A stretch of 64,000 nucleotides of DNA, from assembly GCF_014191605.1 (NCBI RefSeq), contig NZ_JACHWU010000001.1, positions 1-64,000 on the forward strand, read 5' to 3'. Position 1 is the first letter of the stretch; each line of letters opens with the position of its first letter. The position numbers were made by a program, and so were the translations under genes. Below are positions 1 to 64,000 of this stretch, in pieces. The stretch is from Prauserella isguenensis (GTDB taxonomy: Bacteria; Actinomycetota; Actinomycetes; Mycobacteriales; Pseudonocardiaceae). The notes under the pieces are model-generated. The model was not told where the DNA came from. It searched no databases and worked only from the letters and a program-made list of their open reading frames with translations.

Positions 1-20
1 ATCAAACTCTCCAACAATGC
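1..20 (-). rRNA. rrs: 16S rRNA, 5' end only (gene runs off the left edge)
   Basis: Read on the minus strand, the first bases give GTTGGAGAGTTTGAT, the conserved start of bacterial 16S rRNA (the region around E. coli positions 1-14). Only about 20 nt of the gene lie inside the window. The exact mature 5' end cannot be fixed from sequence alone. The rrn operon is transcribed leftward out of the window. Confidence 0.85.
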
Positions 21-411
21 ATTGAAAAATTCAAACCAAGCAAAAAACACACAACCACAACCAACAACCGTCAGCCATGGCCACGCGCTAGCTCAAAAAC
101 CCCAAAAAAAAGGGGCACAAAGCAACAAAACAAAGCTCACAAACACACTGTTGAGTTCTCAAACAACACGCAGTTGGTTTTATGTCAGGGCCGCGTCGAG
201 CCCCACTTGAATCTATCAGATCCGAGTTCGGGGCAGAGCGCCACCCTGGGGATCTCTCCCCTGCCTGGTAACCCGGGGCTTCCAACTTCGGCCTTTCGGC
301 TTCCGTCTGCCCGGTCTCCCTGGCGACAAGGAGAACATTACACGGCCGCGAACCCCTCTGAAACAGGGGGGTCCCCTTTTGCGAAATCGCAGGTCAGGAG
401 TCGATCAAGGC
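21..411 (-). promoter_or_regulatory. rRNA operon leader and promoter region
   Basis: This roughly 390-bp stretch has no gene. On the minus strand, positions 169-141 carry TGTTTGAGAACTCAACAGTG, the conserved actinobacterial rrn leader element associated with antitermination and RNA processing. Downstream, around 100-113, a CCCC-T8-GGGG hairpin lies in AT-rich DNA typical of the segment just before 16S. Upstream, 329-344 reads TGTAATGTTCTCC on the minus strand, a possible -10 element, but I see no clear -35. The promoter placement is therefore weak, while the leader assignment is firm because it abuts the 16S start. Confidence 0.7.
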
Positions 412-1035
412 TCAAACGGTCCCGTACTGGCGATCGCCGGCGTCGCCGAGGCCCGGCACGATGAACCCGGATTCGTTCAATCGCTCGTCCACCGAGGCCG
501 TCACGACGCGGACGGGAAGGCCCGCCTTCCGGAGGTGCTCCAAACCTTCGGGCGCCGCGAGCGCGCACACCGCCGTGACGTCCGTGGCTCCGCGCCCGGT
601 CAGCATGCGGATCGTGTGCTCCATCGAACCGCCCGTGGCGAGCATCGGGTCGAGCACGAACACGGGCCTTCCCGCGAGCGACTCCGGCAGCGACTCCATG
701 TACGGCGTCGGCTGGAGCGTCTCCTCATCACGCGCGAGGCCCACGAAACCCATCTGCGCGTCCGGGATCAGCCTGTGCGCCTGGTCCGCCATCCCCAGGC
801 CCGCCCGCAGCACGGGGACGAGCAACGGCGGCGACTCCAACCGGTAGCCGTCCGTGAGAGCGACGGGAGTGTGGATGCGGTCCGTGACGAGCGGCGCGTC
901 CCGCGTCGCCTCGTACACGAGCATCACCGTCAGCTCGTGGAGCGCGGCACGGAAGGCCGCGCTGTCGGTACGGGCGTCGCGCATGGTGGACAGGCGCGCG
1001 CGGGCGAGCGGATGTTCGACGACCTGGACGTCCAT
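412..1035 (-). CDS. upp: Uracil phosphoribosyltransferase
   Basis: Converts uracil and PRPP to UMP in pyrimidine salvage; cytosolic. The 207-aa product has the normal UPRT length. It carries the PRPP-binding loop DPMLATGGS in its second half, preceded by PVLRAGLGM, and the typical C-terminal [12 protein letters not shown] segment. I start at the ATG giving [15 protein letters not shown], the usual N-terminus; an upstream in-frame ATG would add about 50 atypical residues and overlap the next gene's promoter. It is divergent from the DUF1707 gene, with 82 bp between. It belongs to the salvage theme of the window (deoC, add, cdd, deoA). Confidence 0.96.
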
Positions 1036-1117
1036 GGACGTCAGCGTAACGAGGACGCCCCGGCGGGTCGCTCGAAAGTGCGGTGAACGGCGGGTCGGGC
1101 CACTAAGGTGGCTGAAC

Positions 1118-1810
1118 ATGACCGAAGAGTCCGGATCAGCCGAACCCCACCGCATCGAACCGGCCCGGCTGCGCGCCTCGGACACCGACCGGGAGCAGGT
1201 CGCTCAGCAGCTGCATCGGGCCATGGGTGACGGCAGGATCACCGTCTCCGAGCTCGAGGAACGCCTCGGCATCGTGTACGCGGCCAAGACACTGGGCGAA
1301 CTCGAACCGGTCCTGACCGATATCCCCGGGGCCGTCTCCCCGGCGAGCGCGGCTCAGCCCCCGGCCGCACAGCCCTCGCCGCGGGCCCCGGAGAGCCGGG
1401 TCGGCGGCACGCCCGGTTCGGCGACGTCGATCGCGATCATGTCCGGCACCGACCGCAAGGGCAGCTGGGTCGTCCCGCGGCAGCACAACAGCTTCGCGTT
1501 CTGGGGTGGCGTCGAGATCGACCTGCGCGAGGCGCGGTTCGCCGAGCGCGAGGTGACGATCACGGCCGTGGCGATCATGGCGGGGATCGACGTGATCGTG
1601 CCGGACGACGTCCACGTACGCGTGACCGGGATCGGCGTGATGGGTGCGTTCGAGCGGGTGGACAAGAAGGACCCCCGGCCCGAGGACGAGGTTCCCGAGG
1701 GCGCCCCGGTGGTGACCGTGAACGGGCTGGCCTTCTGGGCGGGCGTCGAGGTGCGCAGGATGCCACGGAAGAAGAAGGTCGAGGGGCGCGACAACAGACG
1801 ACTCGAATAG
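1118..1810 (+). CDS. DUF1707 domain protein with LiaF-like C-terminal region
   Basis: The 230-aa protein has a DUF1707 module at about residues 16-70 ([20 protein letters not shown] ... [18 protein letters not shown]). After a Pro/Ala-rich linker comes a beta-rich C-terminal region (about 105-215) resembling the cell-wall-active-antibiotic-response/LiaF C-terminal family. I see no transmembrane segment or signal peptide, so it is probably cytosolic or membrane-associated. The family is very common in actinobacteria and its biochemical role is unknown. I chose the ATG giving [10 protein letters not shown] because upstream codons overlap upp in another frame. It is followed 89 bp later by deoC. 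Confidence 0.85.
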
Positions 1811-1899
1811 TCGTGCCCGGGAACCGGGGGCTGCTGCCCGTCGCACGGGCATCGCCGACTCGGGCCCGGCGGCCCGCACCGGCAGCTACGCTCACGGGC

Positions 1900-2853
1900 A
1901 TGGCAACAGCTAGTTCGCCGGCAGTGCTCGCCGACGCCACCCGCGACGAGACGAGCCTGTCCCGGTTCCTGCACGGTTTGCCCGGGGTCGATCAGGTCGG
2001 TGTGGAGGCCAGGGCCGCGAGCCTCGGCACGCGCAGCATCAAGAAGGCCGCGAAGCTCTGGGCGATCGACACGGCGATCTCGATGGTCGACCTGACCACG
2101 CTCGAGGGCGCCGACACCCGCGGCAAGGTGCGTTCGCTGGCGGCGAAGGCGCGCAGGCCCGACCCGGACCGGCCGGACACTCCCCCGGTCGCGGCCGTGT
2201 GCGTCTACCCGGACATGGCGGCCACCGCCGTCGAGGCTCTGCAGGGCACGGGCATCGGCGTGGCGAGTGTGGCGACGGCGTTTCCCTCCGGCCGGTCGAG
2301 CCGCGAGGTGAAGCTGACCGACGTCCGGCTGGCCGTCGAGGCGGGCGCCGCCGAGGTCGACATGGTGATCGACCGCGGCGCGTTCCTCGAAGGCCGGTAC
2401 GGCCACGTGTTCGACGAGATCCGCGCGGTCAAGCAGGCCTGCGGGGACGCGCACCTGAAGGTGATCCTGGAGACCGGGGAACTGGCGACGTACGACAACG
2501 TGCGGCGGGCGTCGTGGCTCGGCCTGCTGGCGGGCGGCGACTTCATCAAGACCTCGACGGGCAAGGTCTCCCCCGCGGCGACACTGCCGGTGACGCACGT
2601 GATGCTGCAGGCCGTCCGCGACTGGTACGACGCGACGGGTGAGCTGCGCGGGGTCAAGCCCGCGGGCGGCATCCGGTCCACAAAGGACGCGCTGCGGTAC
2701 CTCGTCGCCGTCCACGAGGTGGCGGGCGAGGAATGGCTGACCCCGGAGCTGTTCCGGTTCGGTGCGTCCAGCCTGCTGGGCGACCTGGTGCTACAGCGGC
2801 GGACCCAGCACGACGGCCACTACAGTGGCCCCGACTACGTGGCGGTGGATTGA
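1900..2853 (+). CDS. deoC: Deoxyribose-phosphate aldolase
   Basis: Cleaves 2-deoxyribose-5-phosphate to glyceraldehyde-3-phosphate and acetaldehyde, the last step of deoxynucleoside catabolism. The 317-aa protein carries the Schiff-base lysine motif GGDFIKTSTGK (Lys217) and the second active-site lysine in GVKPAGGIR (Lys253). The N-terminal ~50 residues extend beyond the short E. coli form, as in the longer eukaryote-like DeoC type. The ATG at 1900 gives MATASSPAVL. The next gene, an aldehyde dehydrogenase, starts 5 bp after the stop. That is a sensible partner because it could oxidise the acetaldehyde released. Confidence 0.95.
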   Translation: MATASSPAVLADATRDETSLSRFLHGLPGVDQVGVEARAASLGTRSIKKAAKLWAIDTAISMVDLTTLEGADTRGKVRSLAAKARRPDPDRPDTPPVAAVCVYPDMAATAVEALQGTGIGVASVATAFPSGRSSREVKLTDVRLAVEAGAAEVDMVIDRGAFLEGRYGHVFDEIRAVKQACGDAHLKVILETGELATYDNVRRASWLGLLAGGDFIKTSTGKVSPAATLPVTHVMLQAVRDWYDATGELRGVKPAGGIRSTKDALRYLVAVHEVAGEEWLTPELFRFGASSLLGDLVLQRRTQHDGHYSGPDYVAVD

Positions 2854-2857
2854 TTCG

Positions 2858-4291
2858 ATGAGCGTGTGGGAATACGCGCCCGCGCCGGAGTCTCGCGACC
2901 TGGCGAACCTGCGGCCGAACTACCGGCCGTTCGTCGACGGCGAGTTCGTCGACGGCGGCGGTGATCCGCTGACGTCCCTCAACCCGGCGACCGAGGAGCC
3001 TCTCGCGGAGGTCGGCACCGCGTCGGAGTCCGACGTGGACGCAGCCGTGCGGGCCGCGCGGCGTGCCTTCGAACAGGTCTGGGGGCCCATGCCGGGCGCC
3101 GAACGCGCCAAGTACCTGTTCCGTATCGCACGACTTCTCCAGGAACGCGCGCGCGAACTGGCCGTGCTGGAGACCCTGGACAACGGCAAGCCGATCAAGG
3201 AGTCACGCGACTCCGACGTCCCGACGGCCGCCGCGCACTTCTTCTACCACGCGGGCTGGGCGGACAAGCTGGACTACGCGGGCTACGGGCCCGACCCGCA
3301 GCCGCTCGGCGTCGCGGGCCAGATCATCCCGTGGAACTTCCCGCTGCTCATGCTGGCGTGGAAGATCGCGCCCGCACTGGCGACCGGCAACACGGTGGTG
3401 CTCAAACCCGCCGAGACCACACCGCTGAGCGCACTGGTGTTCGCCGAGATCTGCCAGCAGGCGGGCCTGCCGGCGGGCGTGGTGAACATCGTGCCGGGCG
3501 CAGGCGACGTCGGTTCGCTGCTGGTGCGTCACCCCGGCATCGACAAGATCGCGTTCACCGGGTCGACCGCCGTGGGCAAGGAGATCCAGCACGCGGTGGC
3601 GGGCACGCCCAAGCGGCTGACGCTGGAGCTCGGCGGCAAGGCGGCCAACGTCGTGTTCGACGACGCGCCGCTCGACCAGGCCGTCGAGGGCATCGTGGGC
3701 GGGATTTTCTTCAATCAGGGACACGTCTGCTGTGCGGGTTCGCGCCTGCTGGTGCAGGAGTCGGTGGCCGAGGAGCTGCTGGGCAAGCTGCGCGCGCGGG
3801 TGTCGACGTTGCGGCTCGGCGACCCGCTCGACAAGAACACCGACATCGGCGCGATCAACTCCGCCGAACAGCTGGCGAAGATCCGTGAGCTCACCGCGTC
3901 GGGCGAGGACGAGGGCGCCGAACGCTGGACGAGCCCGTGCGAGCTGCCCGAGCGCGGCTTCTACTTCGCCCCGACCGTGCTGTCCGGCGTCGAGCAGTCG
4001 ATGCGGGTCGCGCGCGAGGAGATCTTCGGGCCGGTGCTGTCGGTGTTGACGTTCCGCACCCCGGACGAGGCCGTGACGAAGGCCAACAACACGCCGTACG
4101 GCCTGTCCGCGGGACTGTGGACCGAGAAGGGATCGCGCATCCTGTGGCTGGCCGACCGGATGCGCGCGGGCGTGGTCTGGGCCAACACGTTCAACCGCTT
4201 CGACCCCGCCGCGCCGTTCGGCGGCTACCAGGAGTCGGGCTTCGGCCGCGAGGGCGGCCGCACCGGACTGGAGGCGTACCTGCATGTCTGA
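2858..4291 (+). CDS. Aldehyde dehydrogenase family protein (catalytic)
   Basis: NAD(P)+-dependent oxidation of an aldehyde. In this operon acetaldehyde from DeoC is the natural guess, but the substrate is inference. At 477 aa it is a full-length ALDH. It has the PWNFP motif (about 159-163), the FTGSTAVGK nucleotide loop (about 233-241), the general base Glu257 in LELGGK, and a cysteine motif GHVCCAGSR with catalytic Cys291. In that motif His replaces the usual Gln after the Gly. The start ATG follows the deoC stop closely. Its last eight bases overlap the start of the next gene, so translation is probably coupled. Confidence 0.93.
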   Translation: MSVWEYAPAPESRDLANLRPNYRPFVDGEFVDGGGDPLTSLNPATEEPLAEVGTASESDVDAAVRAARRAFEQVWGPMPGAERAKYLFRIARLLQERARELAVLETLDNGKPIKESRDSDVPTAAAHFFYHAGWADKLDYAGYGPDPQPLGVAGQIIPWNFPLLMLAWKIAPALATGNTVVLKPAETTPLSALVFAEICQQAGLPAGVVNIVPGAGDVGSLLVRHPGIDKIAFTGSTAVGKEIQHAVAGTPKRLTLELGGKAANVVFDDAPLDQAVEGIVGGIFFNQGHVCCAGSRLLVQESVAEELLGKLRARVSTLRLGDPLDKNTDIGAINSAEQLAKIRELTASGEDEGAERWTSPCELPERGFYFAPTVLSGVEQSMRVAREEIFGPVLSVLTFRTPDEAVTKANNTPYGLSAGLWTEKGSRILWLADRMRAGVVWANTFNRFDPAAPFGGYQESGFGREGGRTGLEAYLHV

Positions 4292-5150
4292 CCGCGTGAG
4301 CGTCGCGAAGACGTACAAGCTCTACATCGACGGGAAGTTCCCCCGTTCCGAGTCGGGGCGCACCTACCCGGTGACCGATGCCGAGGGCGGGTTCCTCGCC
4401 AATGCCTCGCACGCCTCGCGCAAGGACGTGCGCGACGCGGTGTCGGCCGCGCGGAAGGCGTTCGGCGGGTGGTCGGGTGCGACCGCCTACAACCGCGGGC
4501 AGGTGCTGTACCGCGTCGCCGAGGTGCTCGAAGGCAGGCGGGAGCAGTTCGCCGCCGAGGTGGCGGCATGCGAGGGGGTGCCCACCGCGGACGCGATGTG
4601 CACTGTGGATGCCGCCGTGGACCGGTGGGTGTGGTACGCCGGATGGACCGACAAGATCGCCAGCGTGCTGGGCGCGGCGAATCCCGTCGCCGGGCCGTAC
4701 TTCTCGTTCACGGTTCCGGAACCGACCGGGGTCGTCGGGGTGCTGGCACCGCAGTCGTCGTCCCTGCTCGGACTGGTGAGCGTGCTGGCACCGGTGGTGG
4801 CGACGGGCTGCACCGCGGTCGTGGTCAGCAGCGCCGACCGCCCGCTGCCCGCGATCACGCTGTCCGAGGTGCTGGCGACGTCCGACGTGCCGGGCGGGGT
4901 GGTGAACGTGCTGACCGGCCGCGCGGACGAGCTCGGGCCGTGGCTCGCCTCGCACGCCGACGTCAACGCGATCGACCCGACCGGCGCGAGCGCCGAGTCG
5001 CGCGTCGACATCGCGCAACAGGCGTCGGGCACCGTGAAGCGGGTGCTGACGGTGCCGGGCGACGAGCCCGACTGGACCCGCCGTCCCGACATCTCCCGCC
5101 TCCGGCGCTACCTCGAGGCCAAGACCGTCTGGCACCCCAAGGGCACCTGA
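4284..5150 (+). CDS. Half-length aldehyde dehydrogenase-like protein without catalytic cysteine
   Basis: The 288-aa protein aligns with the N-terminal, NAD-binding half of ALDHs (KLYIDGKFPRSESGRTYPVTD, then AARKAFGGW and PTGVVGVLAPQSSS). The PWN motif is replaced by APQSSS, and the protein ends after VKRVLTVPGDEPDW. The whole catalytic domain, including the Cys motif and the usual Glu, is missing. The ATG overlaps the preceding ALDH stop by 8 bp. The reading frame is intact with normal codon bias, so it does not look like decay. A regulatory or structural subunit for the upstream ALDH is the simplest guess. Confidence 0.85.
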   Translation: MSDRVSVAKTYKLYIDGKFPRSESGRTYPVTDAEGGFLANASHASRKDVRDAVSAARKAFGGWSGATAYNRGQVLYRVAEVLEGRREQFAAEVAACEGVPTADAMCTVDAAVDRWVWYAGWTDKIASVLGAANPVAGPYFSFTVPEPTGVVGVLAPQSSSLLGLVSVLAPVVATGCTAVVVSSADRPLPAITLSEVLATSDVPGGVVNVLTGRADELGPWLASHADVNAIDPTGASAESRVDIAQQASGTVKRVLTVPGDEPDWTRRPDISRLRRYLEAKTVWHPKGT

Positions 5151-5242
5151 GGGCGGGGCTACGGCGCGGCGACGGTGACGTGCCGATCAATGCCCGGGTT
5201 CTCGAGCTCGTCGAGCGCGGCGACGGCGAAGTCCTCGGGGGT

Positions 5243-6298
5243 TCACGGGCTTCCTCGCAGTGCGGTGTCGGCGGTCGATGGGCCGTCCGGGCTGGGGCCG
5301 TCGGGCGGGCCGGTGTCGGTCGTGTCGGTGTCGGTCGTGTCGGTGTCGGGGCCGCCGGGGTCCGGTTCGGACGGTCCCGGTCGCGACGACCCGGCGGGTG
5401 GCCGTTGGGTCCGTGGCCGCTCGGCGGGTGCGAGCTGTCCGCCGACCATCGCCGTCAGCGCCAGTGCGAAGCCCACGAGTTGCACGACCCCGAGGCCTTC
5501 GCCCAGAAGGAGCGCACCGAACGCGGCCGCCACCAGCGGTGACAACAGAGTGAGCAGTGCTGTGGCGGTCACGGGCAGACTGCGCAGACCGTTGAACCAG
5601 AGGGTGTAGGCCAGCAGTCCGCCGACGATGCCGAGCCACGCATACCCGGACAGCGCCGCCCCGTCGACCCGGGCTGGCACGCCGTCGATCAACAGTGTGG
5701 GCACGAGCAGGACGCAGCCGCCGGCGGTCAGCTGCCACCCGGCGAAGGCCGGTGCGCTCACCCCGTCGGGACGCCCCCAGCGTTTCGTCAGCGTGACGCC
5801 GAGCGCCATGGTCACGGCGCCGCCGATGCCCGCCGCGATCCCGAGCGGATCCATCGCGGCGTCCGGACCGAGCACGACGAGCGCCACGCCGGCCACGCCC
5901 ACGGCACCCCAGCCGGTCCGGCCGCCGGACAGTCGTTCGCCCAGCACGCCCACCGCCGCCAACGCCACGACGATCGGCTGCGTCGCGGCCAGCGTGGCGG
6001 CGACACCGCCGGGCAACCGCTCGGCCGCGACGAACAGCAGCGGGAAGAACGCGCCGATGTTCAGGGTGCCGAGGACCGCCGCCTTCCACAGCCACGGTCC
6101 GCGCGGGACCACTCGGGTGAGGAGCAACGCCGCCAGTCCCGCGGGCAACGCCCGGACGAGCGCCGCGAACAGCGGGTGACCCGGCGGCAGGAGCTCCGTG
6201 GTGACGACATACGTCGTTCCCCACACGGCGGGAGCGAGCGCGGTCAGTGCGGTGAGTGTCACGCGGCCGGTCGCCGCGTCAGGTGCTGCGGTCGTCAC
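5243..6298 (-). CDS. EamA family (DMT) transporter
   Basis: A 351-aa inner-membrane protein made of two EamA repeats, with about ten hydrophobic segments from VTLTALTALAPAVWG to VQLVGFALALTAMVGGQL. It probably exports small metabolites; the substrate is unknown. The C-terminal ~50 residues form a hydrophilic low-complexity tail with a repeated TDTTDTD segment, encoded by a short tandem repeat at about 5316-5345. The GTG at 6298 is chosen because longer starts would run through the promoter of the divergent LysR gene, 79 bp away. Such LysR-transporter pairs usually mean that the regulator controls the exporter. Confidence 0.88.
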   Translation of the reverse strand: MTTAAPDAATGRVTLTALTALAPAVWGTTYVVTTELLPPGHPLFAALVRALPAGLAALLLTRVVPRGPWLWKAAVLGTLNIGAFFPLLFVAAERLPGGVAATLAATQPIVVALAAVGVLGERLSGGRTGWGAVGVAGVALVVLGPDAAMDPLGIAAGIGGAVTMALGVTLTKRWGRPDGVSAPAFAGWQLTAGGCVLLVPTLLIDGVPARVDGAALSGYAWLGIVGGLLAYTLWFNGLRSLPVTATALLTLLSPLVAAAFGALLLGEGLGVVQLVGFALALTAMVGGQLAPAERPRTQRPPAGSSRPGPSEPDPGGPDTDTTDTDTTDTGPPDGPSPDGPSTADTALRGSP

Positions 6299-6377
6299 AC
6301 GTCGAGCATCCAGCCGCGAGCATCGATGAGTCCAACACATCGTTTTCATCCCAGCAATCGCGTGTGACCATCGATCG

Positions 6378-7250
6378 ATGGAACTGCAGCAGCTGCGGTA
6401 CGTCCTCGCCGTGGCCGACACCATGAGCTTCACCCGCGCCGCGCAGCGGTGTTTCGTCGTCCAGTCGTCGCTGAGCCACCAGATCAAGGCGCTGGAGAGC
6501 GAGCTCGGCGTGCGACTGTTCGCGCGCACCAGCCGCCGCGTCGAACTCACCGAGGCGGGTACCGCGTTCCTCCCGGGTGCACGGGCCGCGCTGGAATCCG
6601 CGGACCGCGCTGCTCAGGATGCCGCGGCCGCCACGGGCGAGGTACGCGGACAGCTGACGATCGGCACCATCCCGACGCTGACCGCCGTCGACCTGCCCGG
6701 CGCGCTGCGGCGTTTCTGCGGCAGACATCCGCACGTCGGAGTGACCTCGCGCACCGGCAACAGCGACGACCTCGCCGCGGCCGTCCGTGCGGGCGAGATC
6801 GACGTCGCGTTCCTCGGGCTGCCCGACACCACCGAGCCCCGCGGCGGTCGCATCCGGCGGCTCGCCCGGGAACGCCTCGTCGCCGTCGTCCCGCACGCCC
6901 ACCGGCTCGCCGACCGGCGCCGCGTTCACCTCCGGGACCTGGCCGACGAACCGTTCGCCGACTTCCCGACCAGGAGCCCGGGCCGTACCCAGAGCGACAA
7001 CGCGTTCGCCGCGGCCGCCCTCAGCCGCCGGGTCGCGTTCGAGGCGATGGACGCCGCGCTCATTTTGGACCTCGTCGGCAACGGACTCGCCGTCGCGCTC
7101 CTGCCCGCAGGCGTCGTTCCGGAGCGCGCCGAACTGTCAAGCCTGCCGGTCGTCGACGGTCCGAGACGCACCGAGTATCTGATGTGGAGCGACTTCAACC
7201 CCACACCCGCGGCGACGGCGTTCCTGGCCGAGCTGGCGGTACAGACCTGA
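6378..7250 (+). CDS. LysR family transcriptional regulator
   Basis: A 290-aa regulator with the N-terminal winged helix-turn-helix (MELQQLRYVLAVADTMSFTRAAQ ... SHQIKALESELGVRLFAR) and a substrate-binding effector domain from about residue 90 (LTIGTIPTLTAVDLP). It is divergent from the EamA transporter, so that gene is the likely target through the 79-bp shared region, which holds an ATCGATCGAT stretch near 6370. The effector is unknown. Its 3' end is followed by a 21-bp tandem repeat block. Confidence 0.92.
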   Translation: MELQQLRYVLAVADTMSFTRAAQRCFVVQSSLSHQIKALESELGVRLFARTSRRVELTEAGTAFLPGARAALESADRAAQDAAAATGEVRGQLTIGTIPTLTAVDLPGALRRFCGRHPHVGVTSRTGNSDDLAAAVRAGEIDVAFLGLPDTTEPRGGRIRRLARERLVAVVPHAHRLADRRRVHLRDLADEPFADFPTRSPGRTQSDNAFAAAALSRRVAFEAMDAALILDLVGNGLAVALLPAGVVPERAELSSLPVVDGPRRTEYLMWSDFNPTPAATAFLAELAVQT

Positions 7251-7307
7251 CGCCCGCCGGCGGCCGTGGCCAGCAACGCCGGGTCGCGTCGGCCGGGAAC
7301 CGGCTCG

Positions 7308-7396
7308 GTCCCGGAATCCGCAACACGATCCCTGGAGCCCGGAACACGGCCCCCGGGAAACGCAACACGGGCCCCGGAGGGCGCAACACGGCCTGG
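7308..7396. repeat. 21-bp tandem repeat, four copies, between convergent genes
   Basis: The hexamer AACACG recurs at 7322, 7343, 7364 and 7385, exactly 21 bp apart, inside a CCCGGNNNCGCAACACGGNC-type unit. The block lies between the LysR stop and the helicase stop, two convergent genes. The same unit, read on the other strand as GTGTTGC..TCCGGG, recurs five times at 27431-27530. Here it is not in frame with either neighbour. The function is unknown. Confidence 0.85.
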
Positions 7397-7398
7397 GG

Positions 7399-9918
7399 TC
7401 AGCCGGAGAGGGGGCCCACGTCGGTGAGGCGGATGACCGGGGCGCCTGCGTCGTCGGATGCGTCCAGGTCGACCTCGGCACTGATGCCCCAGTCGCGGTC
7501 GCCCTCGGGGTCGTCGAAGATCTGCCGCACCTTCCAGATCCCCGGCTGCTGGTCGATGATCAGCATCGCGGGCCCCCGCGCGTCCGGGCCGGTGCGGATC
7601 TCGTCGTACTCCTCGAAGTACTCGTCGAGGGCGTCGGCCCAGTCGTCGGCGTCCCAGTCGCCGTCGAGTTCGCCGAGCTCGTCGTAGGCCTCGCGGGCGG
7701 CGAGTTCGACCCGGCGGAACATCTCGTTGCGCACCAGCACGCGGAACGCACGCTCGTTGCGCGTCACCGGCGGCGGCCCCTCGGGCAGCGCCCGCTCGGG
7801 GTGGCCCGCGGCGATCTCCTCGTCCGGGTGCCGCAGCGCCTCCCACTCGTCCAGCAGGCTCGAGTCGACCTGGCGCACGAGTTCGCCGAGCCATTCGATG
7901 AGGTCGCTCAGCGGTTCGGTCTTCGCGTCGTCGGGGACGGTGCGCCGTAGCGTGTCGTAGGCGTCGGCGAGGTACCGCAGCAGCACGCCCTCGGAGCGGG
8001 CGAGGTTGTAGTGCCCGATGTACTCGACGAAGTTCATGGCGCGCTCGTACATGTCACGCACGACCGACTTGGGCGAGAGCTCGTAGTCGGCGACCCACGG
8101 ATGTCCCTGCCGGTACGTCGCGTACGCCGCCTCAAGCAGTTCGGTCAGCGGCTTCGGGTGGTCGATCTCCTCGAGCAGCTCCATGCGCTCGTCGTACTCG
8201 ATCCCCTGGGACTTCATCTCCGCGACGGCCTCGCCGCGCGCCTTGAACCGCTGTTGCGACAGGATCTGCTTCGGATCGTCCACGGTGGACTCGATGATGG
8301 ACACGACGTCGAGCGCGTAGCTGGGCGATTCCGGGTCGAGCAGGTCGATCGCGGCGAGCGCGAGCGGCGACAGCGGCTGGTTCAGCGCGAAGTCGAACTG
8401 CAGGTCCACGGTCAACCGGACACGACGGCCGTCGGCGTCGGGCTCGTCGAGCCGTTCGACGACGCCCGCCGCCAGCAGCGCGCGGAAGATCGCGATCGCG
8501 CGCAGGATGTGCCTGCGCTGCGAGGCCCGGTCCTCGTGGTTGTCCTCGAGCAGATGCCGCATGTGGGCGAAGGCGTCGCCGGGCCGCGAGATGACGTTGA
8601 GCAGCATCGAGTGCGTCGCCGTGAAACTCGACGTCAACGGTTCCGGCTCGGCGGCGATGAGCTTCTCGAACGTCGTCTCGGTCCAGTTGACGAAGCCCTC
8701 CGGGGCCTTCTTCCGCGTGATCTTGCGCTTCTTCTTGGCGTCGTCGCCGGCCTTCTCGAGGGCCTTGGCGTTCTCGATGACGTGATCGGGCGCCTGCACG
8801 ACGACGTAGCCGTCGGTGTCGTAGCCGGCCCGGCCCGCGCGGCCCGCGATCTGGTGGAACTCACGTGCCTTCAGGTGCCGCTGGCGGGTGCCGTCGAACT
8901 TCGTGAGTGCCGACAGCACCACGGTGCGGATGGGCACGTTGATGCCGACGCCGAGCGTGTCCGTGCCGCAGATCAGCTTCAGCAGACCGGCCTGGGCGAG
9001 CTGTTCGACCAACCGCCGGTACTTCGGCAGCATCCCCGCGTGGTGCACCCCGATGCCGGCGCGCACGAGCCGCGAGAGCGTCTTGCCGAACCCGGCCGAG
9101 AACCGGAAGTCGCCGATCGCCTCGGCGATGGCGTCCTTCTCCGCCCGCGTCGTGACGTTGATGCTGACCAGCGCCTGCGCACTCTCCACGGCCGCGGCCT
9201 GCGAGAAGTGCACGATGTAGATCGGCGCCTGACCTCCCGAGAGCAGCTCGGTGACGGTCTCGTGCATCGGCGTCATCGCGTAGCGGAACGTCAGCGGCAC
9301 GGGTCGCTGCGCCGACGTGACCACGGCGGTCGACCGGCCGGTGCGCCGCGTCAGGTCCTTCTCGAAGAACGAGACGTCGCCCAGCGTGGCCGACATGAGC
9401 ACGAACTGTGCCTGCGGCAGTTCGATCAGCGGCACCTGCCAGGCCCAGCCGCGGTCGGGTTCGGAGTAGAAGTGGAACTCGTCGGCGACGACCTGGCCGA
9501 CGTCGGCGTCCGCGCCGTCGCGCAGCGCGATGTTGGCGAGGATCTCCGCGGTGCAGCAGATGATCGGGGCGTCCGGGTTGACCGACGAGTCGCCGGTCAC
9601 CATCCCGACGTTGTCCGCACCGAAGGTCTCGACGAGCGAGAAGAACTTCTCGGACACCAGCGCCTTGATCGGCGCCGTGTAGTAGCTCCGGCGGCCGTCG
9701 GCGAGCGCCGCGAAGTGGGCCCCCACCGCGACCAGGCTCTTGCCCGAGCCCGTCGGCGTGGACAGGATGACGTTCGAGCCCGAGACCGCCTCGATCAGGG
9801 CTTCTTCCTGCGCCGGATACAGCTCGATGCCGCGTTCGAGAGTCCAGCTGGAGAACGCGTCGAACAGCGTGTCCGGGTCGGAGTCGCCGGGTACCAGGTC
9901 GGCAAGGGAGTCAGTCAT
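7399..9918 (-). CDS. DEAD/DEAH-box superfamily 2 helicase with DUF3516-type C-terminus
   Basis: An 839-aa ATP-dependent nucleic-acid helicase, probably acting on RNA. It has Walker A TPTGSGKS (54-61), a DEFH variant of the DEAH box (VVADEFHF, about 147), motif III SATLGD, and motif VI QIAGRAGRAG in the second RecA domain. A lysine-rich linker (KKKRKITRKK) leads into a long alpha-helical, acidic C-terminal region of the kind named DUF3516 in actinobacterial helicases. The start ATG gives MTDSLADLVP. It is divergent from the acidic hypothetical gene at 10064. The specific substrate is not known from sequence. Confidence 0.9.
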   Translation of the reverse strand: MTDSLADLVPGDSDPDTLFDAFSSWTLERGIELYPAQEEALIEAVSGSNVILSTPTGSGKSLVAVGAHFAALADGRRSYYTAPIKALVSEKFFSLVETFGADNVGMVTGDSSVNPDAPIICCTAEILANIALRDGADADVGQVVADEFHFYSEPDRGWAWQVPLIELPQAQFVLMSATLGDVSFFEKDLTRRTGRSTAVVTSAQRPVPLTFRYAMTPMHETVTELLSGGQAPIYIVHFSQAAAVESAQALVSINVTTRAEKDAIAEAIGDFRFSAGFGKTLSRLVRAGIGVHHAGMLPKYRRLVEQLAQAGLLKLICGTDTLGVGINVPIRTVVLSALTKFDGTRQRHLKAREFHQIAGRAGRAGYDTDGYVVVQAPDHVIENAKALEKAGDDAKKKRKITRKKAPEGFVNWTETTFEKLIAAEPEPLTSSFTATHSMLLNVISRPGDAFAHMRHLLEDNHEDRASQRRHILRAIAIFRALLAAGVVERLDEPDADGRRVRLTVDLQFDFALNQPLSPLALAAIDLLDPESPSYALDVVSIIESTVDDPKQILSQQRFKARGEAVAEMKSQGIEYDERMELLEEIDHPKPLTELLEAAYATYRQGHPWVADYELSPKSVVRDMYERAMNFVEYIGHYNLARSEGVLLRYLADAYDTLRRTVPDDAKTEPLSDLIEWLGELVRQVDSSLLDEWEALRHPDEEIAAGHPERALPEGPPPVTRNERAFRVLVRNEMFRRVELAAREAYDELGELDGDWDADDWADALDEYFEEYDEIRTGPDARGPAMLIIDQQPGIWKVRQIFDDPEGDRDWGISAEVDLDASDDAGAPVIRLTDVGPLSG

Positions 9919-10063
9919 CGTGACCTAGATGGTGTCATCGCGACGTTCGGCCGGTGAGGGGTGATCGCGGGAACCGGGCGGAACCCGTACGCTTCGAGGC
10001 GCGCCCCGGGAGAGTGAATCACCCTGCCGAGCTGGGCGTATCAGGTGTGTGGCGGAGGAAGTA

Positions 10064-11323
10064 ATGGCACAGGACATCATCCCGATCGAACTCGGGCTGC
10101 CGCAGGGCGACCTCGTCACCCTGTGGGCCCCGCGCTGGCGGGAGGACGGCGAGGAGTGGGAAGCCTTCCTCGGCGATGAGGAGGACCTGTACGCCTTCCC
10201 CGACGCCGCGCACCTCGCCGCCTACGTGCGCACGGCAGAGCAGCACGATCTGATCGACCACCCGGCGTGGCACACCGTGCCCGCACTGAACGCGCCCGAG
10301 CTCATCCCGGACGACGACCACTCGTACGACCTGGTCGGCGTGCCGGAGATGGTCGCCGAGACGCCCGACTCGTGGACGCTGTCCGAGCTGGCCGAGATCG
10401 TGGGCATCGTGCGCTCGCTGGCCGACGTGTGCGAACTCGACGACGTGCACGAGGTCCTCGACAGCTGCGAGGGCTTCTCGCTGCTCGACCAGGGGACCCT
10501 CCCGTTCAGCGGCCGCGAGGGCGGCAAGCTGTGGACCGATCTGTCCGAGACGGTCTCCGAGAAGTGGGACACGATCCTCGACGCGGTGGACGACCTCGTG
10601 ACGGTGCCGGACGTCGACGCCGCCACCCTCGAGACCACGGCCGAGGAGCTCGCGGCGTTCCACGAGGAGTCCGCCGAGTCCGAGGCGGGTGTCGACAGCG
10701 AGGGCGAGGAGATCGACCCGGTCGGCGGATCCGACTCCGAGGACGAGGACGACACCGAGGAGGAACTCGGCTTCTGGGGCGAGGTCGGCATCGACCCGAT
10801 CAAGATCGTCACCTCGAACGGCGAGCACTACACGTTGCGGTGCTACCTCGACGACGACCCGGTGTTCCTCGGTTCGAACGGCACCATCGAGGTATTCACC
10901 TCCCCGAAGGCGCTGGCCCGCAGGCTCGCCGAACCGGGCGACCTGGCCGACAACGAGCTGGCCGACGTGTCCACGTGGGACGAGGTGCTGACGGCGGCGA
11001 CGGCGGGCGAACTCGAGGTCGAGGTCGAAGCGGCCAACACCTACGTGCTGGCGTCGCTGGACTCCGACCTCGGCGAAGGGCCCGACGCGGTCGACCCCAA
11101 CCAGCTCGAACTGGCCGTCGAACTGCTCACCGACGCCGCGGACTGGTCCGGCGACGACAGCGTCGGCGAGGCCCTCGCGACGTCGGAACGGCTCGGCTGG
11201 CTCGTGTCGTACGTCCTCAAGCCCGACCCCACTCGGATGGCGCCGAGCGGCCCGTTCGATGACGAGCAGAAGACCTGGCGCGGCCTGGTCGATGACTTCG
11301 AGGACCGCCTCCACGTCAACTGA
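10064..11323 (+). CDS. Acidic conserved hypothetical protein (primosomal protein-like)
   Basis: The 419-aa cytosolic protein is very acidic, with an Asp/Glu-rich linker near residues 200-245 (SDSEDEDDTEEE). An N-terminal half begins MAQDIIPIELGLPQGDLVTLWAPRW, and a C-terminal half starts around FWGEVGIDPIKIVTSNG. Homologues in actinobacteria are often labelled primosomal protein, but I see no DNA-binding motif and would not rely on that name. I chose the ATG at 10064 because GGCGGAGGAAGTA supplies a good ribosome site just upstream; a GTG 15 bp earlier lies within that site. It is divergent from the helicase, 145 bp apart. Confidence 0.85.
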   Translation: MAQDIIPIELGLPQGDLVTLWAPRWREDGEEWEAFLGDEEDLYAFPDAAHLAAYVRTAEQHDLIDHPAWHTVPALNAPELIPDDDHSYDLVGVPEMVAETPDSWTLSELAEIVGIVRSLADVCELDDVHEVLDSCEGFSLLDQGTLPFSGREGGKLWTDLSETVSEKWDTILDAVDDLVTVPDVDAATLETTAEELAAFHEESAESEAGVDSEGEEIDPVGGSDSEDEDDTEEELGFWGEVGIDPIKIVTSNGEHYTLRCYLDDDPVFLGSNGTIEVFTSPKALARRLAEPGDLADNELADVSTWDEVLTAATAGELEVEVEAANTYVLASLDSDLGEGPDAVDPNQLELAVELLTDAADWSGDDSVGEALATSERLGWLVSYVLKPDPTRMAPSGPFDDEQKTWRGLVDDFEDRLHVN

Positions 11324-11353
11324 CGCACCTCAGGGCGCCCACGATGCCCGCGT

Positions 11354-12724
11354 TCACCAGCGTTCGCTGCGCACCGGGGTCAGCCAGACGGCCATCACGG
11401 GGAAGAGCGCCGCGACGCAGAACGCCAGCGCGTAGCGGGTGTCGCCGATCACGAGGCCGAGCAGCGGCGGGGTCAGCACGGCGGCGAGGTTCTGCGTCGT
11501 GTTCTGGACCCCCATCGCACGACCCGCCCAGCTGAGACCGGCGAGTTCGGCCGACGCGGTGAAGCCGAGTCCGTTGTCGCTGACGGTGATGACGGCCGCC
11601 AGGGTCAGCGCGCCGACCGCCAACCACGACCACGTCGCGTCGCCACCCGCCAGCAGCAGCATCACCAGCGCGCTCGCCATCGCCAGTGTCCGCATCGGAC
11701 GGAGCCTGCTGCGCACGCGGTCGGACCAGTAGCCGGCCGCGAGCCTGCCCAGTGCGCCGAGGCCCTGCAGCACCGCGAGGAACGCACCCGCGGCGAGCGC
11801 GCTCCAGTCGTGCATCGTCACCAGGTAGACGGGCGCGAACGCCGACACCGCGAACTGCGGGACGACCAGCAGCGCACTGGCGCCGTGCACGCGCCACAGC
11901 GTCGCGCCACGATACGGCGACCGGTCGCGGTGCGGGCGGTCCCCGTTGCCGTCGCGTTCGGGCCGCGGCGGGTCCACCACGAACCACGCCACGAGCACCG
12001 CGACGGCCAGCGCCAACGCGGCGGGCAGCAGCATCGCACCGCGGTACCCGGCGTGTTCGGCCAGTAGCGGCAGCGCCAGTGCGGCGATGCCGACGCCGAG
12101 CGGCTGCGCGGTCTGCCGGATGCCCATGGCGACGCCGCGTTCGGCGGCCGAGAACCAGCCCATGACGACCCGGCCGCTGGCCGCGTTGACCGACGCCGTG
12201 CACGCTCCCGCGGCGACGAGCAGGCCGAACAGTGCGGACAGCGACGGTCCGGTGAGACCGGCGACGAGCAGGAGCAGACCGGAGGCCCCGAGCCCGAGCG
12301 CCATGACGAGGCGTTCGCCGTAGCGGTCGGCGGCCGCTCCCCACAGGATGAGTGTGAGCAGCAGTCCGATGCTCGGCGCGACGACCACCGTGCCCGCCTG
12401 ACTGAGGGTGAGATTCTCCGCCCGCTGCATCGCCGGGACGAGGAACGGGATGCCGAACAGGAACGCGCAGCTCGCGGTCTGGGCGCCCAAACCGAGCGCG
12501 AGGATCCGCCACCGGAACCAGTCGGATCGGCCTCCCCCGGGGCCGTCGTCGGCGGACTCGACGGCGAGGTCGGCGCTCCCCCGCAGCGCGCCGTCGGAGC
12601 CCGCATCGGATCCGCCGCCCGGCCCGTCGTCCGGGGCGTCCCCGCGGCCGGAGTCACCGCCGTCGCTGCGGCCGTGGCCCTCGCCGTCGCCCGGAGGCCC
12701 CATCCGCGTCATCGCTCCCACCAT
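11354..12724 (-). CDS. MFS transporter with long acidic N-terminal extension
   Basis: A 456-aa major facilitator protein with about twelve hydrophobic segments starting at WRILALGLGAQTASCAFLFG. It has the loop 2-3 signature GAAADRYGERLV and a second-half equivalent AAGYWSDRVRSRL. The first ~68 residues are hydrophilic, rich in Gly and Asp, and probably cytoplasmic. The substrate is unknown. It follows the HAD phosphatase gene on the same strand by 41 bp, so the two may be co-transcribed. An ATG four codons in (MTRMGPPGDG) is an alternative start. Confidence 0.88.
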   Translation of the reverse strand: MVGAMTRMGPPGDGEGHGRSDGGDSGRGDAPDDGPGGGSDAGSDGALRGSADLAVESADDGPGGGRSDWFRWRILALGLGAQTASCAFLFGIPFLVPAMQRAENLTLSQAGTVVVAPSIGLLLTLILWGAAADRYGERLVMALGLGASGLLLLVAGLTGPSLSALFGLLVAAGACTASVNAASGRVVMGWFSAAERGVAMGIRQTAQPLGVGIAALALPLLAEHAGYRGAMLLPAALALAVAVLVAWFVVDPPRPERDGNGDRPHRDRSPYRGATLWRVHGASALLVVPQFAVSAFAPVYLVTMHDWSALAAGAFLAVLQGLGALGRLAAGYWSDRVRSRLRPMRTLAMASALVMLLLAGGDATWSWLAVGALTLAAVITVSDNGLGFTASAELAGLSWAGRAMGVQNTTQNLAAVLTPPLLGLVIGDTRYALAFCVAALFPVMAVWLTPVRSERW

Positions 12725-12765
12725 TCAAGACGACGATCCTGGATGATGGACTTTAGTTCGCGTGG

Positions 12766-13395
12766 CTAACCGTTACAAGCGAGCGAGTGGGCCTCACGGA
12801 GATCACGGCCGGCGTAGGCGTGGGTGGCGAGGCCGCCGACGTGGTGGTCGGCGTTGACGGCCACCGAGACCGGAACTGCGCCGAACAGGGCGACGTCGGA
12901 CGACGAGTCGCCGTAGGCCACGCAGTCGGCGCGGGTGACACCGAACGCCGCGCACAGCTCGTCGGCGATACGCACCTTGGAATCGGGCGTGTGGATGAGT
13001 GCCGGGTCGACGGGTTCGGCGAACGGCACCGCGGGCCACGGCGAGCCGTGCGCAGCGTGCACACCCCACGGCACCAGCCGTTCGACGAAGAAGCTCGGCG
13101 AGATCGAGATGACGGCGCAGTGCTCGCCGCGCGCACGGATGTCGGCCCACGTCTCGCGGATGCCCTGCAGCCACGGCGCGCCGTCGAACGCGGCGACGAC
13201 GTGCGCCTCGGTCAGCTCGCCCCACAGGGCCTGCGCACGCCGCGCGAACTCCCCGGTGCTCAGCAGTCCATCGGCGAAGGCCCGTTCCAGCTCGACGATC
13301 TCGGTCTCGACGCCGATCTGCTTCGACAGCTCGATCGCCGCGGCCGACTCGTGGATGAGGGTGCCGTCCATGTCGAACAAGTGCAGTCGCGTCAT
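12766..13395 (-). CDS. HAD family hydrolase (phosphoserine phosphatase-like, HAD-IB type)
   Basis: A 209-aa phosphatase-like enzyme. Motif I is FDMDGTL near the N-terminus, motif II is the serine of VISISPSFF, and motif IV is GDSSSDVALFG with the two aspartates. A helical cap lies between motifs I and II (IELSKQIGVETEIVELERAF). The substrate is a phosphomonoester of unknown identity. The start ATG gives MTRLHLFDMDGTL, which places motif I at the usual distance. It sits downstream of add and upstream of the MFS gene on the same strand. Confidence 0.88.
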   Translation of the reverse strand: MTRLHLFDMDGTLIHESAAAIELSKQIGVETEIVELERAFADGLLSTGEFARRAQALWGELTEAHVVAAFDGAPWLQGIRETWADIRARGEHCAVISISPSFFVERLVPWGVHAAHGSPWPAVPFAEPVDPALIHTPDSKVRIADELCAAFGVTRADCVAYGDSSSDVALFGAVPVSVAVNADHHVGGLATHAYAGRDLREAHSLACNG

Positions 13396-13577
13396 CGCGA
13401 CGCACTGTAGCCGCTGGAGCCGCGGAGACCCGAACGAGTTTCCGCCGACCGTGAGACGTCCGCCGCCTCGGCCGGGAGGCGCTGCGGCAGCGGCGCGCTC
13501 CGGGGCCGGTGCCGCACGGCCGCTCGCGCCCGTGGCGGCCGGCCGCGGTGCGGACATCCGGGCCCCTGCGGCGCCGC

Positions 13578-14672
13578 TCAGGACATCAACTCGGCGTATC
13601 CCGGCTTGATGACGTTGTTGATCACGTCGAGCCGCTGGTCGAAATCCAGGAACGCGGATTTCATGGCGTTGATCGTGAACCACTGAAGATCGGCCCACTC
13701 GTAGCCGAACGCATCGACCAGAGCTGCGAACTCCGACGACATGGAGCAGCCGCTCATCAACCGGTTGTCGGTGTTGACCGTGACCCGGAATCGCAGCTTC
13801 GCGAGCAGGCCGAACGGATGCTCCGCGATCGACGGCGCCGCACCGGTCTGAACGTTCGACGACGGGCACAGTTCGAGCGGGATCCGCGTGTCCCGAACGA
13901 ACGAGGCCAGCCTGCCCAATTGCACCTCGCCGTCGGCGGAAATCTTCAGGTCGTCGGCGATCCGAACGCCGTGTCCGAGCCTTTCCGCGCCGCAATGCTG
14001 AATCGCCTCCCAAATGGAGGCGAGCCCGAAAGCCTCACCCGCGTGAATGGTGAAATGGCCATTGTTGGAACGCATGTACTCGAATGCGTCGAGATTTCGC
14101 GTCGGAGGGTATCCGGCCTCCGGGCCGGCGATGTCGAAACCGGCCACGCCGGTGTCGCGGTGCCGGACGGTCAGCTCGGCGATCTCGGACGCGCGCGCGT
14201 GCTGGCGCATCGCGCACAGCAGTTGCCGGGCGCGGATGCCGTGGCCCTTGGCCTTCGCCTTCCGTTCACCCTCCGTGACACCGTCCGAGACGGCCTTGAC
14301 CACCGCATCGAGTGACAGTCCGCGTTCGACGAACAGTTCGGGGGCGTAGCGCAGTTCGGCGTAGACGACGCCGTCGTCGGCCAGATCCTCGACCGCCTCG
14401 GCGGCGACCCTGGCCAGCGCGTCCTCGGTCTGCATGACGCCGCAGGTGTGGGCGAACGTCTCCAGGTACTTCTCCAGCGAGCCGGAGTCCGCGGCATCGG
14501 CGAACCAGCGGCCCAGCTCGTCGACGTCGGTGGTCGGCAGCCCGTCGTAACCGGTGCTGTCGGCCAGTTCGACGACCGTGTGGGGACGCAATCCGCCGTC
14601 GAGGTGATCGTGAAGCAGGACCTTGGGGGCCTGACGTAGTTGTTCCCGAGTCGGGGCACTTGTGGTGTCCAT
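13578..14672 (-). CDS. add: Adenosine deaminase
   Basis: Deaminates adenosine or deoxyadenosine to inosine forms in purine salvage. The 364-aa protein has the zinc-binding [10 protein letters not shown] motif (His21, His23), HAGEAFG with another zinc His and the catalytic Glu region, HGVRIADD, and the NTDNR zinc Asp motif near the C-terminus. The size fits the family. It lies upstream of the HAD gene on the minus strand and is divergent from the coiled-coil gene. It complements the nucleoside uptake and cdd/deoA operon 2 kb away. Confidence 0.95.
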
Positions 14673-14933
14673 GTACTGACACTACTCGTCTCGCCCCGCT
14701 GCGTCCCGCTCCACGCCGGTGAGCCCCTACGGACGACCGGGCTCGGGGACACGCGGGCGAGACCGGTGGGCAATATGTTGACCCGTTCGTTATTCCGGCG
14801 ATCGCGCCGACCGTATGCCGCCGTATGCCACAGCCGTCACACACAATTTCCCGGGGGCACTGGTCGCCCCATTTCCGGAGTGGATAGGCTGCCGATCACG
14901 TCCCATCCTTTCCCCGCCGATGAAGGACTCGCA

Positions 14934-15995
14934 GTGACGACTGACAACCAACTCGCAGCTCCGTCCTTCGACCGGATGCGCAACATGCTCGTGCGCGCGG
15001 CCGAGGTCCGAGAGAGCGAACAGCAGCAGATCTTCGACGCGCTGGACGACATCTACGCCCGGCTCGCGCCGATCGACTCCCTCGGCGCGGTGCGCAAACG
15101 GCTGGGCGAGCTGCCCGACCGCACCGAGGTCGGTGTCCTCGCGGAGCGCCTCGACGAGGCGATGACCCGCATGGAGGCGCAGGACAACGCGATCGCCGAG
15201 CTGGGCAAGAACATCGAGGCGGTCGTCGACAAGCTGGCGAAGCCGTTCGCGCAGCTGGACGGGCGGCTCGACAGCATGGCCGCCAAGTTCGAGGCGGTCG
15301 CGGGCCGGATGGACGGGCTCGAGGACAAGCTCGAGAACATCCACCGACGCATCGACGAGCTCGGCGGGCACCTCGACAAGCAGGACGACAAGCTCGAGGC
15401 CATGCCGCAGACGGTCGGCAACCCGGTGCGCGAGCGCATCGACACCATGGAGAGCGGCCTCAAGGAGCGCGTCGAGCGGCTCGACACCGACGCCAAGGAG
15501 CGGCTGAGCACCTCCACCGACGCGGTGAAGACGTCGGTGTCCGAGGCGGCCGAGACGGTCGACCCGACCGCACGGCTCGACAAGGTCACCGACAAGCTCG
15601 AGCAGGTCACCAGCAAGCTCGACGACCTGGGCACGCGGGTCGACAAGGTCGAGGACGACCTCACCGGGCGGCTGGGCGACCTGGACGGGTCGGTGCGGTC
15701 CGGTTTCGCGGGCGTCGAGGGCACCCTGTCGAAGCAGCCCGAGGCCGACGACGTCGAGGCCGTCGTGCAGAAGAACAGCGAGGAGTCGGTGCGGCGCATC
15801 GGCGGTCAGCTGGACGAGGCGATGGCCACGTTCGCGGAGCTGATGCTCGGCGGCGGTGGCGGGCCGGCGCAGCAGACCGTGGCGGTGCAGCCGCCCGCGC
15901 CGCGGCAGCCGCGCCGCCGCAACGGCGGGAACCGGCAGAAGGCCGACGCCAAGGCCAAGAACAACGGCTCGGCCGACGCCGACTCCGAGGAGTGA
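14934..15995 (+). CDS. Predicted coiled-coil protein with basic tail
   Basis: The 353-aa protein is predominantly long amphipathic helix, from about residue 20 to 300, with heptad-like repeats such as DRLDSMAAKFEAVAGRMDGL and KVTDKLEQVTSKLDDLGTRV. It ends in a Pro/Arg- and Lys-rich tail (PRQPRRRNGGNRQKADAK). There is no signal peptide or membrane segment. It resembles apolipophorin/PspA-like scaffold proteins only in composition. I start at the GTG at 14934, since GAAGGA lies six bases upstream; no ATG offers a comparable site. A strong terminator follows. The function is unknown. Confidence 0.8.
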   Translation: MTTDNQLAAPSFDRMRNMLVRAAEVRESEQQQIFDALDDIYARLAPIDSLGAVRKRLGELPDRTEVGVLAERLDEAMTRMEAQDNAIAELGKNIEAVVDKLAKPFAQLDGRLDSMAAKFEAVAGRMDGLEDKLENIHRRIDELGGHLDKQDDKLEAMPQTVGNPVRERIDTMESGLKERVERLDTDAKERLSTSTDAVKTSVSEAAETVDPTARLDKVTDKLEQVTSKLDDLGTRVDKVEDDLTGRLGDLDGSVRSGFAGVEGTLSKQPEADDVEAVVQKNSEESVRRIGGQLDEAMATFAELMLGGGGGPAQQTVAVQPPAPRQPRRRNGGNRQKADAKAKNNGSADADSEE

Positions 15996-16017
15996 TCCTC
16001 AGCGCCACAGCGTGACG

Positions 16018-16061
16018 AAGCCCCGGGACACCCGCCGTGACGACGGTGACCCGGGGCTTTT
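16018..16061. terminator. Bidirectional rho-independent-type terminator
   Basis: AAGCCCCGGG pairs with CCCGGGGCTT, with a GC-rich insert between and TTTT on the plus side. It lies between two convergent genes (coiled-coil protein and deoA) and could serve both. Confidence 0.85.
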
Positions 16062-16123
16062 CGCTGTCCGAACCGCCGCACACGCCGTCGCGAGTGCCCG
16101 GGTAGTCGGGCACGGACGCTCCA

Positions 16124-17419
16124 CTACGAGCGGACGGTGTCGAGGACGGTGGTGGACGGCCACGGCTCGCGTTCGGGCGCCCGGTCCGACACCTCGATGC
16201 CGCCGTCCAGCGCCGCCAGGGCGGACGGCACCGCGTCGGGGCTGTCGGTGTGCAGTTCGAGCAGCGGCGTGCCCGCCTCGACCCGCTCGCCCGGCTTCGC
16301 CAGACAGCGCACGCCCGCCGCGGCCTGCACCGGGTCCTCCTTCCGCGCCCGGCCCGCTCCGAGCCGCCAGGCGGCCACGCCGACGGCACGAGCGTCGAGC
16401 GTCGTCAGCACACCGCTCGCCGGCGCCTCGACGACGTGGACGTGCCGGGGTTTCGGCAGGGGTGCGTCCGGGTCGCCGCCCTGCGCACTGATCATGCGGC
16501 ACCACGTCTCGTACGCCTCCCCGGAGGCCAGCACCGGGCCGGGGTCGACGTCGCCGTGCCCGGCGAGCGCGAGCATCTCGCGGGCCAGCGCCAGCGTGAG
16601 GGCCACGACGTCGTCCGGACCTCCGCCGCGGAGCACGTCGACGGCCTCGGCGACCTCGACGGCGTTGCCGACGGCCGCGCCGAGCGGGGTCGACATGTCG
16701 GTCAGCAGCGCACGCGTGGGCAGTCCGTGCGCCGTACCGATGTCGACGAGGGTCTTGGCCAGTACGCGCGCCTCGTCGAGTGACGCCATGAACGCGCCGG
16801 AGCCGACCTTCACGTCGAGCACCAGGCCGCCAGCACCCTCGGCGATCTTCTTGCTCATGATCGAGCTGGCGATCAGCGGAACCGATTCGACGGTGGAGGT
16901 GACGTCCCGCAGCGCGTACAGCTTCCGGTCGGCGGGAGCGAGCGTGTCGGTCGCGGCGCAGACGACCGCACCGATCTCCTCCAACTGCCGGCCGATCGCG
17001 CGCGCCGACAGCTGCGCCCGCCAGCCGGGGATCGATTCGAGCTTGTCGAGCGTGCCGCCGGTGTGCCCCAGCCCGCGGCCGGACAGCTGCGGCACCGCGG
17101 CACCGCACGTGGCGACCAGCGGCGCCAGCGGCAACGTGATCTTGTCGCCGACGCCTCCGGTGGAGTGCTTGTCGACGGTCGGGCGCGAGACGTGCAGCGC
17201 GAGCCGCTCCCCCGAGTCGATCATCGCGCCGGTCCACCGCGCCGTCTCGGCCGTGTCCATGCCGCGCAGGAACACGGCCATCGCCAGCGCCGCCATCTGC
17301 TCCTCGGAGACGACGTCGCGCGTGTAGGCGTCGACGACCCAGTCGATCTGCTCCGGGGTCAGCGCCCTACCGTCGCGCTTGTCCCGGATGATGTCGACTG
17401 CGGCGAACGGTTCGTGCAT
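16124..17419 (-). CDS. deoA: Thymidine phosphorylase
   Basis: Phosphorolysis of thymidine or deoxyuridine to the base and 2-deoxyribose-1-phosphate, feeding DeoC after isomerisation. The 431-aa protein starts MHEPFAAVDIIRDKRDGRAL and contains the family signature region SGRGLGHTGGTLDKLE and the KHSTGGVGDK phosphate-binding loop. A C-terminal pyrimidine-phosphorylase domain follows (PASGVLTTLDARAVGVAAWRLG). It lies downstream of cdd on the same strand, separated by a 183-bp stretch that holds a gene remnant. Confidence 0.95.
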   Translation of the reverse strand: MHEPFAAVDIIRDKRDGRALTPEQIDWVVDAYTRDVVSEEQMAALAMAVFLRGMDTAETARWTGAMIDSGERLALHVSRPTVDKHSTGGVGDKITLPLAPLVATCGAAVPQLSGRGLGHTGGTLDKLESIPGWRAQLSARAIGRQLEEIGAVVCAATDTLAPADRKLYALRDVTSTVESVPLIASSIMSKKIAEGAGGLVLDVKVGSGAFMASLDEARVLAKTLVDIGTAHGLPTRALLTDMSTPLGAAVGNAVEVAEAVDVLRGGGPDDVVALTLALAREMLALAGHGDVDPGPVLASGEAYETWCRMISAQGGDPDAPLPKPRHVHVVEAPASGVLTTLDARAVGVAAWRLGAGRARKEDPVQAAAGVRCLAKPGERVEAGTPLLELHTDSPDAVPSALAALDGGIEVSDRAPEREPWPSTTVLDTVRS

Positions 17420-17458
17420 GACGACAACCCTATGTCCGATCAGGTCCGCTCGGCGCGC

Positions 17459-17602
17459 TCACGCGTCGAGGACGCAGAACTCGTTGCCAGAGGGGTCGGC
17501 GAACACCAGCCAGGGAAGACCGTCACCGCCGAGCAGCTTCTCCACGACGGCCTGCTGCCGCGGCCCTCCCACCAGGTCAGGGTGGAGCCGCGGCGGCGGG
17601 TG
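17459..17602 (-). pseudogene. C-terminal remnant of a VOC/glyoxalase-like gene
   Basis: In the cdd-deoA gap one minus-strand frame reads RLHPDLVGGPRQQAVVEK followed by LPWLVFADPSGNEFCVLDA and a stop. That is the typical C-terminal end of a VOC (glyoxalase/bleomycin-resistance) fold, with the metal-site Glu in GNEFCVL. No start codon or N-terminal half is present, because the frame runs straight into the cdd stop. Coding-like composition is still visible. I read it as a fragment left by deletion or recombination. Confidence 0.6.
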
Positions 17603-17995
17603 TCAGGCGGGCAGGTCGGTCGGGCCGAAGGCGTCCGGCAGCACCTCCGACATCGGCAGGACGCCGCTCGGGGTGTCGAGCAGGCAGTCGGGGCCGCCGA
17701 GTTCGTACAGGATCTGCCGGCACCGCCCACACGGCATGAGCAGCTCGCCGGAGCCGCCACGGCACGCCACGGCCGTCAGCCTGCCGCCACCGGAGAGGCG
17801 CAGCTGGCCAGCCATGGCGCACTCGGCGCACAGGCCGACGCCGTACGAGGCGTTCTCGACATTGCAGCCGGTCACCACGCGCCCGTCGGACACCAGCCCG
17901 GCCGCGCCGACGTGCAGACCCGAGTACGGCGCGTACGCCAGCGCGGCCGCTGCCACGGCCTCGGCGCGCAGCGACTCCCAGTCCGGGGCCGTCAT
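17603..17995 (-). CDS. cdd: Cytidine deaminase
   Basis: Deaminates cytidine or deoxycytidine to uridine forms. The 130-aa homotetrameric type carries the zinc motif CAECAMAGQL, with the catalytic Glu in the HAE/CAE position and Cys as first ligand, and PCGRCRQIL with the other two Cys ligands. It also has NVENASYGVGLCAE. The ATG overlaps the stop of the upstream ABC permease in an ATGA tetranucleotide, so it is translationally coupled to the transporter. A VOC gene fragment and deoA follow. Confidence 0.95.
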   Translation of the reverse strand: MTAPDWESLRAEAVAAAALAYAPYSGLHVGAAGLVSDGRVVTGCNVENASYGVGLCAECAMAGQLRLSGGGRLTAVACRGGSGELLMPCGRCRQILYELGGPDCLLDTPSGVLPMSEVLPDAFGPTDLPA

Positions 17996-19251
17996 GTATC
18001 TTCCCCTCGCCGGTACTGCTGGCCGATCGCCTTCGGCACCCGCAGTCGCTGTGCCGCGACCGCCAGCACGATGATCGTCACGAAGTGCGGCGTGTACGGG
18101 ATCAGGTCGCTCGGCAGCTCGTCGTTCGTCCAGTAGATCCAGTACAGCACCGCGGCACCGGCGACACCGCCCGCCGCGGCCCACCAGTGGCGCCGGATCA
18201 GCTGCAGCACCACGATGATCGCCAACAGCAGCACCGCGCCGTAGCAGAGCGCCAGCACCGCCGCGCCGCCGCCGGACAGCTGCAGCCCGTCGGCGTAGCC
18301 GAACAGCGCGGCACCACCCAGCAGCCCGCTGGGCCGGTAGTTACCGAAGATCATCGCGGCGAGGCCGATGTACCCGCGGCCGTTGACCTGGTTCTCGAGG
18401 TAGTCCGCGCCGCCTTCCAACAGCACCAGCGACGCACCGCCCATGCCCGCGAACCCGCCGGACGCGGCGACGGCGATGTACTTGTGCAGGTACACGTTCA
18501 CACCGAGGGACTCGGCCGCCACCGGGCTCTCGCCGCACGAACGCAGCCGCAGCCCGAACCGCGTCCGCCACAGGATGAAGTAGCTCGCGGGCACCAGCAG
18601 CAGCGCGATCATCGCCAGCGGTGACACGTGCGTGACGAGTCCCCGCAGCAGACCGGCCACATCGGACAGCACCACGCGTTGCTCGTCCTCGAGTGCGCCG
18701 AGCCAGTCGGACAGGAACGTCGCCGAGTAGGTGTCGAACTTCGCCACGGGCGGCGATTCGCGCGGGTTGCCGGAGATCGGCTCGAACACCAGCGTCGCCA
18801 GGTACTGCGCGACCCCGAGTCCGAGCAGGTTGATCGCCACGCCCGAGACGATGTGGTTGACGTTGAACGTCACGACCGCCACGGCGTGCAGGAGTCCGCC
18901 CAACAGTCCGAACAGGATGCCCGCGGCCAGGCCGACCCAGACGCCGCCGTAGTAGGCGCCCCAGGCCGATCCCCACGTACCGAGGATCATCATGCCCTCG
19001 AGGCCGATGTTCATCACGCCCGCGCGCTCGGCCCACAACCCGCCGATCGCGGCCAGCAGGATCGGCAAGCCCAGCCGCAGCGCCGTCTGCGACGTGTCGC
19101 TCGAGGTCAGGATCGGCATGTCGGTCAGGTACGACGCCGTCGACAGCACGCCGATCGCCACGACCGCCCACAGCGCGCCGCGTGCCCAACCGGGCAGCCT
19201 GCGCTTCGACGTCGTCACCGTCGGGTCCGGCTTCTCCATCACCGTGCTCAC
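17992..19251 (-). CDS. Nucleoside ABC transporter permease (second of two)
   Basis: A 419-aa inner-membrane permease of the BmpA-linked nucleoside/branched-chain class. It contains GLWAERAGVMNIGLEGMMIL, the family's hallmark segment, and the coupling region around RSCGESPVAAESLGVNV. About ten hydrophobic segments are visible. The GTG start at 19251 overlaps the stop of the first permease in a GTGA tetranucleotide, and its own stop overlaps cdd in ATGA. It acts with the other permease, the duplicated ATPase and the BMP lipoprotein. Confidence 0.93.
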   Translation of the reverse strand: MSTVMEKPDPTVTTSKRRLPGWARGALWAVVAIGVLSTASYLTDMPILTSSDTSQTALRLGLPILLAAIGGLWAERAGVMNIGLEGMMILGTWGSAWGAYYGGVWVGLAAGILFGLLGGLLHAVAVVTFNVNHIVSGVAINLLGLGVAQYLATLVFEPISGNPRESPPVAKFDTYSATFLSDWLGALEDEQRVVLSDVAGLLRGLVTHVSPLAMIALLLVPASYFILWRTRFGLRLRSCGESPVAAESLGVNVYLHKYIAVAASGGFAGMGGASLVLLEGGADYLENQVNGRGYIGLAAMIFGNYRPSGLLGGAALFGYADGLQLSGGGAAVLALCYGAVLLLAIIVVLQLIRRHWWAAAGGVAGAAVLYWIYWTNDELPSDLIPYTPHFVTIIVLAVAAQRLRVPKAIGQQYRRGEDT

Positions 19252-20339
19252 ACCGCACCGCCTTCCGCAACGCTCGCAGGCCGACCGTTTCCGGCGCGGC
19301 CGACGCGGCGCTGCTCGGCGGCCAGGTCGGCGCGGCGGACGATCTCGTACGCCACCACGACGGACAGGACGATCGTGCCCTGCATGATCGTGGCGATCTC
19401 GCTGGGAATGCCGATCGACTCGAGCGAGACCGCCGACCGGTCGAGGAACGCCCACAACAGCGCGCCGAACGCGATGCCCGCCGGGTGGTTCCTGCCCAGC
19501 AGCGCGACCGCCAGACCCGTGAACCCGTAGCCCTGCGTCGCCGTCATGGCGTAGACGTAGTCACGGCCCAGCAGTTCGGGCATCGCGACCAGCCCGGCGA
19601 CGCCACCGGAGATCAACATCGCGGCGAGCGTCATCTTCTTCGCGCTCACACCGCCCGCGGCGGCCGCGGTCTTCGACTCGCCGCTGGCCTTGAGCTCGAA
19701 CCCGAACCGCGTCCGGTTGAGCATGAACCAGTAGCCGTAGCCCAGCGCCACCGCGATGACGACGAAGCCGAACAGCGTGCCCGCCTCGCCGAGCGGAATG
19801 CCCGGGATCCGGCCCGACGGCGCGATCTCCTCGGTGGAGAGGTTGTTGCCGTGCAGCACACCGAACTGTTCCGGGTTGATCAGGAACGCCACGATGCCGA
19901 ACACGATCGAGTTCAGCATGATCGTCGTGATGACCTCGCTGACACCGCGGTAGACCTTCAGCAGCGCGGGCAGCAACGCGTACAGCGCGCCGGAGGCCAC
20001 CGCGACCACCAGGATCGCGATCACATGCAGCACCGGAGGGAGCTGCATCCACCCGCCGACGATCGCCGCGACCACGGCAGCGAACCGGTACTGGCCCTCC
20101 ACGCCGATGTTGAAGACGTTCATCTGGAAGCCGACCGCCGCGGCCAGGCCCGCCAGGTAGTAGACGATCGCGAGGTTCACCGTCGAGACGGCCGTGTTGC
20201 CGTGGAACAGCTGCGCGCCCATCGTCGCGAACGCCTCGAGCGGATTCGCGCCGGAGATCAGCAGCGCCACCGACGACAGCAGCATCGCGAAGACGATCGC
20301 GAGCGCGGGCGGCAGCAGCGCGGTACGCCAGTTGATCAC
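19248..20339 (-). CDS. Nucleoside ABC transporter permease (first of two)
   Basis: A 363-aa permease with FQMNVFNIGVEGQYRFAA near the middle of the first half, the family signature equivalent to the NIGLEGM segment of its partner. It also has a coupling-loop region ASGESKTAAAAGGVSAKK. I start at the GTG at 20339 (VINWRTALLPPALAIVF) because GGAGGAGGTCGC lies directly upstream. A 121-bp spacer separates it from the ATPase stop. The C-terminus overlaps the next permease by four bases. Confidence 0.92.
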   Translation of the reverse strand: MINWRTALLPPALAIVFAMLLSSVALLISGANPLEAFATMGAQLFHGNTAVSTVNLAIVYYLAGLAAAVGFQMNVFNIGVEGQYRFAAVVAAIVGGWMQLPPVLHVIAILVVAVASGALYALLPALLKVYRGVSEVITTIMLNSIVFGIVAFLINPEQFGVLHGNNLSTEEIAPSGRIPGIPLGEAGTLFGFVVIAVALGYGYWFMLNRTRFGFELKASGESKTAAAAGGVSAKKMTLAAMLISGGVAGLVAMPELLGRDYVYAMTATQGYGFTGLAVALLGRNHPAGIAFGALLWAFLDRSAVSLESIGIPSEIATIMQGTIVLSVVVAYEIVRRADLAAEQRRVGRAGNGRPASVAEGGAV

Positions 20340-20460
20340 GCGACCTCCTCCGCTGTCCTGCGGGACACCCTCCCCTGCTGCGGCGACAAAGCATGCCGCA
20401 GCGGGGGCCCAACCCGGTCGGCCGCCGCGAACGCCACTCCGCAAGCTCCGCAATTCTCGT

Positions 20461-21996
<1,536 letters not shown>

Positions 21997-22180
21997 CTGT
22001 TCTTTCGCCTTGTTCGAGCGGGCTGGTTGGACAGCGGACTGGATCGACGGGTGGTCGGCGGCGGACCGGTGTTCGCCGCCGCGTGGAGCGTTCCACCACC
22101 CGAGGGGAGCGTCCACGACCGGAGTGGTCCGATCAAAGCAGACACCCACGCTCCGGTGCGGGACAAGCACCGGAATGCAG

Positions 22181-22228
22181 CGCGTGGGGCTCGCAGGCGG
22201 CGCAGTCACCGCCCGCGAGCCCCACGCG
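22181..22228 (-). terminator. Intra-operon hairpin between BMP lipoprotein and ATPase genes
   Basis: CGCGTGGGGCTCGC at 22181-22194 and GCGAGCCCCACGCG at 22215-22228 form a perfect 14-bp inverted repeat, with further internal pairing of AGGCGG and CCGCCC. No U-tract follows. The position, just after the binding-protein gene and before the ATPase, is typical of attenuating or mRNA-stabilising hairpins that keep binding-protein levels above transporter levels. Confidence 0.75.
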
Positions 22229-22254
22229 GCCGTCGGACCTGTTCCGGTCCGGCG

Positions 22255-23412
22255 TCAGCCCTGGGGGGTGTCGGACACCTCGATGTCACCGTCCACGATG
22301 GCCTTCTTGTAGCCCTCGAGCTCCTCGGTGACGTCCTCGATGGCCGGGTTGGACTTCGAGTAGCCCACACCGTCGACCGACAGGTCGAACCGCTCCGGCA
22401 GGTCGCCCGGGTCGCCCTCGGCGACGGCCGCGATGTAGTCGAACACCGCGACGTCGACCTTCTTGAGCATCGACGTGACGATGACGTCCTTCACGTCGGC
22501 CAGCGTCTTCTGCTTGTACTGATCGGAGTCGACACCGATGGCGAGCGCGTCGTTCGTGGCGGCCGCCTCGAACACGCCCTGACCGGAGGCACCTGCGGCG
22601 TGGAACAGCACGTCGGAGCCCTGGCTGATCATCGACTTCGACTTGACGTTGGCCTTGGCCGGGTCGTTGAAGCCGCTGATGTCGCCGGCAGGCGTGAGGT
22701 ACTCGCTCTTGACCTCGATGTTGTCGCCGCCCGCGGCCTTCACGCCCTGTTCGAAGCCGGCCTGGAACTTCTTGATCAGCGGTGTCTGCACGCCGCCGAC
22801 GAAGCCGACCTGGCACTCGGACGTCTTGTACGCCGCGGCCACGCCCGCGAGGAAGGAGCCCTCCTCCTCGGCGAACACCAGCGGGGTCACGTTCTTCGCG
22901 TCGACGGAGTTGTCGTCGACGAGCGCGAACTCGGTGTCCGGGTACTGCGGAGCGACCTTGCGGACCGCCTCGGCGTAGGCGAAGCCGACCGCGATGATCG
23001 GGTTGTTGCCCTGCTCGGCCATCTGCCGCAGGCGCTGTTCCTTCGCGGCCTCGGACTCGCTGCCCGCGGCGGGGCTCTCGTTGCCCTTCTCGGCACCGAA
23101 CTCCTCGACGGCCCTGTCGACGCCCGCGGCGGCGGCGTCGTTGAACGACGCGTCACCCCGGCCACCGACGTCGAAGGCGAGACCGATCTTGAGGTCACCG
23201 GCGTCGATGTCGCCGTGCTCGGTCGTCTGCTCCTTCTTGCTGTTCTCGGGCGCGGCGGGAGCCTCGTTGGTGACGCAGCTCCCGGGTTCACCGCCGCCGC
23301 CGTCACCCGCCGCCTGGTTCCCGTCCCCACCGGAATCCTTGGCGCAGCCCGCCATTGCCAGCACGCCGGCCATGGCGATTGCCGCCAGCGCTCCACCACG
23401 CTTTCGACGCAC
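22255..23412 (-). CDS. BMP family nucleoside-binding lipoprotein
   Basis: The substrate-binding component of the nucleoside ABC importer, anchored outside the membrane. The 385-aa protein has an N-terminal signal with lipobox MAGC (lipidated Cys23), a Gly/Asp linker, then a BMP domain (LKIGLAFDVGGRGDASFNDAAAAGV). The nucleoside-binding fold continues through DVLFHAAGASGQGVFEAA and AIGVDSDQY. The GTG start at 23412 has GGAGGGAG upstream. It is the first gene of the operon, transcribed leftward into ATPase, permeases and cdd. Confidence 0.94.
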   Translation of the reverse strand: MRRKRGGALAAIAMAGVLAMAGCAKDSGGDGNQAAGDGGGGEPGSCVTNEAPAAPENSKKEQTTEHGDIDAGDLKIGLAFDVGGRGDASFNDAAAAGVDRAVEEFGAEKGNESPAAGSESEAAKEQRLRQMAEQGNNPIIAVGFAYAEAVRKVAPQYPDTEFALVDDNSVDAKNVTPLVFAEEEGSFLAGVAAAYKTSECQVGFVGGVQTPLIKKFQAGFEQGVKAAGGDNIEVKSEYLTPAGDISGFNDPAKANVKSKSMISQGSDVLFHAAGASGQGVFEAAATNDALAIGVDSDQYKQKTLADVKDVIVTSMLKKVDVAVFDYIAAVAEGDPGDLPERFDLSVDGVGYSKSNPAIEDVTEELEGYKKAIVDGDIEVSDTPQG

Positions 23413-23875
23413 GGTGTCACTCCCTCCCCGCCTTGCGGGCGGACGAACTGAAGATGTGCCCGGTTTCTCGGGCGGACTGGCGAACCGTACCGCTCCGTGA
23501 CCTACACGGCAGCTACACGGAACCCTGCGTAATCCAAATGTTTAAGTTCCGATTGATTCTGCCGCGTACAGCTCACGGAGCGTTACCCCCGAACGTCGCG
23601 AACCCGGAGCATGGAACAAGCCCCCCGACAGCCGGCGGCGGAACGCGAGATCCCGCGATGGTGTGACGCCCGCGACGCCACGGAGGGGCCCGCCTACGGT
23701 AGGCCCCACGTGCGCGATGTCTGGTCGATCACAGCTGGGAACCCGAGGTTGAGCCCGCTGCGCGGGACAGGTCTAGCATTCGGCGCGTATATGACGCTCG
23801 GGACACCATGACCTCGAAAAAGACGCGGTCTGCCGGGCGGAGAAGTCCATCAGTGACGTTGGAGGCCGTACACCG
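23413..23875. promoter_or_regulatory. Divergent control region between BMP operon and sdhCDAB
   Basis: This 463-bp region holds no gene. CTACACGG occurs at 23502-23509 and again at 23513-23520, one helical turn (11 bp) apart. Overlapping the first copy is the inverted repeat CCGTG-N5-CACGG (23495-23509), and GGAAC/GTTCC arms bracket 23519-23550. These lie about 85-140 bp upstream of the BMP gene and are candidate repressor sites for nucleoside uptake. On the plus side, TTGAGC (23749-23754) and TAGCAT (23774-23779), 19 bp apart, are a possible sdh promoter about 90 bp before sdhC. Confidence 0.45.
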
Positions 23876-24322
23876 ATGTCCACCACTGCGAGCACTGCCC
23901 CCGAGGCCGGTGCGAGTGATCGGGCGGGCGCCTCACGCCGGAGCGGAACGTTCTACCGCGGCGACCCCGGCATGTGGTCCTGGGTAGCGCATCGCGTTAC
24001 CGGGGTGCTCACCTTTTTCTTCCTGTTCGTGCACGTGCTCGACACGGCGCTCGTCCGGGTTTCCCCGAACGCCTATGACGAGGTCATCGAGACCTACAAG
24101 ACGCCCTTCGTCAACCTCCTCGAGGTGGGTCTCGTCGGCGCCGTGCTCTACCACGCGCTGAACGGTATCCGGGTCATCCTGGTCGATTTCTGGGAGAAGG
24201 GACCCCAGTACCAGCGCCCGATGTTGTGGACGACCCTCGGCATCTGGGTCCTCGTGATGATCCCGGGCACCTACTTCATGCTCGCGCGCACGGTGAGCGA
24301 AATGTTCGGAGGCGGCCACTGA
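23876..24322 (+). CDS. sdhC: Succinate dehydrogenase cytochrome b556 subunit
   Basis: Membrane anchor of complex II. The 148-aa protein has three hydrophobic helices. The first begins at SWVAHRVTGVLTFFFLFVHVLD, carrying the conserved His-Arg of the quinone/heme region, and the second contains LYHALNGIRVILVDFW with the conserved histidine. The start ATG follows GTTGGAGGCCGTACACCG. Its TGA overlaps the sdhD start (TGATG). The order sdhC-D-A-B is the usual one. Confidence 0.93.
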   Translation: MSTTASTAPEAGASDRAGASRRSGTFYRGDPGMWSWVAHRVTGVLTFFFLFVHVLDTALVRVSPNAYDEVIETYKTPFVNLLEVGLVGAVLYHALNGIRVILVDFWEKGPQYQRPMLWTTLGIWVLVMIPGTYFMLARTVSEMFGGGH

Positions 24323-24735
24323 TGAGCGAATCGCTGACTCTCGACAAGCCGCGTTCCCCGCGGCGCCCCGCGGCCCGCCGGAACAACTTCGAGCTCTACA
24401 GCTGGGCGTTCATGCGGATCTCCGGCCTCGCGCTGGTGATTCTGGTGCTGGGGCACCTGTTCATCATGAACATCCTGGACGGCGGCGTGCACCGCATCAA
24501 CTTCGCCTTCGTCGCAGGCCGCTGGTCCTCGCCGTTCTGGCAGTTCTGGGACCTGGCGATGCTCTGGCTGGCTCAACTGCACGGCGGCAACGGCCTGCGC
24601 ACGATCATCGACGACTACGCGCGTAAGGACACCACGCGCTTCTGGCTGAAGATGCTGCTGTACGTCGCCATGGCCGTCATCCTCGTGCTCGGCACGCTGG
24701 TGATCTTCACGTTCGACCCGAACATCACGGCCTGA
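24322..24735 (+). CDS. sdhD: Succinate dehydrogenase hydrophobic membrane anchor subunit
   Basis: The second membrane anchor of complex II. The 137-aa protein has an N-terminal basic segment, then three hydrophobic helices (FMRISGLALVILVLGHLFIM, FWDLAMLWLAQLHGGNGLRT, and LKMLLYVAMAVILVLGTLVI). Conserved His residues sit in GHLFIM and QLHGGNG, where heme or quinone ligands are expected. It is translationally coupled to sdhC and followed 23 bp later by sdhA. Confidence 0.93.
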   Translation: MSESLTLDKPRSPRRPAARRNNFELYSWAFMRISGLALVILVLGHLFIMNILDGGVHRINFAFVAGRWSSPFWQFWDLAMLWLAQLHGGNGLRTIIDDYARKDTTRFWLKMLLYVAMAVILVLGTLVIFTFDPNITA

Positions 24736-24758
24736 CCCCCACCACACGGAGACTTCTC

Positions 24759-26549
24759 ATGCAGTTCCACAAGTACGACGTGGTGATCGTCGGGGCTGGT
24801 GGCGCCGGCATGCGCGCGGCCATCGAGGCCGGTCAGCGCTCCCGCACGGCCGTGCTCACCAAGCTGTACCCGACGCGCTCCCACACCGGCGCGGCGCAGG
24901 GCGGCATGTGTGCCGCGCTGGCGAACGTCGAGGAGGACAACTGGGAGTGGCACACCTTCGACACCGTCAAGGGTGGCGACTACCTGACCGACCAGGACGC
25001 CGCGGAGATCATGGCCAAGGAGGCCATCGACGCGGTGCTGGACCTGGAGAAGATGGGCCTTCCGTTCAACCGCACGGAGGAAGGCAAGATCGACCAGCGC
25101 CGCTTCGGCGGTCACACGCGTGACCACGGCAAGGCCGCCGTGCGCCGGGCCTGCTACGCGGCCGACCGCACCGGTCACATGATCCTGCAGACGCTGTACC
25201 AGAACTGCGTCAAGCACGGCATCGAGTTCTACAACGAGTTCTACGTCCTCGACGTGACGATGTCGACGAACGAGAACGGCGAGCAGGTCGCGTCCGGCGC
25301 GATCGCCTACGAACTCGCGACCGGCGAGATCCACGTCTTCCAGGCCAAGTCGATCGTGTTCGCCACGGGCGGCTTCGGCAAGGTCTTCAAGACCACGTCG
25401 AACGCGCACACCCTGACCGGCGACGGCATGGGCATCTACGCGCGCAAGGGCCTGCCGCTCGAGGACATGGAGTTCTACCAGTTCCACCCGACCGGCCTGG
25501 CCGGCCTGGGCATCCTGCTCACCGAGGGTGCCCGCGGTGAGGGTGCGATCCTGCGGAACGAGTCGGGCGAGCGGTTCATGGAGCGCTACGCCCCGACGAT
25601 CAAGGACCTCGCACCGCGCGACATCGTCGCCCGGTCGATGGTGCTCGAGGTGCTCGAAGGCCGGGGCGCGGGTCCGCACAAGGACTACGTGTTCCTCGAC
25701 TGCACGCACCTCGGCGAGGAGATCCTCGAGACCAAGCTGCCGGACATCACCGAGTTCGCCCGCACGTACCTGGGCGTCGACCCGGTGCACGAGCCGGTCC
25801 CGGTGTACCCGACGGCGCACTACGCCATGGGCGGCATCCCGACGAACGTCAAGGGCGAGGCGCTCAAGGACAACGACACGGTCATCGGCGGCCTGTACGC
25901 GGCCGGCGAGGCGGCGTGCGTGTCCGTGCACGGGTCGAACCGGCTGGGCACCAACTCGCTGCTCGACATCAACGTGTTCGGCCGTCGCGCGGGCATCGCG
26001 GCCGCGGAGTATGCGAACGAGATCGACCACGTCGAGCTGCCCGAGCACCCGGCCAAGATGGTCCAGGGCATGGTCGACCACCTGCGGACCGCCTCCGGCG
26101 GCGAGCGCGTGGCCGACATCCGGGGCGAACTGCAGCAGACGATGGACACCAACGCGGCCGTGTACCGCACCGAGGACACGCTGAAGCAGGCGCTGTCCGA
26201 CGTGCAGGCGCTCAAGGAGCGCTACGGCCGCATCGCCGTCCACGACAAGGGCAAGCGGTACAACACCGACCTGCTCGAAGCCATCGAGCTGGGCTTCCTG
26301 CTGGATCTGGCGGAGATGCTGGTGAACGCGGCGCTCGCGCGCAAGGAGTCCCGCGGCGGTCACGCCCGCGAGGACTACCCGGACCGCGACGACACCAACT
26401 TCATGCGGCACTCGATGTCGTACAAGATCCTGCCGGAGAAGGAGGACCCGGACGCGCCGCTGGGCCTCACCGGGTTCACGGCCGACCTGCGGCTGGATTA
26501 CAAGCCGGTCGTCTTCACCCGGTACGAGCCCATGGAGCGGAAGTACTGA
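24759..26549 (+). CDS. sdhA: Succinate dehydrogenase flavoprotein subunit
   Basis: Oxidises succinate to fumarate with covalently bound FAD on the cytoplasmic face of the membrane. The 596-aa protein starts MQFHKYDVVIVGAGGAGMRA (dinucleotide-binding GxGGAG). It has RSHTGAAQGG with the flavinylated His42, the catalytic-domain segments FHPTGLAGLGILLTEGARGEG, and HYAMGGIP. The C-terminal helical domain ends VFTRYEPMERKY. A ribosome site (ACACGGAGACTT) precedes the ATG. Confidence 0.97.
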   Translation: MQFHKYDVVIVGAGGAGMRAAIEAGQRSRTAVLTKLYPTRSHTGAAQGGMCAALANVEEDNWEWHTFDTVKGGDYLTDQDAAEIMAKEAIDAVLDLEKMGLPFNRTEEGKIDQRRFGGHTRDHGKAAVRRACYAADRTGHMILQTLYQNCVKHGIEFYNEFYVLDVTMSTNENGEQVASGAIAYELATGEIHVFQAKSIVFATGGFGKVFKTTSNAHTLTGDGMGIYARKGLPLEDMEFYQFHPTGLAGLGILLTEGARGEGAILRNESGERFMERYAPTIKDLAPRDIVARSMVLEVLEGRGAGPHKDYVFLDCTHLGEEILETKLPDITEFARTYLGVDPVHEPVPVYPTAHYAMGGIPTNVKGEALKDNDTVIGGLYAAGEAACVSVHGSNRLGTNSLLDINVFGRRAGIAAAEYANEIDHVELPEHPAKMVQGMVDHLRTASGGERVADIRGELQQTMDTNAAVYRTEDTLKQALSDVQALKERYGRIAVHDKGKRYNTDLLEAIELGFLLDLAEMLVNAALARKESRGGHAREDYPDRDDTNFMRHSMSYKILPEKEDPDAPLGLTGFTADLRLDYKPVVFTRYEPMERKY

Positions 26550-26583
26550 TGCGTACTGCCGCACCGCACGCGGAGGATGTGAA

Positions 26584-27360
26584 ATGACAGCGGTAGCTGA
26601 ACCCACCAACGACACGTCGCAGATCCCGGCTCCGGAAGGCTCCGTCACCATCACGGTGAAGATCCTGCGGTTCAACCCGGAGATCGACAACGAGCCGCAC
26701 TGGGAGTCCTACGACGTCCCGGCGCTGCCGACCGACCGTGTACTGAACCTGCTGATGAACATCAAGAGCTACGCGGACGGCACGCTGTCGTTCCGTCGTA
26801 GCTGTGCACACGGCATCTGCGGGTCGGACGCGATGCAGATCAACGGCATCAACCGCCTGGCCTGCAAGGTCCTGGTCAAGGATCTGCTGGCGAAGGAAGG
26901 CAAGCAGACCACGGTCACGGTGGCGCCGATCAAGGGCCTGCCGACGATGAAGGACCTCTATGTCGACATGGAGCCCTTCTTCGAGGCGTTCCGCGCGGTC
27001 AAGCCGTACCTGATCGCCTACGGCAACGAGCCGACGGGCGAGCGCTACCAGTCGGCTGCCGACCGTGAGCGGTTCGACGACACGACCAAGTGCATCCTGT
27101 GCGCCTGCTGTACCTCGTCGTGCCCGGTGTACTGGGCTGACGGCTCGTACTTCGGCCCGGCCGCGATCGTCAACGCGCACCGGTTCATCTTCGACTCGCG
27201 GGACGAGGCGGCCGAGGAACGGCTGGACATCCTCAACGACACCGAGGGCGTGTGGCGCTGCCGCACGACGTTCAACTGCACCGACGCCTGCCCGCGCGGG
27301 ATCCAGGTGACGAAGGCGATCCAGGAGGTCAAGCGCGCGCTGCTGTTCAAGCGCACCTGA
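26584..27360 (+). CDS. sdhB: Succinate dehydrogenase iron-sulfur subunit
   Basis: Transfers electrons from SdhA to quinone through three clusters. The 258-aa protein has the [2Fe-2S] cysteines in SCAHGICGSDA plus a later Cys in RLACKVL, the [4Fe-4S] motif CILCACC followed by CP, and C-terminal cysteines around FNCTDACPRGIQVTK for the [3Fe-4S]/[4Fe-4S] sites. It follows sdhA by 34 bp and closes the operon before a strong terminator. Confidence 0.97.
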   Translation: MTAVAEPTNDTSQIPAPEGSVTITVKILRFNPEIDNEPHWESYDVPALPTDRVLNLLMNIKSYADGTLSFRRSCAHGICGSDAMQINGINRLACKVLVKDLLAKEGKQTTVTVAPIKGLPTMKDLYVDMEPFFEAFRAVKPYLIAYGNEPTGERYQSAADRERFDDTTKCILCACCTSSCPVYWADGSYFGPAAIVNAHRFIFDSRDEAAEERLDILNDTEGVWRCRTTFNCTDACPRGIQVTKAIQEVKRALLFKRT

Positions 27361-27378
27361 CCACGCGGTTCACGACGA

Positions 27379-27417
27379 AGGGCGTCCCGGCTCACGACGA
27401 GCCGGGACGCCCTTTTT
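27379..27417 (+). terminator. Rho-independent terminator after sdhB
   Basis: AGGGCGTCCCGGCTC pairs with GAGCCGGGACGCCCT with a short loop, followed by TTTTT. It starts 19 bp after the sdhB stop. Confidence 0.93.
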
Positions 27418-27679
27418 CGCGTGTCCTGCCCTCGTGTTGCAGGTTCCGGGCGCCGTGTTGCAGGTTCCGGGGGCTGTGTTGCAGGCTCCGGGGGCTGTGT
27501 TGCGGGCTCCGGGCGCCGTGTTGCGCCCCGTCGTCGCCCGGCCACCACGCCATCGGATCGGCGCGGTCAGAGGTCGGCGCGGCCTCGCGCATGCCGGTGA
27601 CCGCCTGCCGGAACTCGCGAGTGTCGTCCGCCACGGGCTCAGGGCGTTGGGACGGCTCGTTCCAGGGCGATTCGCTCAT
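27392..27679 (-). CDS. Small hypothetical ORF ending in a repeat-encoded heptad tail
   Basis: A 95-codon frame with high G/C third-position use and a good ribosome site (GGAGGGGC) immediately before its ATG (MSESPWNEPSQRPEPVADD). Residues 1-50 look like ordinary coding sequence (TGMREAAPTSDRADPMAWWP). Residues about 51-84 are five heptads of the type QHSPRNL, encoded exactly by the 21-bp tandem repeat. The frame then continues through the opposite strand of the sdhB terminator before stopping, so the original C-terminus may have been replaced by the repeat. It lies downstream of the small membrane-protein gene on the same strand. Confidence 0.45.
   Translation of the reverse strand: MSESPWNEPSQRPEPVADDTREFRQAVTGMREAAPTSDRADPMAWWPGDDGAQHGARSPQHSPRSLQHSPRNLQHGARNLQHEGRTREKGRPGSS
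27431..27530. repeat. 21-bp tandem repeat, five copies, after sdhB
   Basis: GTGTTG recurs at 27434, 27455, 27476, 27497 and 27518, exactly 21 bp apart, in a unit close to GCCGTGTTGCAGGTTCCGGG. It is the same family as the four copies at 7308-7396, in opposite orientation on the plus strand. Both sit just beyond the 3' ends of convergent genes. Confidence 0.9.
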
Positions 27680-27821
27680 GCCCCTCCGACCGCCCGCGCG
27701 TTGCCTCGGATCGGAGTCGTCATCCAACCGTCATCGACAGTGGAGGTCGGAGCAGGCCCTGCACTCACCAGCCCCGCACTCACCAGCCCCTGCGCTCACC
27801 ACCCGCGAGCGTTGCAGGAGC

Positions 27822-28076
27822 TCACTCCTCGCCTGCCGAGCCCTGCCGGGTGCGCGACGCGCGCAGTCCACGCCAGCCGATGACGCCGATGATCGTGCCG
27901 AGCACGAACGACACGATCGCCAGCACCAGGTGGACCCAGAAGAACGGCGTCGGCGAACCGTCGGCCGCCCACGCGTTGTCGCTGCTCCACAGATTGCGGG
28001 CGAAGGTGATCCAGATGACCCAGGACCACACGCCGAAGGCCAGCAGAAACGCCGAAACACCGCGAGACATGCGCAT
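27822..28076 (-). CDS. Small conserved membrane protein
   Basis: An 84-aa protein with two hydrophobic helices (SAFLLAFGVWSWVIWITFA and FFWVHLVLAIVSFVLGTIIG) joined by a short Trp/Asp-rich outside loop (NLWSSDNAWAADGSPTP). It ends in a basic-polar tail. I recognise this as a widespread actinobacterial family of unknown function often found near sdh genes (from memory). Two ATGs, at 28076 and 28070, are both possible starts. The divergent D,D-carboxypeptidase begins 88 bp away. Confidence 0.75.
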   Translation of the reverse strand: MRMSRGVSAFLLAFGVWSWVIWITFARNLWSSDNAWAADGSPTPFFWVHLVLAIVSFVLGTIIGVIGWRGLRASRTRQGSAGEE

Positions 28077-28164
28077 GCGCACCAGTGTCCTCACATGACG
28101 GCCGTCACCCCACATCGGGGGATCGACCCGCTTGGCGCGGCCGATATCTGGCTAACCTTCGCAG

Positions 28165-29427
28165 GTGCATACAGCTCGGATCCGGGTTCTGGTGATCGCC
28201 GCGCTCGCGGCTCTGATCGTGACGAGTGCGCCACTGGTGCCATCGGCGACGCCCTCCGCACGGGCCCAGTCGAACTGTCCGAACGCGACGTTGCCGCCAC
28301 CTCCGGTCGACGAGTCGGAGGAGCCGAAACCCGGCCGGCGTGCGCCTGCGCCGCTGCCCGTGCCCGCGGAGCCGCCGGGTGGCGGCAGGCTCGGCGAGTG
28401 CGGACTCGTGCTGCCGCCCGGCGCGCCGAGGCCGCCGCAGCCGCTGACGGCGAAGAACTGGCTCATCCAGGACCTCGACAGCGGGCAGGTGCTGGCCGCT
28501 CGGCACCCCCACGGCAGGCAACGGCCCGCGTCACTGATCAAGACGCTGCTCGCGCTCGTGGCGATCGACGAGCTCGACCCGAACCGCGTCGTCCGGCCGA
28601 CGAAGGAGGACGCCTCGCAGGAGTGCTCCTGCGTGGGCATCGAGGCCGGATCCCCGTACACGGCGCACGACCTGTTGATGGGCCTGATGATGGAGTCCGG
28701 CAACGACGCTGCTCACGCGCTCGCCACCGCGCTCGGCGGGGTCCCGACGACGCTGCGGAAGATGAACCGTATGGCCCACAGGCTCGGCGCGACCGACACG
28801 CGTGCCGCCACCCCGTCGGGCCTCGACGGGCCCGGCATGGTGACGTCGGCGTACGACCAGGCCCTGCTGTATCGGCACGCTCTGTCGAAGCCGCAGTACG
28901 TCGAGGCCGTCAGCACGCGCGAGATCGCGTTCCCCGGCCCCCACGGCGAGCCGTCGTATCCGGTGGTCAACGACGACCGGCTGCACACCGAGTACGCCGG
29001 ATTCCTCGGCGGCAAGACGGGGTTCACGAGCGACGCACGGCACGCCTACGTCGGCGGTGCGATGCGGAACGGTAGGCGCATCGCCGTCGTGCTGCTGCGC
29101 GCGGAGCAGGAGCCCATCCGGGTCAGCGAGCAGGCGATGAGCATGCTCGACTACGGCTTCCAGCTCGCCGCCGCGGGAACCCCGGCTGTCGGCCGGGTCA
29201 CGACCGCGCCGCCACCTCCGCCGCCGCAGCCGAGGCGCACCGAGGACCCGGCCGACGACGGGGCCGGGAACCGGAGCGCAACCGCGGGTGGCCCGGAGGG
29301 CACCGCCGCACGTGCGGCCGACGAGCAGGAGCCGACGACCGGCGTCGGCTGGATCATCGGGATCGTGATGCTCGTGGCGGTCGCCACGGGCGTCGGCATC
29401 GCACTCACGCGGGACGAGCAGATCTGA
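28165..29427 (+). CDS. D-alanyl-D-alanine carboxypeptidase (serine, S11 type)
   Basis: Trims the terminal D-Ala from peptidoglycan stem peptides outside the membrane. The 420-aa protein has an N-terminal signal sequence (VLVIAALAALIVTSAPLV), a Pro-rich linker, then the penicillin-binding fold. The active-site motifs are S123-L-I-K126, SGN (178-180) and KTG (284-286). A Pro-rich segment and a C-terminal transmembrane helix (VGWIIGIVMLVAVATGVGIA) anchor it. The start is a GTG without a strong ribosome site, so the 5' end is the least certain part. Cys38/Cys79 and Cys153/Cys155 could form disulfides. Confidence 0.92.
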   Translation: MHTARIRVLVIAALAALIVTSAPLVPSATPSARAQSNCPNATLPPPPVDESEEPKPGRRAPAPLPVPAEPPGGGRLGECGLVLPPGAPRPPQPLTAKNWLIQDLDSGQVLAARHPHGRQRPASLIKTLLALVAIDELDPNRVVRPTKEDASQECSCVGIEAGSPYTAHDLLMGLMMESGNDAAHALATALGGVPTTLRKMNRMAHRLGATDTRAATPSGLDGPGMVTSAYDQALLYRHALSKPQYVEAVSTREIAFPGPHGEPSYPVVNDDRLHTEYAGFLGGKTGFTSDARHAYVGGAMRNGRRIAVVLLRAEQEPIRVSEQAMSMLDYGFQLAAAGTPAVGRVTTAPPPPPPQPRRTEDPADDGAGNRSATAGGPEGTAARAADEQEPTTGVGWIIGIVMLVAVATGVGIALTRDEQI

Positions 29428-29510
29428 CTCCTCGGCGGGCCGGCCGCCACCGATCCCGCGACGAGCCGTCCCACGTCGCAGGCCCGCACGCGTGCCGCCG
29501 GTGCCGCGGT

Positions 29511-30905
29511 TCAGCCGTCGTCGCCCGCCGCGCCGTCGGCCGAACGGGGCGTCGCACTGCGACGCTCGGCAGGAGGCGTCCCGGTCGCTTCGACCTCGGC
29601 GGGACCGCCGTCGGCCGTGTCCACCTTCGACGGCAGCGTCTCCTTGGCCAGCAGCCACAGGACGAACCCGCCCGCGGCGATGACCCCGGTGACGGCGAAC
29701 GCCGCGGTGAACGACCACTCCTCGGCGATCGCGCCGGCGGCCAGCGGGCCGACGACAGCGCCGACGTCGGCGGCCATCTGGAATCCGGCGAGCACGGAAC
29801 CGCCGCGCGCCTTCGAGCCGAGAACGTCGGCGAGCGCCGCGTTGTGCGCCGGGTTGAGGAAGCCCGCGCCGACGCCCGTGACCACGGTCGCGGCGAGGAA
29901 CAGCCACGTGTTCTCGGTGAGACCCAGTGCCACGGTGCCGACAGCGAGCAGCGCCAACCCTGCGAGCGCGGGCGGCTTGCGGCCGTGGGTGTCGGCGAAG
30001 CGACCCGAGCCGAGCAGTACGAGCGCGTTGGCTCCGGCGAACAGGGCGAGCGCGAGGCCGGTGAACGTCTCGTCCTTCGCCAGCACGGCCGACACGAACA
30101 GCGGGATCAGCGACATCCGCACGCCCAGCACGACCCAGCCGTTGGTGAGGTTGGACGTGAGCGCAGCACGGTAGGTGGGGTGGCGCAGTGCCTCGCGGAA
30201 CGTCATCGTCGGCGCTTCGTCGTCGTCGGCCCGGGAGGCGAGGTCGGACCGGCGCAGCTGCCAGAACACGAGCACGGTCGCCGCGACGAGCGCCACGCCG
30301 TACACGAGGAACGGGGCGCGCAGCGACACCGCGACGAGGCCGCTACCGAGCACGGGACCCGCGACGCCGCCGAGCAGGAAACTGGTGCCCCACAGTCCGG
30401 ACGCCCGGCCGCGCAACTGCGGCGGCGAGATGCGGATGAGCAGGCCGATCGCCGACACGGTGAACATCGTCGACCCGACACCGCCGATGGCGCGGAACAG
30501 CAGCAGCTGCCAGTACTCGGCCGCGAAGGCGCACAGGATCGTCGATGCGGCCACGATGGACACGCCCCACAGGTACGTGGGGCGTTCGCCGAACCGCGTC
30601 ACCAGCCGTCCGCTCACCGGCGCGAACAGCAGCCGCACCAGAGCGAACGCACTGACCACGAACGACGCCGCGGTCAGGCCGACGTCGAAGCTGTGGGCGA
30701 AGTTCGGCAGGGCGGGCCCGATGATGCCGTAGCCGATCGCGATGAGGAAGCTCGCGCCGACCAGGACGTACACCTCGCGCGGCAGGCGCGCCGGGGTGTC
30801 GGTGCCGTCTCCGCCGTTGCCCTCGGCGTCCCGGGGGTCACGCGCGGTCCCGGTGTGGGCGTCGGACCGGTCGTCGGAACCGTGTCCCGGAGCTGGATTG
30901 GTCAC
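29511..30905 (-). CDS. MFS transporter (DHA1-like multidrug efflux type)
   Basis: A 464-aa membrane protein with about twelve hydrophobic segments. The loop motif is SGRLVTRFGERPTYL after helix 2, with GSGRFADTHGRKPPAL in the second half, and an antiporter-like segment GFLNPAHNAALADVLG. The N-terminal 42 and C-terminal ~45 residues are hydrophilic and charged. The GTG at 30905 follows GGAAGGAGTGTGCA, a clear ribosome site. The substrate is unknown; drug or metabolite efflux is the family's usual role. Confidence 0.88.
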   Translation of the reverse strand: MTNPAPGHGSDDRSDAHTGTARDPRDAEGNGGDGTDTPARLPREVYVLVGASFLIAIGYGIIGPALPNFAHSFDVGLTAASFVVSAFALVRLLFAPVSGRLVTRFGERPTYLWGVSIVAASTILCAFAAEYWQLLLFRAIGGVGSTMFTVSAIGLLIRISPPQLRGRASGLWGTSFLLGGVAGPVLGSGLVAVSLRAPFLVYGVALVAATVLVFWQLRRSDLASRADDDEAPTMTFREALRHPTYRAALTSNLTNGWVVLGVRMSLIPLFVSAVLAKDETFTGLALALFAGANALVLLGSGRFADTHGRKPPALAGLALLAVGTVALGLTENTWLFLAATVVTGVGAGFLNPAHNAALADVLGSKARGGSVLAGFQMAADVGAVVGPLAAGAIAEEWSFTAAFAVTGVIAAGGFVLWLLAKETLPSKVDTADGGPAEVEATGTPPAERRSATPRSADGAAGDDG

Positions 30906-31043
30906 TGCACACTCCTTCCGGAGCGAGCCTAATGACCTTCGCGCGGAAACGGCGCCGGGTCACCGTCGCGGGGAGCGCACCGCCGGATCACCGCCGCCGC
31001 GGGCTCACCACGGCGTCACCACGACGTCACCGCGGCGTGCCTG

Positions 31044-32057
31044 TCAGCGCCGTTTGCGGCCGAGCCAGCCGAGCAGCGCGCCGGCGCCGAACGCACCCGC
31101 GGCCGTGCCCATGCCGGGGCCGCGGCGGACGGTGACGTTCGGGCGCACGATCGTCGCGGCCGGTGGCTCGACGACCCGGACCTGGTTCTCGCGCGCCGTC
31201 GCCGTCCATGCGGTGACAAGCAGCAGGAAGCGCGACACCAGGTTGGCGAACACGAGCAGACCGATGATGGGGCCGAACAGGGCACCGCTGGGCGAGCTCG
31301 TCACGCTGGCGAGGTAGAACGACCCCACGTTCTTGAGCAACTCGAACCCGAGTGCTGCCAGGACGGCGCCCTTCACGGCGCTGCGCGGGTTGACCTTGTC
31401 CCGCGGAAGCTGCGAGATCACCCAGGTGAACACGAGGACGTTCGCGGCAAGCGAGAGCACGACCGTCGCGGCGCGCAGTGCGTACTGGGCCCAGGCGTAG
31501 TCGTCGAGCCCGACGAGGCCGAGCAGCCACGCGCCGGCGGCACCGCCGACCGCGGTGAGGCCGAACGACAACACGAGGGCGGCACCCAGGCCCACGAGGG
31601 AGACGAGGTCCTTGAGCTTCGTGGACAGGAACGGCTTCTTCGGCGGGTCCTGCGCCCACTGCGCGGTGAGCGCGTCGCGGAGGTTGCCCATCCAGCCGAG
31701 CCCCGAATACAGGGCGCCGAGCAGACCGATCACACCGAGTCCGGCCCGGGCTTGGGTGACCGAGTCGACGATCTTCTCCAGGAAATCGCGCAGCCCCTCG
31801 GGAGCCGAGGTGACGATGCCGTCCTTCAGCTCGTTCATCAGCGTCGCATTGCCGGCGAGCACGAAGCCCGCGACCGAGAACGCGACCATCAGCAGCGGGA
31901 ACAGCGACAGCACCGAGAAGTAGGTGATCGCGGCGGCGTAGTGGTTGCCGTGCCGCTCGGTGAAGGCGTCATTGGCTCTGACCAGGTGATCCAGCCACGG
32001 ATACTTGCGCCGCATCCGCGGCAGGAACCCCTCTTTTTCCGCCTTCTGCTCTGTCAC
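31044..32057 (-). CDS. YihY/BrkB family inner-membrane protein
   Basis: The 337-aa protein has about six hydrophobic segments and the family signature (HGNHYAAAITYFSVLSLFPL near residue 45, LLGALYSGLGWMGNLRDAL around 120, and SAVKGAVLAALGFELLKNVG later). Its role is poorly defined; the old ribonuclease BN label is not supported. The C-terminus is glycine-rich and ends LLGWLGRKRR. I start at the GTG at 32057 (VTEQKAEKEG). An ATG nine codons upstream (MRPAVSFLR) is an alternative. It lies downstream of fbiC across two inverted repeats. Confidence 0.85.
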   Translation of the reverse strand: MTEQKAEKEGFLPRMRRKYPWLDHLVRANDAFTERHGNHYAAAITYFSVLSLFPLLMVAFSVAGFVLAGNATLMNELKDGIVTSAPEGLRDFLEKIVDSVTQARAGLGVIGLLGALYSGLGWMGNLRDALTAQWAQDPPKKPFLSTKLKDLVSLVGLGAALVLSFGLTAVGGAAGAWLLGLVGLDDYAWAQYALRAATVVLSLAANVLVFTWVISQLPRDKVNPRSAVKGAVLAALGFELLKNVGSFYLASVTSSPSGALFGPIIGLLVFANLVSRFLLLVTAWTATARENQVRVVEPPAATIVRPNVTVRRGPGMGTAAGAFGAGALLGWLGRKRR

Positions 32058-32108
32058 GCGCAGGAAGCTAACGGCGGGGCGCATGCGGGTGCAAACCGAC
32101 GCGCACAC

Positions 32109-32148
32109 CGTCGGCGTGCACCACCCACCCGGGCGGTGCACGCCGACG
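32109..32148. repeat. Perfect 14-bp inverted repeat upstream of yihY
   Basis: CGTCGGCGTGCACC (32109-32122) and GGTGCACGCCGACG (32135-32148) form a perfect palindrome with a 12-bp loop. It lies 52 bp upstream of the YihY start, so it could be an operator or part of a double terminator after fbiC. Confidence 0.8.
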
Positions 32149-32174
32149 TCCGATCGTGACCGGCTCGTTCGCCC

Positions 32175-32220
32175 CCAAGGGCACCTTGGAGGTGCCCGAG
32201 TGCCCCGAAGGTGCCCTTGG
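32175..32220 (-). terminator. Hairpin after fbiC
   Basis: CCAAGGGCACCTT (32175-32187) and AAGGTGCCCTTGG (32208-32220) form a perfect 13-bp stem starting 8 bp beyond the fbiC stop. There is no U-tract, which is common for actinomycete terminators. The 20-bp loop itself contains another GGTGCCC copy that could pair alternatively. Confidence 0.75.
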
Positions 32221-32227
32221 CGTATGC

Positions 32228-34759
32228 CTACACGACGGGCTGCAGCGTGCGGCCGTAGGTGGTGCCGCGCTGCTTGGCAGGGCGGCCCGCCAGGTCGGCG
32301 AGCATGCCGAGTTCGTCGGCGGTGCGCGACGAGCCGTGCTCCGAACCGGCCATCCGCGAGATGGTCTCCTCCATCAGCGTGCCGCCGATGTCGTTGGCGC
32401 CGCCGCGGAGGATCTGCGCCGTTCCCTCGTCGCCGAGCTTGACCCACGAGCACTGCACGTTGTCGATCAGGCCGTGCAACGCCAGCCTCGCGAAGGCGTG
32501 GACGGCCCGGTTGTCCCGCACGGTCGGCCCGGGACGCGCCACACCGGCGAGGTAGATCGGCGCGTTGTGGTGCACGAACGGCAGCGCGACGAACTCGGTG
32601 AACCCGCCGGTCTCACGTGCGATGCCGCCGAGCACCCGCAGGTGGCCGAGCCAGTGGCCGGGGTGGTCGACGTGGCCGTACATCATCGTGCTCGACGACG
32701 GGATGCCCACGCGGTGCGCGGTCGTGACGACATCGATCCACGTCTTCGCGGGCAGTTTGCCCTTGGTGAGCACCCAGCGGACGTCGTCGTCGAGGATCTC
32801 GGCGGCCGTGCCGGGGATGGAGTCGAGCCCGGCGTCGCGCAGCTCGGTGAGCCACTCCTGGATGCTCACACCCGCCTTCGACGCCGCCGACACGACCTCC
32901 ATCGGCGAGAACGCGTGGACGTGCATGTCCGGCACGGCCTTCTTGATGGCGCGCACGATGTCGGCGTAGTAGCTGACCGGCAGTTTCGGGTCGATGCCGC
33001 CCTGCATGCACACCTCGGTGGCACCGGCCTCGGAGGCCTCGACCGCCCGTGCGGCCACCTCGTCGGTGGACAGCCGGAACGCGTCGGCGTCCCGCTCCCG
33101 CTGAGCGAACGCACAGAACCGGCAGCCGACGTAGCAGACGTTGGAGAAGTTGATGTTCCGGTTGACGACGTAGGTGATGTCGTCGCCCACCACGTCGGCG
33201 CGCAGGTCGTCGGCGAGTCGCGTCAGCGACTCCAGCGCGGGCCCGTCGGCGGTGAGCAGTGCCATGGCGGCCTCCGCGTTGGACTCCTCGAGCAGTGCGG
33301 CCGGGTTCTGCTCGGCGAGCCGAAGCCCCTCACGCGCCTCGGTGTCCAATCGCTCAGGTCCGTTGTGGACACTGTCGCGCAGGGCGTCCCAATCACCGTA
33401 GACGCTGTCGAAGTCGCCGCGCCGGTCCGACGTACGCCCCTCGGTGTCGATGGTGGCGTTCAGGTCGGCGCGCCCGATGGTGTCGAGACCGCCGTCCGGT
33501 TCCTGCCATTCGCGGCCCTCGACATCGACGGACTCGTCGGCGAGACCGTCCCCAGTGGACAGTGCGCGGACGTGGCCGTGAAGCCGGATGTCGATCCACT
33601 TCTCCGCGTCCCGGACGTACTTCGGGTAGGCCGTCAACCGCTCGTGCAGGTCGAATCCGGCGTCCGCGGTCCAGCGGGTGAGCTCGTCGACGTGCGGCCA
33701 CGGTGCCTCGGGGTTGACGTGGTCGGGCGTGACCGGCGAGACACCGCCCCAGTCGTCGATGCCCGCACGCAGGATGAGCGCGTGCTCGTCGCCGACGAGG
33801 TTCGGCGGCGCCTGCACGCTCACGCCGGGCGGCATCAGCAGGCGCGCCACGGCGACGGTGGCGGCGAGCTCGGCCAGGTCGGCGTCCTCGTGGGAACGCA
33901 TCGCGGTGTCCGGTTTGGACCGGAAGTTCTGGACGATGATCTCCTGCACGTTGCGGTACTGCCGTGCGCGTTTGCGGATCTCGTGCAACGACTCGGCGCG
34001 TTCGGTGATCGTCTCGCCGATGCCCACGAGAATGCCCGTGGTGAACGGAACGCCGACCCGGCCCGCATCGTCGAGCACGCGCAGCCGCACGGCCGGTTCC
34101 TTGTCGGGACTGCCGTAGTGCGGCCCGCCCTTCTCCGACCACAACCGTTCGGCCGTGGTCTCCAGCATCATGCCCATGCTCGGTGCGACGGGCTTCAGGC
34201 GCTGCAGCTCCTCCCAGCTCATGACTCCGGGGTTCAGGTGCGGCAGCAGGCCGGTCTCCTCGAGCACAGCGATCGCGCACGACCGCACGTAGTCCACAGT
34301 GGAGTCGTAACCGCGCTCGTCGAGCCACTGCCGGGCTTCCGGCCACCGCTCCTCGGGCCGGTCGCCGAGCGTGAACAGTGCCTCCTTGCACCCGGCGGCC
34401 GCACCGGCGCGCGCGATGTCGAGCACCTCGTCCCGTTCGAGGTAGATCGACTCCGCCTTGCCGGGCACCGTGACGAACGTGCAGTAGTGACACCGGTCCC
34501 GGCACAGGTGGGTGAGCGGGATGAAGACCTTGCGACTGTAGGTGACGACGCCGGTTCTGCCCTGATCGGCCAGGTGGGCCTCGCGGACGCGGCTCGCGAT
34601 GTCCATCAGCGCGTTCAGGTCGTCGCCGCGGGCGTGCAGCAGGACGGCCGACTCGGTGACATCGAGCGTTGAGCCGTCGGCAGCCCGTTTCAGAGCGCGG
34701 CGCATGGCCGAGGCGGACGGGGCGGGTTCGGGCTGAGGAAGCGAGATCTGGCGAGCCAT
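32228..34759 (-). CDS. fbiC: FO synthase (coenzyme F420 biosynthesis), fused CofG-CofH
   Basis: Builds the deazaflavin FO from tyrosine and 5-amino-6-ribitylaminouracil by two radical-SAM reactions. The 843-aa protein carries two radical-SAM domains. The N-terminal CofG-like half has CRDRCHYC (residues near 90) and the C-terminal CofH-like half has CYVGCRFC (near 545). Between them is an inter-domain segment with the motif [17 protein letters not shown]. The length matches actinobacterial FbiC. The start ATG gives [11 protein letters not shown] predicted F420-type LLM oxidoreductase is encoded at 41657. Confidence 0.97.
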
Positions 34760-34856
34760 GGTCCCGACACTAAGCGTCGGCTCACCGCGACGCTAAGCCT
34801 GGGAACTCACACTCGACCGGACGACCAACACGAGTAGTGTGCGCCCGGCTCCTGCG

Positions 34857-35369
34857 TCAGTCGACCGTGACGCTCGTCATGGAGGCGTCCGCCGCTGTAC
34901 GGGGCCCGGGAGGTCGAACGACGGCGGGGTCGAGATCGGCGGCGACGGTCGCGATCTCGGCGACTGCGCCTCCGGACACTGCGGACCCCGACGTCGTGGG
35001 TGCGGACGTCGTGGGTGCCGAGGTCGTGGGTGCGGACGCTGCGGGTTCCGCGGTTGCTGCCTCCGCGGTGGACTCCGCGCGCATGCCCTGGGCTGCGGCC
35101 GCTTCACGTGCCTTCTTGCGCCGCTGCCGGACGACGCCGGCGACCATGCCGACGACACCGAGGACGATCGCTGCCAGCCCGACCGGCCCGAGCACGCCCA
35201 GCGTCATCGCGTTCGGAGTGGGCTGGGCCACCGCTTCTGCGGCCGGGGCCGCCGTCGCGGGGGCGCTCACGAGCGTCGTCGCACCGAGTGTCGCCAGCGT
35301 GGTCACAGCCACCGCCGACACACGCACCGCGCGCGTCGGATGAGCCGGCTCCCGGTCAGAACTGCCCAC
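34857..35369 (-). CDS. Small membrane-anchored protein with Ala/Thr-rich tail
   Basis: A 170-aa protein of unknown function. After a short polar start comes a hydrophobic segment (VAVTTLATLGATTLVSAPAT) that looks like a signal peptide ending near ATAAPA. A second helix follows (TLGVLGPVGLAAIVLGVVGM), then the basic stop RQRRKKAR, then a cytoplasmic tail with a three-fold SAPTT repeat encoded by 15-bp DNA repeats near 35000-35040. I chose the GTG at 35369 because CAGGAGGACGTGCG precedes it. Confidence 0.65.
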   Translation of the reverse strand: MGSSDREPAHPTRAVRVSAVAVTTLATLGATTLVSAPATAAPAAEAVAQPTPNAMTLGVLGPVGLAAIVLGVVGMVAGVVRQRRKKAREAAAAQGMRAESTAEAATAEPAASAPTTSAPTTSAPTTSGSAVSGGAVAEIATVAADLDPAVVRPPGPRTAADASMTSVTVD

Positions 35370-35684
35370 CGCACGTCCTCCTGGATCACCCGCACCGGCC
35401 GTCACCCTGCAAGGTGAGGTCGGCGACGACGATACTACTGACAGTGTCGAAAGCACTCGCCGTGCCACGACGCGGGTGAGACTAGCGACCCGCACGGACC
35501 AACATATGCGCGGGGCCCGTGGCTGTTGTGTAAAGCCCGCCCTGCCACGACGAACGGCACCCGGCGATCCGGCCTCGCACCGGCCCCCGGCGCACCCGGC
35601 CACACCGTCCGGACGGACACGGCGGTGATGTCGACGCTGCGCACGCGGCCGAGCCGCCGGCGACGTCTCGCACGGCCCGGCGCT
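35370..35684. other. Non-coding gap upstream of the small membrane protein
   Basis: No convincing gene lies in these 315 bp. Reading leftward, TAGTAT around 35433-35438 could be a -10 for the downstream gene, but no good -35 is seen. Longer in-frame extensions of the downstream gene into this region are Arg-rich and look non-coding. Confidence 0.5.
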
Positions 35685-35714
35685 CCCGCCGTGGCCGCGA
35701 CCGGCCACGGCGGG
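35685..35714 (-). terminator. Terminator hairpin after the C39-like gene
   Basis: CCCGCCGTGGCCG and CGGCCACGGCGGG form a perfect 13-bp stem with a 4-base loop, 15 bp beyond the stop of the C39-like gene. Confidence 0.8.
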
Positions 35715-35729
35715 AAACCCCGATCACGA

Positions 35730-36683
35730 TCAGCCGACGATGATGCCGCGGTCGTACCTCGCGGCGGCTTCGAGGCGGGTGCGGCTGTAGCCCTTGATCC
35801 CGAGGCTGGCGCGTCCGGGATCCGACACGTAGAACTCACCGGCCGAGTTGGTGCCCCGCGCGACGACGTAGTGCCCGTAGCTCGGCTCGCCGCCCAGCAG
35901 GACGCCGTGGTTCACGTTGAGGATCACCGGCTTCCCGTCCTCCGCGGCGGCAAGTGCGCTGGCGTAGTCCACCTTCCGGGCGCTCGTGTCGTACGCGGCG
36001 AGACCGTTGATCAGGTGGCTGACGTCGGAGCCCCACGTGCCGGACGGGATCTGGCAGGCCTCGCGCATGTTGATGACCGCCTGCTTGTACGAGCCCGACG
36101 GCGGGCGGCCCAGAGCGTACAGCGTGATGACGGCCGAGGTCGGGCCGCAGTTCTCGGAGCTCTTGGGGCCGGTGTCCATCTGGTTGATGACGACGAGGTC
36201 GCCCGAGCCGCCGCCGGGGTCGGGATCGGGGTCCGAACCGGAGCCCTTCGTGCGGCTGACACCGAGCGCGGCCATCGTCTTCGCACCCGCGTAGCCGTCG
36301 ACGGTGAGACCCTGCGAGTTCTGGAAGCTCTTCACCGCCGAGATGGTGACGGGGCCGTAGTCACCGTCGGCGACGACACCGACGGCGGATTGGACGGCCT
36401 TGACGACGGTCGCCAGTTCACTTTGCGTGACCGGCCCCGCGTAGCCGTCGACCACGAGAGCGCGGTCCGACTGGAAGGACTCGACCGCGCTGGTCGTCAT
36501 CGGTCCCGCATCACCGTCGATCACGCCCCGGTAGTAGTAGAGCCCCTTGAGGGACTTCTGGATGGCGGACATCGACGCGGCGTGCGCGGAGGCCGGAATC
36601 AGGAGGCCTGCGGCCGCGGCCATCCCGGCCGCGGCGGTCCCCCGGAGCATGGAACGGCGTGTGACGGGCCTGCGATTCTTCAC
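35730..36683 (-). CDS. Tat-exported protein: two peptidoglycan-binding domains plus C39-like peptidase domain
   Basis: The 317-aa protein is probably secreted by the Tat route. Its N-terminus has the twin-arginine motif RRSML (residues 9-13), a hydrophobic stretch and an AHA-A cleavage site near 36. Two PGRP1-type peptidoglycan-binding repeats follow (about 38-92 and 97-143, each with a VDGYAG turn). After a DPDPDPGGGSG linker comes a C39-like domain with Cys179 in ENCGPTSAV and a His in YGHYVVARG. A cell-wall-localised peptidase or cysteine-fold binding protein is likely. The GTG at 36683 has AAGGAAG upstream. Confidence 0.88.
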   Translation of the reverse strand: MKNRRPVTRRSMLRGTAAAGMAAAAGLLIPASAHAASMSAIQKSLKGLYYYRGVIDGDAGPMTTSAVESFQSDRALVVDGYAGPVTQSELATVVKAVQSAVGVVADGDYGPVTISAVKSFQNSQGLTVDGYAGAKTMAALGVSRTKGSGSDPDPDPGGGSGDLVVINQMDTGPKSSENCGPTSAVITLYALGRPPSGSYKQAVINMREACQIPSGTWGSDVSHLINGLAAYDTSARKVDYASALAAAEDGKPVILNVNHGVLLGGEPSYGHYVVARGTNSAGEFYVSDPGRASLGIKGYSRTRLEAAARYDRGIIVG

Positions 36684-36869
36684 GATGCTTCCTTCGATCG
36701 GCGTGCCATGACGCGGCGGCGACACCGAGGAGCGATGTCACCCGTTCGCCGGACGAGTGGAACATCGGGGAGGACACGGACAGTACCGACGGAAGTCTCC
36801 GTGGCCCGGAAGTCCTCCGTTCGTCGGGTACGGGACACGGCGCGGCAGCGGGCCGGTCGCGGCAGCAGA

Positions 36870-36940
36870 GTGGGCGAAGCGTCAGAGCGGGAAGCAGCAG
36901 AGCGGCGAAGCGTCAGAGCCGGCGCGGCGTCAGAGCGTGC
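36870..36940. repeat. Short direct repeat near the nucleoside hydrolase stop
   Basis: GGCGAAGCGTCAGAGC occurs at 36873-36888 and 36904-36919, and a partial third copy, GCGGCGTCAGAGC, overlaps the stop of the nucleoside hydrolase gene. The meaning is unknown; the rest of the 246-bp gap shows nothing clear. Confidence 0.6.
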
Positions 36941-37880
36941 GGGCGAACGTGTCCGTCAACAGCCCACTCAGCAGCTCGGCGTTCGCGTCGAGTGCCACGT
37001 GCGCGTTCGCCGGCTCGGGCGCGCCGGGGCGCGTGTCGATCACGGTGCGGCCCACGGTCGCGGCACCGGCCGTTTCGACGGTGACCGGTAGCGGACTCGT
37101 CCGGACCACGTCGGGCCGGACCAGGTAGGCGGTGCAGACGACGTCGTGTACCGGCGCCGCACCGTCGCCCGCGCCACCGGAATAGGCGTCGATGCGCCGT
37201 CCGATGAACCGGTCCGCCGCGGTGCCCGCGGGTGTGCCGAGTCCGGCCAATGCACGGCAGGCGTCCCGGGTGATGACCGCACGGTGCGTGGCGTCGAGCG
37301 TCACCAACGTCAGCTTCGGGAATCCCGCAGCCAGGACCATCGCGGCCGCTTCCGGGTCGGCCCAGATGTTGAACTCCGCGGAGGCCGTCACGTTCGCGGT
37401 CGCGTGGCCGCCGCCCATGATCACGATCTCGTCCACGCGGCCGGTCAGTCCGGGGTCGAGCGCGAGCGCGGCGGCGATGTTGCTGAGCGGCCCGACGGCG
37501 ACGAGCGTGACCGGCTCGGCCGCGCCACGCAGCGTCTCGATCAGGTACTCGACCGCGCCCTGCGCCTGCGCTCGGCTGCTCGGCTCCGGGATGTCGAGCG
37601 CCGTCCCGTGCGGGTCGTCCTTACCGCCGGAGTCGAAATGCCGGGCCGAGGGAAAGTCGGTTCGCACGATCGGCCGCGTCAACCCGGGATGCACGGGTAT
37701 CCCGGCACAGCCGATCCAGTCCAGGACGCGCAGCGTGTTGTCGGTCGTCGCGGCGAGCGACACGTTGCCGTTGACGGTGGTCACGCCGAGGAGCTCCAGG
37801 TCGGGATGGAGCGCCGCGAACATGAGCGCGACGGCATCGTCCGTTCCCGTGTCCACGTCCATGATCAGCCTGCGCGCCAT
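36930..37880 (-). CDS. Inosine-uridine preferring nucleoside hydrolase
   Basis: Cleaves the N-glycosidic bond of ribonucleosides to free base and ribose. The 316-aa protein has the N-terminal calcium-binding aspartate cluster DVDTGTDDAVAL, matching the family's DxDxGxDDA. It also has GVTTVNGNV, AVGPLSNIAAAL and the later HDVVCTAY segment with the C-terminal calcium Asp. I start at the ATG at 37880 (MARRLIMDVD), as GGAGG lies five bases upstream. It adds to the salvage genes of the window. Confidence 0.93.
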   Translation of the reverse strand: MARRLIMDVDTGTDDAVALMFAALHPDLELLGVTTVNGNVSLAATTDNTLRVLDWIGCAGIPVHPGLTRPIVRTDFPSARHFDSGGKDDPHGTALDIPEPSSRAQAQGAVEYLIETLRGAAEPVTLVAVGPLSNIAAALALDPGLTGRVDEIVIMGGGHATANVTASAEFNIWADPEAAAMVLAAGFPKLTLVTLDATHRAVITRDACRALAGLGTPAGTAADRFIGRRIDAYSGGAGDGAAPVHDVVCTAYLVRPDVVRTSPLPVTVETAGAATVGRTVIDTRPGAPEPANAHVALDANAELLSGLLTDTFARTL

Positions 37881-37897
37881 CGAACCTCCAGAATCGC

Positions 37898-37955
37898 CGG
37901 ACAACCGCGCCGACCCTAGCCGTCCCGACGGTGGACGGAAACGGGATCGATCACG
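37898..37955 (-). promoter_or_regulatory. Promoter segment of the nucleoside hydrolase gene; copy 1 of a 58-bp duplication
   Basis: On the minus strand, TTTCCG (37936-37941) and TAGGGT (37913-37918) are separated by 17 bp, a good actinobacterial -35/-10 pair about 33 bp upstream of the ATG. The whole 58-bp segment recurs at 38479-38536 with five differences. Confidence 0.65.
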
Positions 37956-37987
37956 AGACCCGATGTGTGGGCACTACCGCACCGCGG

Positions 37988-38374
37988 CTAGGCGAAGCGG
38001 ACGAAGCCGACCGCCCTCCGGGTGATCGTGAACGGTGTTCCACCTTCGGCCATGGGGCGCAGACCTTCGCGGATGCCGTCGTCCAGGTGGCCGTGGACAT
38101 CGAAGCGCTCGACCTCGCAGTGCTCCATGACGTCGCGGATGTAGGGGTCCGACAGCCGCCAGTGCTCGCGGATGGCGTCCGAGTCGCGGTAGAGCTGGTA
38201 GCTGTAGGCGAGCATCCGCTCTTCGTCGATGAACACGTCCACCATGAGCTGCGGGCCGTGCTCCTCGACGAACTCCACCGCCCGGCGCACCACCCTGGTG
38301 AACTCGGCGAGGTGTCCGTCGAAGATCCGCATGGTGTTACGGAAGAGGATCGGTCCCTCATCAGGCTTCAACAT
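37988..38374 (-). CDS. Small hypothetical protein, possibly of the dimeric alpha-beta barrel type
   Basis: A 128-aa cytosolic protein of unknown function (MLKPDEGPILFRNTMRIFDG). Its pattern of alternating strands and helices, with segments such as PQLMVDVFIDEERMLAYSYQ and DAIREHWRLSD, recalls antibiotic-biosynthesis-monooxygenase-like (ABM) folds, but this is only a resemblance. The ATG lies exactly where transcription from a MerR-type promoter upstream would begin, so the mRNA is predicted to be leaderless. The gene is framed by the two copies of a 58-bp direct repeat. Confidence 0.75.
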   Translation of the reverse strand: MLKPDEGPILFRNTMRIFDGHLAEFTRVVRRAVEFVEEHGPQLMVDVFIDEERMLAYSYQLYRDSDAIREHWRLSDPYIRDVMEHCEVERFDVHGHLDDGIREGLRPMAEGGTPFTITRRAVGFVRFA

Positions 38375-38380
38375 GCGACC

Positions 38381-38411
38381 AGTCTCAAACCTCGAGTTAA
38401 CTGGACGTCAA
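38381..38411 (-). promoter_or_regulatory. MerR/SoxR-type promoter with 19-bp spacer and dyad operator
   Basis: On the minus strand, TTGACG (38406-38411) and GAGACT (38381-38386) are separated by 19 bp, the unusual spacing of MerR-family-activated promoters. In the spacer the plus strand reads CCTCGAGTTAACTGGACG (38390-38407), which matches the E. coli SoxR box CCTCAAGTTAACTTGAGG at 15 of 18 positions. The expected start site falls on the A of the downstream ATG. Confidence 0.7.
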
Positions 38412-38478
38412 GTCCAACTCGTCGAGGAACCTCACGCCGGCGTCGGGCCGGAACTCGAGGACCGCGGGAGGGAACCGG

Positions 38479-38536
38479 CGGACAACCGCGCCGACCCTGG
38501 CCGCCGCGGCCGTGGACGGAAACGGGATCGATCACG
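38479..38536. repeat. Copy 2 of the 58-bp direct repeat
   Basis: It matches 37898-37955 in the same orientation at 53 of 58 positions, including an unbroken 24-bp block containing GGACGGAAACGGGATCGATC. In this copy the -10 reads CAGGGT instead of TAGGGT. The two copies are 581 bp apart. Confidence 0.9.
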
Positions 38537-38569
38537 CCGCCGCAGCGCGAAAACGTGCGGCGGCGACAC

Positions 38570-39379
38570 TCAGACCGAGGGCGACCAATCGAACGTCGCG
38601 GTGACCGGGGCGTGGTCGGACCAGCGCTGGTCGTACGACGGCGCACGCTCGACGACCACCGACGTGCACGTCTCGGCCAGGCCCGGCGTCCCGGCGACGT
38701 AGTCGATCCGCCAGCCTGCGTCGTTGTCGAACGCCTTCCCGCGGTAGGACCACCACGTGTACGGACCGGGGCCGTCCGGGTCGAGCCTGCGCTGCACGTC
38801 GACGTAGCCCGCCTCGCCGAACACGCGGCCCATCCACTCGCGCTCCTCCGGCAGGAAGCCCGAGTTCTTCTTGTTGCCCTTCCAGTTCTTCAGGTCGATC
38901 TCGGCGTGGGCGATGTTCCAGTCGCCCATCACGACGACCTCACGGCCGTCGGCGGCCGCCTTCTCGCGCAGTTCGACGAGGTACGGCAGGAAGGCGTCGA
39001 GGAAGCGCTCCTTCTCGTCCTGCCGCGGGGTGCCGACCTCGCCGCTCGGCAGGTACAGGCTCGCCACGACGACGCCGGGCAGCTCCATCTCGACGTACCG
39101 CCCGCTCGCCTCGAACTCGGCCTCACCGAATCCGATACGCGTGGCCTCCGGTTCGGACCGGCTGTACAGCGACGCGCCGTTCCTGCCCTTCACCTCGCAC
39201 ACGGCGTGGGCGGCGTGCCACCCCTCGGGGCCAACGAGCGCCTTCGGGATGGCGTCGAGGTCGGCGCGCACTTCCTGGCAGGCCACGACGTCGGCCTGCG
39301 TGCCGGCGAACCACTCGGTGAAGCCCTTCTTCGCGGCCGCACGGATGCCGTTGACGTTGACGGTGGAGACGGTGAACAC
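38570..39379 (-). CDS. xth: Exodeoxyribonuclease III
   Basis: An AP endonuclease and 3'-5' exonuclease for base-excision repair. The 269-aa protein starts VFTVSTVNVNGIRAAAKKGF (conserved metal-site Asn). It has ACQEVRAD with the catalytic Glu, SLYLPSGEVG, GDWNIAHAEIDLKN with the catalytic Asp/Asn, and the C-terminal SDHAPVTATF with the active-site His. I chose the GTG at 39379, which places the first strand at the N-terminus as in other ExoIII proteins. The 251-bp gap upstream contains no recognised feature. Confidence 0.94.
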   Translation of the reverse strand: MFTVSTVNVNGIRAAAKKGFTEWFAGTQADVVACQEVRADLDAIPKALVGPEGWHAAHAVCEVKGRNGASLYSRSEPEATRIGFGEAEFEASGRYVEMELPGVVVASLYLPSGEVGTPRQDEKERFLDAFLPYLVELREKAAADGREVVVMGDWNIAHAEIDLKNWKGNKKNSGFLPEEREWMGRVFGEAGYVDVQRRLDPDGPGPYTWWSYRGKAFDNDAGWRIDYVAGTPGLAETCTSVVVERAPSYDQRWSDHAPVTATFDWSPSV

Positions 39380-39630
39380 GCGCCCCAGGTTATCCGCCCG
39401 CACCGACGATCCCGCGACCGGAAACCGGTGGGCGCCGGGAAGGGCACATCTGGGGCACCCGTCACCCACCACCCACACGGACACACTCCGGGCGACAGTG
39501 CCGACACGTGCGCCCCCGAACGGCGACGTCGCGAGGGGAAGATTCGGGCGTTGCACGCCCCCACGGTGCCCTGGGCACTGGAACCGCTCAGTTCGTATAC
39601 CCACTCACCCGCGGGGACCCCGCCCACGCG

Positions 39631-39951
39631 TCAGCAGGAGGCGCCGTCGACGGGCTCGAGGAAGTCGTCGGAAGCCCACTCGCCGTCGGCGAGCTTGCGG
39701 AACCCGTCGCGCACGTCGGTGGTGGCGTCGGTCTCGGCACCCTGTTCGAGTGTGCCGACGACCTCGTCGCCGGTCGACGGGCCGGATCGCACGTTCAGCA
39801 CGTCCGCATCGACCGTCATGCTGCAGCCACCCTCCCCGTTCGAGCCCTCGGCCTCCGAGCTCAGCTCACCACCGGTCACCGCGTACAGCACGATCACGGC
39901 GACCAGCGCCACGAAGATGAGCAGCGTCCGCTTCGGAATCCCGAGTATCAC
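39631..39951 (-). CDS. Small membrane-anchored bacterial SH3-domain protein
   Basis: A 106-aa protein with an N-terminal transmembrane anchor (RTLLIFVALVAVIVLYAVTG), a short acidic linker and one extracellular SH3b domain (ADVLNVRSGPSTGDEVVGTL, about 50-100). SH3b domains often bind cell-wall peptides. Two cysteines (CSM near 43 and the C-terminal C) could pair. The GTG start at 39951 has a clear AAGGAG site upstream. Confidence 0.78.
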   Translation of the reverse strand: MILGIPKRTLLIFVALVAVIVLYAVTGGELSSEAEGSNGEGGCSMTVDADVLNVRSGPSTGDEVVGTLEQGAETDATTDVRDGFRKLADGEWASDDFLEPVDGASC

Positions 39952-40070
39952 GAGTGCTCCTTATCCGTTCCCGACATGCACTCGCCCGGAGGGTACGGCC
40001 CGGGTTTCCCGCCCCGTAAGCCCCGGAAGGCGCAACCACTCGGCTCGGCGAACACCGGCCACGCACAGCG

Positions 40071-40107
40071 ACGGGCCCCGGCAGGAGGTCGTCCTGCCGG
40101 GGCCCGT
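40071..40107 (-). terminator. Terminator hairpin after icd
   Basis: ACGGGCCCCGGCAGGA and TCCTGCCGGGGCCCGT form a perfect 16-bp stem with a 5-base loop, 19 bp beyond the icd stop. Confidence 0.88.
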
Positions 40108-40126
40108 GGGAGCGAAACGACCGCTC

Positions 40127-41350
40127 TCAGCCCTGAGCCATCTTCTTCTGGAGGTTCTCGTCCAGGGTCGCCAGGAACTCCTCGGTGGTCTGGAACGGCG
40201 TGTCGCCGCCGACCAGCAGCGCGAGGTCCTTGGTCATCTTGCCGCTCTCGACGGACTCGATGACGACCTGCTCGAGCTTGTTGGCGAAGCCGACCAGCTC
40301 GGAGTTGCCGTCCAGCTGGCCACGGTGTTCGAGGCCACGGGTCCAGGCGAAGATCGACGCGATCGGGTTCGTCGACGTGGCCTTGCCCTGCTGGTGCTGG
40401 CGGTAGTGCCGGGTCACCGTGCCGTGCGCGGCCTCGGCCTCGACCGTGCGGCCGTCCGGGCTGCGCAGCACCGACGTCATCAGGCCGAGCGAGCCGTAGC
40501 CCTGCGCCACCGTGTCGGACTGCACGTCACCGTCGTAGTTCTTGCAGGCCCAGACGTAGCCGCCGTCCCACTTGAGCGACGCGGCGACCATGTCGTCGAT
40601 CAGCCGGTGCTCGTAGGTCAGGCCCTTCGCCTCGAAGTCGGCCTTGAACTCCTTCTCGTAGATCTCCTCGAAGGTGTCCTTGAACATGCCGTCGTAGGCC
40701 TTGAGGATCGTGTTCTTGGTCGACATGTAGACCGGGAACTCACGATCGAGGCCGTACTGCAGCGAGGCGCGCGCGAAGTCCTCGATGGACTTGCGGTAGT
40801 TGTACATGCCCATCGCGACGCCGCCGCCCTCGGGGAAGTTCGCGACCTCGAACTCCATCGGCTCGGAGCCGTCCGCGGGCGTGTAGGTCATCGTGACCGT
40901 GCCGGGGCCGGGGACCTTGAAGTCCGTGGCCTTGTACTGGTCACCGTGGGCGTGACGGCCGACGATGACCGGCTTCGTCCAGCCCGGCACCAGCCGCGGG
41001 ACGTTCTGGATGACGATCGGCTCGCGGAAGATGACGCCACCGAGGATGTTGCGGATGGTGCCGTTCGGGCTCCGCCACATCTTCTTCAGGCCGAACTCCT
41101 CGACGCGCGCCTCGTCCGGCGTGATCGTGGCGCACTTGACGCCGACGCCGTGCTTGTTGATGGCGTTCGCCGCGTCGACCGTGATCTGGTCGTCGGTCCG
41201 GTCGCGCTCCTCGATCCCCAGGTCGTAGTACTCGAGGTTCACGTCGAGATACGGGTGGATCAGTTTGTCCTTGATGAACTGCCAGATGATGCGGGTCATC
41301 TCGTCGCCGTCGAGTTCGACGACGGTGCCCTCGACCTTGATCTTGGCCAT
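40127..41350 (-). CDS. icd: NADP+-dependent isocitrate dehydrogenase (eukaryote-like homodimeric type)
   Basis: Decarboxylates isocitrate to 2-oxoglutarate in the TCA cycle. The 407-aa protein starts [20 protein letters not shown]. It has the substrate-loop motif [28 protein letters not shown], metal-site aspartates in LIDDMVA and YDGDVQSD, and the cofactor segment [14 protein letters not shown]. It matches the ~410-aa dimeric class rather than the E. coli class. A good ribosome site (GAGAGGAGCGCC) precedes the ATG. Confidence 0.96.
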
Positions 41351-41656
41351 GAGCTGGCGGCGCTCCTCTCGCTTTCGCGTCGCGGATCTCGCGTTCGTGT
41401 TCGCCTGATACCGCTGCGCATTAGCCGTTGCGTAGCGGTACAAGCGTACTGCTGAATTGACACCGGCCCGGCGCCCCCTGGTTACTGGCCAGTACGAATC
41501 CGGGCCACAGCGACGCCGACAAATCGCAGCTCACCCCGCAATCTACGTGTCGTGAGCGCCCGGGTGCAGACGTCCGGGCTGCACCGATCACGTGGGATCG
41601 AACACGCCAGCCCGTGTCCGGCAGCGGCAGGCCGGACACGGTAGGACTGACGATCG
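41351..41656. promoter_or_regulatory. Divergent region between icd and LLM oxidoreductase, with inverted repeat
   Basis: These 306 bp hold no gene. TACCGCTGCGCA (41409-41420) and TGCGTAGCGGTA (41429-41440) form a 12-bp inverted repeat with one mismatch and an 8-bp loop, about 60 bp upstream of icd. It could be an operator. A TAATGC within it on the minus strand may be a -10, though no strong -35 is seen. Confidence 0.5.
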
Positions 41657-42499
41657 ATGCGACTGGGAATCAAGACCAAGCCCGAACACACGCCGTGGCG
41701 GGAACTGGTCGACGTGTGGCGGGCCGCCGACGACATCGAGCTGTTCGAGTCCGCGTGGAACTGGGACCACTTCTATCCGCTCTCCGGCGACCTGACCGCG
41801 CCGAACTACGAGGCGTGGACGATGCTCGCCGCGATGGCGCAGGCCACCCGCCGGATCCGCATCGGCTGCCAGGTCACGGGCATGATCTACCGCCACCCCG
41901 CGGTGCTGGCCAACATGGCGGCCACGACCGACGTCATCTCCGGCGGCAGGCTCGAGATCGGCCTCGGCGCCGGGTGGATGCAGCAGGAGTGCGACGCCTA
42001 CGGCATCGAACTGCCGCCCCTGCGGCAGCGGTTCGACCTGTTCGACGAGGGTGTGCAGGCGATCATCGGTCTGCTGTCGCAGGAGGTCACCGACTTCGCG
42101 GGCACGTACGTGCAGCTGACCGGCGCGCGCTGCGAACCGAAGCCGGTTCAGCGGCCGCACCCACCCGTCGTCATCGGTGGCACGGGCCCGAAACGGACCC
42201 TGCGGACGGCCGCGCGGTGGGCCCAGCAGTGGCACGCCGGTGCGCGGTCCCCGGAGCACTGGCGCGAACTCGACGACGTGCTGCGCGCCCACTGCGCCGA
42301 CGTCGGCCGCGACCCGGCGGAGATCACCCGCTCGGTCAACGTCCGGGTCCACGCCGAGACCGGCATCGAACCCGCCGTCGAGGAGGCCGCCGGCTACCGC
42401 GAGGCGGGCGTCGACCTCGTCGTGTTCAACCTGCCGCACCACGTGCCCGCCGGCTACCTCGACCGACTGGCCACGGCCGCGGCACCGCTGACCGGCTGA
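41657..42499 (+). CDS. LLM class flavin/F420-dependent oxidoreductase
   Basis: A 280-aa TIM-barrel oxidoreductase of the luciferase-like family. Typical segments are LAAMAQATRRIRIGCQVTGM, RHPAVLANMAATTDVISGGR followed by LEIGLGAGW, and PVVIGGTGPKRTLRTAARWA. These match the F420-dependent actinobacterial subgroup more than FMN enzymes (inference). The substrate is unknown. It is divergent from icd and followed by a DUF1918 gene. FbiC in the same window shows that F420 is probably made. Confidence 0.88.
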   Translation: MRLGIKTKPEHTPWRELVDVWRAADDIELFESAWNWDHFYPLSGDLTAPNYEAWTMLAAMAQATRRIRIGCQVTGMIYRHPAVLANMAATTDVISGGRLEIGLGAGWMQQECDAYGIELPPLRQRFDLFDEGVQAIIGLLSQEVTDFAGTYVQLTGARCEPKPVQRPHPPVVIGGTGPKRTLRTAARWAQQWHAGARSPEHWRELDDVLRAHCADVGRDPAEITRSVNVRVHAETGIEPAVEEAAGYREAGVDLVVFNLPHHVPAGYLDRLATAAAPLTG

Positions 42500-42582
42500 C
42501 CCCGCGTGATCGATTCGCCCGACCCCCACGTCGCTCCTACGCTGGAGCGCACCGGCAATCGCACCCAGCGGAGGTGAACGTC

Positions 42583-42774
42583 ATGCAGGCAGTGGTCGGC
42601 GACCGGATCCGCGTGCACGGCCGGGTCGTGGGCGAGCCCGAACGCCTGGGCGAGATCGTGGAGGTCCGCGGCGATTCGGGCAGGCCGCCCTATCTCGTAC
42701 GTTTCACCGACGGTCACGAACGGCTGGTCTTCCCCGGCCCGGACTGCGAGGTCGAGGACACACACAAGCGATAG
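42583..42774 (+). CDS. DUF1918 family small protein
   Basis: A 63-aa protein forming a small SH3-like beta barrel (MQAVVGDRIRVHGRVVGE, then GEIVEVRGDSGRPPYLVRF and DGHERLVFPGPD). DUF1918 proteins are common in actinobacteria and of unknown function; nucleic-acid or protein binding is a guess. The ATG follows GCGGAGGTGAACGTC, an excellent ribosome site. Confidence 0.88.
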   Translation: MQAVVGDRIRVHGRVVGEPERLGEIVEVRGDSGRPPYLVRFTDGHERLVFPGPDCEVEDTHKR

Positions 42775-43239
42775 CCGTCGTGACCCGGCGTCTCGCTCGA
42801 CAGGCGAGACGCACCCGGTACGCACGCCGCAAAGCCCTGGTCACAGGGCAATTCCATGACCCGACGCGGCTCCATCCGCGCGCCCGGCGCACCGCGGCGG
42901 AGCAGTGCGGCCGGGGCCGCGAACCGGCCGGCACGCGTTACCGCGCGACGCCGTGGCGATCGTCACCCGCCGTGAGCACCCCGTCGGGATGACAACCGCA
43001 TATCGACGCGTTCACACTTGGGTGCAGAGCAGTTATCCGCGACGGCACGCGGTCGACTGTTCTTTTTTTGGGACATGACTTGAACGATCAAGTCGATCAC
43101 GACCGTCCACGCTCCCCGCTCGGCCTGCGCTCCCCCGTGCACGTCACCGCGCAGGCACGTCAAGCCCGGGCCCCGATCAGCGCCGACCACCCCGCACCGG
43201 GCTGCCCCGACCCGACCCTGCTCCCCCGAGAGGAGAACC
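42775..43239. other. Intergenic region with terminator hairpin and inverted-repeat operator candidate
   Basis: No gene is seen in these 465 bp. GCGTCTCGC (42788-42796) and GCGAGACGC (42804-42812) form a 9-bp hairpin just after the DUF1918 stop, a likely terminator. Further on, GACTTGA-ACGA-TCAAGTC (43077-43094) is a perfect 7-bp-arm palindrome about 145 bp before the MFS gene, of the size bound by MarR or TetR repressors. A T-run at about 43062-43069 has no stem and is probably just AT-rich promoter DNA. Confidence 0.6.
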
Positions 43240-44451
43240 GTGCCCGTCGCGCTCCTCGCGCTGGCTATCGGCGCCTTCGGCATCGGAACCACCGAATTCG
43301 TCATGATGGGCGTGCTGCCCCAGGCCGCCGCCGACTTCGGCGTGTCCATTCCGTCGGCAGGACACCTCATCTCCGCCTACGCGCTCGGCGTCGTCGTGGG
43401 CGCTCCGCTGCTCACCGCCGCCGCCGTGCGACTCCCCCGTAAAACGATGCTCATGGCGATGATGGGGCTGTTCATCGCCGGCAACACCCTGTTCGTCCTG
43501 TCCCCGAGCCACGAGCTGGGCGTGCTGTTCCGGTTCGTCGCGGGCCTGCCCCACGGCGCGTTCTTCGGCGCAGGCGCCGTCGTCGCCGCGAGCCTCGTCG
43601 ACCGCGGGTCCAAGGCCAAGGCGGTGTCGATGATGTTCATGGGCCTGACGCTCGCGAACGTCGTCGGCGTGCCGCTGGGAACCCTGCTCGGCCAGCAGTT
43701 CGGCTGGCGCGCCACGTTCGCCGTCGTCGCGCTGATCGGCGTGGTCGCGCTGGCCGCCGTGATGAAGCTGGTGCCGCACCAGGGGGCGCCCGTCGGCGCC
43801 TCGCTCCGCGGTGAGGTCGCGGCCTTCCGCAAGCCGCAGGTGTGGCTGGCGCTGGCGATCGTCACGTTCGGCATGGGCGGCGGGTTCGCCTGCCTGAGCT
43901 ATGTGACGCCGATGATGACCGACGTCGCCGGATTCGACCCCGCGACCGTGACCCTGCTGCTGTCGCTGGCCGGTGTCGGCATGACGCTGGGCAACTTCCT
44001 CGGCGGCCGGCTCGCCGACCGCAACCCCACGCCCGCGCTGTGCGGCGCGCTGTGCAGCCTGGCCGTCGTGCTGGCCATGTTCACGGTCACCGCGGGCAGC
44101 AAGATCGGCGCCACGATCACGATCTTCCTGGTGGGCGTGACCTCGTTCATGGTCGGCCCGATCCTGCAGGCCCGCGTCATGGAGAAGGCGGGCGGCAGCC
44201 CGTCGCTGGTGTCGGCGGCGATCCAGTCGGCGTTCAACATCGCCAACTCGATCGGCGCCTACCTGGGCGGTGTCGTCATCGCCGGCGGCCTCGGCCTCGT
44301 GTCCCCGAACGTGGTCGGCGCGCTCCTCGCGGCACTGGGCCTGAGCCTGGCCGTCGTGGCCGCACTCACCGAGCGCAAGGAGAAGGCGGCCACCATCCCG
44401 GTGGCGCCCGCCGAGGAGATCGCACCCGCCGAGCAGCCCGCGCTGGTGTGA
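43240..44451 (+). CDS. MFS transporter, AraJ/Cml-like (DHA1) efflux type
   Basis: A 403-aa membrane protein beginning VPVALLALAIGAFGIGTTEF. The GIGTTEFVMMGVLPQ segment is characteristic of AraJ and chloramphenicol-efflux-like pumps. About twelve hydrophobic helices are visible, with FRFVAGLPHGAFFGAGAVVA and GGRLADRNPTPAL as loop signatures. It probably exports drugs or sugars. The GTG start follows GAGAGGAGAACC. A palindrome 145 bp upstream suggests control by a repressor encoded elsewhere. Confidence 0.88.
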   Translation: MPVALLALAIGAFGIGTTEFVMMGVLPQAAADFGVSIPSAGHLISAYALGVVVGAPLLTAAAVRLPRKTMLMAMMGLFIAGNTLFVLSPSHELGVLFRFVAGLPHGAFFGAGAVVAASLVDRGSKAKAVSMMFMGLTLANVVGVPLGTLLGQQFGWRATFAVVALIGVVALAAVMKLVPHQGAPVGASLRGEVAAFRKPQVWLALAIVTFGMGGGFACLSYVTPMMTDVAGFDPATVTLLLSLAGVGMTLGNFLGGRLADRNPTPALCGALCSLAVVLAMFTVTAGSKIGATITIFLVGVTSFMVGPILQARVMEKAGGSPSLVSAAIQSAFNIANSIGAYLGGVVIAGGLGLVSPNVVGALLAALGLSLAVVAALTERKEKAATIPVAPAEEIAPAEQPALV

Positions 44452-44474
44452 CGACCGGAGCCGGCGACGGCAGG

Positions 44475-44512
44475 CCCGCCGGGCACGCGGCGACGCCCAG
44501 GTGCCCGGCGGG
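44475..44512. terminator. Terminator hairpin between convergent MFS and DUF3017 genes
   Basis: CCCGCCGGGCAC (44475-44486) and GTGCCCGGCGGG (44501-44512) pair perfectly across a 14-bp loop. The right arm touches the DUF3017 stop codon. Confidence 0.82.
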
Positions 44513-44833
44513 TCAGCCGAACGGTCCGCCCGTGATCGTCAGCGCGTCGAAGACGATGAGCCCGCCGAGGCCGACGTAACAGAGCACGTCGACCACCCGG
44601 CTACGGATCGCGAGGAGACCGGCCTGCGCGTCCGAGAGCACGACCCGCAGTACCGCGGCGACCAGCAGGGCTCCGCCGATCAGTGCGGTGCCCTGGCGCC
44701 AGTGGTACATGCCGATCCGCAATCCGCCGACGGCGACGAGCACCAGCACAACGGCCAGCGGCACGTGCACGAGCCACGCCCGGCGGCCGATCCCGTCGCC
44801 GGTGCCGTGCTCGGGCCGGTCGGGTGCGGTCAC
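44513..44833 (-). CDS. DUF3017 family membrane protein
   Basis: A 106-aa protein with three hydrophobic helices (VHVPLAVVLVLVAVGGLRIG, ALIGGALLVAAVLRVVL and VVDVLCYVGLGGLIVFDALT). The gene routinely follows folD in actinobacteria, as here: its GTG start is 3 bp after the folD stop, so the two are coupled. Function unknown. Confidence 0.88.
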   Translation of the reverse strand: MTAPDRPEHGTGDGIGRRAWLVHVPLAVVLVLVAVGGLRIGMYHWRQGTALIGGALLVAAVLRVVLSDAQAGLLAIRSRVVDVLCYVGLGGLIVFDALTITGGPFG

Positions 44834-44836
44834 GGC

Positions 44837-45688
44837 TCAGCCCGCCGCGCGCTCGGCGGCCTCGACGACGTTGGAGATGAGCATCGCGCGGGTCATCGGC
44901 CCCACCCCGCCCGGGTTCGGCGACAGATGCCCGGCGACCTCCTCGACGCCCGGCGCGACGTCGCCCGCGAGCTTGCCGTCGACCCGCGAGACGCCCACGT
45001 CGAGCACCGCCGCGCCCGGCTTGACCATCTCAGGCGTGATCAGGCCAGGCGAGCCTGCGGCCGCGACCACGATGTCCGCGCGCGCGACCTCGCTCGCCAG
45101 GTCGCGGGTGCCGGTGTGGCACAGCGTGACGGTGGCGTTCTCGCTACGGCGCGTCAGCAGCAGTCCGATGGTGCGGCCGACGGTGATGCCGCGGCCCACC
45201 ACGGTGACGTTGGCGCCCTTGAGCGGCACGTCGTACCGGCGGAGCAGTTCGATGACGCCGAGCGGCGTGCACGGCAGCGCACCCTGCTTGCCCAGCACCA
45301 GCCGGCCGAGGCTGATCGGCGCGAGCCCGTCGGCGTCCTTCTCCGGCGGAATGCGCTCGAGGATCGCGTTCTCGTCGAGGTGCGAGGGCAACGGCAGCTG
45401 GACGATGTAGCCGGTGCAGGCCGGGTCGGCGTTGAGTTCGTCGATGACCTTCTCGAGCTCGGCCTGCGTCGTGTTCTCGGGCAGATCGCGGCGGATCGAG
45501 GTGACCCCGACCTTCGCGCTGTCGGCGTGCTTGGCCTTCACGTACGAGTGCGAACCGGGATCGTCGCCCACCAGCACCGTGCCGAGTCCAGGGGTGATGC
45601 CCCGCTCGGCGAGCGCGGCGACCCGAGGGGTCAGCTCCGCGAAAATGGCGTCCTTGGTGGCCTTGCCGTCGAGAATCGTCGCCGTCAC
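44837..45688 (-). CDS. folD: Methylenetetrahydrofolate dehydrogenase / methenyltetrahydrofolate cyclohydrolase
   Basis: Interconverts 5,10-methylene- and 10-formyl-tetrahydrofolate using NADP+. The 283-aa protein has the active-site segment [15 protein letters not shown] (Tyr-x3-Lys), [12 protein letters not shown], the NADP-binding loop [18 protein letters not shown] and the C-terminal [15 protein letters not shown] chose the GTG at 45688 ([15 protein letters not shown]), the normal family start. It follows the DMT transporter by 13 bp. Confidence 0.96.
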
Positions 45689-45701
45689 GTCGTCCAGTCT
45701 C

Positions 45702-46733
45702 TCAATCGCGCTGACCGTGCTTCTGCCCGCCCGGCCGTTTCCGCCCGCCGAGCGAGGCGACACCGATGGCGAGCAGCGCCACCACGCACGCGACGACCGT
45801 CGACGTCGTCAGGTCGTTGCCTCCGGCGGGCACGAACGCGTCGAGCAGCATCGACCCGACCAGCTGCCCTGCGACCGTGCTCAGCCCCAGTAGCAGCACC
45901 CCGATCCACGACACGACGAACGACGCGACCGCGATGAACACGATGCCGACGAGCCCGCCGAGGTACAGCACCGGATTGCCGGGCAGCGCGTCGGGCGGGC
46001 CGTGCAGTGCGAACGACACCAGCCAGGCGAGCACCAGCATCGTGGTGCCCGCGGTGAAGTTGACGAGCGCCGCCGTGAGCGAGCTGCCGGAGGCGGCACC
46101 CACGTGGCCGTTGAACGCCTGCTGCACCGCCATGCCCGCCCCGGCGGCGAACGGCAGGATCAGCAGCGCGATGCGGCCCGGCCCCGCGTGCCCGGCGACG
46201 TCACCCGCCAGCGCGCCCGCGACGGCGGCCACGGTCATCACCGCACCCGTCACCCGCAGGACCGTGGTGGGCTCCTTGCCGGACGGGCCCAGCCCGAACC
46301 GGTCGACGAACAGTCCGCTCACGGTCTGTCCCGCCACGACGCCCACGGTGAACAGGGCGACCCCGATGATCGACACGGTGACCGACTGCCCCAGCACGTA
46401 TGCGCCGCCCGCGATACCGCCCAGGAAATGCCAGGGCCGGAGCCTGCCGCTGCGCAGCGCGGCCACGGCGGCGCGCGTGCCCGCGCGCATCGACCGCGAC
46501 ACGGCGAGCCAGCACAGCAGCAGCAACAGACCACCGCCGAACGAGATGACGGCGGCGAGCGCGGAGTCACCGAGTTCCGCGCCGAGCTGGCCGTTGATCC
46601 GCGACTGCACGGACATGCCCAGCCCTGCGGATACGGCGAGCACCACGCCCCACAGCTTCCGGGCGGCGGAGGTGGGTGCGTGCGTGGTCGGAGTGGCGGG
46701 ACCCTGGGCGGGATCCGCACTGGCAGTGGCCAT
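45702..46733 (-). CDS. DMT family transporter, YdcZ/DUF606 tandem type
   Basis: A 343-aa membrane protein composed of two DUF606-like halves. The internal duplication is visible in [15 protein letters not shown] (about residue 38) and [15 protein letters not shown] (about 196), each followed by a long hydrophobic run. About ten helices are present. Transport direction and substrate are unknown. The ATG at 46733 gives [11 protein letters not shown]. It is the promoter-proximal gene of a DMT-folD-DUF3017 operon. Confidence 0.88.
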
Positions 46734-46900
46734 CGCCCGCCATTGTGCGCGCTCCGATGATCCCCGCGACGGGTGTCACCGCCGGAGTGTGTCCGCCCCC
46801 ACTCCGGCCTTGTCGCAGCCGCTGACAGCGGTGCCACAGGGTGAGACGCGCGGCTCATGTACCCGGTGGTCGTGCATTCGCGAAATCTATTAGTCAAGAT

Positions 46901-49900
46901 GTGGGCGTGGCACTTCCGACCCAGCTGAACGCGACCGAGCAGGACACGCTGGTCAAGCAGATCGGCCTCTCGCTGCTGCGGGCCGCCCCGCGGGACTGGC
47001 GCAGGGTGACCGCGGTGTACCGCGCTGTGGGGAGGTATCACGAGCTGACCGGCGAGGTCGTGACCGCCGACGGCGCGACGCAGGAGTGGGTGGCCACCCA
47101 CGACATCGCGACGCTGTTCGGCAAGCTCCGCGCAGGCATGTACCGCGAGGGCCGCGGCACCTGGTTCAACGCGCGCTATCAACTCGATCACCCGTCGAGC
47201 TACAACCTCGAGTACGACCGCGACGAGCCGTCGTGGGACCTGGCACCGCCCTCGCAGGCGTACGCCGACGAACTGCGCATGTTCCCCCGTTCCGAGGAGA
47301 ACGTGCCGGACTGGCTGATGCGCCGGATGGCGGGCCTCGGTCCCGAACGTTCCGGGCCGCGGTTCCGCATGGCCCGGATCTTCGACGGCGCGGGCCCGAA
47401 CGGGCCGGTCATCACCCGGCCGGAGCTCGACCCCGACGAGCGGGACCGGGTACTCGCCTACCTCGACGCCGCTCCGACGGTCGGGCCCGCCCGTGGTTAC
47501 GACGTCGACCGGCTCGCCCGTGACCAGGCCGCCGAGGTGCCGATCGCGTTCCACAGCGATGGGTCCTGGATCTGGCCCGCCGCCGTGCCCTACTACCTGC
47601 GCACTCACGGTGTCGCCCCCGAGGCGGACCTGCTCCAGCACATCCGCGCCAACGGGTTCACCGTCCCGGAGGTGCCCGACGAGACGCGCCAGGCCGCAGC
47701 CGATCACGTCGCACACGGCCAGGGCCCGCAGCACGCGCCACAGCAAGGGCCTCCCCAGGTGCCCGGTGCCGAGGCGGCGCAGCCGACGACCCAGACCCCG
47801 CCGGTCGCGGCCGACCGGACGCGACCGGAACAGCCCGGCCCCGCGACGGGCGCAGCCGGACAGCAGCCGGACGACGAGTCGGCAGCCGGCGCGGGTGAGT
47901 CCCCGGGTACGGGTGCCGCGGCCGCAGGAGCCGCGGGCCTCGCGGGCGCCGCGGGCGCTGCGGGCGCCGCCGGTGCCATGGCCGCCCGGAACGGCACCGA
48001 CGTCGACGACGACTCCGGTCGTCCGGGTCCCGTCGACCCCGCCGATCCTGTCGACCCCGCCGACCCCAATGCGCCCGAGCTGCCGGTGCGGCGTCCCGGC
48101 AAGGCCGCGCAGGAACTCGACGAGCAGTTCAGCGGCATCAACGGCACGGGTCACACGAGCACGCCGAGCACCCCCTCGGCGTTCCTGCCCGCCGACCGCG
48201 ACGACGGAACCGCCGACCCGAGCGCCAGTGAGGAGACCGTCGTCAACGGTGTCGGTGCCCAGGGCATCGGCACCGGCGCAGGGCCGGTCCCCGAAGGCTC
48301 GGCCCCCGCCGACGCGGGGCCCACCACCGAGCCAGGCGCCGACGACCTCGGCGACCCGGAGGCCGAGACTGCGGCCTACACACTCCCCGGCCGCGGCGAC
48401 CCCGGCGAGACGGACCTGACGCGCCGCGAGGACACATGGACGGACCCGGCGACCGCCACGCCGGGCGACCGGCTCGACGCCGGCCGACACGAGGGCGCCG
48501 GACACGACGTCGAGGGATTCGACGACATTCCGCACGACCGCGGGTCCCCCGAGGGTGGCCGCCACGGTGCCGCCTCGTACGAGGATCCGTACGCACGCCC
48601 GTCCCCCGACGCGCCCCGCGACGAGCCACTGCACGAACAGGGCACGGCCTTCACGCCGATCCCCACGTTCGACGACGATCCGCGGTCCGCTCCCGGCGCG
48701 GGCGACGCGCCGGACGAGACCGGTGAGGACGCCGCGCCGGGCGACATCGGCGCCGGTGATCCCGGACGCCGTGATGTCCCGGGCGGGCACGCCGCGGTCG
48801 GCGACGCGCGACCCGACCGGGCATCCGACATGGCGGACATCGCGGGCGACGCGGACCAGCCCGGGGCATCGTCGCCGGGCGACCGCGAACCGGACTTCGA
48901 CTCGGGCCCGCCGACCACGATCACCGGCCCGGTGTCGGCGGACGGGCCGCCGCCGAGGCCCGACGTGGATCGGGAAACGGCGGCTCCCCCGATGGACCAG
49001 CCGGGTACCGCCGGCATGCCATCCGCACCGCACGCGGGGCAGGAACCGCCGGCCGAGCTGGAGGAGGAACGGACCGCTCCGACACCGCGGCAGGACTACG
49101 ACCGGCCTGCGTCCACGGCATCCGGTGCTCTCGGTGCCGCCGGTGCTCTCGGTGCCGCCGGTGCTCTCGGTGCGGCCGGTGCCGCCGCGGGAGCGTTCGC
49201 AGGTCGGGACGACGCCGACGAGTACGACGACTATGACGACTACGACGAGCGCAGCGACCGGCGGGCCTTCGACGGTCGGCCGGCCCACCGCGATCAACCC
49301 GAATACAGCGATCAGCGCGAGTACGGCGATCACCCCGAATACCGCGACGAGCCGGGGTACCGCGGTCAGCCGGACTTCGGCGACCGTGGGTACGACGACC
49401 GCGGGGGTCCCACCGGCCGGCCGGACTTCGAGGGCCGGGCAGGCTCGGCCGTCGAGCCGGATCCGGGACCGCCCACGCAGATCGGCAACATGCCGCCGCA
49501 GGATCCGGAACTCGACGACCTGCAGGACAAGCTCGACGAGCTGCAGGTCCCGGACGAGTACTACGCCCTCAGCGTGCCGTCCGATTATGGCTGGAGCCTC
49601 GAGCGGGTCGCCGACGGCTGGCGGGTCGGCTGGTACGACGGCGAGCTGAAGAGCACCGCCGTGTTCGGCGACGCCGCGGACGCGAAGGCGTTCATGCTGG
49701 GCAAGGTGCTGCTGTCCCCCGACGGCGTCGACGAGGTGCCCGAGGAACCGGTCCACGGGGACCCGGAGTTCGACTCCGAGCAGGCCGCGCCGGAACCGGG
49801 GACGTCCCGTCCGCTGCTGGCGACCCTCACCCCCGAGATCGCCACGGGAACCCGTCAGGTCTCCGAGGAACCGGCAGCGCACACGCGGGCGGTTTCTCCC

Positions 49901-50422
49901 GTGGAGGATCCCGCGGGCCGCGGTGGGCAGATCCCGCAGACCACGCAGGCCCCCGTCAGGGAGCCGGTGGCCCAGCAGGCCGCCGCACCGCACCGGCCCG
50001 CCGCGGGCGAACCGCAGCAGGCGGCACGTCCGCAGTCAGGCCAGGGCAGCCCGCACCAGGGTGGACAGCAGTGGCCGATCCAGCCGCTGCCCGGGGAGCC
50101 GCCGCTGACACTGTTCCGCGGCAAGGAGATGCGCACGCTGCCCGTGGGCAGTGAGCTCGACCGGTTCGGCGGCGCGAACGGCAACCTGACCTACGCCGCG
50201 GGCACACCGTTCGAGGAACGGTCGCTCGTGCCCGAGTGGGTCAACCGGCCGTACCACGTCTACCGCGTCCAGCGGCCGCTCGAGACGCTCGCGGGCGTCG
50301 CCATCCCGTGGTTCAACCAGCCCGGCGGCGGTGCGGCGTACATGCTGCCCGCCTCCATCGAGGAGCTGTTGGCCGACGGCGACATCATCGAGCTCGACCC
50401 CGGCGAACCGCCGATCGACTGA
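46901..50422 (+). CDS. Multidomain TNT (NAD+ glycohydrolase toxin-like) protein
   Basis: The 1173-aa protein ends in a TNT domain (about residues 1066-1167). Visible motifs are LDRFGGANGNLTYAAGTPFE, ERSLVPEW, YHVYRVQRPLETLAGVAIPW and FNQPGGGAAYM; the Gln there corresponds to the catalytic Gln of the M. tuberculosis TNT by recalled alignment. The N-terminal ~125 residues look like a YezG/DUF600-type domain (MYREGRGTWFNARYQL, YNLEYDRDEPSW). Between lie about 750 low-complexity acidic residues, two Ala/Gly-rich hydrophobic runs (about 340-364 and 739-767, the latter from an 18-bp DNA repeat), a Tyr/Asp-rich stretch and a small folded segment (about 871-942). No signal peptide is seen. The GTG at 46901 follows TATTAG by seven bases and may be leaderless; a GTG at 46907 is possible. 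Confidence 0.87.
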   Translation: MGVALPTQLNATEQDTLVKQIGLSLLRAAPRDWRRVTAVYRAVGRYHELTGEVVTADGATQEWVATHDIATLFGKLRAGMYREGRGTWFNARYQLDHPSSYNLEYDRDEPSWDLAPPSQAYADELRMFPRSEENVPDWLMRRMAGLGPERSGPRFRMARIFDGAGPNGPVITRPELDPDERDRVLAYLDAAPTVGPARGYDVDRLARDQAAEVPIAFHSDGSWIWPAAVPYYLRTHGVAPEADLLQHIRANGFTVPEVPDETRQAAADHVAHGQGPQHAPQQGPPQVPGAEAAQPTTQTPPVAADRTRPEQPGPATGAAGQQPDDESAAGAGESPGTGAAAAGAAGLAGAAGAAGAAGAMAARNGTDVDDDSGRPGPVDPADPVDPADPNAPELPVRRPGKAAQELDEQFSGINGTGHTSTPSTPSAFLPADRDDGTADPSASEETVVNGVGAQGIGTGAGPVPEGSAPADAGPTTEPGADDLGDPEAETAAYTLPGRGDPGETDLTRREDTWTDPATATPGDRLDAGRHEGAGHDVEGFDDIPHDRGSPEGGRHGAASYEDPYARPSPDAPRDEPLHEQGTAFTPIPTFDDDPRSAPGAGDAPDETGEDAAPGDIGAGDPGRRDVPGGHAAVGDARPDRASDMADIAGDADQPGASSPGDREPDFDSGPPTTITGPVSADGPPPRPDVDRETAAPPMDQPGTAGMPSAPHAGQEPPAELEEERTAPTPRQDYDRPASTASGALGAAGALGAAGALGAAGAAAGAFAGRDDADEYDDYDDYDERSDRRAFDGRPAHRDQPEYSDQREYGDHPEYRDEPGYRGQPDFGDRGYDDRGGPTGRPDFEGRAGSAVEPDPGPPTQIGNMPPQDPELDDLQDKLDELQVPDEYYALSVPSDYGWSLERVADGWRVGWYDGELKSTAVFGDAADAKAFMLGKVLLSPDGVDEVPEEPVHGDPEFDSEQAAPEPGTSRPLLATLTPEIATGTRQVSEEPAAHTRAVSPVEDPAGRGGQIPQTTQAPVREPVAQQAAAPHRPAAGEPQQAARPQSGQGSPHQGGQQWPIQPLPGEPPLTLFRGKEMRTLPVGSELDRFGGANGNLTYAAGTPFEERSLVPEWVNRPYHVYRVQRPLETLAGVAIPWFNQPGGGAAYMLPASIEELLADGDIIELDPGEPPID
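49122..49190. repeat. 18-bp tandem repeat inside the TNT gene
   Basis: GGTGCTCTCGGTGCCGCC is repeated nearly three times in frame, giving a GALGAA-type hydrophobic run at about residues 741-760. Such a repeat can change copy number by slippage without shifting frame. Confidence 0.8.
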
Positions 50423-50426
50423 GCCC

Positions 50427-50455
50427 GGGCCCGCGCGGCACGTCCGCGCGGGCCC
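50427..50455. terminator. Terminator hairpin after the TNT gene
   Basis: GGGCCCGCGCGG and CCGCGCGGGCCC form a perfect 12-bp stem with a 5-base loop, four bases after the stop. The facing pentapeptide gene ends 69 bp further on. Confidence 0.85.
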
Positions 50456-50523
50456 GCTCGCACCGTCGGTTCGGCTCACGATCGTGGACGCGATCGGACG
50501 CCCGGCCCGCTCGCGACGAGGAG

Positions 50524-51243
50524 TCAGCTCACGACCAGCCCGTGCGCCGCGGCGTACAGAAGTGCGGTGTCGACGTCGACCAGGGTGCCCGCCATGTCGG
50601 CCGCCGCCAGCGCACGTGCGTCCAGCCGTGCACCACGCAGGTCCGCGTCGGTCAGCTTCGCCGCGGTCAGCGTGGCGCCGGTCAGGTCGGCCTCCCGCAG
50701 TGTGGCCCTGCGGAGGTCGGCACCGGTCAGGTTGGCCTCGCGCAGACGCAGTCCCGACAGCTCCATGCCACGCAGCACGGCGTCGGCCAGCGACACGAGT
50801 GTCAGGTCGCAGTCGGCCAGGGTGATCGTGCGAAGACCGCAGTCGACGAACACGCTGCCGAGCAGCGAGCATCCGGACCACGAGGAGTCGCCGAGCATGG
50901 TGCGGTCGAACGTGCACGTCCGGAACGCCGACGACCGATGCACCGACTCGCCGAGATCGGTACGAGTGAAGTCGCAGTGGTCGAACACGCACCCGGAGGT
51001 CGCCAACCCGCGCAGGTCGGCGTCGGTGAAGTCGCACCGGACGAACCGGCTGCCCGCCCAGCGTTGCCCCGAGAGCACGGCGTCGCGGTAGTCCTCGCCG
51101 GTCTCCACTGCTCCGGTCTCCACTGCTCCGGGTTCGACAGCTCCGGGCTCGACTGCTCCGGGCCCGCCCGCGGGGTCGGAAGGCTCGGCGGGAAAGGGTT
51201 CGGAGGCTGAGTCGGACGAGTGCACGCCGCCAGGTTCCCACAC
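50524..51243 (-). CDS. Pentapeptide-repeat protein at the end of the mutasome operon
   Basis: The 239-aa protein has an N-terminal Pro/Glu-rich tail with a four-fold GAVEP/GAVET repeat. About 30 pentapeptide units follow (for example CDFTDADLRGL, REANLTGADLRRATLREADL, TGATLTAAKLTDADLRGA), and it ends VDVDTALLYAAAHGLVV. Pentapeptide repeats fold as a right-handed beta-helix that can mimic DNA, as in Qnr and MfpA. Two GTGs, at 51243 and 51225, are possible starts; I give the longer. It begins 18 bp after the dnaE2 stop, so it is probably co-transcribed with that SOS gene. Confidence 0.85.
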   Translation of the reverse strand: MWEPGGVHSSDSASEPFPAEPSDPAGGPGAVEPGAVEPGAVETGAVETGEDYRDAVLSGQRWAGSRFVRCDFTDADLRGLATSGCVFDHCDFTRTDLGESVHRSSAFRTCTFDRTMLGDSSWSGCSLLGSVFVDCGLRTITLADCDLTLVSLADAVLRGMELSGLRLREANLTGADLRRATLREADLTGATLTAAKLTDADLRGARLDARALAAADMAGTLVDVDTALLYAAAHGLVVS

Positions 51244-51261
51244 CCGCTGGCGACCCCGCCG

Positions 51262-54200
51262 TCACCGGAAGTCCCGCGACTTGGCGGTGATGCGCATCGG
51301 CAGATGCTGCAGCCGTTCGGCGCGCAGGCTGACCACACCGTCGGCGCGTTCGACAACCCCGCGCACCAACATTGCCGAGCTCGACCGCGCCACCCGGTGG
51401 TAGCGCGCCCACAGTCCCTGTGTGCAGACCACGTTGACCATGCCCGTCTCGTCCTCGATGTTGAGGAACGTGATGCCGCCGGCCGTCGCGGGCCGCTGGC
51501 GGTGGGTGACGGCCCCGCCGATGAGCACGCGGGTGCCGTCGTCGACCCGTTGCAGCTGCTGCGCCGGGACGACTCCCAGCGCATCGAGCCGGGACCGGAT
51601 GAACTGGGTCGGAAAGCTGTCCGGGGACAGTCCCGTCGCCCAGACGTCCGCGGCGGCCAGGTCGATCTCGTCCATGCCGGGCAGCGCGGGCGCCTCTGCC
51701 GCGGGGGTCGTGCCGGGCAGTTTCCCCGGCCGTTCCTGTGCTGCGGCTCCCGCGGACCAGAGCGCTTTGCGCCGATCCCCTTGCACCTCGTCGAAACCGC
51801 CGAAGGCGCCTGCGGTGGCGAGCGCCTCCAGCTGCGGAGTCGTGAGCCGGACCCTCCTGGCGACGTCGGCCATGTCGCGGTACGGGCCGTGTTCCTCCCG
51901 TTCCTCCACGAGCGCGTCCGCCACGGCCGTGCCGATCGTCCGTACCGCGCCGAGTCCTATTCGGACGGCATGGGTGGCCGGGGCCGTACCACCCGGCCCG
52001 ACTGCGGAACCGTTGCCGGGGGCGGGTACGGAATCACCGCCGGGGCCGGCTCCGGACCCGGCGGCCGCCGACGGTTCCGGAGGGTCTTCCCGGTCGAGCG
52101 GCTCCAGACGGGCGGAGGAATCACTGGCGTTGACGTCCGGGCCGCGAACTTCGACACCGTGCCTGCGAGCGTCGGCGGTGAGCGACTGCGGTGAGTAGAA
52201 GCCCATCGGCTGCGCCCGCAACAGCCCCGCGCAGAAGGCGTCCGAGTGGTAGTACTTGAAGTACGCACTGGCGAACACCACGTACGCGAAGCTCAGCGCG
52301 TGACTCTCCGGGAATCCGAAGTGCGAGAACGCGCGCATCCGCTCGAAGATGTGGGCGGCCATGTCGCGGTCGACCCCGTTACGGGCCGCGCCGTCGTAGA
52401 ACCGCTGCCGGAGCCGTTCCATCTTCCGGCCCGACCGCTTCGCCCCCATGGCGTGGCGCAGGGTGTCCGCCTCCGCCGCGGTGAACCCGGCGACGTCGAC
52501 GGCGATCTGCATCATCTGTTCCTGGAACAGCGGCACCCCGTACGTCTTGCCGAGCGCGTTCTCCAACAGCGGGTGGTCGTGCTCCCACTTCTCGTCCTTG
52601 TTGGCACGCCGGATGTACGGATGCACCGACCCGCCCTGGATCGGGCCGGGACGGATCAGCGCCACCTCGATGGCCAGGTCGTAGAACGTCTTCGGCTCGA
52701 GCCGGGGCAGGGTCGCGAGCTGTGCCCTGCTCTCCACCTGGAACACGCCGATCGCGTCCGCGCGTTGCAGCATCCCGTAGACGTTGTCGTCGTCGAGCGG
52801 CAGATCACTGAGGTCGACGTCGATTCCCTTGGCCTCGCGCACCATGTCGCGCATGTAGTGCAGGGCCGACAGCATGCCCAGGCCGAGCAGGTCGAACTTG
52901 ACCAGTCCGCCCCAGGCACAGTCGTCCTTCTCCCACTGCAGCACGCTCCGCTTCTCCATGCGGGCCCACTCGACCGGGCACACCTCGCTCACCGGGCGGT
53001 CGCAGATGACCATGCCACCGGGGTGGATGCCGAGGTGCCGCGGCGCGTGCTCCAGCGCGCCGGCCACCTCGAGCACACCATTCGGGATGTCGTGATCGGA
53101 CTGCCGGAGCGGCCCCCAGTGGTCGATCTGCTTGCTCCACGCGTCCTGTTGGCCGGGGGAATGCCCGAGCGCCTTCGCCGCGTCGCGGACCGCCGAGCGG
53201 GGTCGGTAGGTGATCACGTTCGCGACCAGCGCGGTGCACAATCTGCCGTACTTGCCGTAGACGTACTGGATCACCTCCTCCCGCCGGTCGGATTCGATGT
53301 CCAGGTCGATGTCCGGGTAACCGTCGCGATCCGGAGCGAGGAACCGTTCGAAGAGCAGTTTCCACTTCACCGGGTCGACCCTCGTGATGCCGAGGGCGTA
53401 ACAGACGGCCGAGTTCGCCGCGGATCCCCTGCCCTGGCACAGGATGTCGTTGCGGCGGCAGAACTCCACGATGTCCCAGACGATCAGGAAGTACCCGGGG
53501 AAGCCGAGCCGTTCGATGACGTCGAGTTCGTGGGCGAGCTGGGCGTACGCCTCCGTGTTTCCCTCCCGCGGGCCGTAGCGCCGCGTCGCCCCCTCGGCGG
53601 TCACCACGCGCAGGTGACCGGTCTCGTCACGGCCGTCCGGAACCTCGAACGGCGGCAGCTTCGGGGCGAGGATCTCCAGTGGGAAGGCGTACCGCTCGGC
53701 AAGCAGCGCGGCACGCTGAACCGCGCCGGGGTAGCGGGCGAACCGGGCGTGCATCTCGGCGCCCGACCTCAGGTGTGCCGCCCCGGACGCGGCGAGCCAG
53801 CCCTCCATCTCGTCGAGACTGCGCCGCGCGCGGATGGCCGACACCGCCTGCGCCACGTGGGCCTGCTGCGGCCGTGCGTAGTGGACGGCTCCCGTCGCGA
53901 CGGTCTGCAGGCCCAGCTCACCGGCGATCTCGGCGAGCCGGTCGTTGCGGGTACTGTCCAACGGCCCGCCGTGGTCGACGAGTTCGACGTACACGTCGTC
54001 CCGGCCGAACCGCTCGGTCAGCGCGAGCAGGGCCTCGGTCGCCGCGTCCGGCCCGCCTTCGTCGAGTGCCCGCCGGACGGAGCCTTTGCGGCACCCGGTG
54101 AGCACCACGCACCGGCCCGCGACCTCGTCGGTGATCTCGTCGAGGTCGTACACCGGCCGTCCCTTCTCCGCCCGCTGCCCCCGGGGCGGCTCGTGGTCGT

Positions 54201-54738
54201 GTCCCCGGAGCTGACCGGACGTGATGGCGCGGCAGAGACTCGTGTATCCGTCGGCGCCCTTCGCGAGCAGCAGCAGGTGTTCCGCGTCCGGGTCGGCTGC
54301 TCCGGCGGGCGGTTCCGACAGCCCGAGGCTGAGTTCCGCACCGAACACGGTGCGCATGCCGACCTCTTTGGCCGCCTCGGCGAAGCGGGCCGCGCCGTAC
54401 ATGCCGTCGTGGTCGGTGAGTGCGATGGCGTCGAGTTCCAGCCGCGCCGCCTCCTCGACCAGTTCCTCCGGATGGCTGGTGCCGTCGAGGAAGCTGAAGT
54501 TCGAGTGGCAGTGCAGCTCGGCGTACGGCACGCGGCCGCCTGCACCGGTGTCGTCGTGGCCGGGCGGGGGCAGGTCCACGGGCCTGGCGTACTTCTCCCG
54601 CCTACGCCCCCATGCCGGGCTGTCGTTGCCGTCCCCGGCCTGGTCCTGCCCGCCGTCGGAACCGCCTGACGTCGGGCCGCGACCCGACAGGGTGCGTTCC
54701 AGGTCCCGCCAGGGAACGGGCGGGTTGTTCCACCCCAC
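51262..54738 (-). CDS. dnaE2: Error-prone DNA polymerase III alpha subunit DnaE2
   Basis: The mutagenic polymerase of the SOS mutasome. The 1158-aa protein has an N-terminal ~70-residue extension, then a PHP domain (AELHCHSNFSFLDGTSHPEE). The polymerase domain carries the catalytic PDIDLDIESDRR and GRGSAANSAVCYALGI motifs, and a C-terminal OB fold (LIGGAVTHRQRPATAGGITF). A Gly/Pro-rich insertion near 900-940 interrupts the C-terminal third. The GTG start lies 3 bp after the stop of a 51-codon ORF, itself coupled to imuB. Confidence 0.96.
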   Translation of the reverse strand: MGWNNPPVPWRDLERTLSGRGPTSGGSDGGQDQAGDGNDSPAWGRRREKYARPVDLPPPGHDDTGAGGRVPYAELHCHSNFSFLDGTSHPEELVEEAARLELDAIALTDHDGMYGAARFAEAAKEVGMRTVFGAELSLGLSEPPAGAADPDAEHLLLLAKGADGYTSLCRAITSGQLRGHDHEPPRGQRAEKGRPVYDLDEITDEVAGRCVVLTGCRKGSVRRALDEGGPDAATEALLALTERFGRDDVYVELVDHGGPLDSTRNDRLAEIAGELGLQTVATGAVHYARPQQAHVAQAVSAIRARRSLDEMEGWLAASGAAHLRSGAEMHARFARYPGAVQRAALLAERYAFPLEILAPKLPPFEVPDGRDETGHLRVVTAEGATRRYGPREGNTEAYAQLAHELDVIERLGFPGYFLIVWDIVEFCRRNDILCQGRGSAANSAVCYALGITRVDPVKWKLLFERFLAPDRDGYPDIDLDIESDRREEVIQYVYGKYGRLCTALVANVITYRPRSAVRDAAKALGHSPGQQDAWSKQIDHWGPLRQSDHDIPNGVLEVAGALEHAPRHLGIHPGGMVICDRPVSEVCPVEWARMEKRSVLQWEKDDCAWGGLVKFDLLGLGMLSALHYMRDMVREAKGIDVDLSDLPLDDDNVYGMLQRADAIGVFQVESRAQLATLPRLEPKTFYDLAIEVALIRPGPIQGGSVHPYIRRANKDEKWEHDHPLLENALGKTYGVPLFQEQMMQIAVDVAGFTAAEADTLRHAMGAKRSGRKMERLRQRFYDGAARNGVDRDMAAHIFERMRAFSHFGFPESHALSFAYVVFASAYFKYYHSDAFCAGLLRAQPMGFYSPQSLTADARRHGVEVRGPDVNASDSSARLEPLDREDPPEPSAAAGSGAGPGGDSVPAPGNGSAVGPGGTAPATHAVRIGLGAVRTIGTAVADALVEEREEHGPYRDMADVARRVRLTTPQLEALATAGAFGGFDEVQGDRRKALWSAGAAAQERPGKLPGTTPAAEAPALPGMDEIDLAAADVWATGLSPDSFPTQFIRSRLDALGVVPAQQLQRVDDGTRVLIGGAVTHRQRPATAGGITFLNIEDETGMVNVVCTQGLWARYHRVARSSSAMLVRGVVERADGVVSLRAERLQHLPMRITAKSRDFR

Positions 54739-54741
54739 GAT

Positions 54742-54897
54742 TCAGTCGCCTTCCGGGGACCGTCTCGGTTCGGGGATCAGCTGCCCCGGCAGGAACTCCG
54801 GGTCAGCCGGAGACTCCGGAGCCGACCGGAACGCCGGGTCCGGATGTTGCCCACCGGGAAAACCGTCGGCGGCGCCCCGCAACGACTCGTCGTACAT
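54742..54897 (-). CDS. 51-codon ORF coupled between imuB and dnaE2
   Basis: The ORF begins in an ATGA overlap with the imuB stop and ends 3 bp before the dnaE2 GTG. It encodes MYDESLRGAADGFPGGQHPD and continues Pro/Glu-rich to EPRRSPEGD. It has normal G/C third-position bias but no recognised domain and no helix-forming stretch. The tight coupling on both sides suggests it is translated, either as a small mutasome protein or as a coupling peptide. It could also be a drifted remnant. Confidence 0.6.
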   Translation of the reverse strand: MYDESLRGAADGFPGGQHPDPAFRSAPESPADPEFLPGQLIPEPRRSPEGD

Positions 54898-56567
54898 CAG
54901 TCGTACACCCCTTCCACTGTCCACTTCGGATCTCCTCGTTCCTGCCACCGCAACAGCGCCGCGAGCGGCTGGCCACCCTCACCGGAGTCGAGTACGACCT
55001 GCAACCGGGCACAGCGGCCTCGGTCACCGGGCACCCACCAGCGCGCCGTAACCGGCCACGGGCCCGCCCAGTTCCGGACCCGCCGCGGTCCGCCGTCACC
55101 GAGCTCGACGGTCCACGGCCATGCGGTGAGCCGGTGCCGGTCGGTGACATCGAGCTGCCGCCCGTCCTCACCGGCGACCACGGCGGGCTGCGGCTCGTCG
55201 AACACGGTCGCCGGCGAGGGCCCGGGCAGCCGCTCCGGCCACGGCGCGTCGTGCCCCTCCGCCGGGGTGCGGCGATCTCCCCACCGCACGAACCTCACCT
55301 GTTCGGCGGGGCTGCGGCCGCCGTCGAACACGGCGGTGCAGACCCCTTCGGGGCCGATCAGGCCCTGGACGTGGACCAGGGCGCGGGCCGCCTTGTCCGC
55401 TTCCGGCGTGTGTTCGGCACCGGAGCCGCCGGCCCACAGGCCGAGCTGCAGCGCGCTGCCTTCGACGGTCTCCTCCGGTTCGAGCCGGAGCACGGTCACA
55501 CCGGACGTCGGGGTGCGCCCGCGGCCACGGGTCAGCCAGCCTTCGAACTGCCATCGCACCCGGTCCGCGATGCCGTCCGGGGTGAGCGGTTCCGCGCAAC
55601 GCCAGCTGCGGCCGAGTTCCTCGCCGTGTTCTGTAGTGGCGTGGATGCCCAGCCGGGTGCAGGCGAGGCCGCGGGCGGCCAGCCCTTCGTGGAACCGGTT
55701 CGCCAGGGTGCGAGCCAGGAACGCGGCGGCGTCGACCCGTTCGAGCGGCGGATCGCACATTTCCGTCACGGCGAGGTCCGGTGCCGGACGGCGCCTGCCG
55801 GGGGGACGTTCGTCCCGGCCGCTCGCCAACCGGTGCGCCAGCACTCCGTCGGCACCGAACCGGGCGAGCACGTCCCGCTCCGACAACTGCGCGAACGCGC
55901 CGAGCGTGCGGATTCCCAGGCGCCGCAACAAGTCCACCAGTTCCCCACGGCCACTGCCAGGCCGGTCGAGCTCCTGCACCCCGAGTGGGGCCAGGAACTC
56001 CGCCGCCGTACCCGCGGGTACCGGCCGTGCCCGGTGAGCGGCCAGGGTCGCCGCGAACAGTCCTTCGGAGACTCCCACCTGGCATTCGGCCCCGCTCCGC
56101 ACCGACACGTGGTCGACGAGCCGTTCCAGCAGCGGGCGTTCGCCGCCGAAGTAGCGGGACGCCCCGGCGACCGGCACGGCCACCACACCGGGACGCACCA
56201 CCTCCACCCCGACGATCAGCTCCTCCACCGCCGTCGTCACGGTTTCGAACAGTCGGGCGTCGCGGTCGTCGTCCTCGGCGAACACGGCCAACTCGGGACA
56301 CCGGTACTGCGCCTCGCGGCGCCGCATGCCACGCCGGATCCCGGCCGCGCGCGCCACGGCCGAGCACGCCACGACCCGGTTCGCAGCCAGCACCGCGGCC
56401 GGTTCCGTCACCGGCAGCCCCGCCTCCGCGGCGGCCGCCGCCACCGGCCAGTCCGGACACCACAGCACCAGCAGCCGCGGCGGCTGTGACCCCCGAGACA
56501 ACGACCCCCGAGACGACGACCCCCGAACCCGGGATTCCTGCGCCCGACTCGCCGGAAAGGTATTCAT
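54897..56567 (-). CDS. imuB: ImuB, inactive Y-family polymerase homologue of the mutasome
   Basis: Bridges DnaE2 to the sliding clamp during translesion synthesis. The 556-aa protein keeps the Y-family fold (RLLVLWCPDWPVAAAAAEAG, then VACSAVARAAGIRRGMRRRE). It lacks the catalytic acidic motifs: WCPDWP replaces DMDxFF, and PVAGASRYFGG replaces SIDE. A clamp-binding motif QLGLW is at 374-378, equivalent to QLPLW in M. tuberculosis ImuB. The N-terminus has an SRG-rich repeat (RGSSSRGSLSRG). The ATG overlaps the imuA' stop (ATGA) and is preceded by GGGAGGTG. Confidence 0.94.
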   Translation of the reverse strand: MNTFPASRAQESRVRGSSSRGSLSRGSQPPRLLVLWCPDWPVAAAAAEAGLPVTEPAAVLAANRVVACSAVARAAGIRRGMRRREAQYRCPELAVFAEDDDRDARLFETVTTAVEELIVGVEVVRPGVVAVPVAGASRYFGGERPLLERLVDHVSVRSGAECQVGVSEGLFAATLAAHRARPVPAGTAAEFLAPLGVQELDRPGSGRGELVDLLRRLGIRTLGAFAQLSERDVLARFGADGVLAHRLASGRDERPPGRRRPAPDLAVTEMCDPPLERVDAAAFLARTLANRFHEGLAARGLACTRLGIHATTEHGEELGRSWRCAEPLTPDGIADRVRWQFEGWLTRGRGRTPTSGVTVLRLEPEETVEGSALQLGLWAGGSGAEHTPEADKAARALVHVQGLIGPEGVCTAVFDGGRSPAEQVRFVRWGDRRTPAEGHDAPWPERLPGPSPATVFDEPQPAVVAGEDGRQLDVTDRHRLTAWPWTVELGDGGPRRVRNWAGPWPVTARWWVPGDRGRCARLQVVLDSGEGGQPLAALLRWQERGDPKWTVEGVYD

Positions 56568-57433
56568 CCTGCACGCACCTCCCGCAGCGGTGGGTGTGCG
56601 CCGGCCGTGTCCGCCCGCGCGATCGTTCCGTCCGGCCCCGGCAACAGCAGCGGGGTGCGGGTCGACCGCGCGGCGCCGCGCCTGCCCGCCGCTTCGACGA
56701 GAACCTCTCGTTGCGCGAGGTGTCCGTAGCCGTCGTCGACTCCGGACCAGCTCACCGCCGCGCAGCGCAGTTCGACCTCCGTACCTGGCCACGAACCGGC
56801 TGTCAGCAGCACCGCACCGCGATTCCTCGCCCGTGCCGACAATCGCCGGGCGAGATTCGGATCACGGCTTCCGCCCGCTCCTCCCGCGGGAACGACGACC
56901 AGGTCGATCCCGTCCAGCAGAGCGGCCGTCACCTGAGGCAGTTCCGCACCGGGCCGGGGGATCAGCGCGAGCCGGTGCACCGCCACCCCGAGCTCGCGCG
57001 CGGCGACCACACCGAGTTCGGGCATTCCGACGACCGCCGCCCACGATCCCCGAGCGGTCGCCTCCGCCAGGAACGCCAGCAGCAACGACGTCGACCCGCT
57101 GACCGAGACCGTGCTGCCACGGCGCAGCCCGCCCCACGGCACCAACTCCGCCAGCGCGGGTGCCACGGGCAACACCCTGTCGTCGGTGCCCGCCGTCCCG
57201 GTGCCCGCCGTCCGGGTGACCTCGGGCTCCGGTGATCCCGCGGGCGAGACCGGCCGCGGCACCGAGGCGATGTCGCCCGCCGTGCCCACACCGGGCAACG
57301 ACGCCAGCCGGGCCACGGTGTCGGCGACGCTCCCTCCGTCCGAGGGGCCCGGTCTCCCCTGCGCCGCACTCCCCTGCGCCGCAGGTTCCTCCGACGACTC
57401 CCCCTCCGTGTCCACCACCGCGGGCACTGCCAT
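56564..57433 (-). CDS. imuA': ImuA', RecA-like accessory protein of the mutasome
   Basis: The 289-aa first gene of the SOS mutasome operon. After ~85 low-complexity residues it has a RecA-fold segment (LAELVPWGGLRRGSTVSVSG), STSLLLAFLAEATARGSWAA and VVVPAGGAGGSRDPNLARRL. The P-loop is degenerate (SGSTSLL in place of GxxGxGKT), as usual for ImuA'. I chose the ATG giving MAVPAVVDTEG because CAGGGGAGGTGAGGGCG lies upstream. The operon order is imuA'-imuB-ORF51-dnaE2-pentapeptide protein. Confidence 0.9.
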   Translation of the reverse strand: MAVPAVVDTEGESSEEPAAQGSAAQGRPGPSDGGSVADTVARLASLPGVGTAGDIASVPRPVSPAGSPEPEVTRTAGTGTAGTDDRVLPVAPALAELVPWGGLRRGSTVSVSGSTSLLLAFLAEATARGSWAAVVGMPELGVVAARELGVAVHRLALIPRPGAELPQVTAALLDGIDLVVVPAGGAGGSRDPNLARRLSARARNRGAVLLTAGSWPGTEVELRCAAVSWSGVDDGYGHLAQREVLVEAAGRRGAARSTRTPLLLPGPDGTIARADTAGAHPPLREVRAG

Positions 57434-57556
57434 CGCCCTCACCTCCCCCTGCACACAGGGATCCGCCGTACGCCCGCAGAGGGACGTACGCACCGATACA
57501 TGTCTGTCGTCTGATGTCACTCAGCCGCGGGGAAGGCGGCCTCGAACCGTGCATAC

Positions 57557-57610
57557 TCGAGCCGGCGTTCGACACCCTTCATAGAACATCAGTTCGAAGA
57601 TCGTGTCAAG
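57557..57610 (-). promoter_or_regulatory. SOS promoter with two LexA boxes
   Basis: On the minus strand a perfect -35 TTGACA (57605-57610) and a -10 TTCTAT (57581-57586) are 18 bp apart. A LexA box, TAGAACATCAGTTCGA as read on the plus strand (57582-57597), sits between them and matches TCGAAC-N4-GTTCGA at 11 of 12 positions. A second box, TCGAGCCGGCGTTCGA (57557-57572), also 11 of 12, lies just downstream over the start-site region. The leader to imuA' is about 140 nt. Confidence 0.88.
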
Positions 57611-57700
57611 GCGGCCTCGTGGCACCTCGCGTGAACAACCCGCGTCACCGTCGAACAGGCCAGGGGTGCCCTCGACGGCCGCCCAGAGGGTGGATGGATC

Positions 57701-59035
57701 TCACCACCAGCCGAACACAGCCCACGCCACGAGCGGTGCCACGGCCACCGACACCAAGCCGTAGACCAGGAGGTGACGGAACAGCCGCTCCCGCTCAGCG
57801 GGTTCGGCCGACCCGAGGAGCAGGCCGCCAGTGATACCCAGCGGGTTGATGTCGGTGAGCATCATCGAGAAGGCGACCGCGAGGACCGCTCCGACCGGGG
57901 AGATTCCGCTGGCGATCAGCGGAGGCAACAGCGGCATCATCGTGACGAACACGGCGATGGAGCTCGCCGCGAACGACGTGACACCGGCCACGTAGCAGAG
58001 TCCGAGCAGACTGAGCAGAGGCGCGCCCTGCACGGTGAGCAGCTCGCTGAGCCGTTCGAACGCACCGAGCTCCTCCATCAAACCCACGTAGGTCAGCAGG
58101 CCGCCGATCAGCAACACCACGTTCCACGGCAGCCCGGTGACCGTCGTGTGCGCGTCGAGACGCAGCACCAGGTGCAGCAGCACCGCCGCGGTCAGCCCGA
58201 GATAGCCGATGTCCAGGTCGAAGCCCACGGCCAGCACGACCACCACGGCCATCGCACCGAGCGTGAGGAGCCGGGTCGCCGGTCTCGCAACCCGGGGCAC
58301 CGTACGGGTCGCCGTGCCGGCGGCTCCCGTGTGCCCCAGCCCCGGCTGAGCGCCCTGGTCCGAGTCGGCAGGGGACGTCGGTGCATGCCGACCGGGGCCG
58401 ACGCGTTCGCGTGCCACAGTCCCGCGCGGGATCGCGCCGCTCCACACTCCGACGACAAGCGCAGCTACGCAGATTGCCGCCCCCATCCCGATGCCTCCCA
58501 GGAACAGCGACACCGGCGCGGACGCGGGCAACTCGAGCTCGTCGGACATCTCCAGCGTCGCGAGTCCGTACATCGCGAACGGCGACATGACGCCGCTGAG
58601 GATGCCGGTCACGCCGACCACCGATGCGATCAGAGGCGAGTAGCGGTATCGGGCGGCCAACCCCAGCGCGATCGGGGCAACGATCGCGACCGACGCCGCG
58701 GGCAGCGTCCCGATCGCGGTCAGCACCGCACCGATGACGAACGGCACGACGGGCACCAGCACCAACCGGCCACCGACCAGACGCAGAAGGCTTTCCAGCA
58801 GCCAGTCCAACGTGCCGTTCGCGTGGGCGGTGCCGAACAGTGCCATCACCCCGACGACCAGCACCACGAAGTTCGCCGGAAAGAAATCGGTCACCTCGTC
58901 CGCGGGCACACCGGCGCCCAGACCGAGAAGGAAGGCCGCCGGCAGCGCGGTAAGTCCCAGATGCACCCGGGGCACGACTCCGGCGAGAACGAACAGCCCC
59001 ACGAGTACGGCGATGGACACATCGGCCAGCGTCAT
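57701..59035 (-). CDS. SLC13/MatC-like anion transporter
   Basis: A 444-aa membrane protein with two sets of about five or six helices (ion-transporter superfamily). It begins MTLADVSIAVLVGLFVLAGV. The first half resembles the MatC N-terminal dicarboxylate-carrier family (LVVGVMALFGTAHANGTLDW). A polar loop of about 50 residues lies in the middle (VARERVGPGRHAPTSPADSD), and the second half has GVTSFAASSIAVFVTMMPLL. It begins 1 bp after the CaiB gene stop, so it is coupled to a CoA-transferase and probably imports the acid that enzyme activates. Confidence 0.82.
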   Translation of the reverse strand: MTLADVSIAVLVGLFVLAGVVPRVHLGLTALPAAFLLGLGAGVPADEVTDFFPANFVVLVVGVMALFGTAHANGTLDWLLESLLRLVGGRLVLVPVVPFVIGAVLTAIGTLPAASVAIVAPIALGLAARYRYSPLIASVVGVTGILSGVMSPFAMYGLATLEMSDELELPASAPVSLFLGGIGMGAAICVAALVVGVWSGAIPRGTVARERVGPGRHAPTSPADSDQGAQPGLGHTGAAGTATRTVPRVARPATRLLTLGAMAVVVVLAVGFDLDIGYLGLTAAVLLHLVLRLDAHTTVTGLPWNVVLLIGGLLTYVGLMEELGAFERLSELLTVQGAPLLSLLGLCYVAGVTSFAASSIAVFVTMMPLLPPLIASGISPVGAVLAVAFSMMLTDINPLGITGGLLLGSAEPAERERLFRHLLVYGLVSVAVAPLVAWAVFGWW

Positions 59036-59036
59036 C

Positions 59037-60215
59037 TCAGATCACCCCACGACGGCGCAGATCCTCGATCGCCTGTCGGTCGAAGCCGAGCACCGAGCCC
59101 AGTACGGCGTCGGTGTGTTCGCCGAGCTGCGGTGCCGGGAGTCGAATCGTTCCGTCGAACCCGGAGAACCGGCCGGCCGGGGCTTGTGTCTCCCCGTGGC
59201 CGCCACCCACATCGATCAGCGAGCCCCGCGCCCGGATGTGCGGGTCGGTGCAGATGTCTGCGGCCGAGTTCACCGGGCCTGCAGCGACCCCGGCGGCCAC
59301 CAGTTCTTTGACCAGCGGCTCCAGATCCCGGGACGCTACGAACTCCGAGACCCGCTGCTCGATCTCCTCGCGGTGCTCCAACCTCGCCGTCATCGAGTCG
59401 TACCGGGCCAGGTCGGGAGCGTCCATCAGCGCGACCAACCTGCGCCACATCTGCTCGGTCGAGGCAGGTAAAGCCAACCACCGTCCGTCTCGGGTGCGGT
59501 AGAGATTGTTCGGGCTGATATGCGGATTGCGGTTGCCTTGGCGCGCGGCGCTGTGGCCTGTCGCGCCGTAGTCGGCGATGAAGTCCTCCATGAGCCGCAG
59601 CAGCGGCTCGTAAAGTCCGATATCGACGAGCTGCGGCTCACCGGTCCGGTCCCGCTGGCGTAGCGCGAGCATCGCGGTGAAGGCGGCATACATCCCCGCG
59701 GTGCCGTCCGCGACGGGGTACCCGGAGAACATCGGAGGCCCGTCCTCGTCGCCGGTGCGGTGGGTCAGGCCGGCGAAGGCTTCCGCGACCCTGGCGAACC
59801 CGGGTCGATCGGCATAGGGGCCGGTCCGACCGAACGCGCTCAGGTGAACCATCACCAGGTCCCGGCGGAAGGCACACAGGTCGTCGAAGTCGATCCGGAA
59901 CCGGCGCAACGCGCTCGGACGGAAGTTGGTGACGACCATGTCGCAGGTGGCGGCAAGCCGCCCGAGCAGTCCGGCGGCCTCCGGGTGATGCAGGTCCACG
60001 GTCACACTCGACTTGTTCCTGCCGACCACGGACCAGGTGGCCGACGTGCCGGTGCCGTCCAATGGTGGGTATCCCCGTGCCGGGTCGCCCGTTCCCGGCT
60101 GCTCGATCTTGACGACCTCGGCGCCGAACTCGGCGAGCAGCGAGGAGGCCAGTGGGCCGGCCAACACCGTCGACACGTCGAGAATCCGCACACCGGTCAG
60201 CGGTCCGTCGTTCAC
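59037..60215 (-). CDS. CaiB/BaiF family CoA-transferase (class III)
   Basis: Transfers CoA between carboxylic acids. The 392-aa protein has the family start LTGVRILDVSTVLAGPLASS, LLAEFGAEVVKIEQPGTGDP, the TNFRPSALRR segment and the catalytic Asp in QLVDIGLYEPLLRLME. The donor and acceptor are unknown. The gene is coupled to the SLC13-like carrier and divergent from a LysR regulator, forming a small regulated uptake-and-activation unit. Confidence 0.92.
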   Translation of the reverse strand: MNDGPLTGVRILDVSTVLAGPLASSLLAEFGAEVVKIEQPGTGDPARGYPPLDGTGTSATWSVVGRNKSSVTVDLHHPEAAGLLGRLAATCDMVVTNFRPSALRRFRIDFDDLCAFRRDLVMVHLSAFGRTGPYADRPGFARVAEAFAGLTHRTGDEDGPPMFSGYPVADGTAGMYAAFTAMLALRQRDRTGEPQLVDIGLYEPLLRLMEDFIADYGATGHSAARQGNRNPHISPNNLYRTRDGRWLALPASTEQMWRRLVALMDAPDLARYDSMTARLEHREEIEQRVSEFVASRDLEPLVKELVAAGVAAGPVNSAADICTDPHIRARGSLIDVGGGHGETQAPAGRFSGFDGTIRLPAPQLGEHTDAVLGSVLGFDRQAIEDLRRRGVI

Positions 60216-60348
60216 CGGCTTCTCCTTCCACGTTGAAGGGCATCGATCGAATCCGATGCGGATCTCAGCGATCGTTCCCCGCTGCGAGCTGGGTGGGAAG
60301 CCACGGCAACGACTAGGAGGTGAAAGGTTTCTCCACTATGGTCGGAGC

Positions 60349-61236
60349 GTGCGGGTGGAACGAGTGCGGTACTTCCTTGCCGCGGTGGAGGCCGGTTCGA
60401 TCCGGTCCGCGGCGAGTCGCTGCGGAATCAGTCAGCCCAGCCTCGGACAGCAGATCACGCTGCTCGAAGAAGAGATCGACATCGTGCTGCTGACCCGCAG
60501 CCGCCGCGGCGTGGTCCCCACTCCGGCGGGCCAGGCCCTTCTGGAGCCGATGGAGCAACTGGTTGCGGCGCAGGATGCGTTGCACGGAGCCGCGATGGAG
60601 GCACGCGGCTCCTATAGCGGCACCGTACGGATCGGCGGTGGTTCGGCGACTGTCGCGAACGTGATCGCCCCGGTCGTCGGGATGCTGCGGGAGCAATATC
60701 CCGAGCTGCGCTTCTCGGTCCGCGAGGAGGCCTCGGCCGACATCGAGTCCGGCATTGTGGCCGGCGACCTCGACATCGCCGTGATCACCGAACCGGAGCA
60801 CGCGCCCCCACCGGGGCTGCGCCGTACCCCGCTGTTCGATGTGCCGATCGGGGGACAGCTGCGCGCCGACCATCCACTGTCCGGCCGCGAGTACCTGCGT
60901 TGGCGAGACCTTCGAGCGTGGCCGATCGTCACGATGCGGCCCGGTACCGTCCTGTGGGACAGGATGCGCAGCCAGCTACCCGAAGCCGATGTGGTGATCG
61001 AAGCGATGTCGGCCCGCACCGTGCGGGTGATGGTCGCGCGGGGAGCGGGCATCGGCGTCCTCGCGGGGTTCGACGGCGTCCGAGAGACCGGTAATCTGCG
61101 CTGGATCCCGATCAGCGATGCCGAGGATGTCCGGATCTGCCTCGTCGAGCGCTCCGACATTCGGCCCTCGGCATCGTCACTGGTCGTGCGCAGGCTGCTG
61201 CAGGAGCGCGCCGCACAGCTGGGACCGCGCGGGTAG
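60349..61236 (+). CDS. LysR family transcriptional regulator
   Basis: A 295-aa regulator with an N-terminal helix-turn-helix (VRVERVRYFLAAVEAGSIRS, then SQPSLGQQITLLEEEIDIVL) and an effector-binding domain. It is divergent from caiB across 133 bp and is the likely controller of the CoA-transferase/transporter pair. I start at the GTG at 60349, which gives the standard length before RYF; GTG 60355 is possible. A strong AGGAGGTGA at 60315 is too far upstream to serve it, while CACTAT at 60334-60339 could be a -10 giving a near-leaderless mRNA. Confidence 0.9.
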   Translation: MRVERVRYFLAAVEAGSIRSAASRCGISQPSLGQQITLLEEEIDIVLLTRSRRGVVPTPAGQALLEPMEQLVAAQDALHGAAMEARGSYSGTVRIGGGSATVANVIAPVVGMLREQYPELRFSVREEASADIESGIVAGDLDIAVITEPEHAPPPGLRRTPLFDVPIGGQLRADHPLSGREYLRWRDLRAWPIVTMRPGTVLWDRMRSQLPEADVVIEAMSARTVRVMVARGAGIGVLAGFDGVRETGNLRWIPISDAEDVRICLVERSDIRPSASSLVVRRLLQERAAQLGPRG

Positions 61237-61315
61237 CGGCGACAGTTCGCCACGGACCCGTGCCCGGTGCGCTCTCACCGCCGGCCGCGACGGGTCGACC
61301 CGACCCGGCCGGCCA

Positions 61316-62533
61316 TCACGGGAACGAACGCCGCGGCCGAACCCAGTCTTTCGATGCGACCGCACTAGCCCGACCTGCCAGCCACGTGACCGCCCATTCG
61401 AGCGGGCCGCGGCCCACGAATCGCCGCCACGCCATGGCGAAGGCGATGGCGACGGCGACCTGAACCAGGTATCCGGTGAGAGCGCCGAACCGGTCGAGCG
61501 GCGAGTTCAGGAAGGCGATGTGCGCCGAGTACACAGTCAGTGTCAGCGCACCGATGGCCGCGAGGGGACTGACCAGGCGACGGGCGAGGGCACCCACCTT
61601 CGGCGCGTTCGTGAGCAACAGCATCCCGCCCAGCAACGCCGTCGCCGTTCCGATGGTGTGCAGCAGATCCAGCGGCGTGCTCGAGTGCCGGGCGTCGACG
61701 GCCAGCCACCACCAGCTCGTCGTGGGTGTCGCTCCCGGCGCACCGAACTCCAGCACGCTCTCGACGACGCCGGATCCGCCCACCGCAACGAGTCTGTCGA
61801 GGCCGCCTAACGGACCGAGCAGCAGAGCCGACAGCGCTGATGCCGCCGCAGCGAGTGCCGCCCCTCCGGCGAGCAGCCACGCGTCGACCCGCACCGACGA
61901 CAGCCGGAGCCTGCCGATGACGAGCCCGGCGCAGAGATACGCGATCCAGGGCACAGCGGGATAAATGCCGGTGACGGCGAGTTCGGACAGCAGGCCGAGC
62001 GGCTCGTCGGCCAGGTACCCGAACGACGGGTTGTCGTATCGCGGGTCGGGCAGGGCGTCCCGGAACAGGTGGCTGAGCACGGGAACGACCACGACCACCA
62101 CGCCACCGGTGACGAGCAGCGACCGCGTGCTCAGAAACACGAGCGGGATCGCGAACAGGAACAACACGGCGTAGAACGGCAGGATCACCGCGGCGATGCC
62201 ACTGTCGGTGTAGCCGAGCGCCAACCCCAGCAGGCCCACCGCCAGAGCGCGCGCGACCAGCGAGGCCGTGACAGGCCGCCACCGCTCGCGGGAGACCTGC
62301 TCCCGGCGGGTGGTGAAAGCGATGCCGACACCGGCCAGCACCGCGAAGGTCGCGGCCGACCGGCCGGACACGATCGAATACCACCAGGCCGGGTCCCCGT
62401 CGCTGCCAGCGACGTACAGCGCGTGCACCGCCATCATGCCCAGCACGGCGATACCCCGGGTCGCGTCGACACCGACCAAGCGGGTCGCCGACGTGGCCGG
62501 CGCCGCGCGGGGCGAGCGGGTTCGAATACCCAT
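61316..62533 (-). CDS. Membrane acyltransferase-like protein (DUF1624/DUF418 type)
   Basis: A 405-aa membrane protein with about ten helices. It begins with the family motif RLVGVDATRGIAVLGMMAVH, then SGRSAATFAVLAGVGIAFTT, and ends with a DUF418-like segment (AIGALTLTVYSAHIAFLNSP). Related proteins acylate sugars or are of unknown function. The ATG lies 5 bp after the stop of the DDAH-like gene, so the two are one operon. A downstream gap of 79 bp separates it from the convergent LysR stop. Confidence 0.82.
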   Translation of the reverse strand: MGIRTRSPRAAPATSATRLVGVDATRGIAVLGMMAVHALYVAGSDGDPAWWYSIVSGRSAATFAVLAGVGIAFTTRREQVSRERWRPVTASLVARALAVGLLGLALGYTDSGIAAVILPFYAVLFLFAIPLVFLSTRSLLVTGGVVVVVVPVLSHLFRDALPDPRYDNPSFGYLADEPLGLLSELAVTGIYPAVPWIAYLCAGLVIGRLRLSSVRVDAWLLAGGAALAAAASALSALLLGPLGGLDRLVAVGGSGVVESVLEFGAPGATPTTSWWWLAVDARHSSTPLDLLHTIGTATALLGGMLLLTNAPKVGALARRLVSPLAAIGALTLTVYSAHIAFLNSPLDRFGALTGYLVQVAVAIAFAMAWRRFVGRGPLEWAVTWLAGRASAVASKDWVRPRRSFP

Positions 62534-62538
62534 GAGTC

Positions 62539-63327
62539 TCACTCGAGTGTCAGCGCCGTGCAGCGAATCCCACCGCCACCCTTGGCCAGTTCCGTGGTCG
62601 GCAACTCGACGACCCTGAGCCCACGGTTCCGGAGCGTGGCGGCGAGCCGCGGCGCGTCCCGCGTCATGGTGACGGTGTCGCCGTCGCTGACGAGGTTGAG
62701 TGCGAAGCGCTCGGCCTCGGCGCGGGACACCTCGACGAGCTCGAGTCCCAGCCGCTCGATGCGCTGCCGACTCGGCCGGTCCAGCGCCTCGGGGCACCAC
62801 GCGAGCGTGTGCGGGTTGCCGATGACGGCCACGGCCAGGTCGAGGTCGTACCAGCGGCGGTCGACCGTGCGCAGCGGCACAACATCGTACCCGAGCCGCT
62901 CACCGAGGAAATCGTGCATCCGCGGGTCCGTCCGCCAGCCGGACCCTGCGAGCAGGATGTCGCCGCACGGCAACGCATCGCCCTGGCCGCTGAACGCGTA
63001 CGGCGCTTCGATCACCTCGTAGCCGCGACGTTCGAGCCACCTGCGGTAGTGCTCCGTCTCGTTCGCCCGTGCCGCGGGCGGGTGCCCGAGCACGGCACGG
63101 CCACGGCGCACGAGTGCCGCGTTGGCGGTGAACACCATGTCGGGGCAACCCGGTTCCGAGGGCATCCGCTCCACCGTGCGGCCCGCTCTGCGGTGGGCCT
63201 CGATGATCGCGTCGTGCTCGGCGACCGCCGCGCCGGTGTCCGGCTGGTCCTCCGTGTCCATGTACGGGTTGATCTCGTAGTCGATGCGGAAGTGCTCGGC
63301 GTCCGAGACCATCAGATGCGTATTCAC
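62539..63327 (-). CDS. Amidinotransferase-fold hydrolase, DDAH (dimethylargininase)-like
   Basis: A 262-aa pentein-fold enzyme expected to hydrolyse guanidino compounds such as N-methylarginines to citrulline and an amine. Motifs are EPGCPDMVFTANAALV, AFSGQGDALPCGDILLAGSG, the His-containing IGNPHTLAWCP segment, and the nucleophile Cys near the end in GGGGIRCTALTLE. I start at the GTG at 63327 (VNTHLMVSDAEHF), preceded by GGAGGAAACG. The start overlaps the stop of the BPL_N-like gene in GTGA. The exact substrate is uncertain. Confidence 0.87.
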   Translation of the reverse strand: MNTHLMVSDAEHFRIDYEINPYMDTEDQPDTGAAVAEHDAIIEAHRRAGRTVERMPSEPGCPDMVFTANAALVRRGRAVLGHPPAARANETEHYRRWLERRGYEVIEAPYAFSGQGDALPCGDILLAGSGWRTDPRMHDFLGERLGYDVVPLRTVDRRWYDLDLAVAVIGNPHTLAWCPEALDRPSRQRIERLGLELVEVSRAEAERFALNLVSDGDTVTMTRDAPRLAATLRNRGLRVVELPTTELAKGGGGIRCTALTLE

Positions 63328-64000
63328 CCGTTTCCTCCGGTTACGCGTCGGTTCAGCAGTTGTTCGATCAGGTCGTCGGCGAGGTCCATCGCCGTGCTTC
63401 CCGGCCAGGCGACACCTGCGTCGGCGTACCACTCGGGCGGAGCCTCCGGGTGTGGGCCGACCACCCCGACACGGCCCGCACCGAAGTCCGTGACCAGGGC
63501 GGCGATCTGCCGGTTGGGATAGCGGGCGAGGATCGTGACTCCTCGGTGCCCGCCGTCGTCACCGGACGGATACGTGAGCTGGAAAACGGGGCCATCCTGG
63601 AAGAACACGCCGCGCGTGCGGTGGCCCCACTGGACGTCGACGATCGTGTCCCCGGAGGTCGTCACGGTCGCTCCGGGGGTGGCGATGTACTGGTCGGTGT
63701 CTCCGGGCAGTAACGCGAAACCCGGCGTGGCGCCGGCGAGATAACCCCCGAGACAGAACCCGAGGTAGTTCCCGCCTGCTCGGACGTAGGAGCGGATCCG
63801 CTCGCGGTGTTTCTTCATCACGCGGTAGCCGTGACGCAGGGTTCCTCCGCCCGGCTGGGCGTACAGCGTGGCGGCGGCCAGCACGTCGTCACGCAGCGAC
63901 AGTCCCTCGCGAGGTCCGACGAAGCGGACGTCGAACCCGTGGCGGTTCCGGGCCAGCACCTCGGCGACCGCCTCCGAGCATCCCGCAGGCCGGCTCGCAG
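63324..64000 (-). CDS. BPL_N-type glutamine amidotransferase-like protein (5' end off the window)
   Basis: At least 225 codons, open to the right edge, so the start lies outside the window. In frame just inside the edge it reads CSEAVAEVLARNRHGFDVRF. The class I amidotransferase-like nucleophile elbow is GFCLGGYLAG, preceded by IRSYVRAGGNYL. The C-terminal part has a His in VGVVGPHPEAPPEWY. The family (biotin-protein-ligase N-terminal-like) has the Cys but an unclear reaction. Its stop overlaps the DDAH-like start (GTGA). Confidence 0.82.
   Translation of the reverse strand, partial: ASRPAGCSEAVAEVLARNRHGFDVRFVGPREGLSLRDDVLAAATLYAQPGGGTLRHGYRVMKKHRERIRSYVRAGGNYLGFCLGGYLAGATPGFALLPGDTDQYIATPGATVTTSGDTIVDVQWGHRTRGVFFQDGPVFQLTYPSGDDGGHRGVTILARYPNRQIAALVTDFGAGRVGVVGPHPEAPPEWYADAGVAWPGSTAMDLADDLIEQLLNRRVTGGNG

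Follow-up and report, generated by a model that had tools for sequence, protein, structure and literature searches.

Does the pentapeptide-repeat gene that lies directly behind the SOS mutasome genes of Prauserella isguenensis, a soil bacterium, belong to the mutasome operon, so that a gyrase-protecting protein would be made when mutagenesis is induced? We addressed this in the window, by which we mean the whole stretch of 64,000 nucleotides (64 kb) that was analysed.

The mutasome genes and the ORF between imuB and dnaE2

On the minus strand, in the order that a sequence-only reading of this DNA had given, five genes stand behind two LexA boxes: imuA' (56564..57433; NCBIfam NF058630, 177.9 bits, cut-off 65), imuB (54897..56567; assigned by Pfam IMS, 6.4e-15, and by operon position), a 51-codon ORF (54742..54897), dnaE2 (51262..54738, with a GTG start; NCBIfam NF004225, 1432 bits, cut-off 939) and the mfpA-like pentapeptide-repeat gene, mfpA for short (50524..51225, 233 aa from the GTG at 51225; Pfam pentapeptide repeats, 90 bits). 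For imuA' we chose the ATG of MAVPAVV as the start, the ORF being open to a GTG at 57520; the mfpA ORF is also open upstream, to a GTG at 51243, and the second GTG, at 51225, is its likely start. The imuA'/imuB junction is an ATGA overlap, the start of the 51-codon ORF lies over the imuB stop (TGATG, a one-base overlap), 3 bp separate this ORF from dnaE2, and from dnaE2 it is 18 bp to the first possible mfpA GTG or 36 bp to the likely one. The ATGA overlaps and gaps of 3-18 bp described earlier are thus found at imuA'/imuB, before dnaE2 and, for the first GTG, behind it, but the imuB/ORF junction is not ATGA, and the likely mfpA start widens the last gap. A scan of 50200-57800 detected nothing resembling a terminator (shuffles gave an expectation of 1.7), in agreement with the claimed absence of terminators between the genes, and no sigma-70-consensus site (0.2 expected), extended -10 elements being outside the coverage of the sigma-70 scan. 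The neighbours of mfpA are dnaE2 and a TNT-domain gene, and a scan of viral contigs with a DnaE2 stretch returned no relative.

The two LexA boxes ahead of the mutasome genes were recovered as claimed, as sites predicted from sequence only. Box 1 (TCGAACTGATGTTCTA on the minus strand, 57582..57597) has the sole perfect GAACN4GTTC core in the 64 kb, and box 2 (TCGAACGCCGGCTCGA on the minus strand, 57557..57572) is degenerate, with one core mismatch. Of the 72 loci with an imuA' match (window included), 62 have a perfect core at most 700 bp ahead of it, and five of six same-genus relatives carry paired boxes 25-27 bp apart. With imuA', imuB and dnaE2 all present behind LexA boxes, the locus corresponds to the ImuA'-ImuB-DnaE2 cassette as described in PMC10421592, to which the window adds the ORF that separates imuB from dnaE2, and mfpA immediately after dnaE2.

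The 51-codon ORF encodes a C-terminal I-P-x-P-R-R-S-P-E motif. Motif-bearing ORFs were found in 45 of 75 imuB-dnaE2 loci, from 11 genera, and the codons of the invariant P and R of the motif vary synonymously; judged by these features, the ORF is a conserved microprotein. It has no match in Pfam or NCBIfam at E 0.01, and in none of 30 ORF-less loci was the motif fused to the ImuB C-terminus. Near the dnaE2 start of loci L250 and L251 the motif gave a single match, in L250, which was rejected, lying on the opposite strand and being unlike the microprotein. The mechanism of the ImuB-DnaE2 contact is called unknown in one account of the cassette (PMC10421592), and the microprotein is a candidate for this contact.

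The MfpA-like product

The identification of the last gene as encoding a pentapeptide-repeat protein related to gyrase protectors held up well. Its product reaches 49% identity with M. smegmatis MfpA (6zt5), has the same predicted fold, and phmmer against 6zt4 gave 4e-50 over 178 aa. The AlphaFold model (mean pLDDT 90.8) has a predicted full-length pentapeptide solenoid and C-terminal helices; the eleven best Foldseek matches are all MfpA, at 44-49% identity, and the comparison with 6zt5 gave a TM (target) of 0.96 and an rmsd of 1.0-1.1. These comparisons support a gyrase-shield-type, MfpA-like protein. We say "MfpA-like" because the score against the NCBIfam MfpA equivalog NF000349 (169.4 bits) falls below the curated cut-off of 360.

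With mycobacterial MfpA (mfpEDCBA conservon; 2bm4, 6zt4, 6zt5) the window protein has in common the full-length solenoid and a conserved C-terminal region ending AAAHGL. It differs in that none of the mfp conservon genes (mfpB-E) lies beside it, in an acidic N-terminal tail where a 15-bp tandem repeat (51098..51163, minus strand) codes for GAVE[PT], and in that its gene lies directly behind dnaE2 and seems to be served by a separate leaderless promoter. Qnr proteins are pentapeptide-repeat gyrase protectors as well, and qnrB is described as LexA-controlled and damage-linked (PMC10886550); the window protein is a much weaker match to the Qnr model (NCBIfam NF033086, 54.3 bits, cut-off 240), and its gene lies behind a mutasome operon without a LexA box of its own.

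Neighbourhood and apparent promoter of mfpA in the family

In the surveyed loci, in which genes were called with our own simple caller, dnaE2 and mfpA are directly adjacent in all seven genomes of the genus; across the family, 28 of 134 loci, from 9 genera, show this adjacency. The survey of relatives therefore bears out the adjacency in the genus and in these loci, but not in the rest of the family: opposite-strand genes lie between dnaE2 and mfpA in 43 of the 134 loci, and 39 have no same-strand dnaE2 upstream of mfpA in the region covered, which in some ends early at a contig end. With opposite-strand genes interposed or dnaE2 missing, SOS read-through into mfpA is unlikely in those loci. 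The initial hint of a linkage had been the Rv and MSMEG gene numbers, which we took to place mfpA and dnaE2 together, and from a conservon-like gene order we infer that group f8/g53 is Mycobacterium. In two outgroup loci (L253, L254) mfpA follows purH, with no dnaE2, and all eight f16 genomes tested have mfpA and no dnaE2 match at 1e-80. The dnaE2-mfpA neighbourhood may be inherited synteny, as the purH-mfpA outgroup order indicates, a point that we count against the explanation preferred below.

The sequence-only reading had named a promoter between dnaE2 and the pentapeptide gene among the findings that would refute it. At the sequence level there appears to be one: an extended -10 element (TGG + GAACCT; 51232..51240, minus strand) stands 6 nt before the GTG at 51225, and the pattern TGnnAnnnT is conserved 6-7 nt before the mfpA start in 96 of 134 family loci, whether linked to dnaE2 or not (mean 1.1 and maximum 5 in 300 shuffles). 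Among other genes of the same loci it is found before dnaE2 in 0/88, imuB in 1/76, EamA in 1/73 and TNT in 0/111, and is also frequent before folD (74/103) and IMPase (17/30). The element is missing in g17 (RT-mfpA) and g20/g31 (Usp-mfpA), where mfpA mostly starts within the preceding gene, and it was not found before mfpA in L250-L254. There thus appears to be a separate leaderless promoter for mfpA and, given this start signal, its induction probably coincides with that of the mutasome only in part. Such a promoter would also make SOS co-induction unnecessary, which we again count against the preferred explanation.

LexA, PafBC and the control of mfpA

A LexA box belonging to mfpA itself, with at most one mismatch and within 3 kb upstream, is absent in the 134 loci except L143, while several loci have two-mismatch LexA-like sites within 3 kb of the gene. 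In L140, L149 and L151 a perfect box lies about 3.5-3.8 kb upstream of mfpA; it was not counted as mfpA control because genes on the other strand intervene (a YCII gene, an ECF sigma gene, TetR and, in two of the loci, RibD_C). In the window no terminator was found after dnaE2, yet mfpA has its own promoter element, and co-induction of Prauserella mfpA with the mutasome after damage is possible.

PafBC promoters, which serve a DNA-damage response independent of LexA and RecA, have the consensus tTGTCRgtg - 8 nt - TannnT (PMC5656591), and the same arrangement, TGTCR with 8-nt spacing to an AnnnT hexamer, is found upstream of mfpA in relatives, although the first base of their -10 hexamer is mostly not T. 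GTC[AG] occurs at the exact PafBC spacing in 32 of 109 mfpA loci, which represent 15 genera; none of 38 other offsets exceeded 11 loci or 3 genera. For TGTC[AG] the count is 20 loci, against at most 1 at another offset. Actinokineospora fastidiosa (L228) is one relative with a PafBC box at mfpA. The box is present at this offset in 1 of 74 folD promoters; L250 and L251 have none before mfpA at a score of at least 7 of 9. Two results count against the explanation preferred below: in a second set, which overlaps the first and contains many Amycolatopsis and Lentzea loci, only 5 of 85 have the box, and the window mfpA promoter itself matches TTGTCRGTG, 8 nt upstream of TAnnnT, at only 2 of 9 positions. 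Elsewhere in the window genome two tandem WYL genes (pafB-pafC-like) lie behind a putative pafA, and a PafBC box precedes a proteasomal ATPase gene and a uvrB-like gene; PafA and UvrB were recognised by eye and are presumed assignments. For a possible exchange between dnaE2 adjacency and the PafBC box the tree offers 2 independent pairs on starred branches. Published accounts also count against the preferred explanation: a study of S. venezuelae reports no apparent conservation there of the PafBC motif of M. smegmatis (PMC9380542), the M. smegmatis mfpEA promoter is reported to rise only slightly with ciprofloxacin, unlike an SOS gene (PMC8007378), and the main text of an M. tuberculosis mitomycin C study never names mfpA/Rv3361c (PMC8151990).

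We consider it somewhat more likely than not that the gene encodes a gyrase shield linked to DNA damage, predicted in expression as in function, and that it has a promoter of its own and probably also receives SOS read-through. Lying directly behind the LexA-repressed imuA'-imuB-microprotein-dnaE2 genes, mfpA would not simply be a fifth operon gene: the leaderless promoter would provide basal expression, and DNA damage would derepress the LexA promoter, with probable read-through into mfpA since no terminator was found between. By analogy with MfpA, the right-handed beta-solenoid would most likely bind DNA gyrase by mimicking DNA, and would protect poisoned gyrase-DNA complexes or reverse them.

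It is unlikely that mfpA instead serves gyrase homeostasis under its own promoter alone, its adjacency to dnaE2 being synteny without regulatory meaning. The purH-mfpA order of the outgroup, the f16 genomes and the 82 of 134 family loci with opposite-strand genes in between or with no link to dnaE2 in the region covered would fit such a bystander, but the failure to find a terminator after dnaE2 argues against it, and the PafBC boxes argue for damage control of mfpA. Slightly less probable still is the five-gene SOS operon originally proposed, in which mfpA would lack a promoter and be expressed, along with the mutasome, solely from the LexA promoter. The mutasome does stand behind LexA boxes, and the short gap, the common strand, the lack of a detectable terminator and the arrangement conserved in the genus all agree with it; against it, the extended -10 lies exactly 6 nt before the likely start and is kept in unlinked loci, the 18- or 36-bp gap has no start overlap, whereas the -10 is missing in the groups where overlap is usual, and adjacency is confined to 28 of the 134 loci. 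That PafBC controls Prauserella mfpA too, through a diverged box, is highly improbable, for despite the box in the sister of the window clade (L042) and in a near relative (L059), and despite the pafB-pafC-like genes, the -26 region of the clade (window, L037-L041) matches the box at just 2-3 of 9.

If mfpA has both its own promoter and probable SOS read-through, as we prefer, its position behind dnaE2 may have replaced the PafBC box, which is absent in the Prauserella clade. Since the mfpA promoter carries this box in 15 genera, the gyrase shield may be tied to damage repeatedly, through two routes. We offer as a tentative possibility that the Pseudonocardiaceae MfpA-like shield is a DNA-damage-response protein, wired through PafBC promoters in at least 15 genera but, in Prauserella, transferred to the SOS mutasome operon, with the IPxPRRSPE microprotein as a fourth, so far undescribed mutasome component. 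For MfpA, whose natural function and regulation are unsettled, the PafBC-type promoter in many genera and the post-mutasome position in another suggest a place for gyrase protection in the DNA-damage response.

The MfpA-like protein and its gene cluster

The minus strand of the window carries, from ~57600 down to 50524, two LexA boxes followed by imuA', imuB, a 51-codon ORF, dnaE2 and a pentapeptide-repeat gene (mfpA, 50524-51225); the cluster proposed by the sequence-only reading is real. The tight junctions that it described stand for an ATGA overlap, the 3 bp gap and the 18 bp to the first possible GTG of mfpA, but one of the overlaps is TGATG, and a second GTG lies 36 bp away. A scan of 50200-57800 gave no terminator-like site, where 1.7 were expected from shuffles, in agreement with the uninterrupted cluster originally claimed.

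The repeat region of the pentapeptide protein aligned to MfpA over its entire length (phmmer 4e-50 to 6zt4 and 1e-48 to 2bm4). Its AlphaFold model (mean pLDDT 90.8) had only MfpA structures among its eleven best Foldseek matches, with 44-49% identity and an rmsd of 1.0-4.6 overall (1.0-1.1 to 6zt5). These sequence and structure matches bear out the suggestion that the protein is of the gyrase-shielding type, and by analogy with MfpA, as treated in PMC10886550, it would protect gyrase. Since it scored 169 bits against a cut-off of 360 for the NCBIfam MfpA equivalog, and conservon genes are lacking next to it in the window, we call it MfpA-like. The nearest named relative is from P. aidingensis (88%). 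An acidic tail, modelled with lower confidence, makes up the first ~45 residues; within it a 15-bp tandem repeat of 4.4 copies (51098-51163) codes for GAVE[PT]; the length of this tail varies between Prauserella genomes.

Linkage of mfpA and dnaE2

Matches to the MfpA-like protein were present in 186 of 200 family genomes. We compared 134 loci, namely the window and, for 133 genomes, the single best-matching place (L037-L169), leaving out 52 other matching genomes whose best E-value was no stronger than 1e-32 (one of these, G092, has a match that is partial yet 61% identical) and taking one of the two mfpA copies of G105. Scored by tblastn and our own gene caller, mfpA lay directly behind dnaE2 in 28 loci from 9 genera, one of which, L060, has an ill-defined gap (-91). 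In 24 loci the two were separated by further genes on the same strand or by an unfilled gap, and in 43 by opposite-strand genes; dnaE2 was on the other strand in 6 and absent from the examined region in 33, although it may lie beyond the region because a contig end cuts some of them short (e.g. L065, L163). The adjacency holds in all seven Prauserella genomes. Mapped on a quickly built MfpA tree, direct adjacency requires a minimum of 11 changes and linkage one of 10.

The inserted genes include universal stress protein, NUDIX, hemerythrin, glyoxalase, M20 peptidase, LysR and reverse transcriptase genes. Reverse transcriptase genes occur near mfpA in L142 (8444-10263), L147, L152 and L160, and also in L043, L045, L046, L053, L064, L072, L078, L106 and L132; in 11 of the 13 they directly precede mfpA, and in four genomes with no dnaE2 in the region they run 4-8 bp into its start. 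The two members scanned were RVT_1. On its other side, the window mfpA has a convergent neighbour (46901-50422, plus strand) encoding a ~1170-aa protein with a C-terminal tuberculosis necrotizing toxin (TNT) domain (Pfam 1.2e-30), and related genes (family f1) were seen in 99 of the 134 regions.

Outside the family, we searched for DnaE2 fragments in 60 genomes of the order picked among mfpA carriers. In 21 of the 25 genomes of group f8/g53, dnaE2 lies ~7-18 kb upstream of mfpA on the same strand; in the remaining four the two genes are on different contigs. Among the 35 others, 27 carry a dnaE2 that is distant from mfpA, with both genes on one contig but separated by 69 kb or more in 12 and on separate contigs in 15. 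The other 8, comprising all f16 genomes tested, gave no dnaE2 match at 1e-80. As mfpA directly follows purH in the outgroup loci L253 and L254, and a folD match lies beside it in L252 and L254, purH-mfpA-folD is probably the older frame, upstream of which the mutasome came to lie. The ORFs adjoining mfpA in outgroup locus L250 (200, 140, 147 and 959 aa) would fit a conservon. According to a recent preprint, mfpA has been identified in Mycobacteriaceae exclusively (PMC13015309); MfpA-like genes are more widespread than that, since, of 249 genomes from the order, 178 match the profile at 1e-25. Among the open-access papers searched, none contained both MfpA and dnaE2 and none both PafBC and mfpA; passages of PMC3388012 on the pentapeptide repeat and dnaE2 make no link between the genes.

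Promoter signals upstream of mfpA

An extended -10 element (TGnnAnnnT), placed 6-7 nt before an in-frame start as in a leaderless-type promoter, precedes mfpA in 96 of the 134 loci, compared with a mean of 1.1 and at most 5 loci in 300 shuffles of the upstream bases. It occurs in every arrangement: 24/28 direct, 18/24 same-strand, 27/43 opposite-strand and 27/39 without upstream dnaE2. Before other genes it is rare (dnaE2 0/88, imuB 1/76, purH 0/19, EamA 1/73, MFS 1/38, Usp 0/29, M20 1/19, TNT 0/111, mdh 5/51), except for folD near mfpA (74/103, L037-L169) and IMPase (17/30), which may be leaderless too. The element is missing in the four g17 loci with a 4-8 bp overlap between a reverse transcriptase gene and the mfpA start, as well as in 7/7 loci of g20 and g31, six of which have a stress-protein gene overlapping the start by 4 bp; L140 is an exception, keeping it despite an overlapping TetR gene call. 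The window has this conserved -10 (51232-51240), so that at sequence level a putative promoter stands between dnaE2 and the pentapeptide gene, one of the observations that the sequence-only reading itself named as refuting it. The reading of mfpA as simply a fifth SOS gene is not supported. SOS read-through into mfpA is plausible in Prauserella.

Including TAnnnT hexamers without TG, 109 of the 134 loci have a usable -10. For PafBC, a LexA-independent regulator of the DNA-damage response, the consensus is given in PMC5656591 as tTGTCRgtg - 8 nt - TannnT. At the corresponding offset, GTC[AG] was found in 32 of the 109 mfpA loci, from 15 genera, while none of 38 other offsets gave more than 11 loci or 3 genera. 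TGTC[AG] was found there in 20 loci from 12 genera and elsewhere in no more than 1. GTC[AG] stood at the PafBC offset in 1/74 folD promoters (12/74, from 2 genera, at an unrelated offset) and in 0/18 IMPase promoters. The window's genome has 9 occurrences of the box with a full TAnnnT and 1 of the reversed pattern; the genes downstream of 8 of the 9 include a uvrB-like gene, which we take by eye to be UvrB, a proteasomal ATPase and an exonuclease/GIY-YIG gene, but also RibD_C, MatE and GCS2 genes, a transposase and a short-chain dehydrogenase. The same genome has two tandem WYL genes behind what is, again judged by eye, presumably pafA.

The window and its clade (L037-L041) score 2-3 of 9 for the box, and their sister L042 carries the box, as CTGTCGGGG. 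In a second, overlapping set (80 named and 5 outgroup loci), 69/85 have the mfpA -10 and only 5/85 the box, so the putative PafBC box belongs to some genera but not to all. PMC9380542 also speaks against its generality, reporting that the PafBC motif of M. smegmatis seemed not to be conserved in S. venezuelae. No LexA box (up to 1 mismatch) was found within 3 kb upstream of the mfpA copies lacking an upstream dnaE2. In the g8 loci (L069, L077, L083, L093 and others) and the g22 loci (L051, L068 and others), the mfpA -10 is preceded by a different conserved element, gttaccaac, and Lentzea and Saccharothrix loci have CAAC-type sequences resembling it.

A microprotein of the mutasome cluster

The 51-codon ORF (54742-54897, minus strand) encodes a conserved microprotein ending in IPxPRRSPE. 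Among 75 testable imuB-dnaE2 loci, 45 from 11 genera have an ORF that starts at or near the imuB stop and ends in this motif. In L055, L066 and L073 the motif is off its usual place. The invariant proline uses 4 codons and the invariant arginine 6, indicating that the protein and not the DNA is conserved. The ORF was not found in the other 30 loci, 26 of which have an imuB-dnaE2 gap of at most 88 bp, and in none of the 30 was the motif fused to ImuB. In some g32 loci the microprotein has an N-terminal CxECR-type cysteine stretch. The mutasome as described in PMC10421592 comprises at least ImuA', ImuB and DnaE2. This mutasome microprotein and the putative PafBC promoters of mfpA in relatives are the more surprising outcomes of our analysis.
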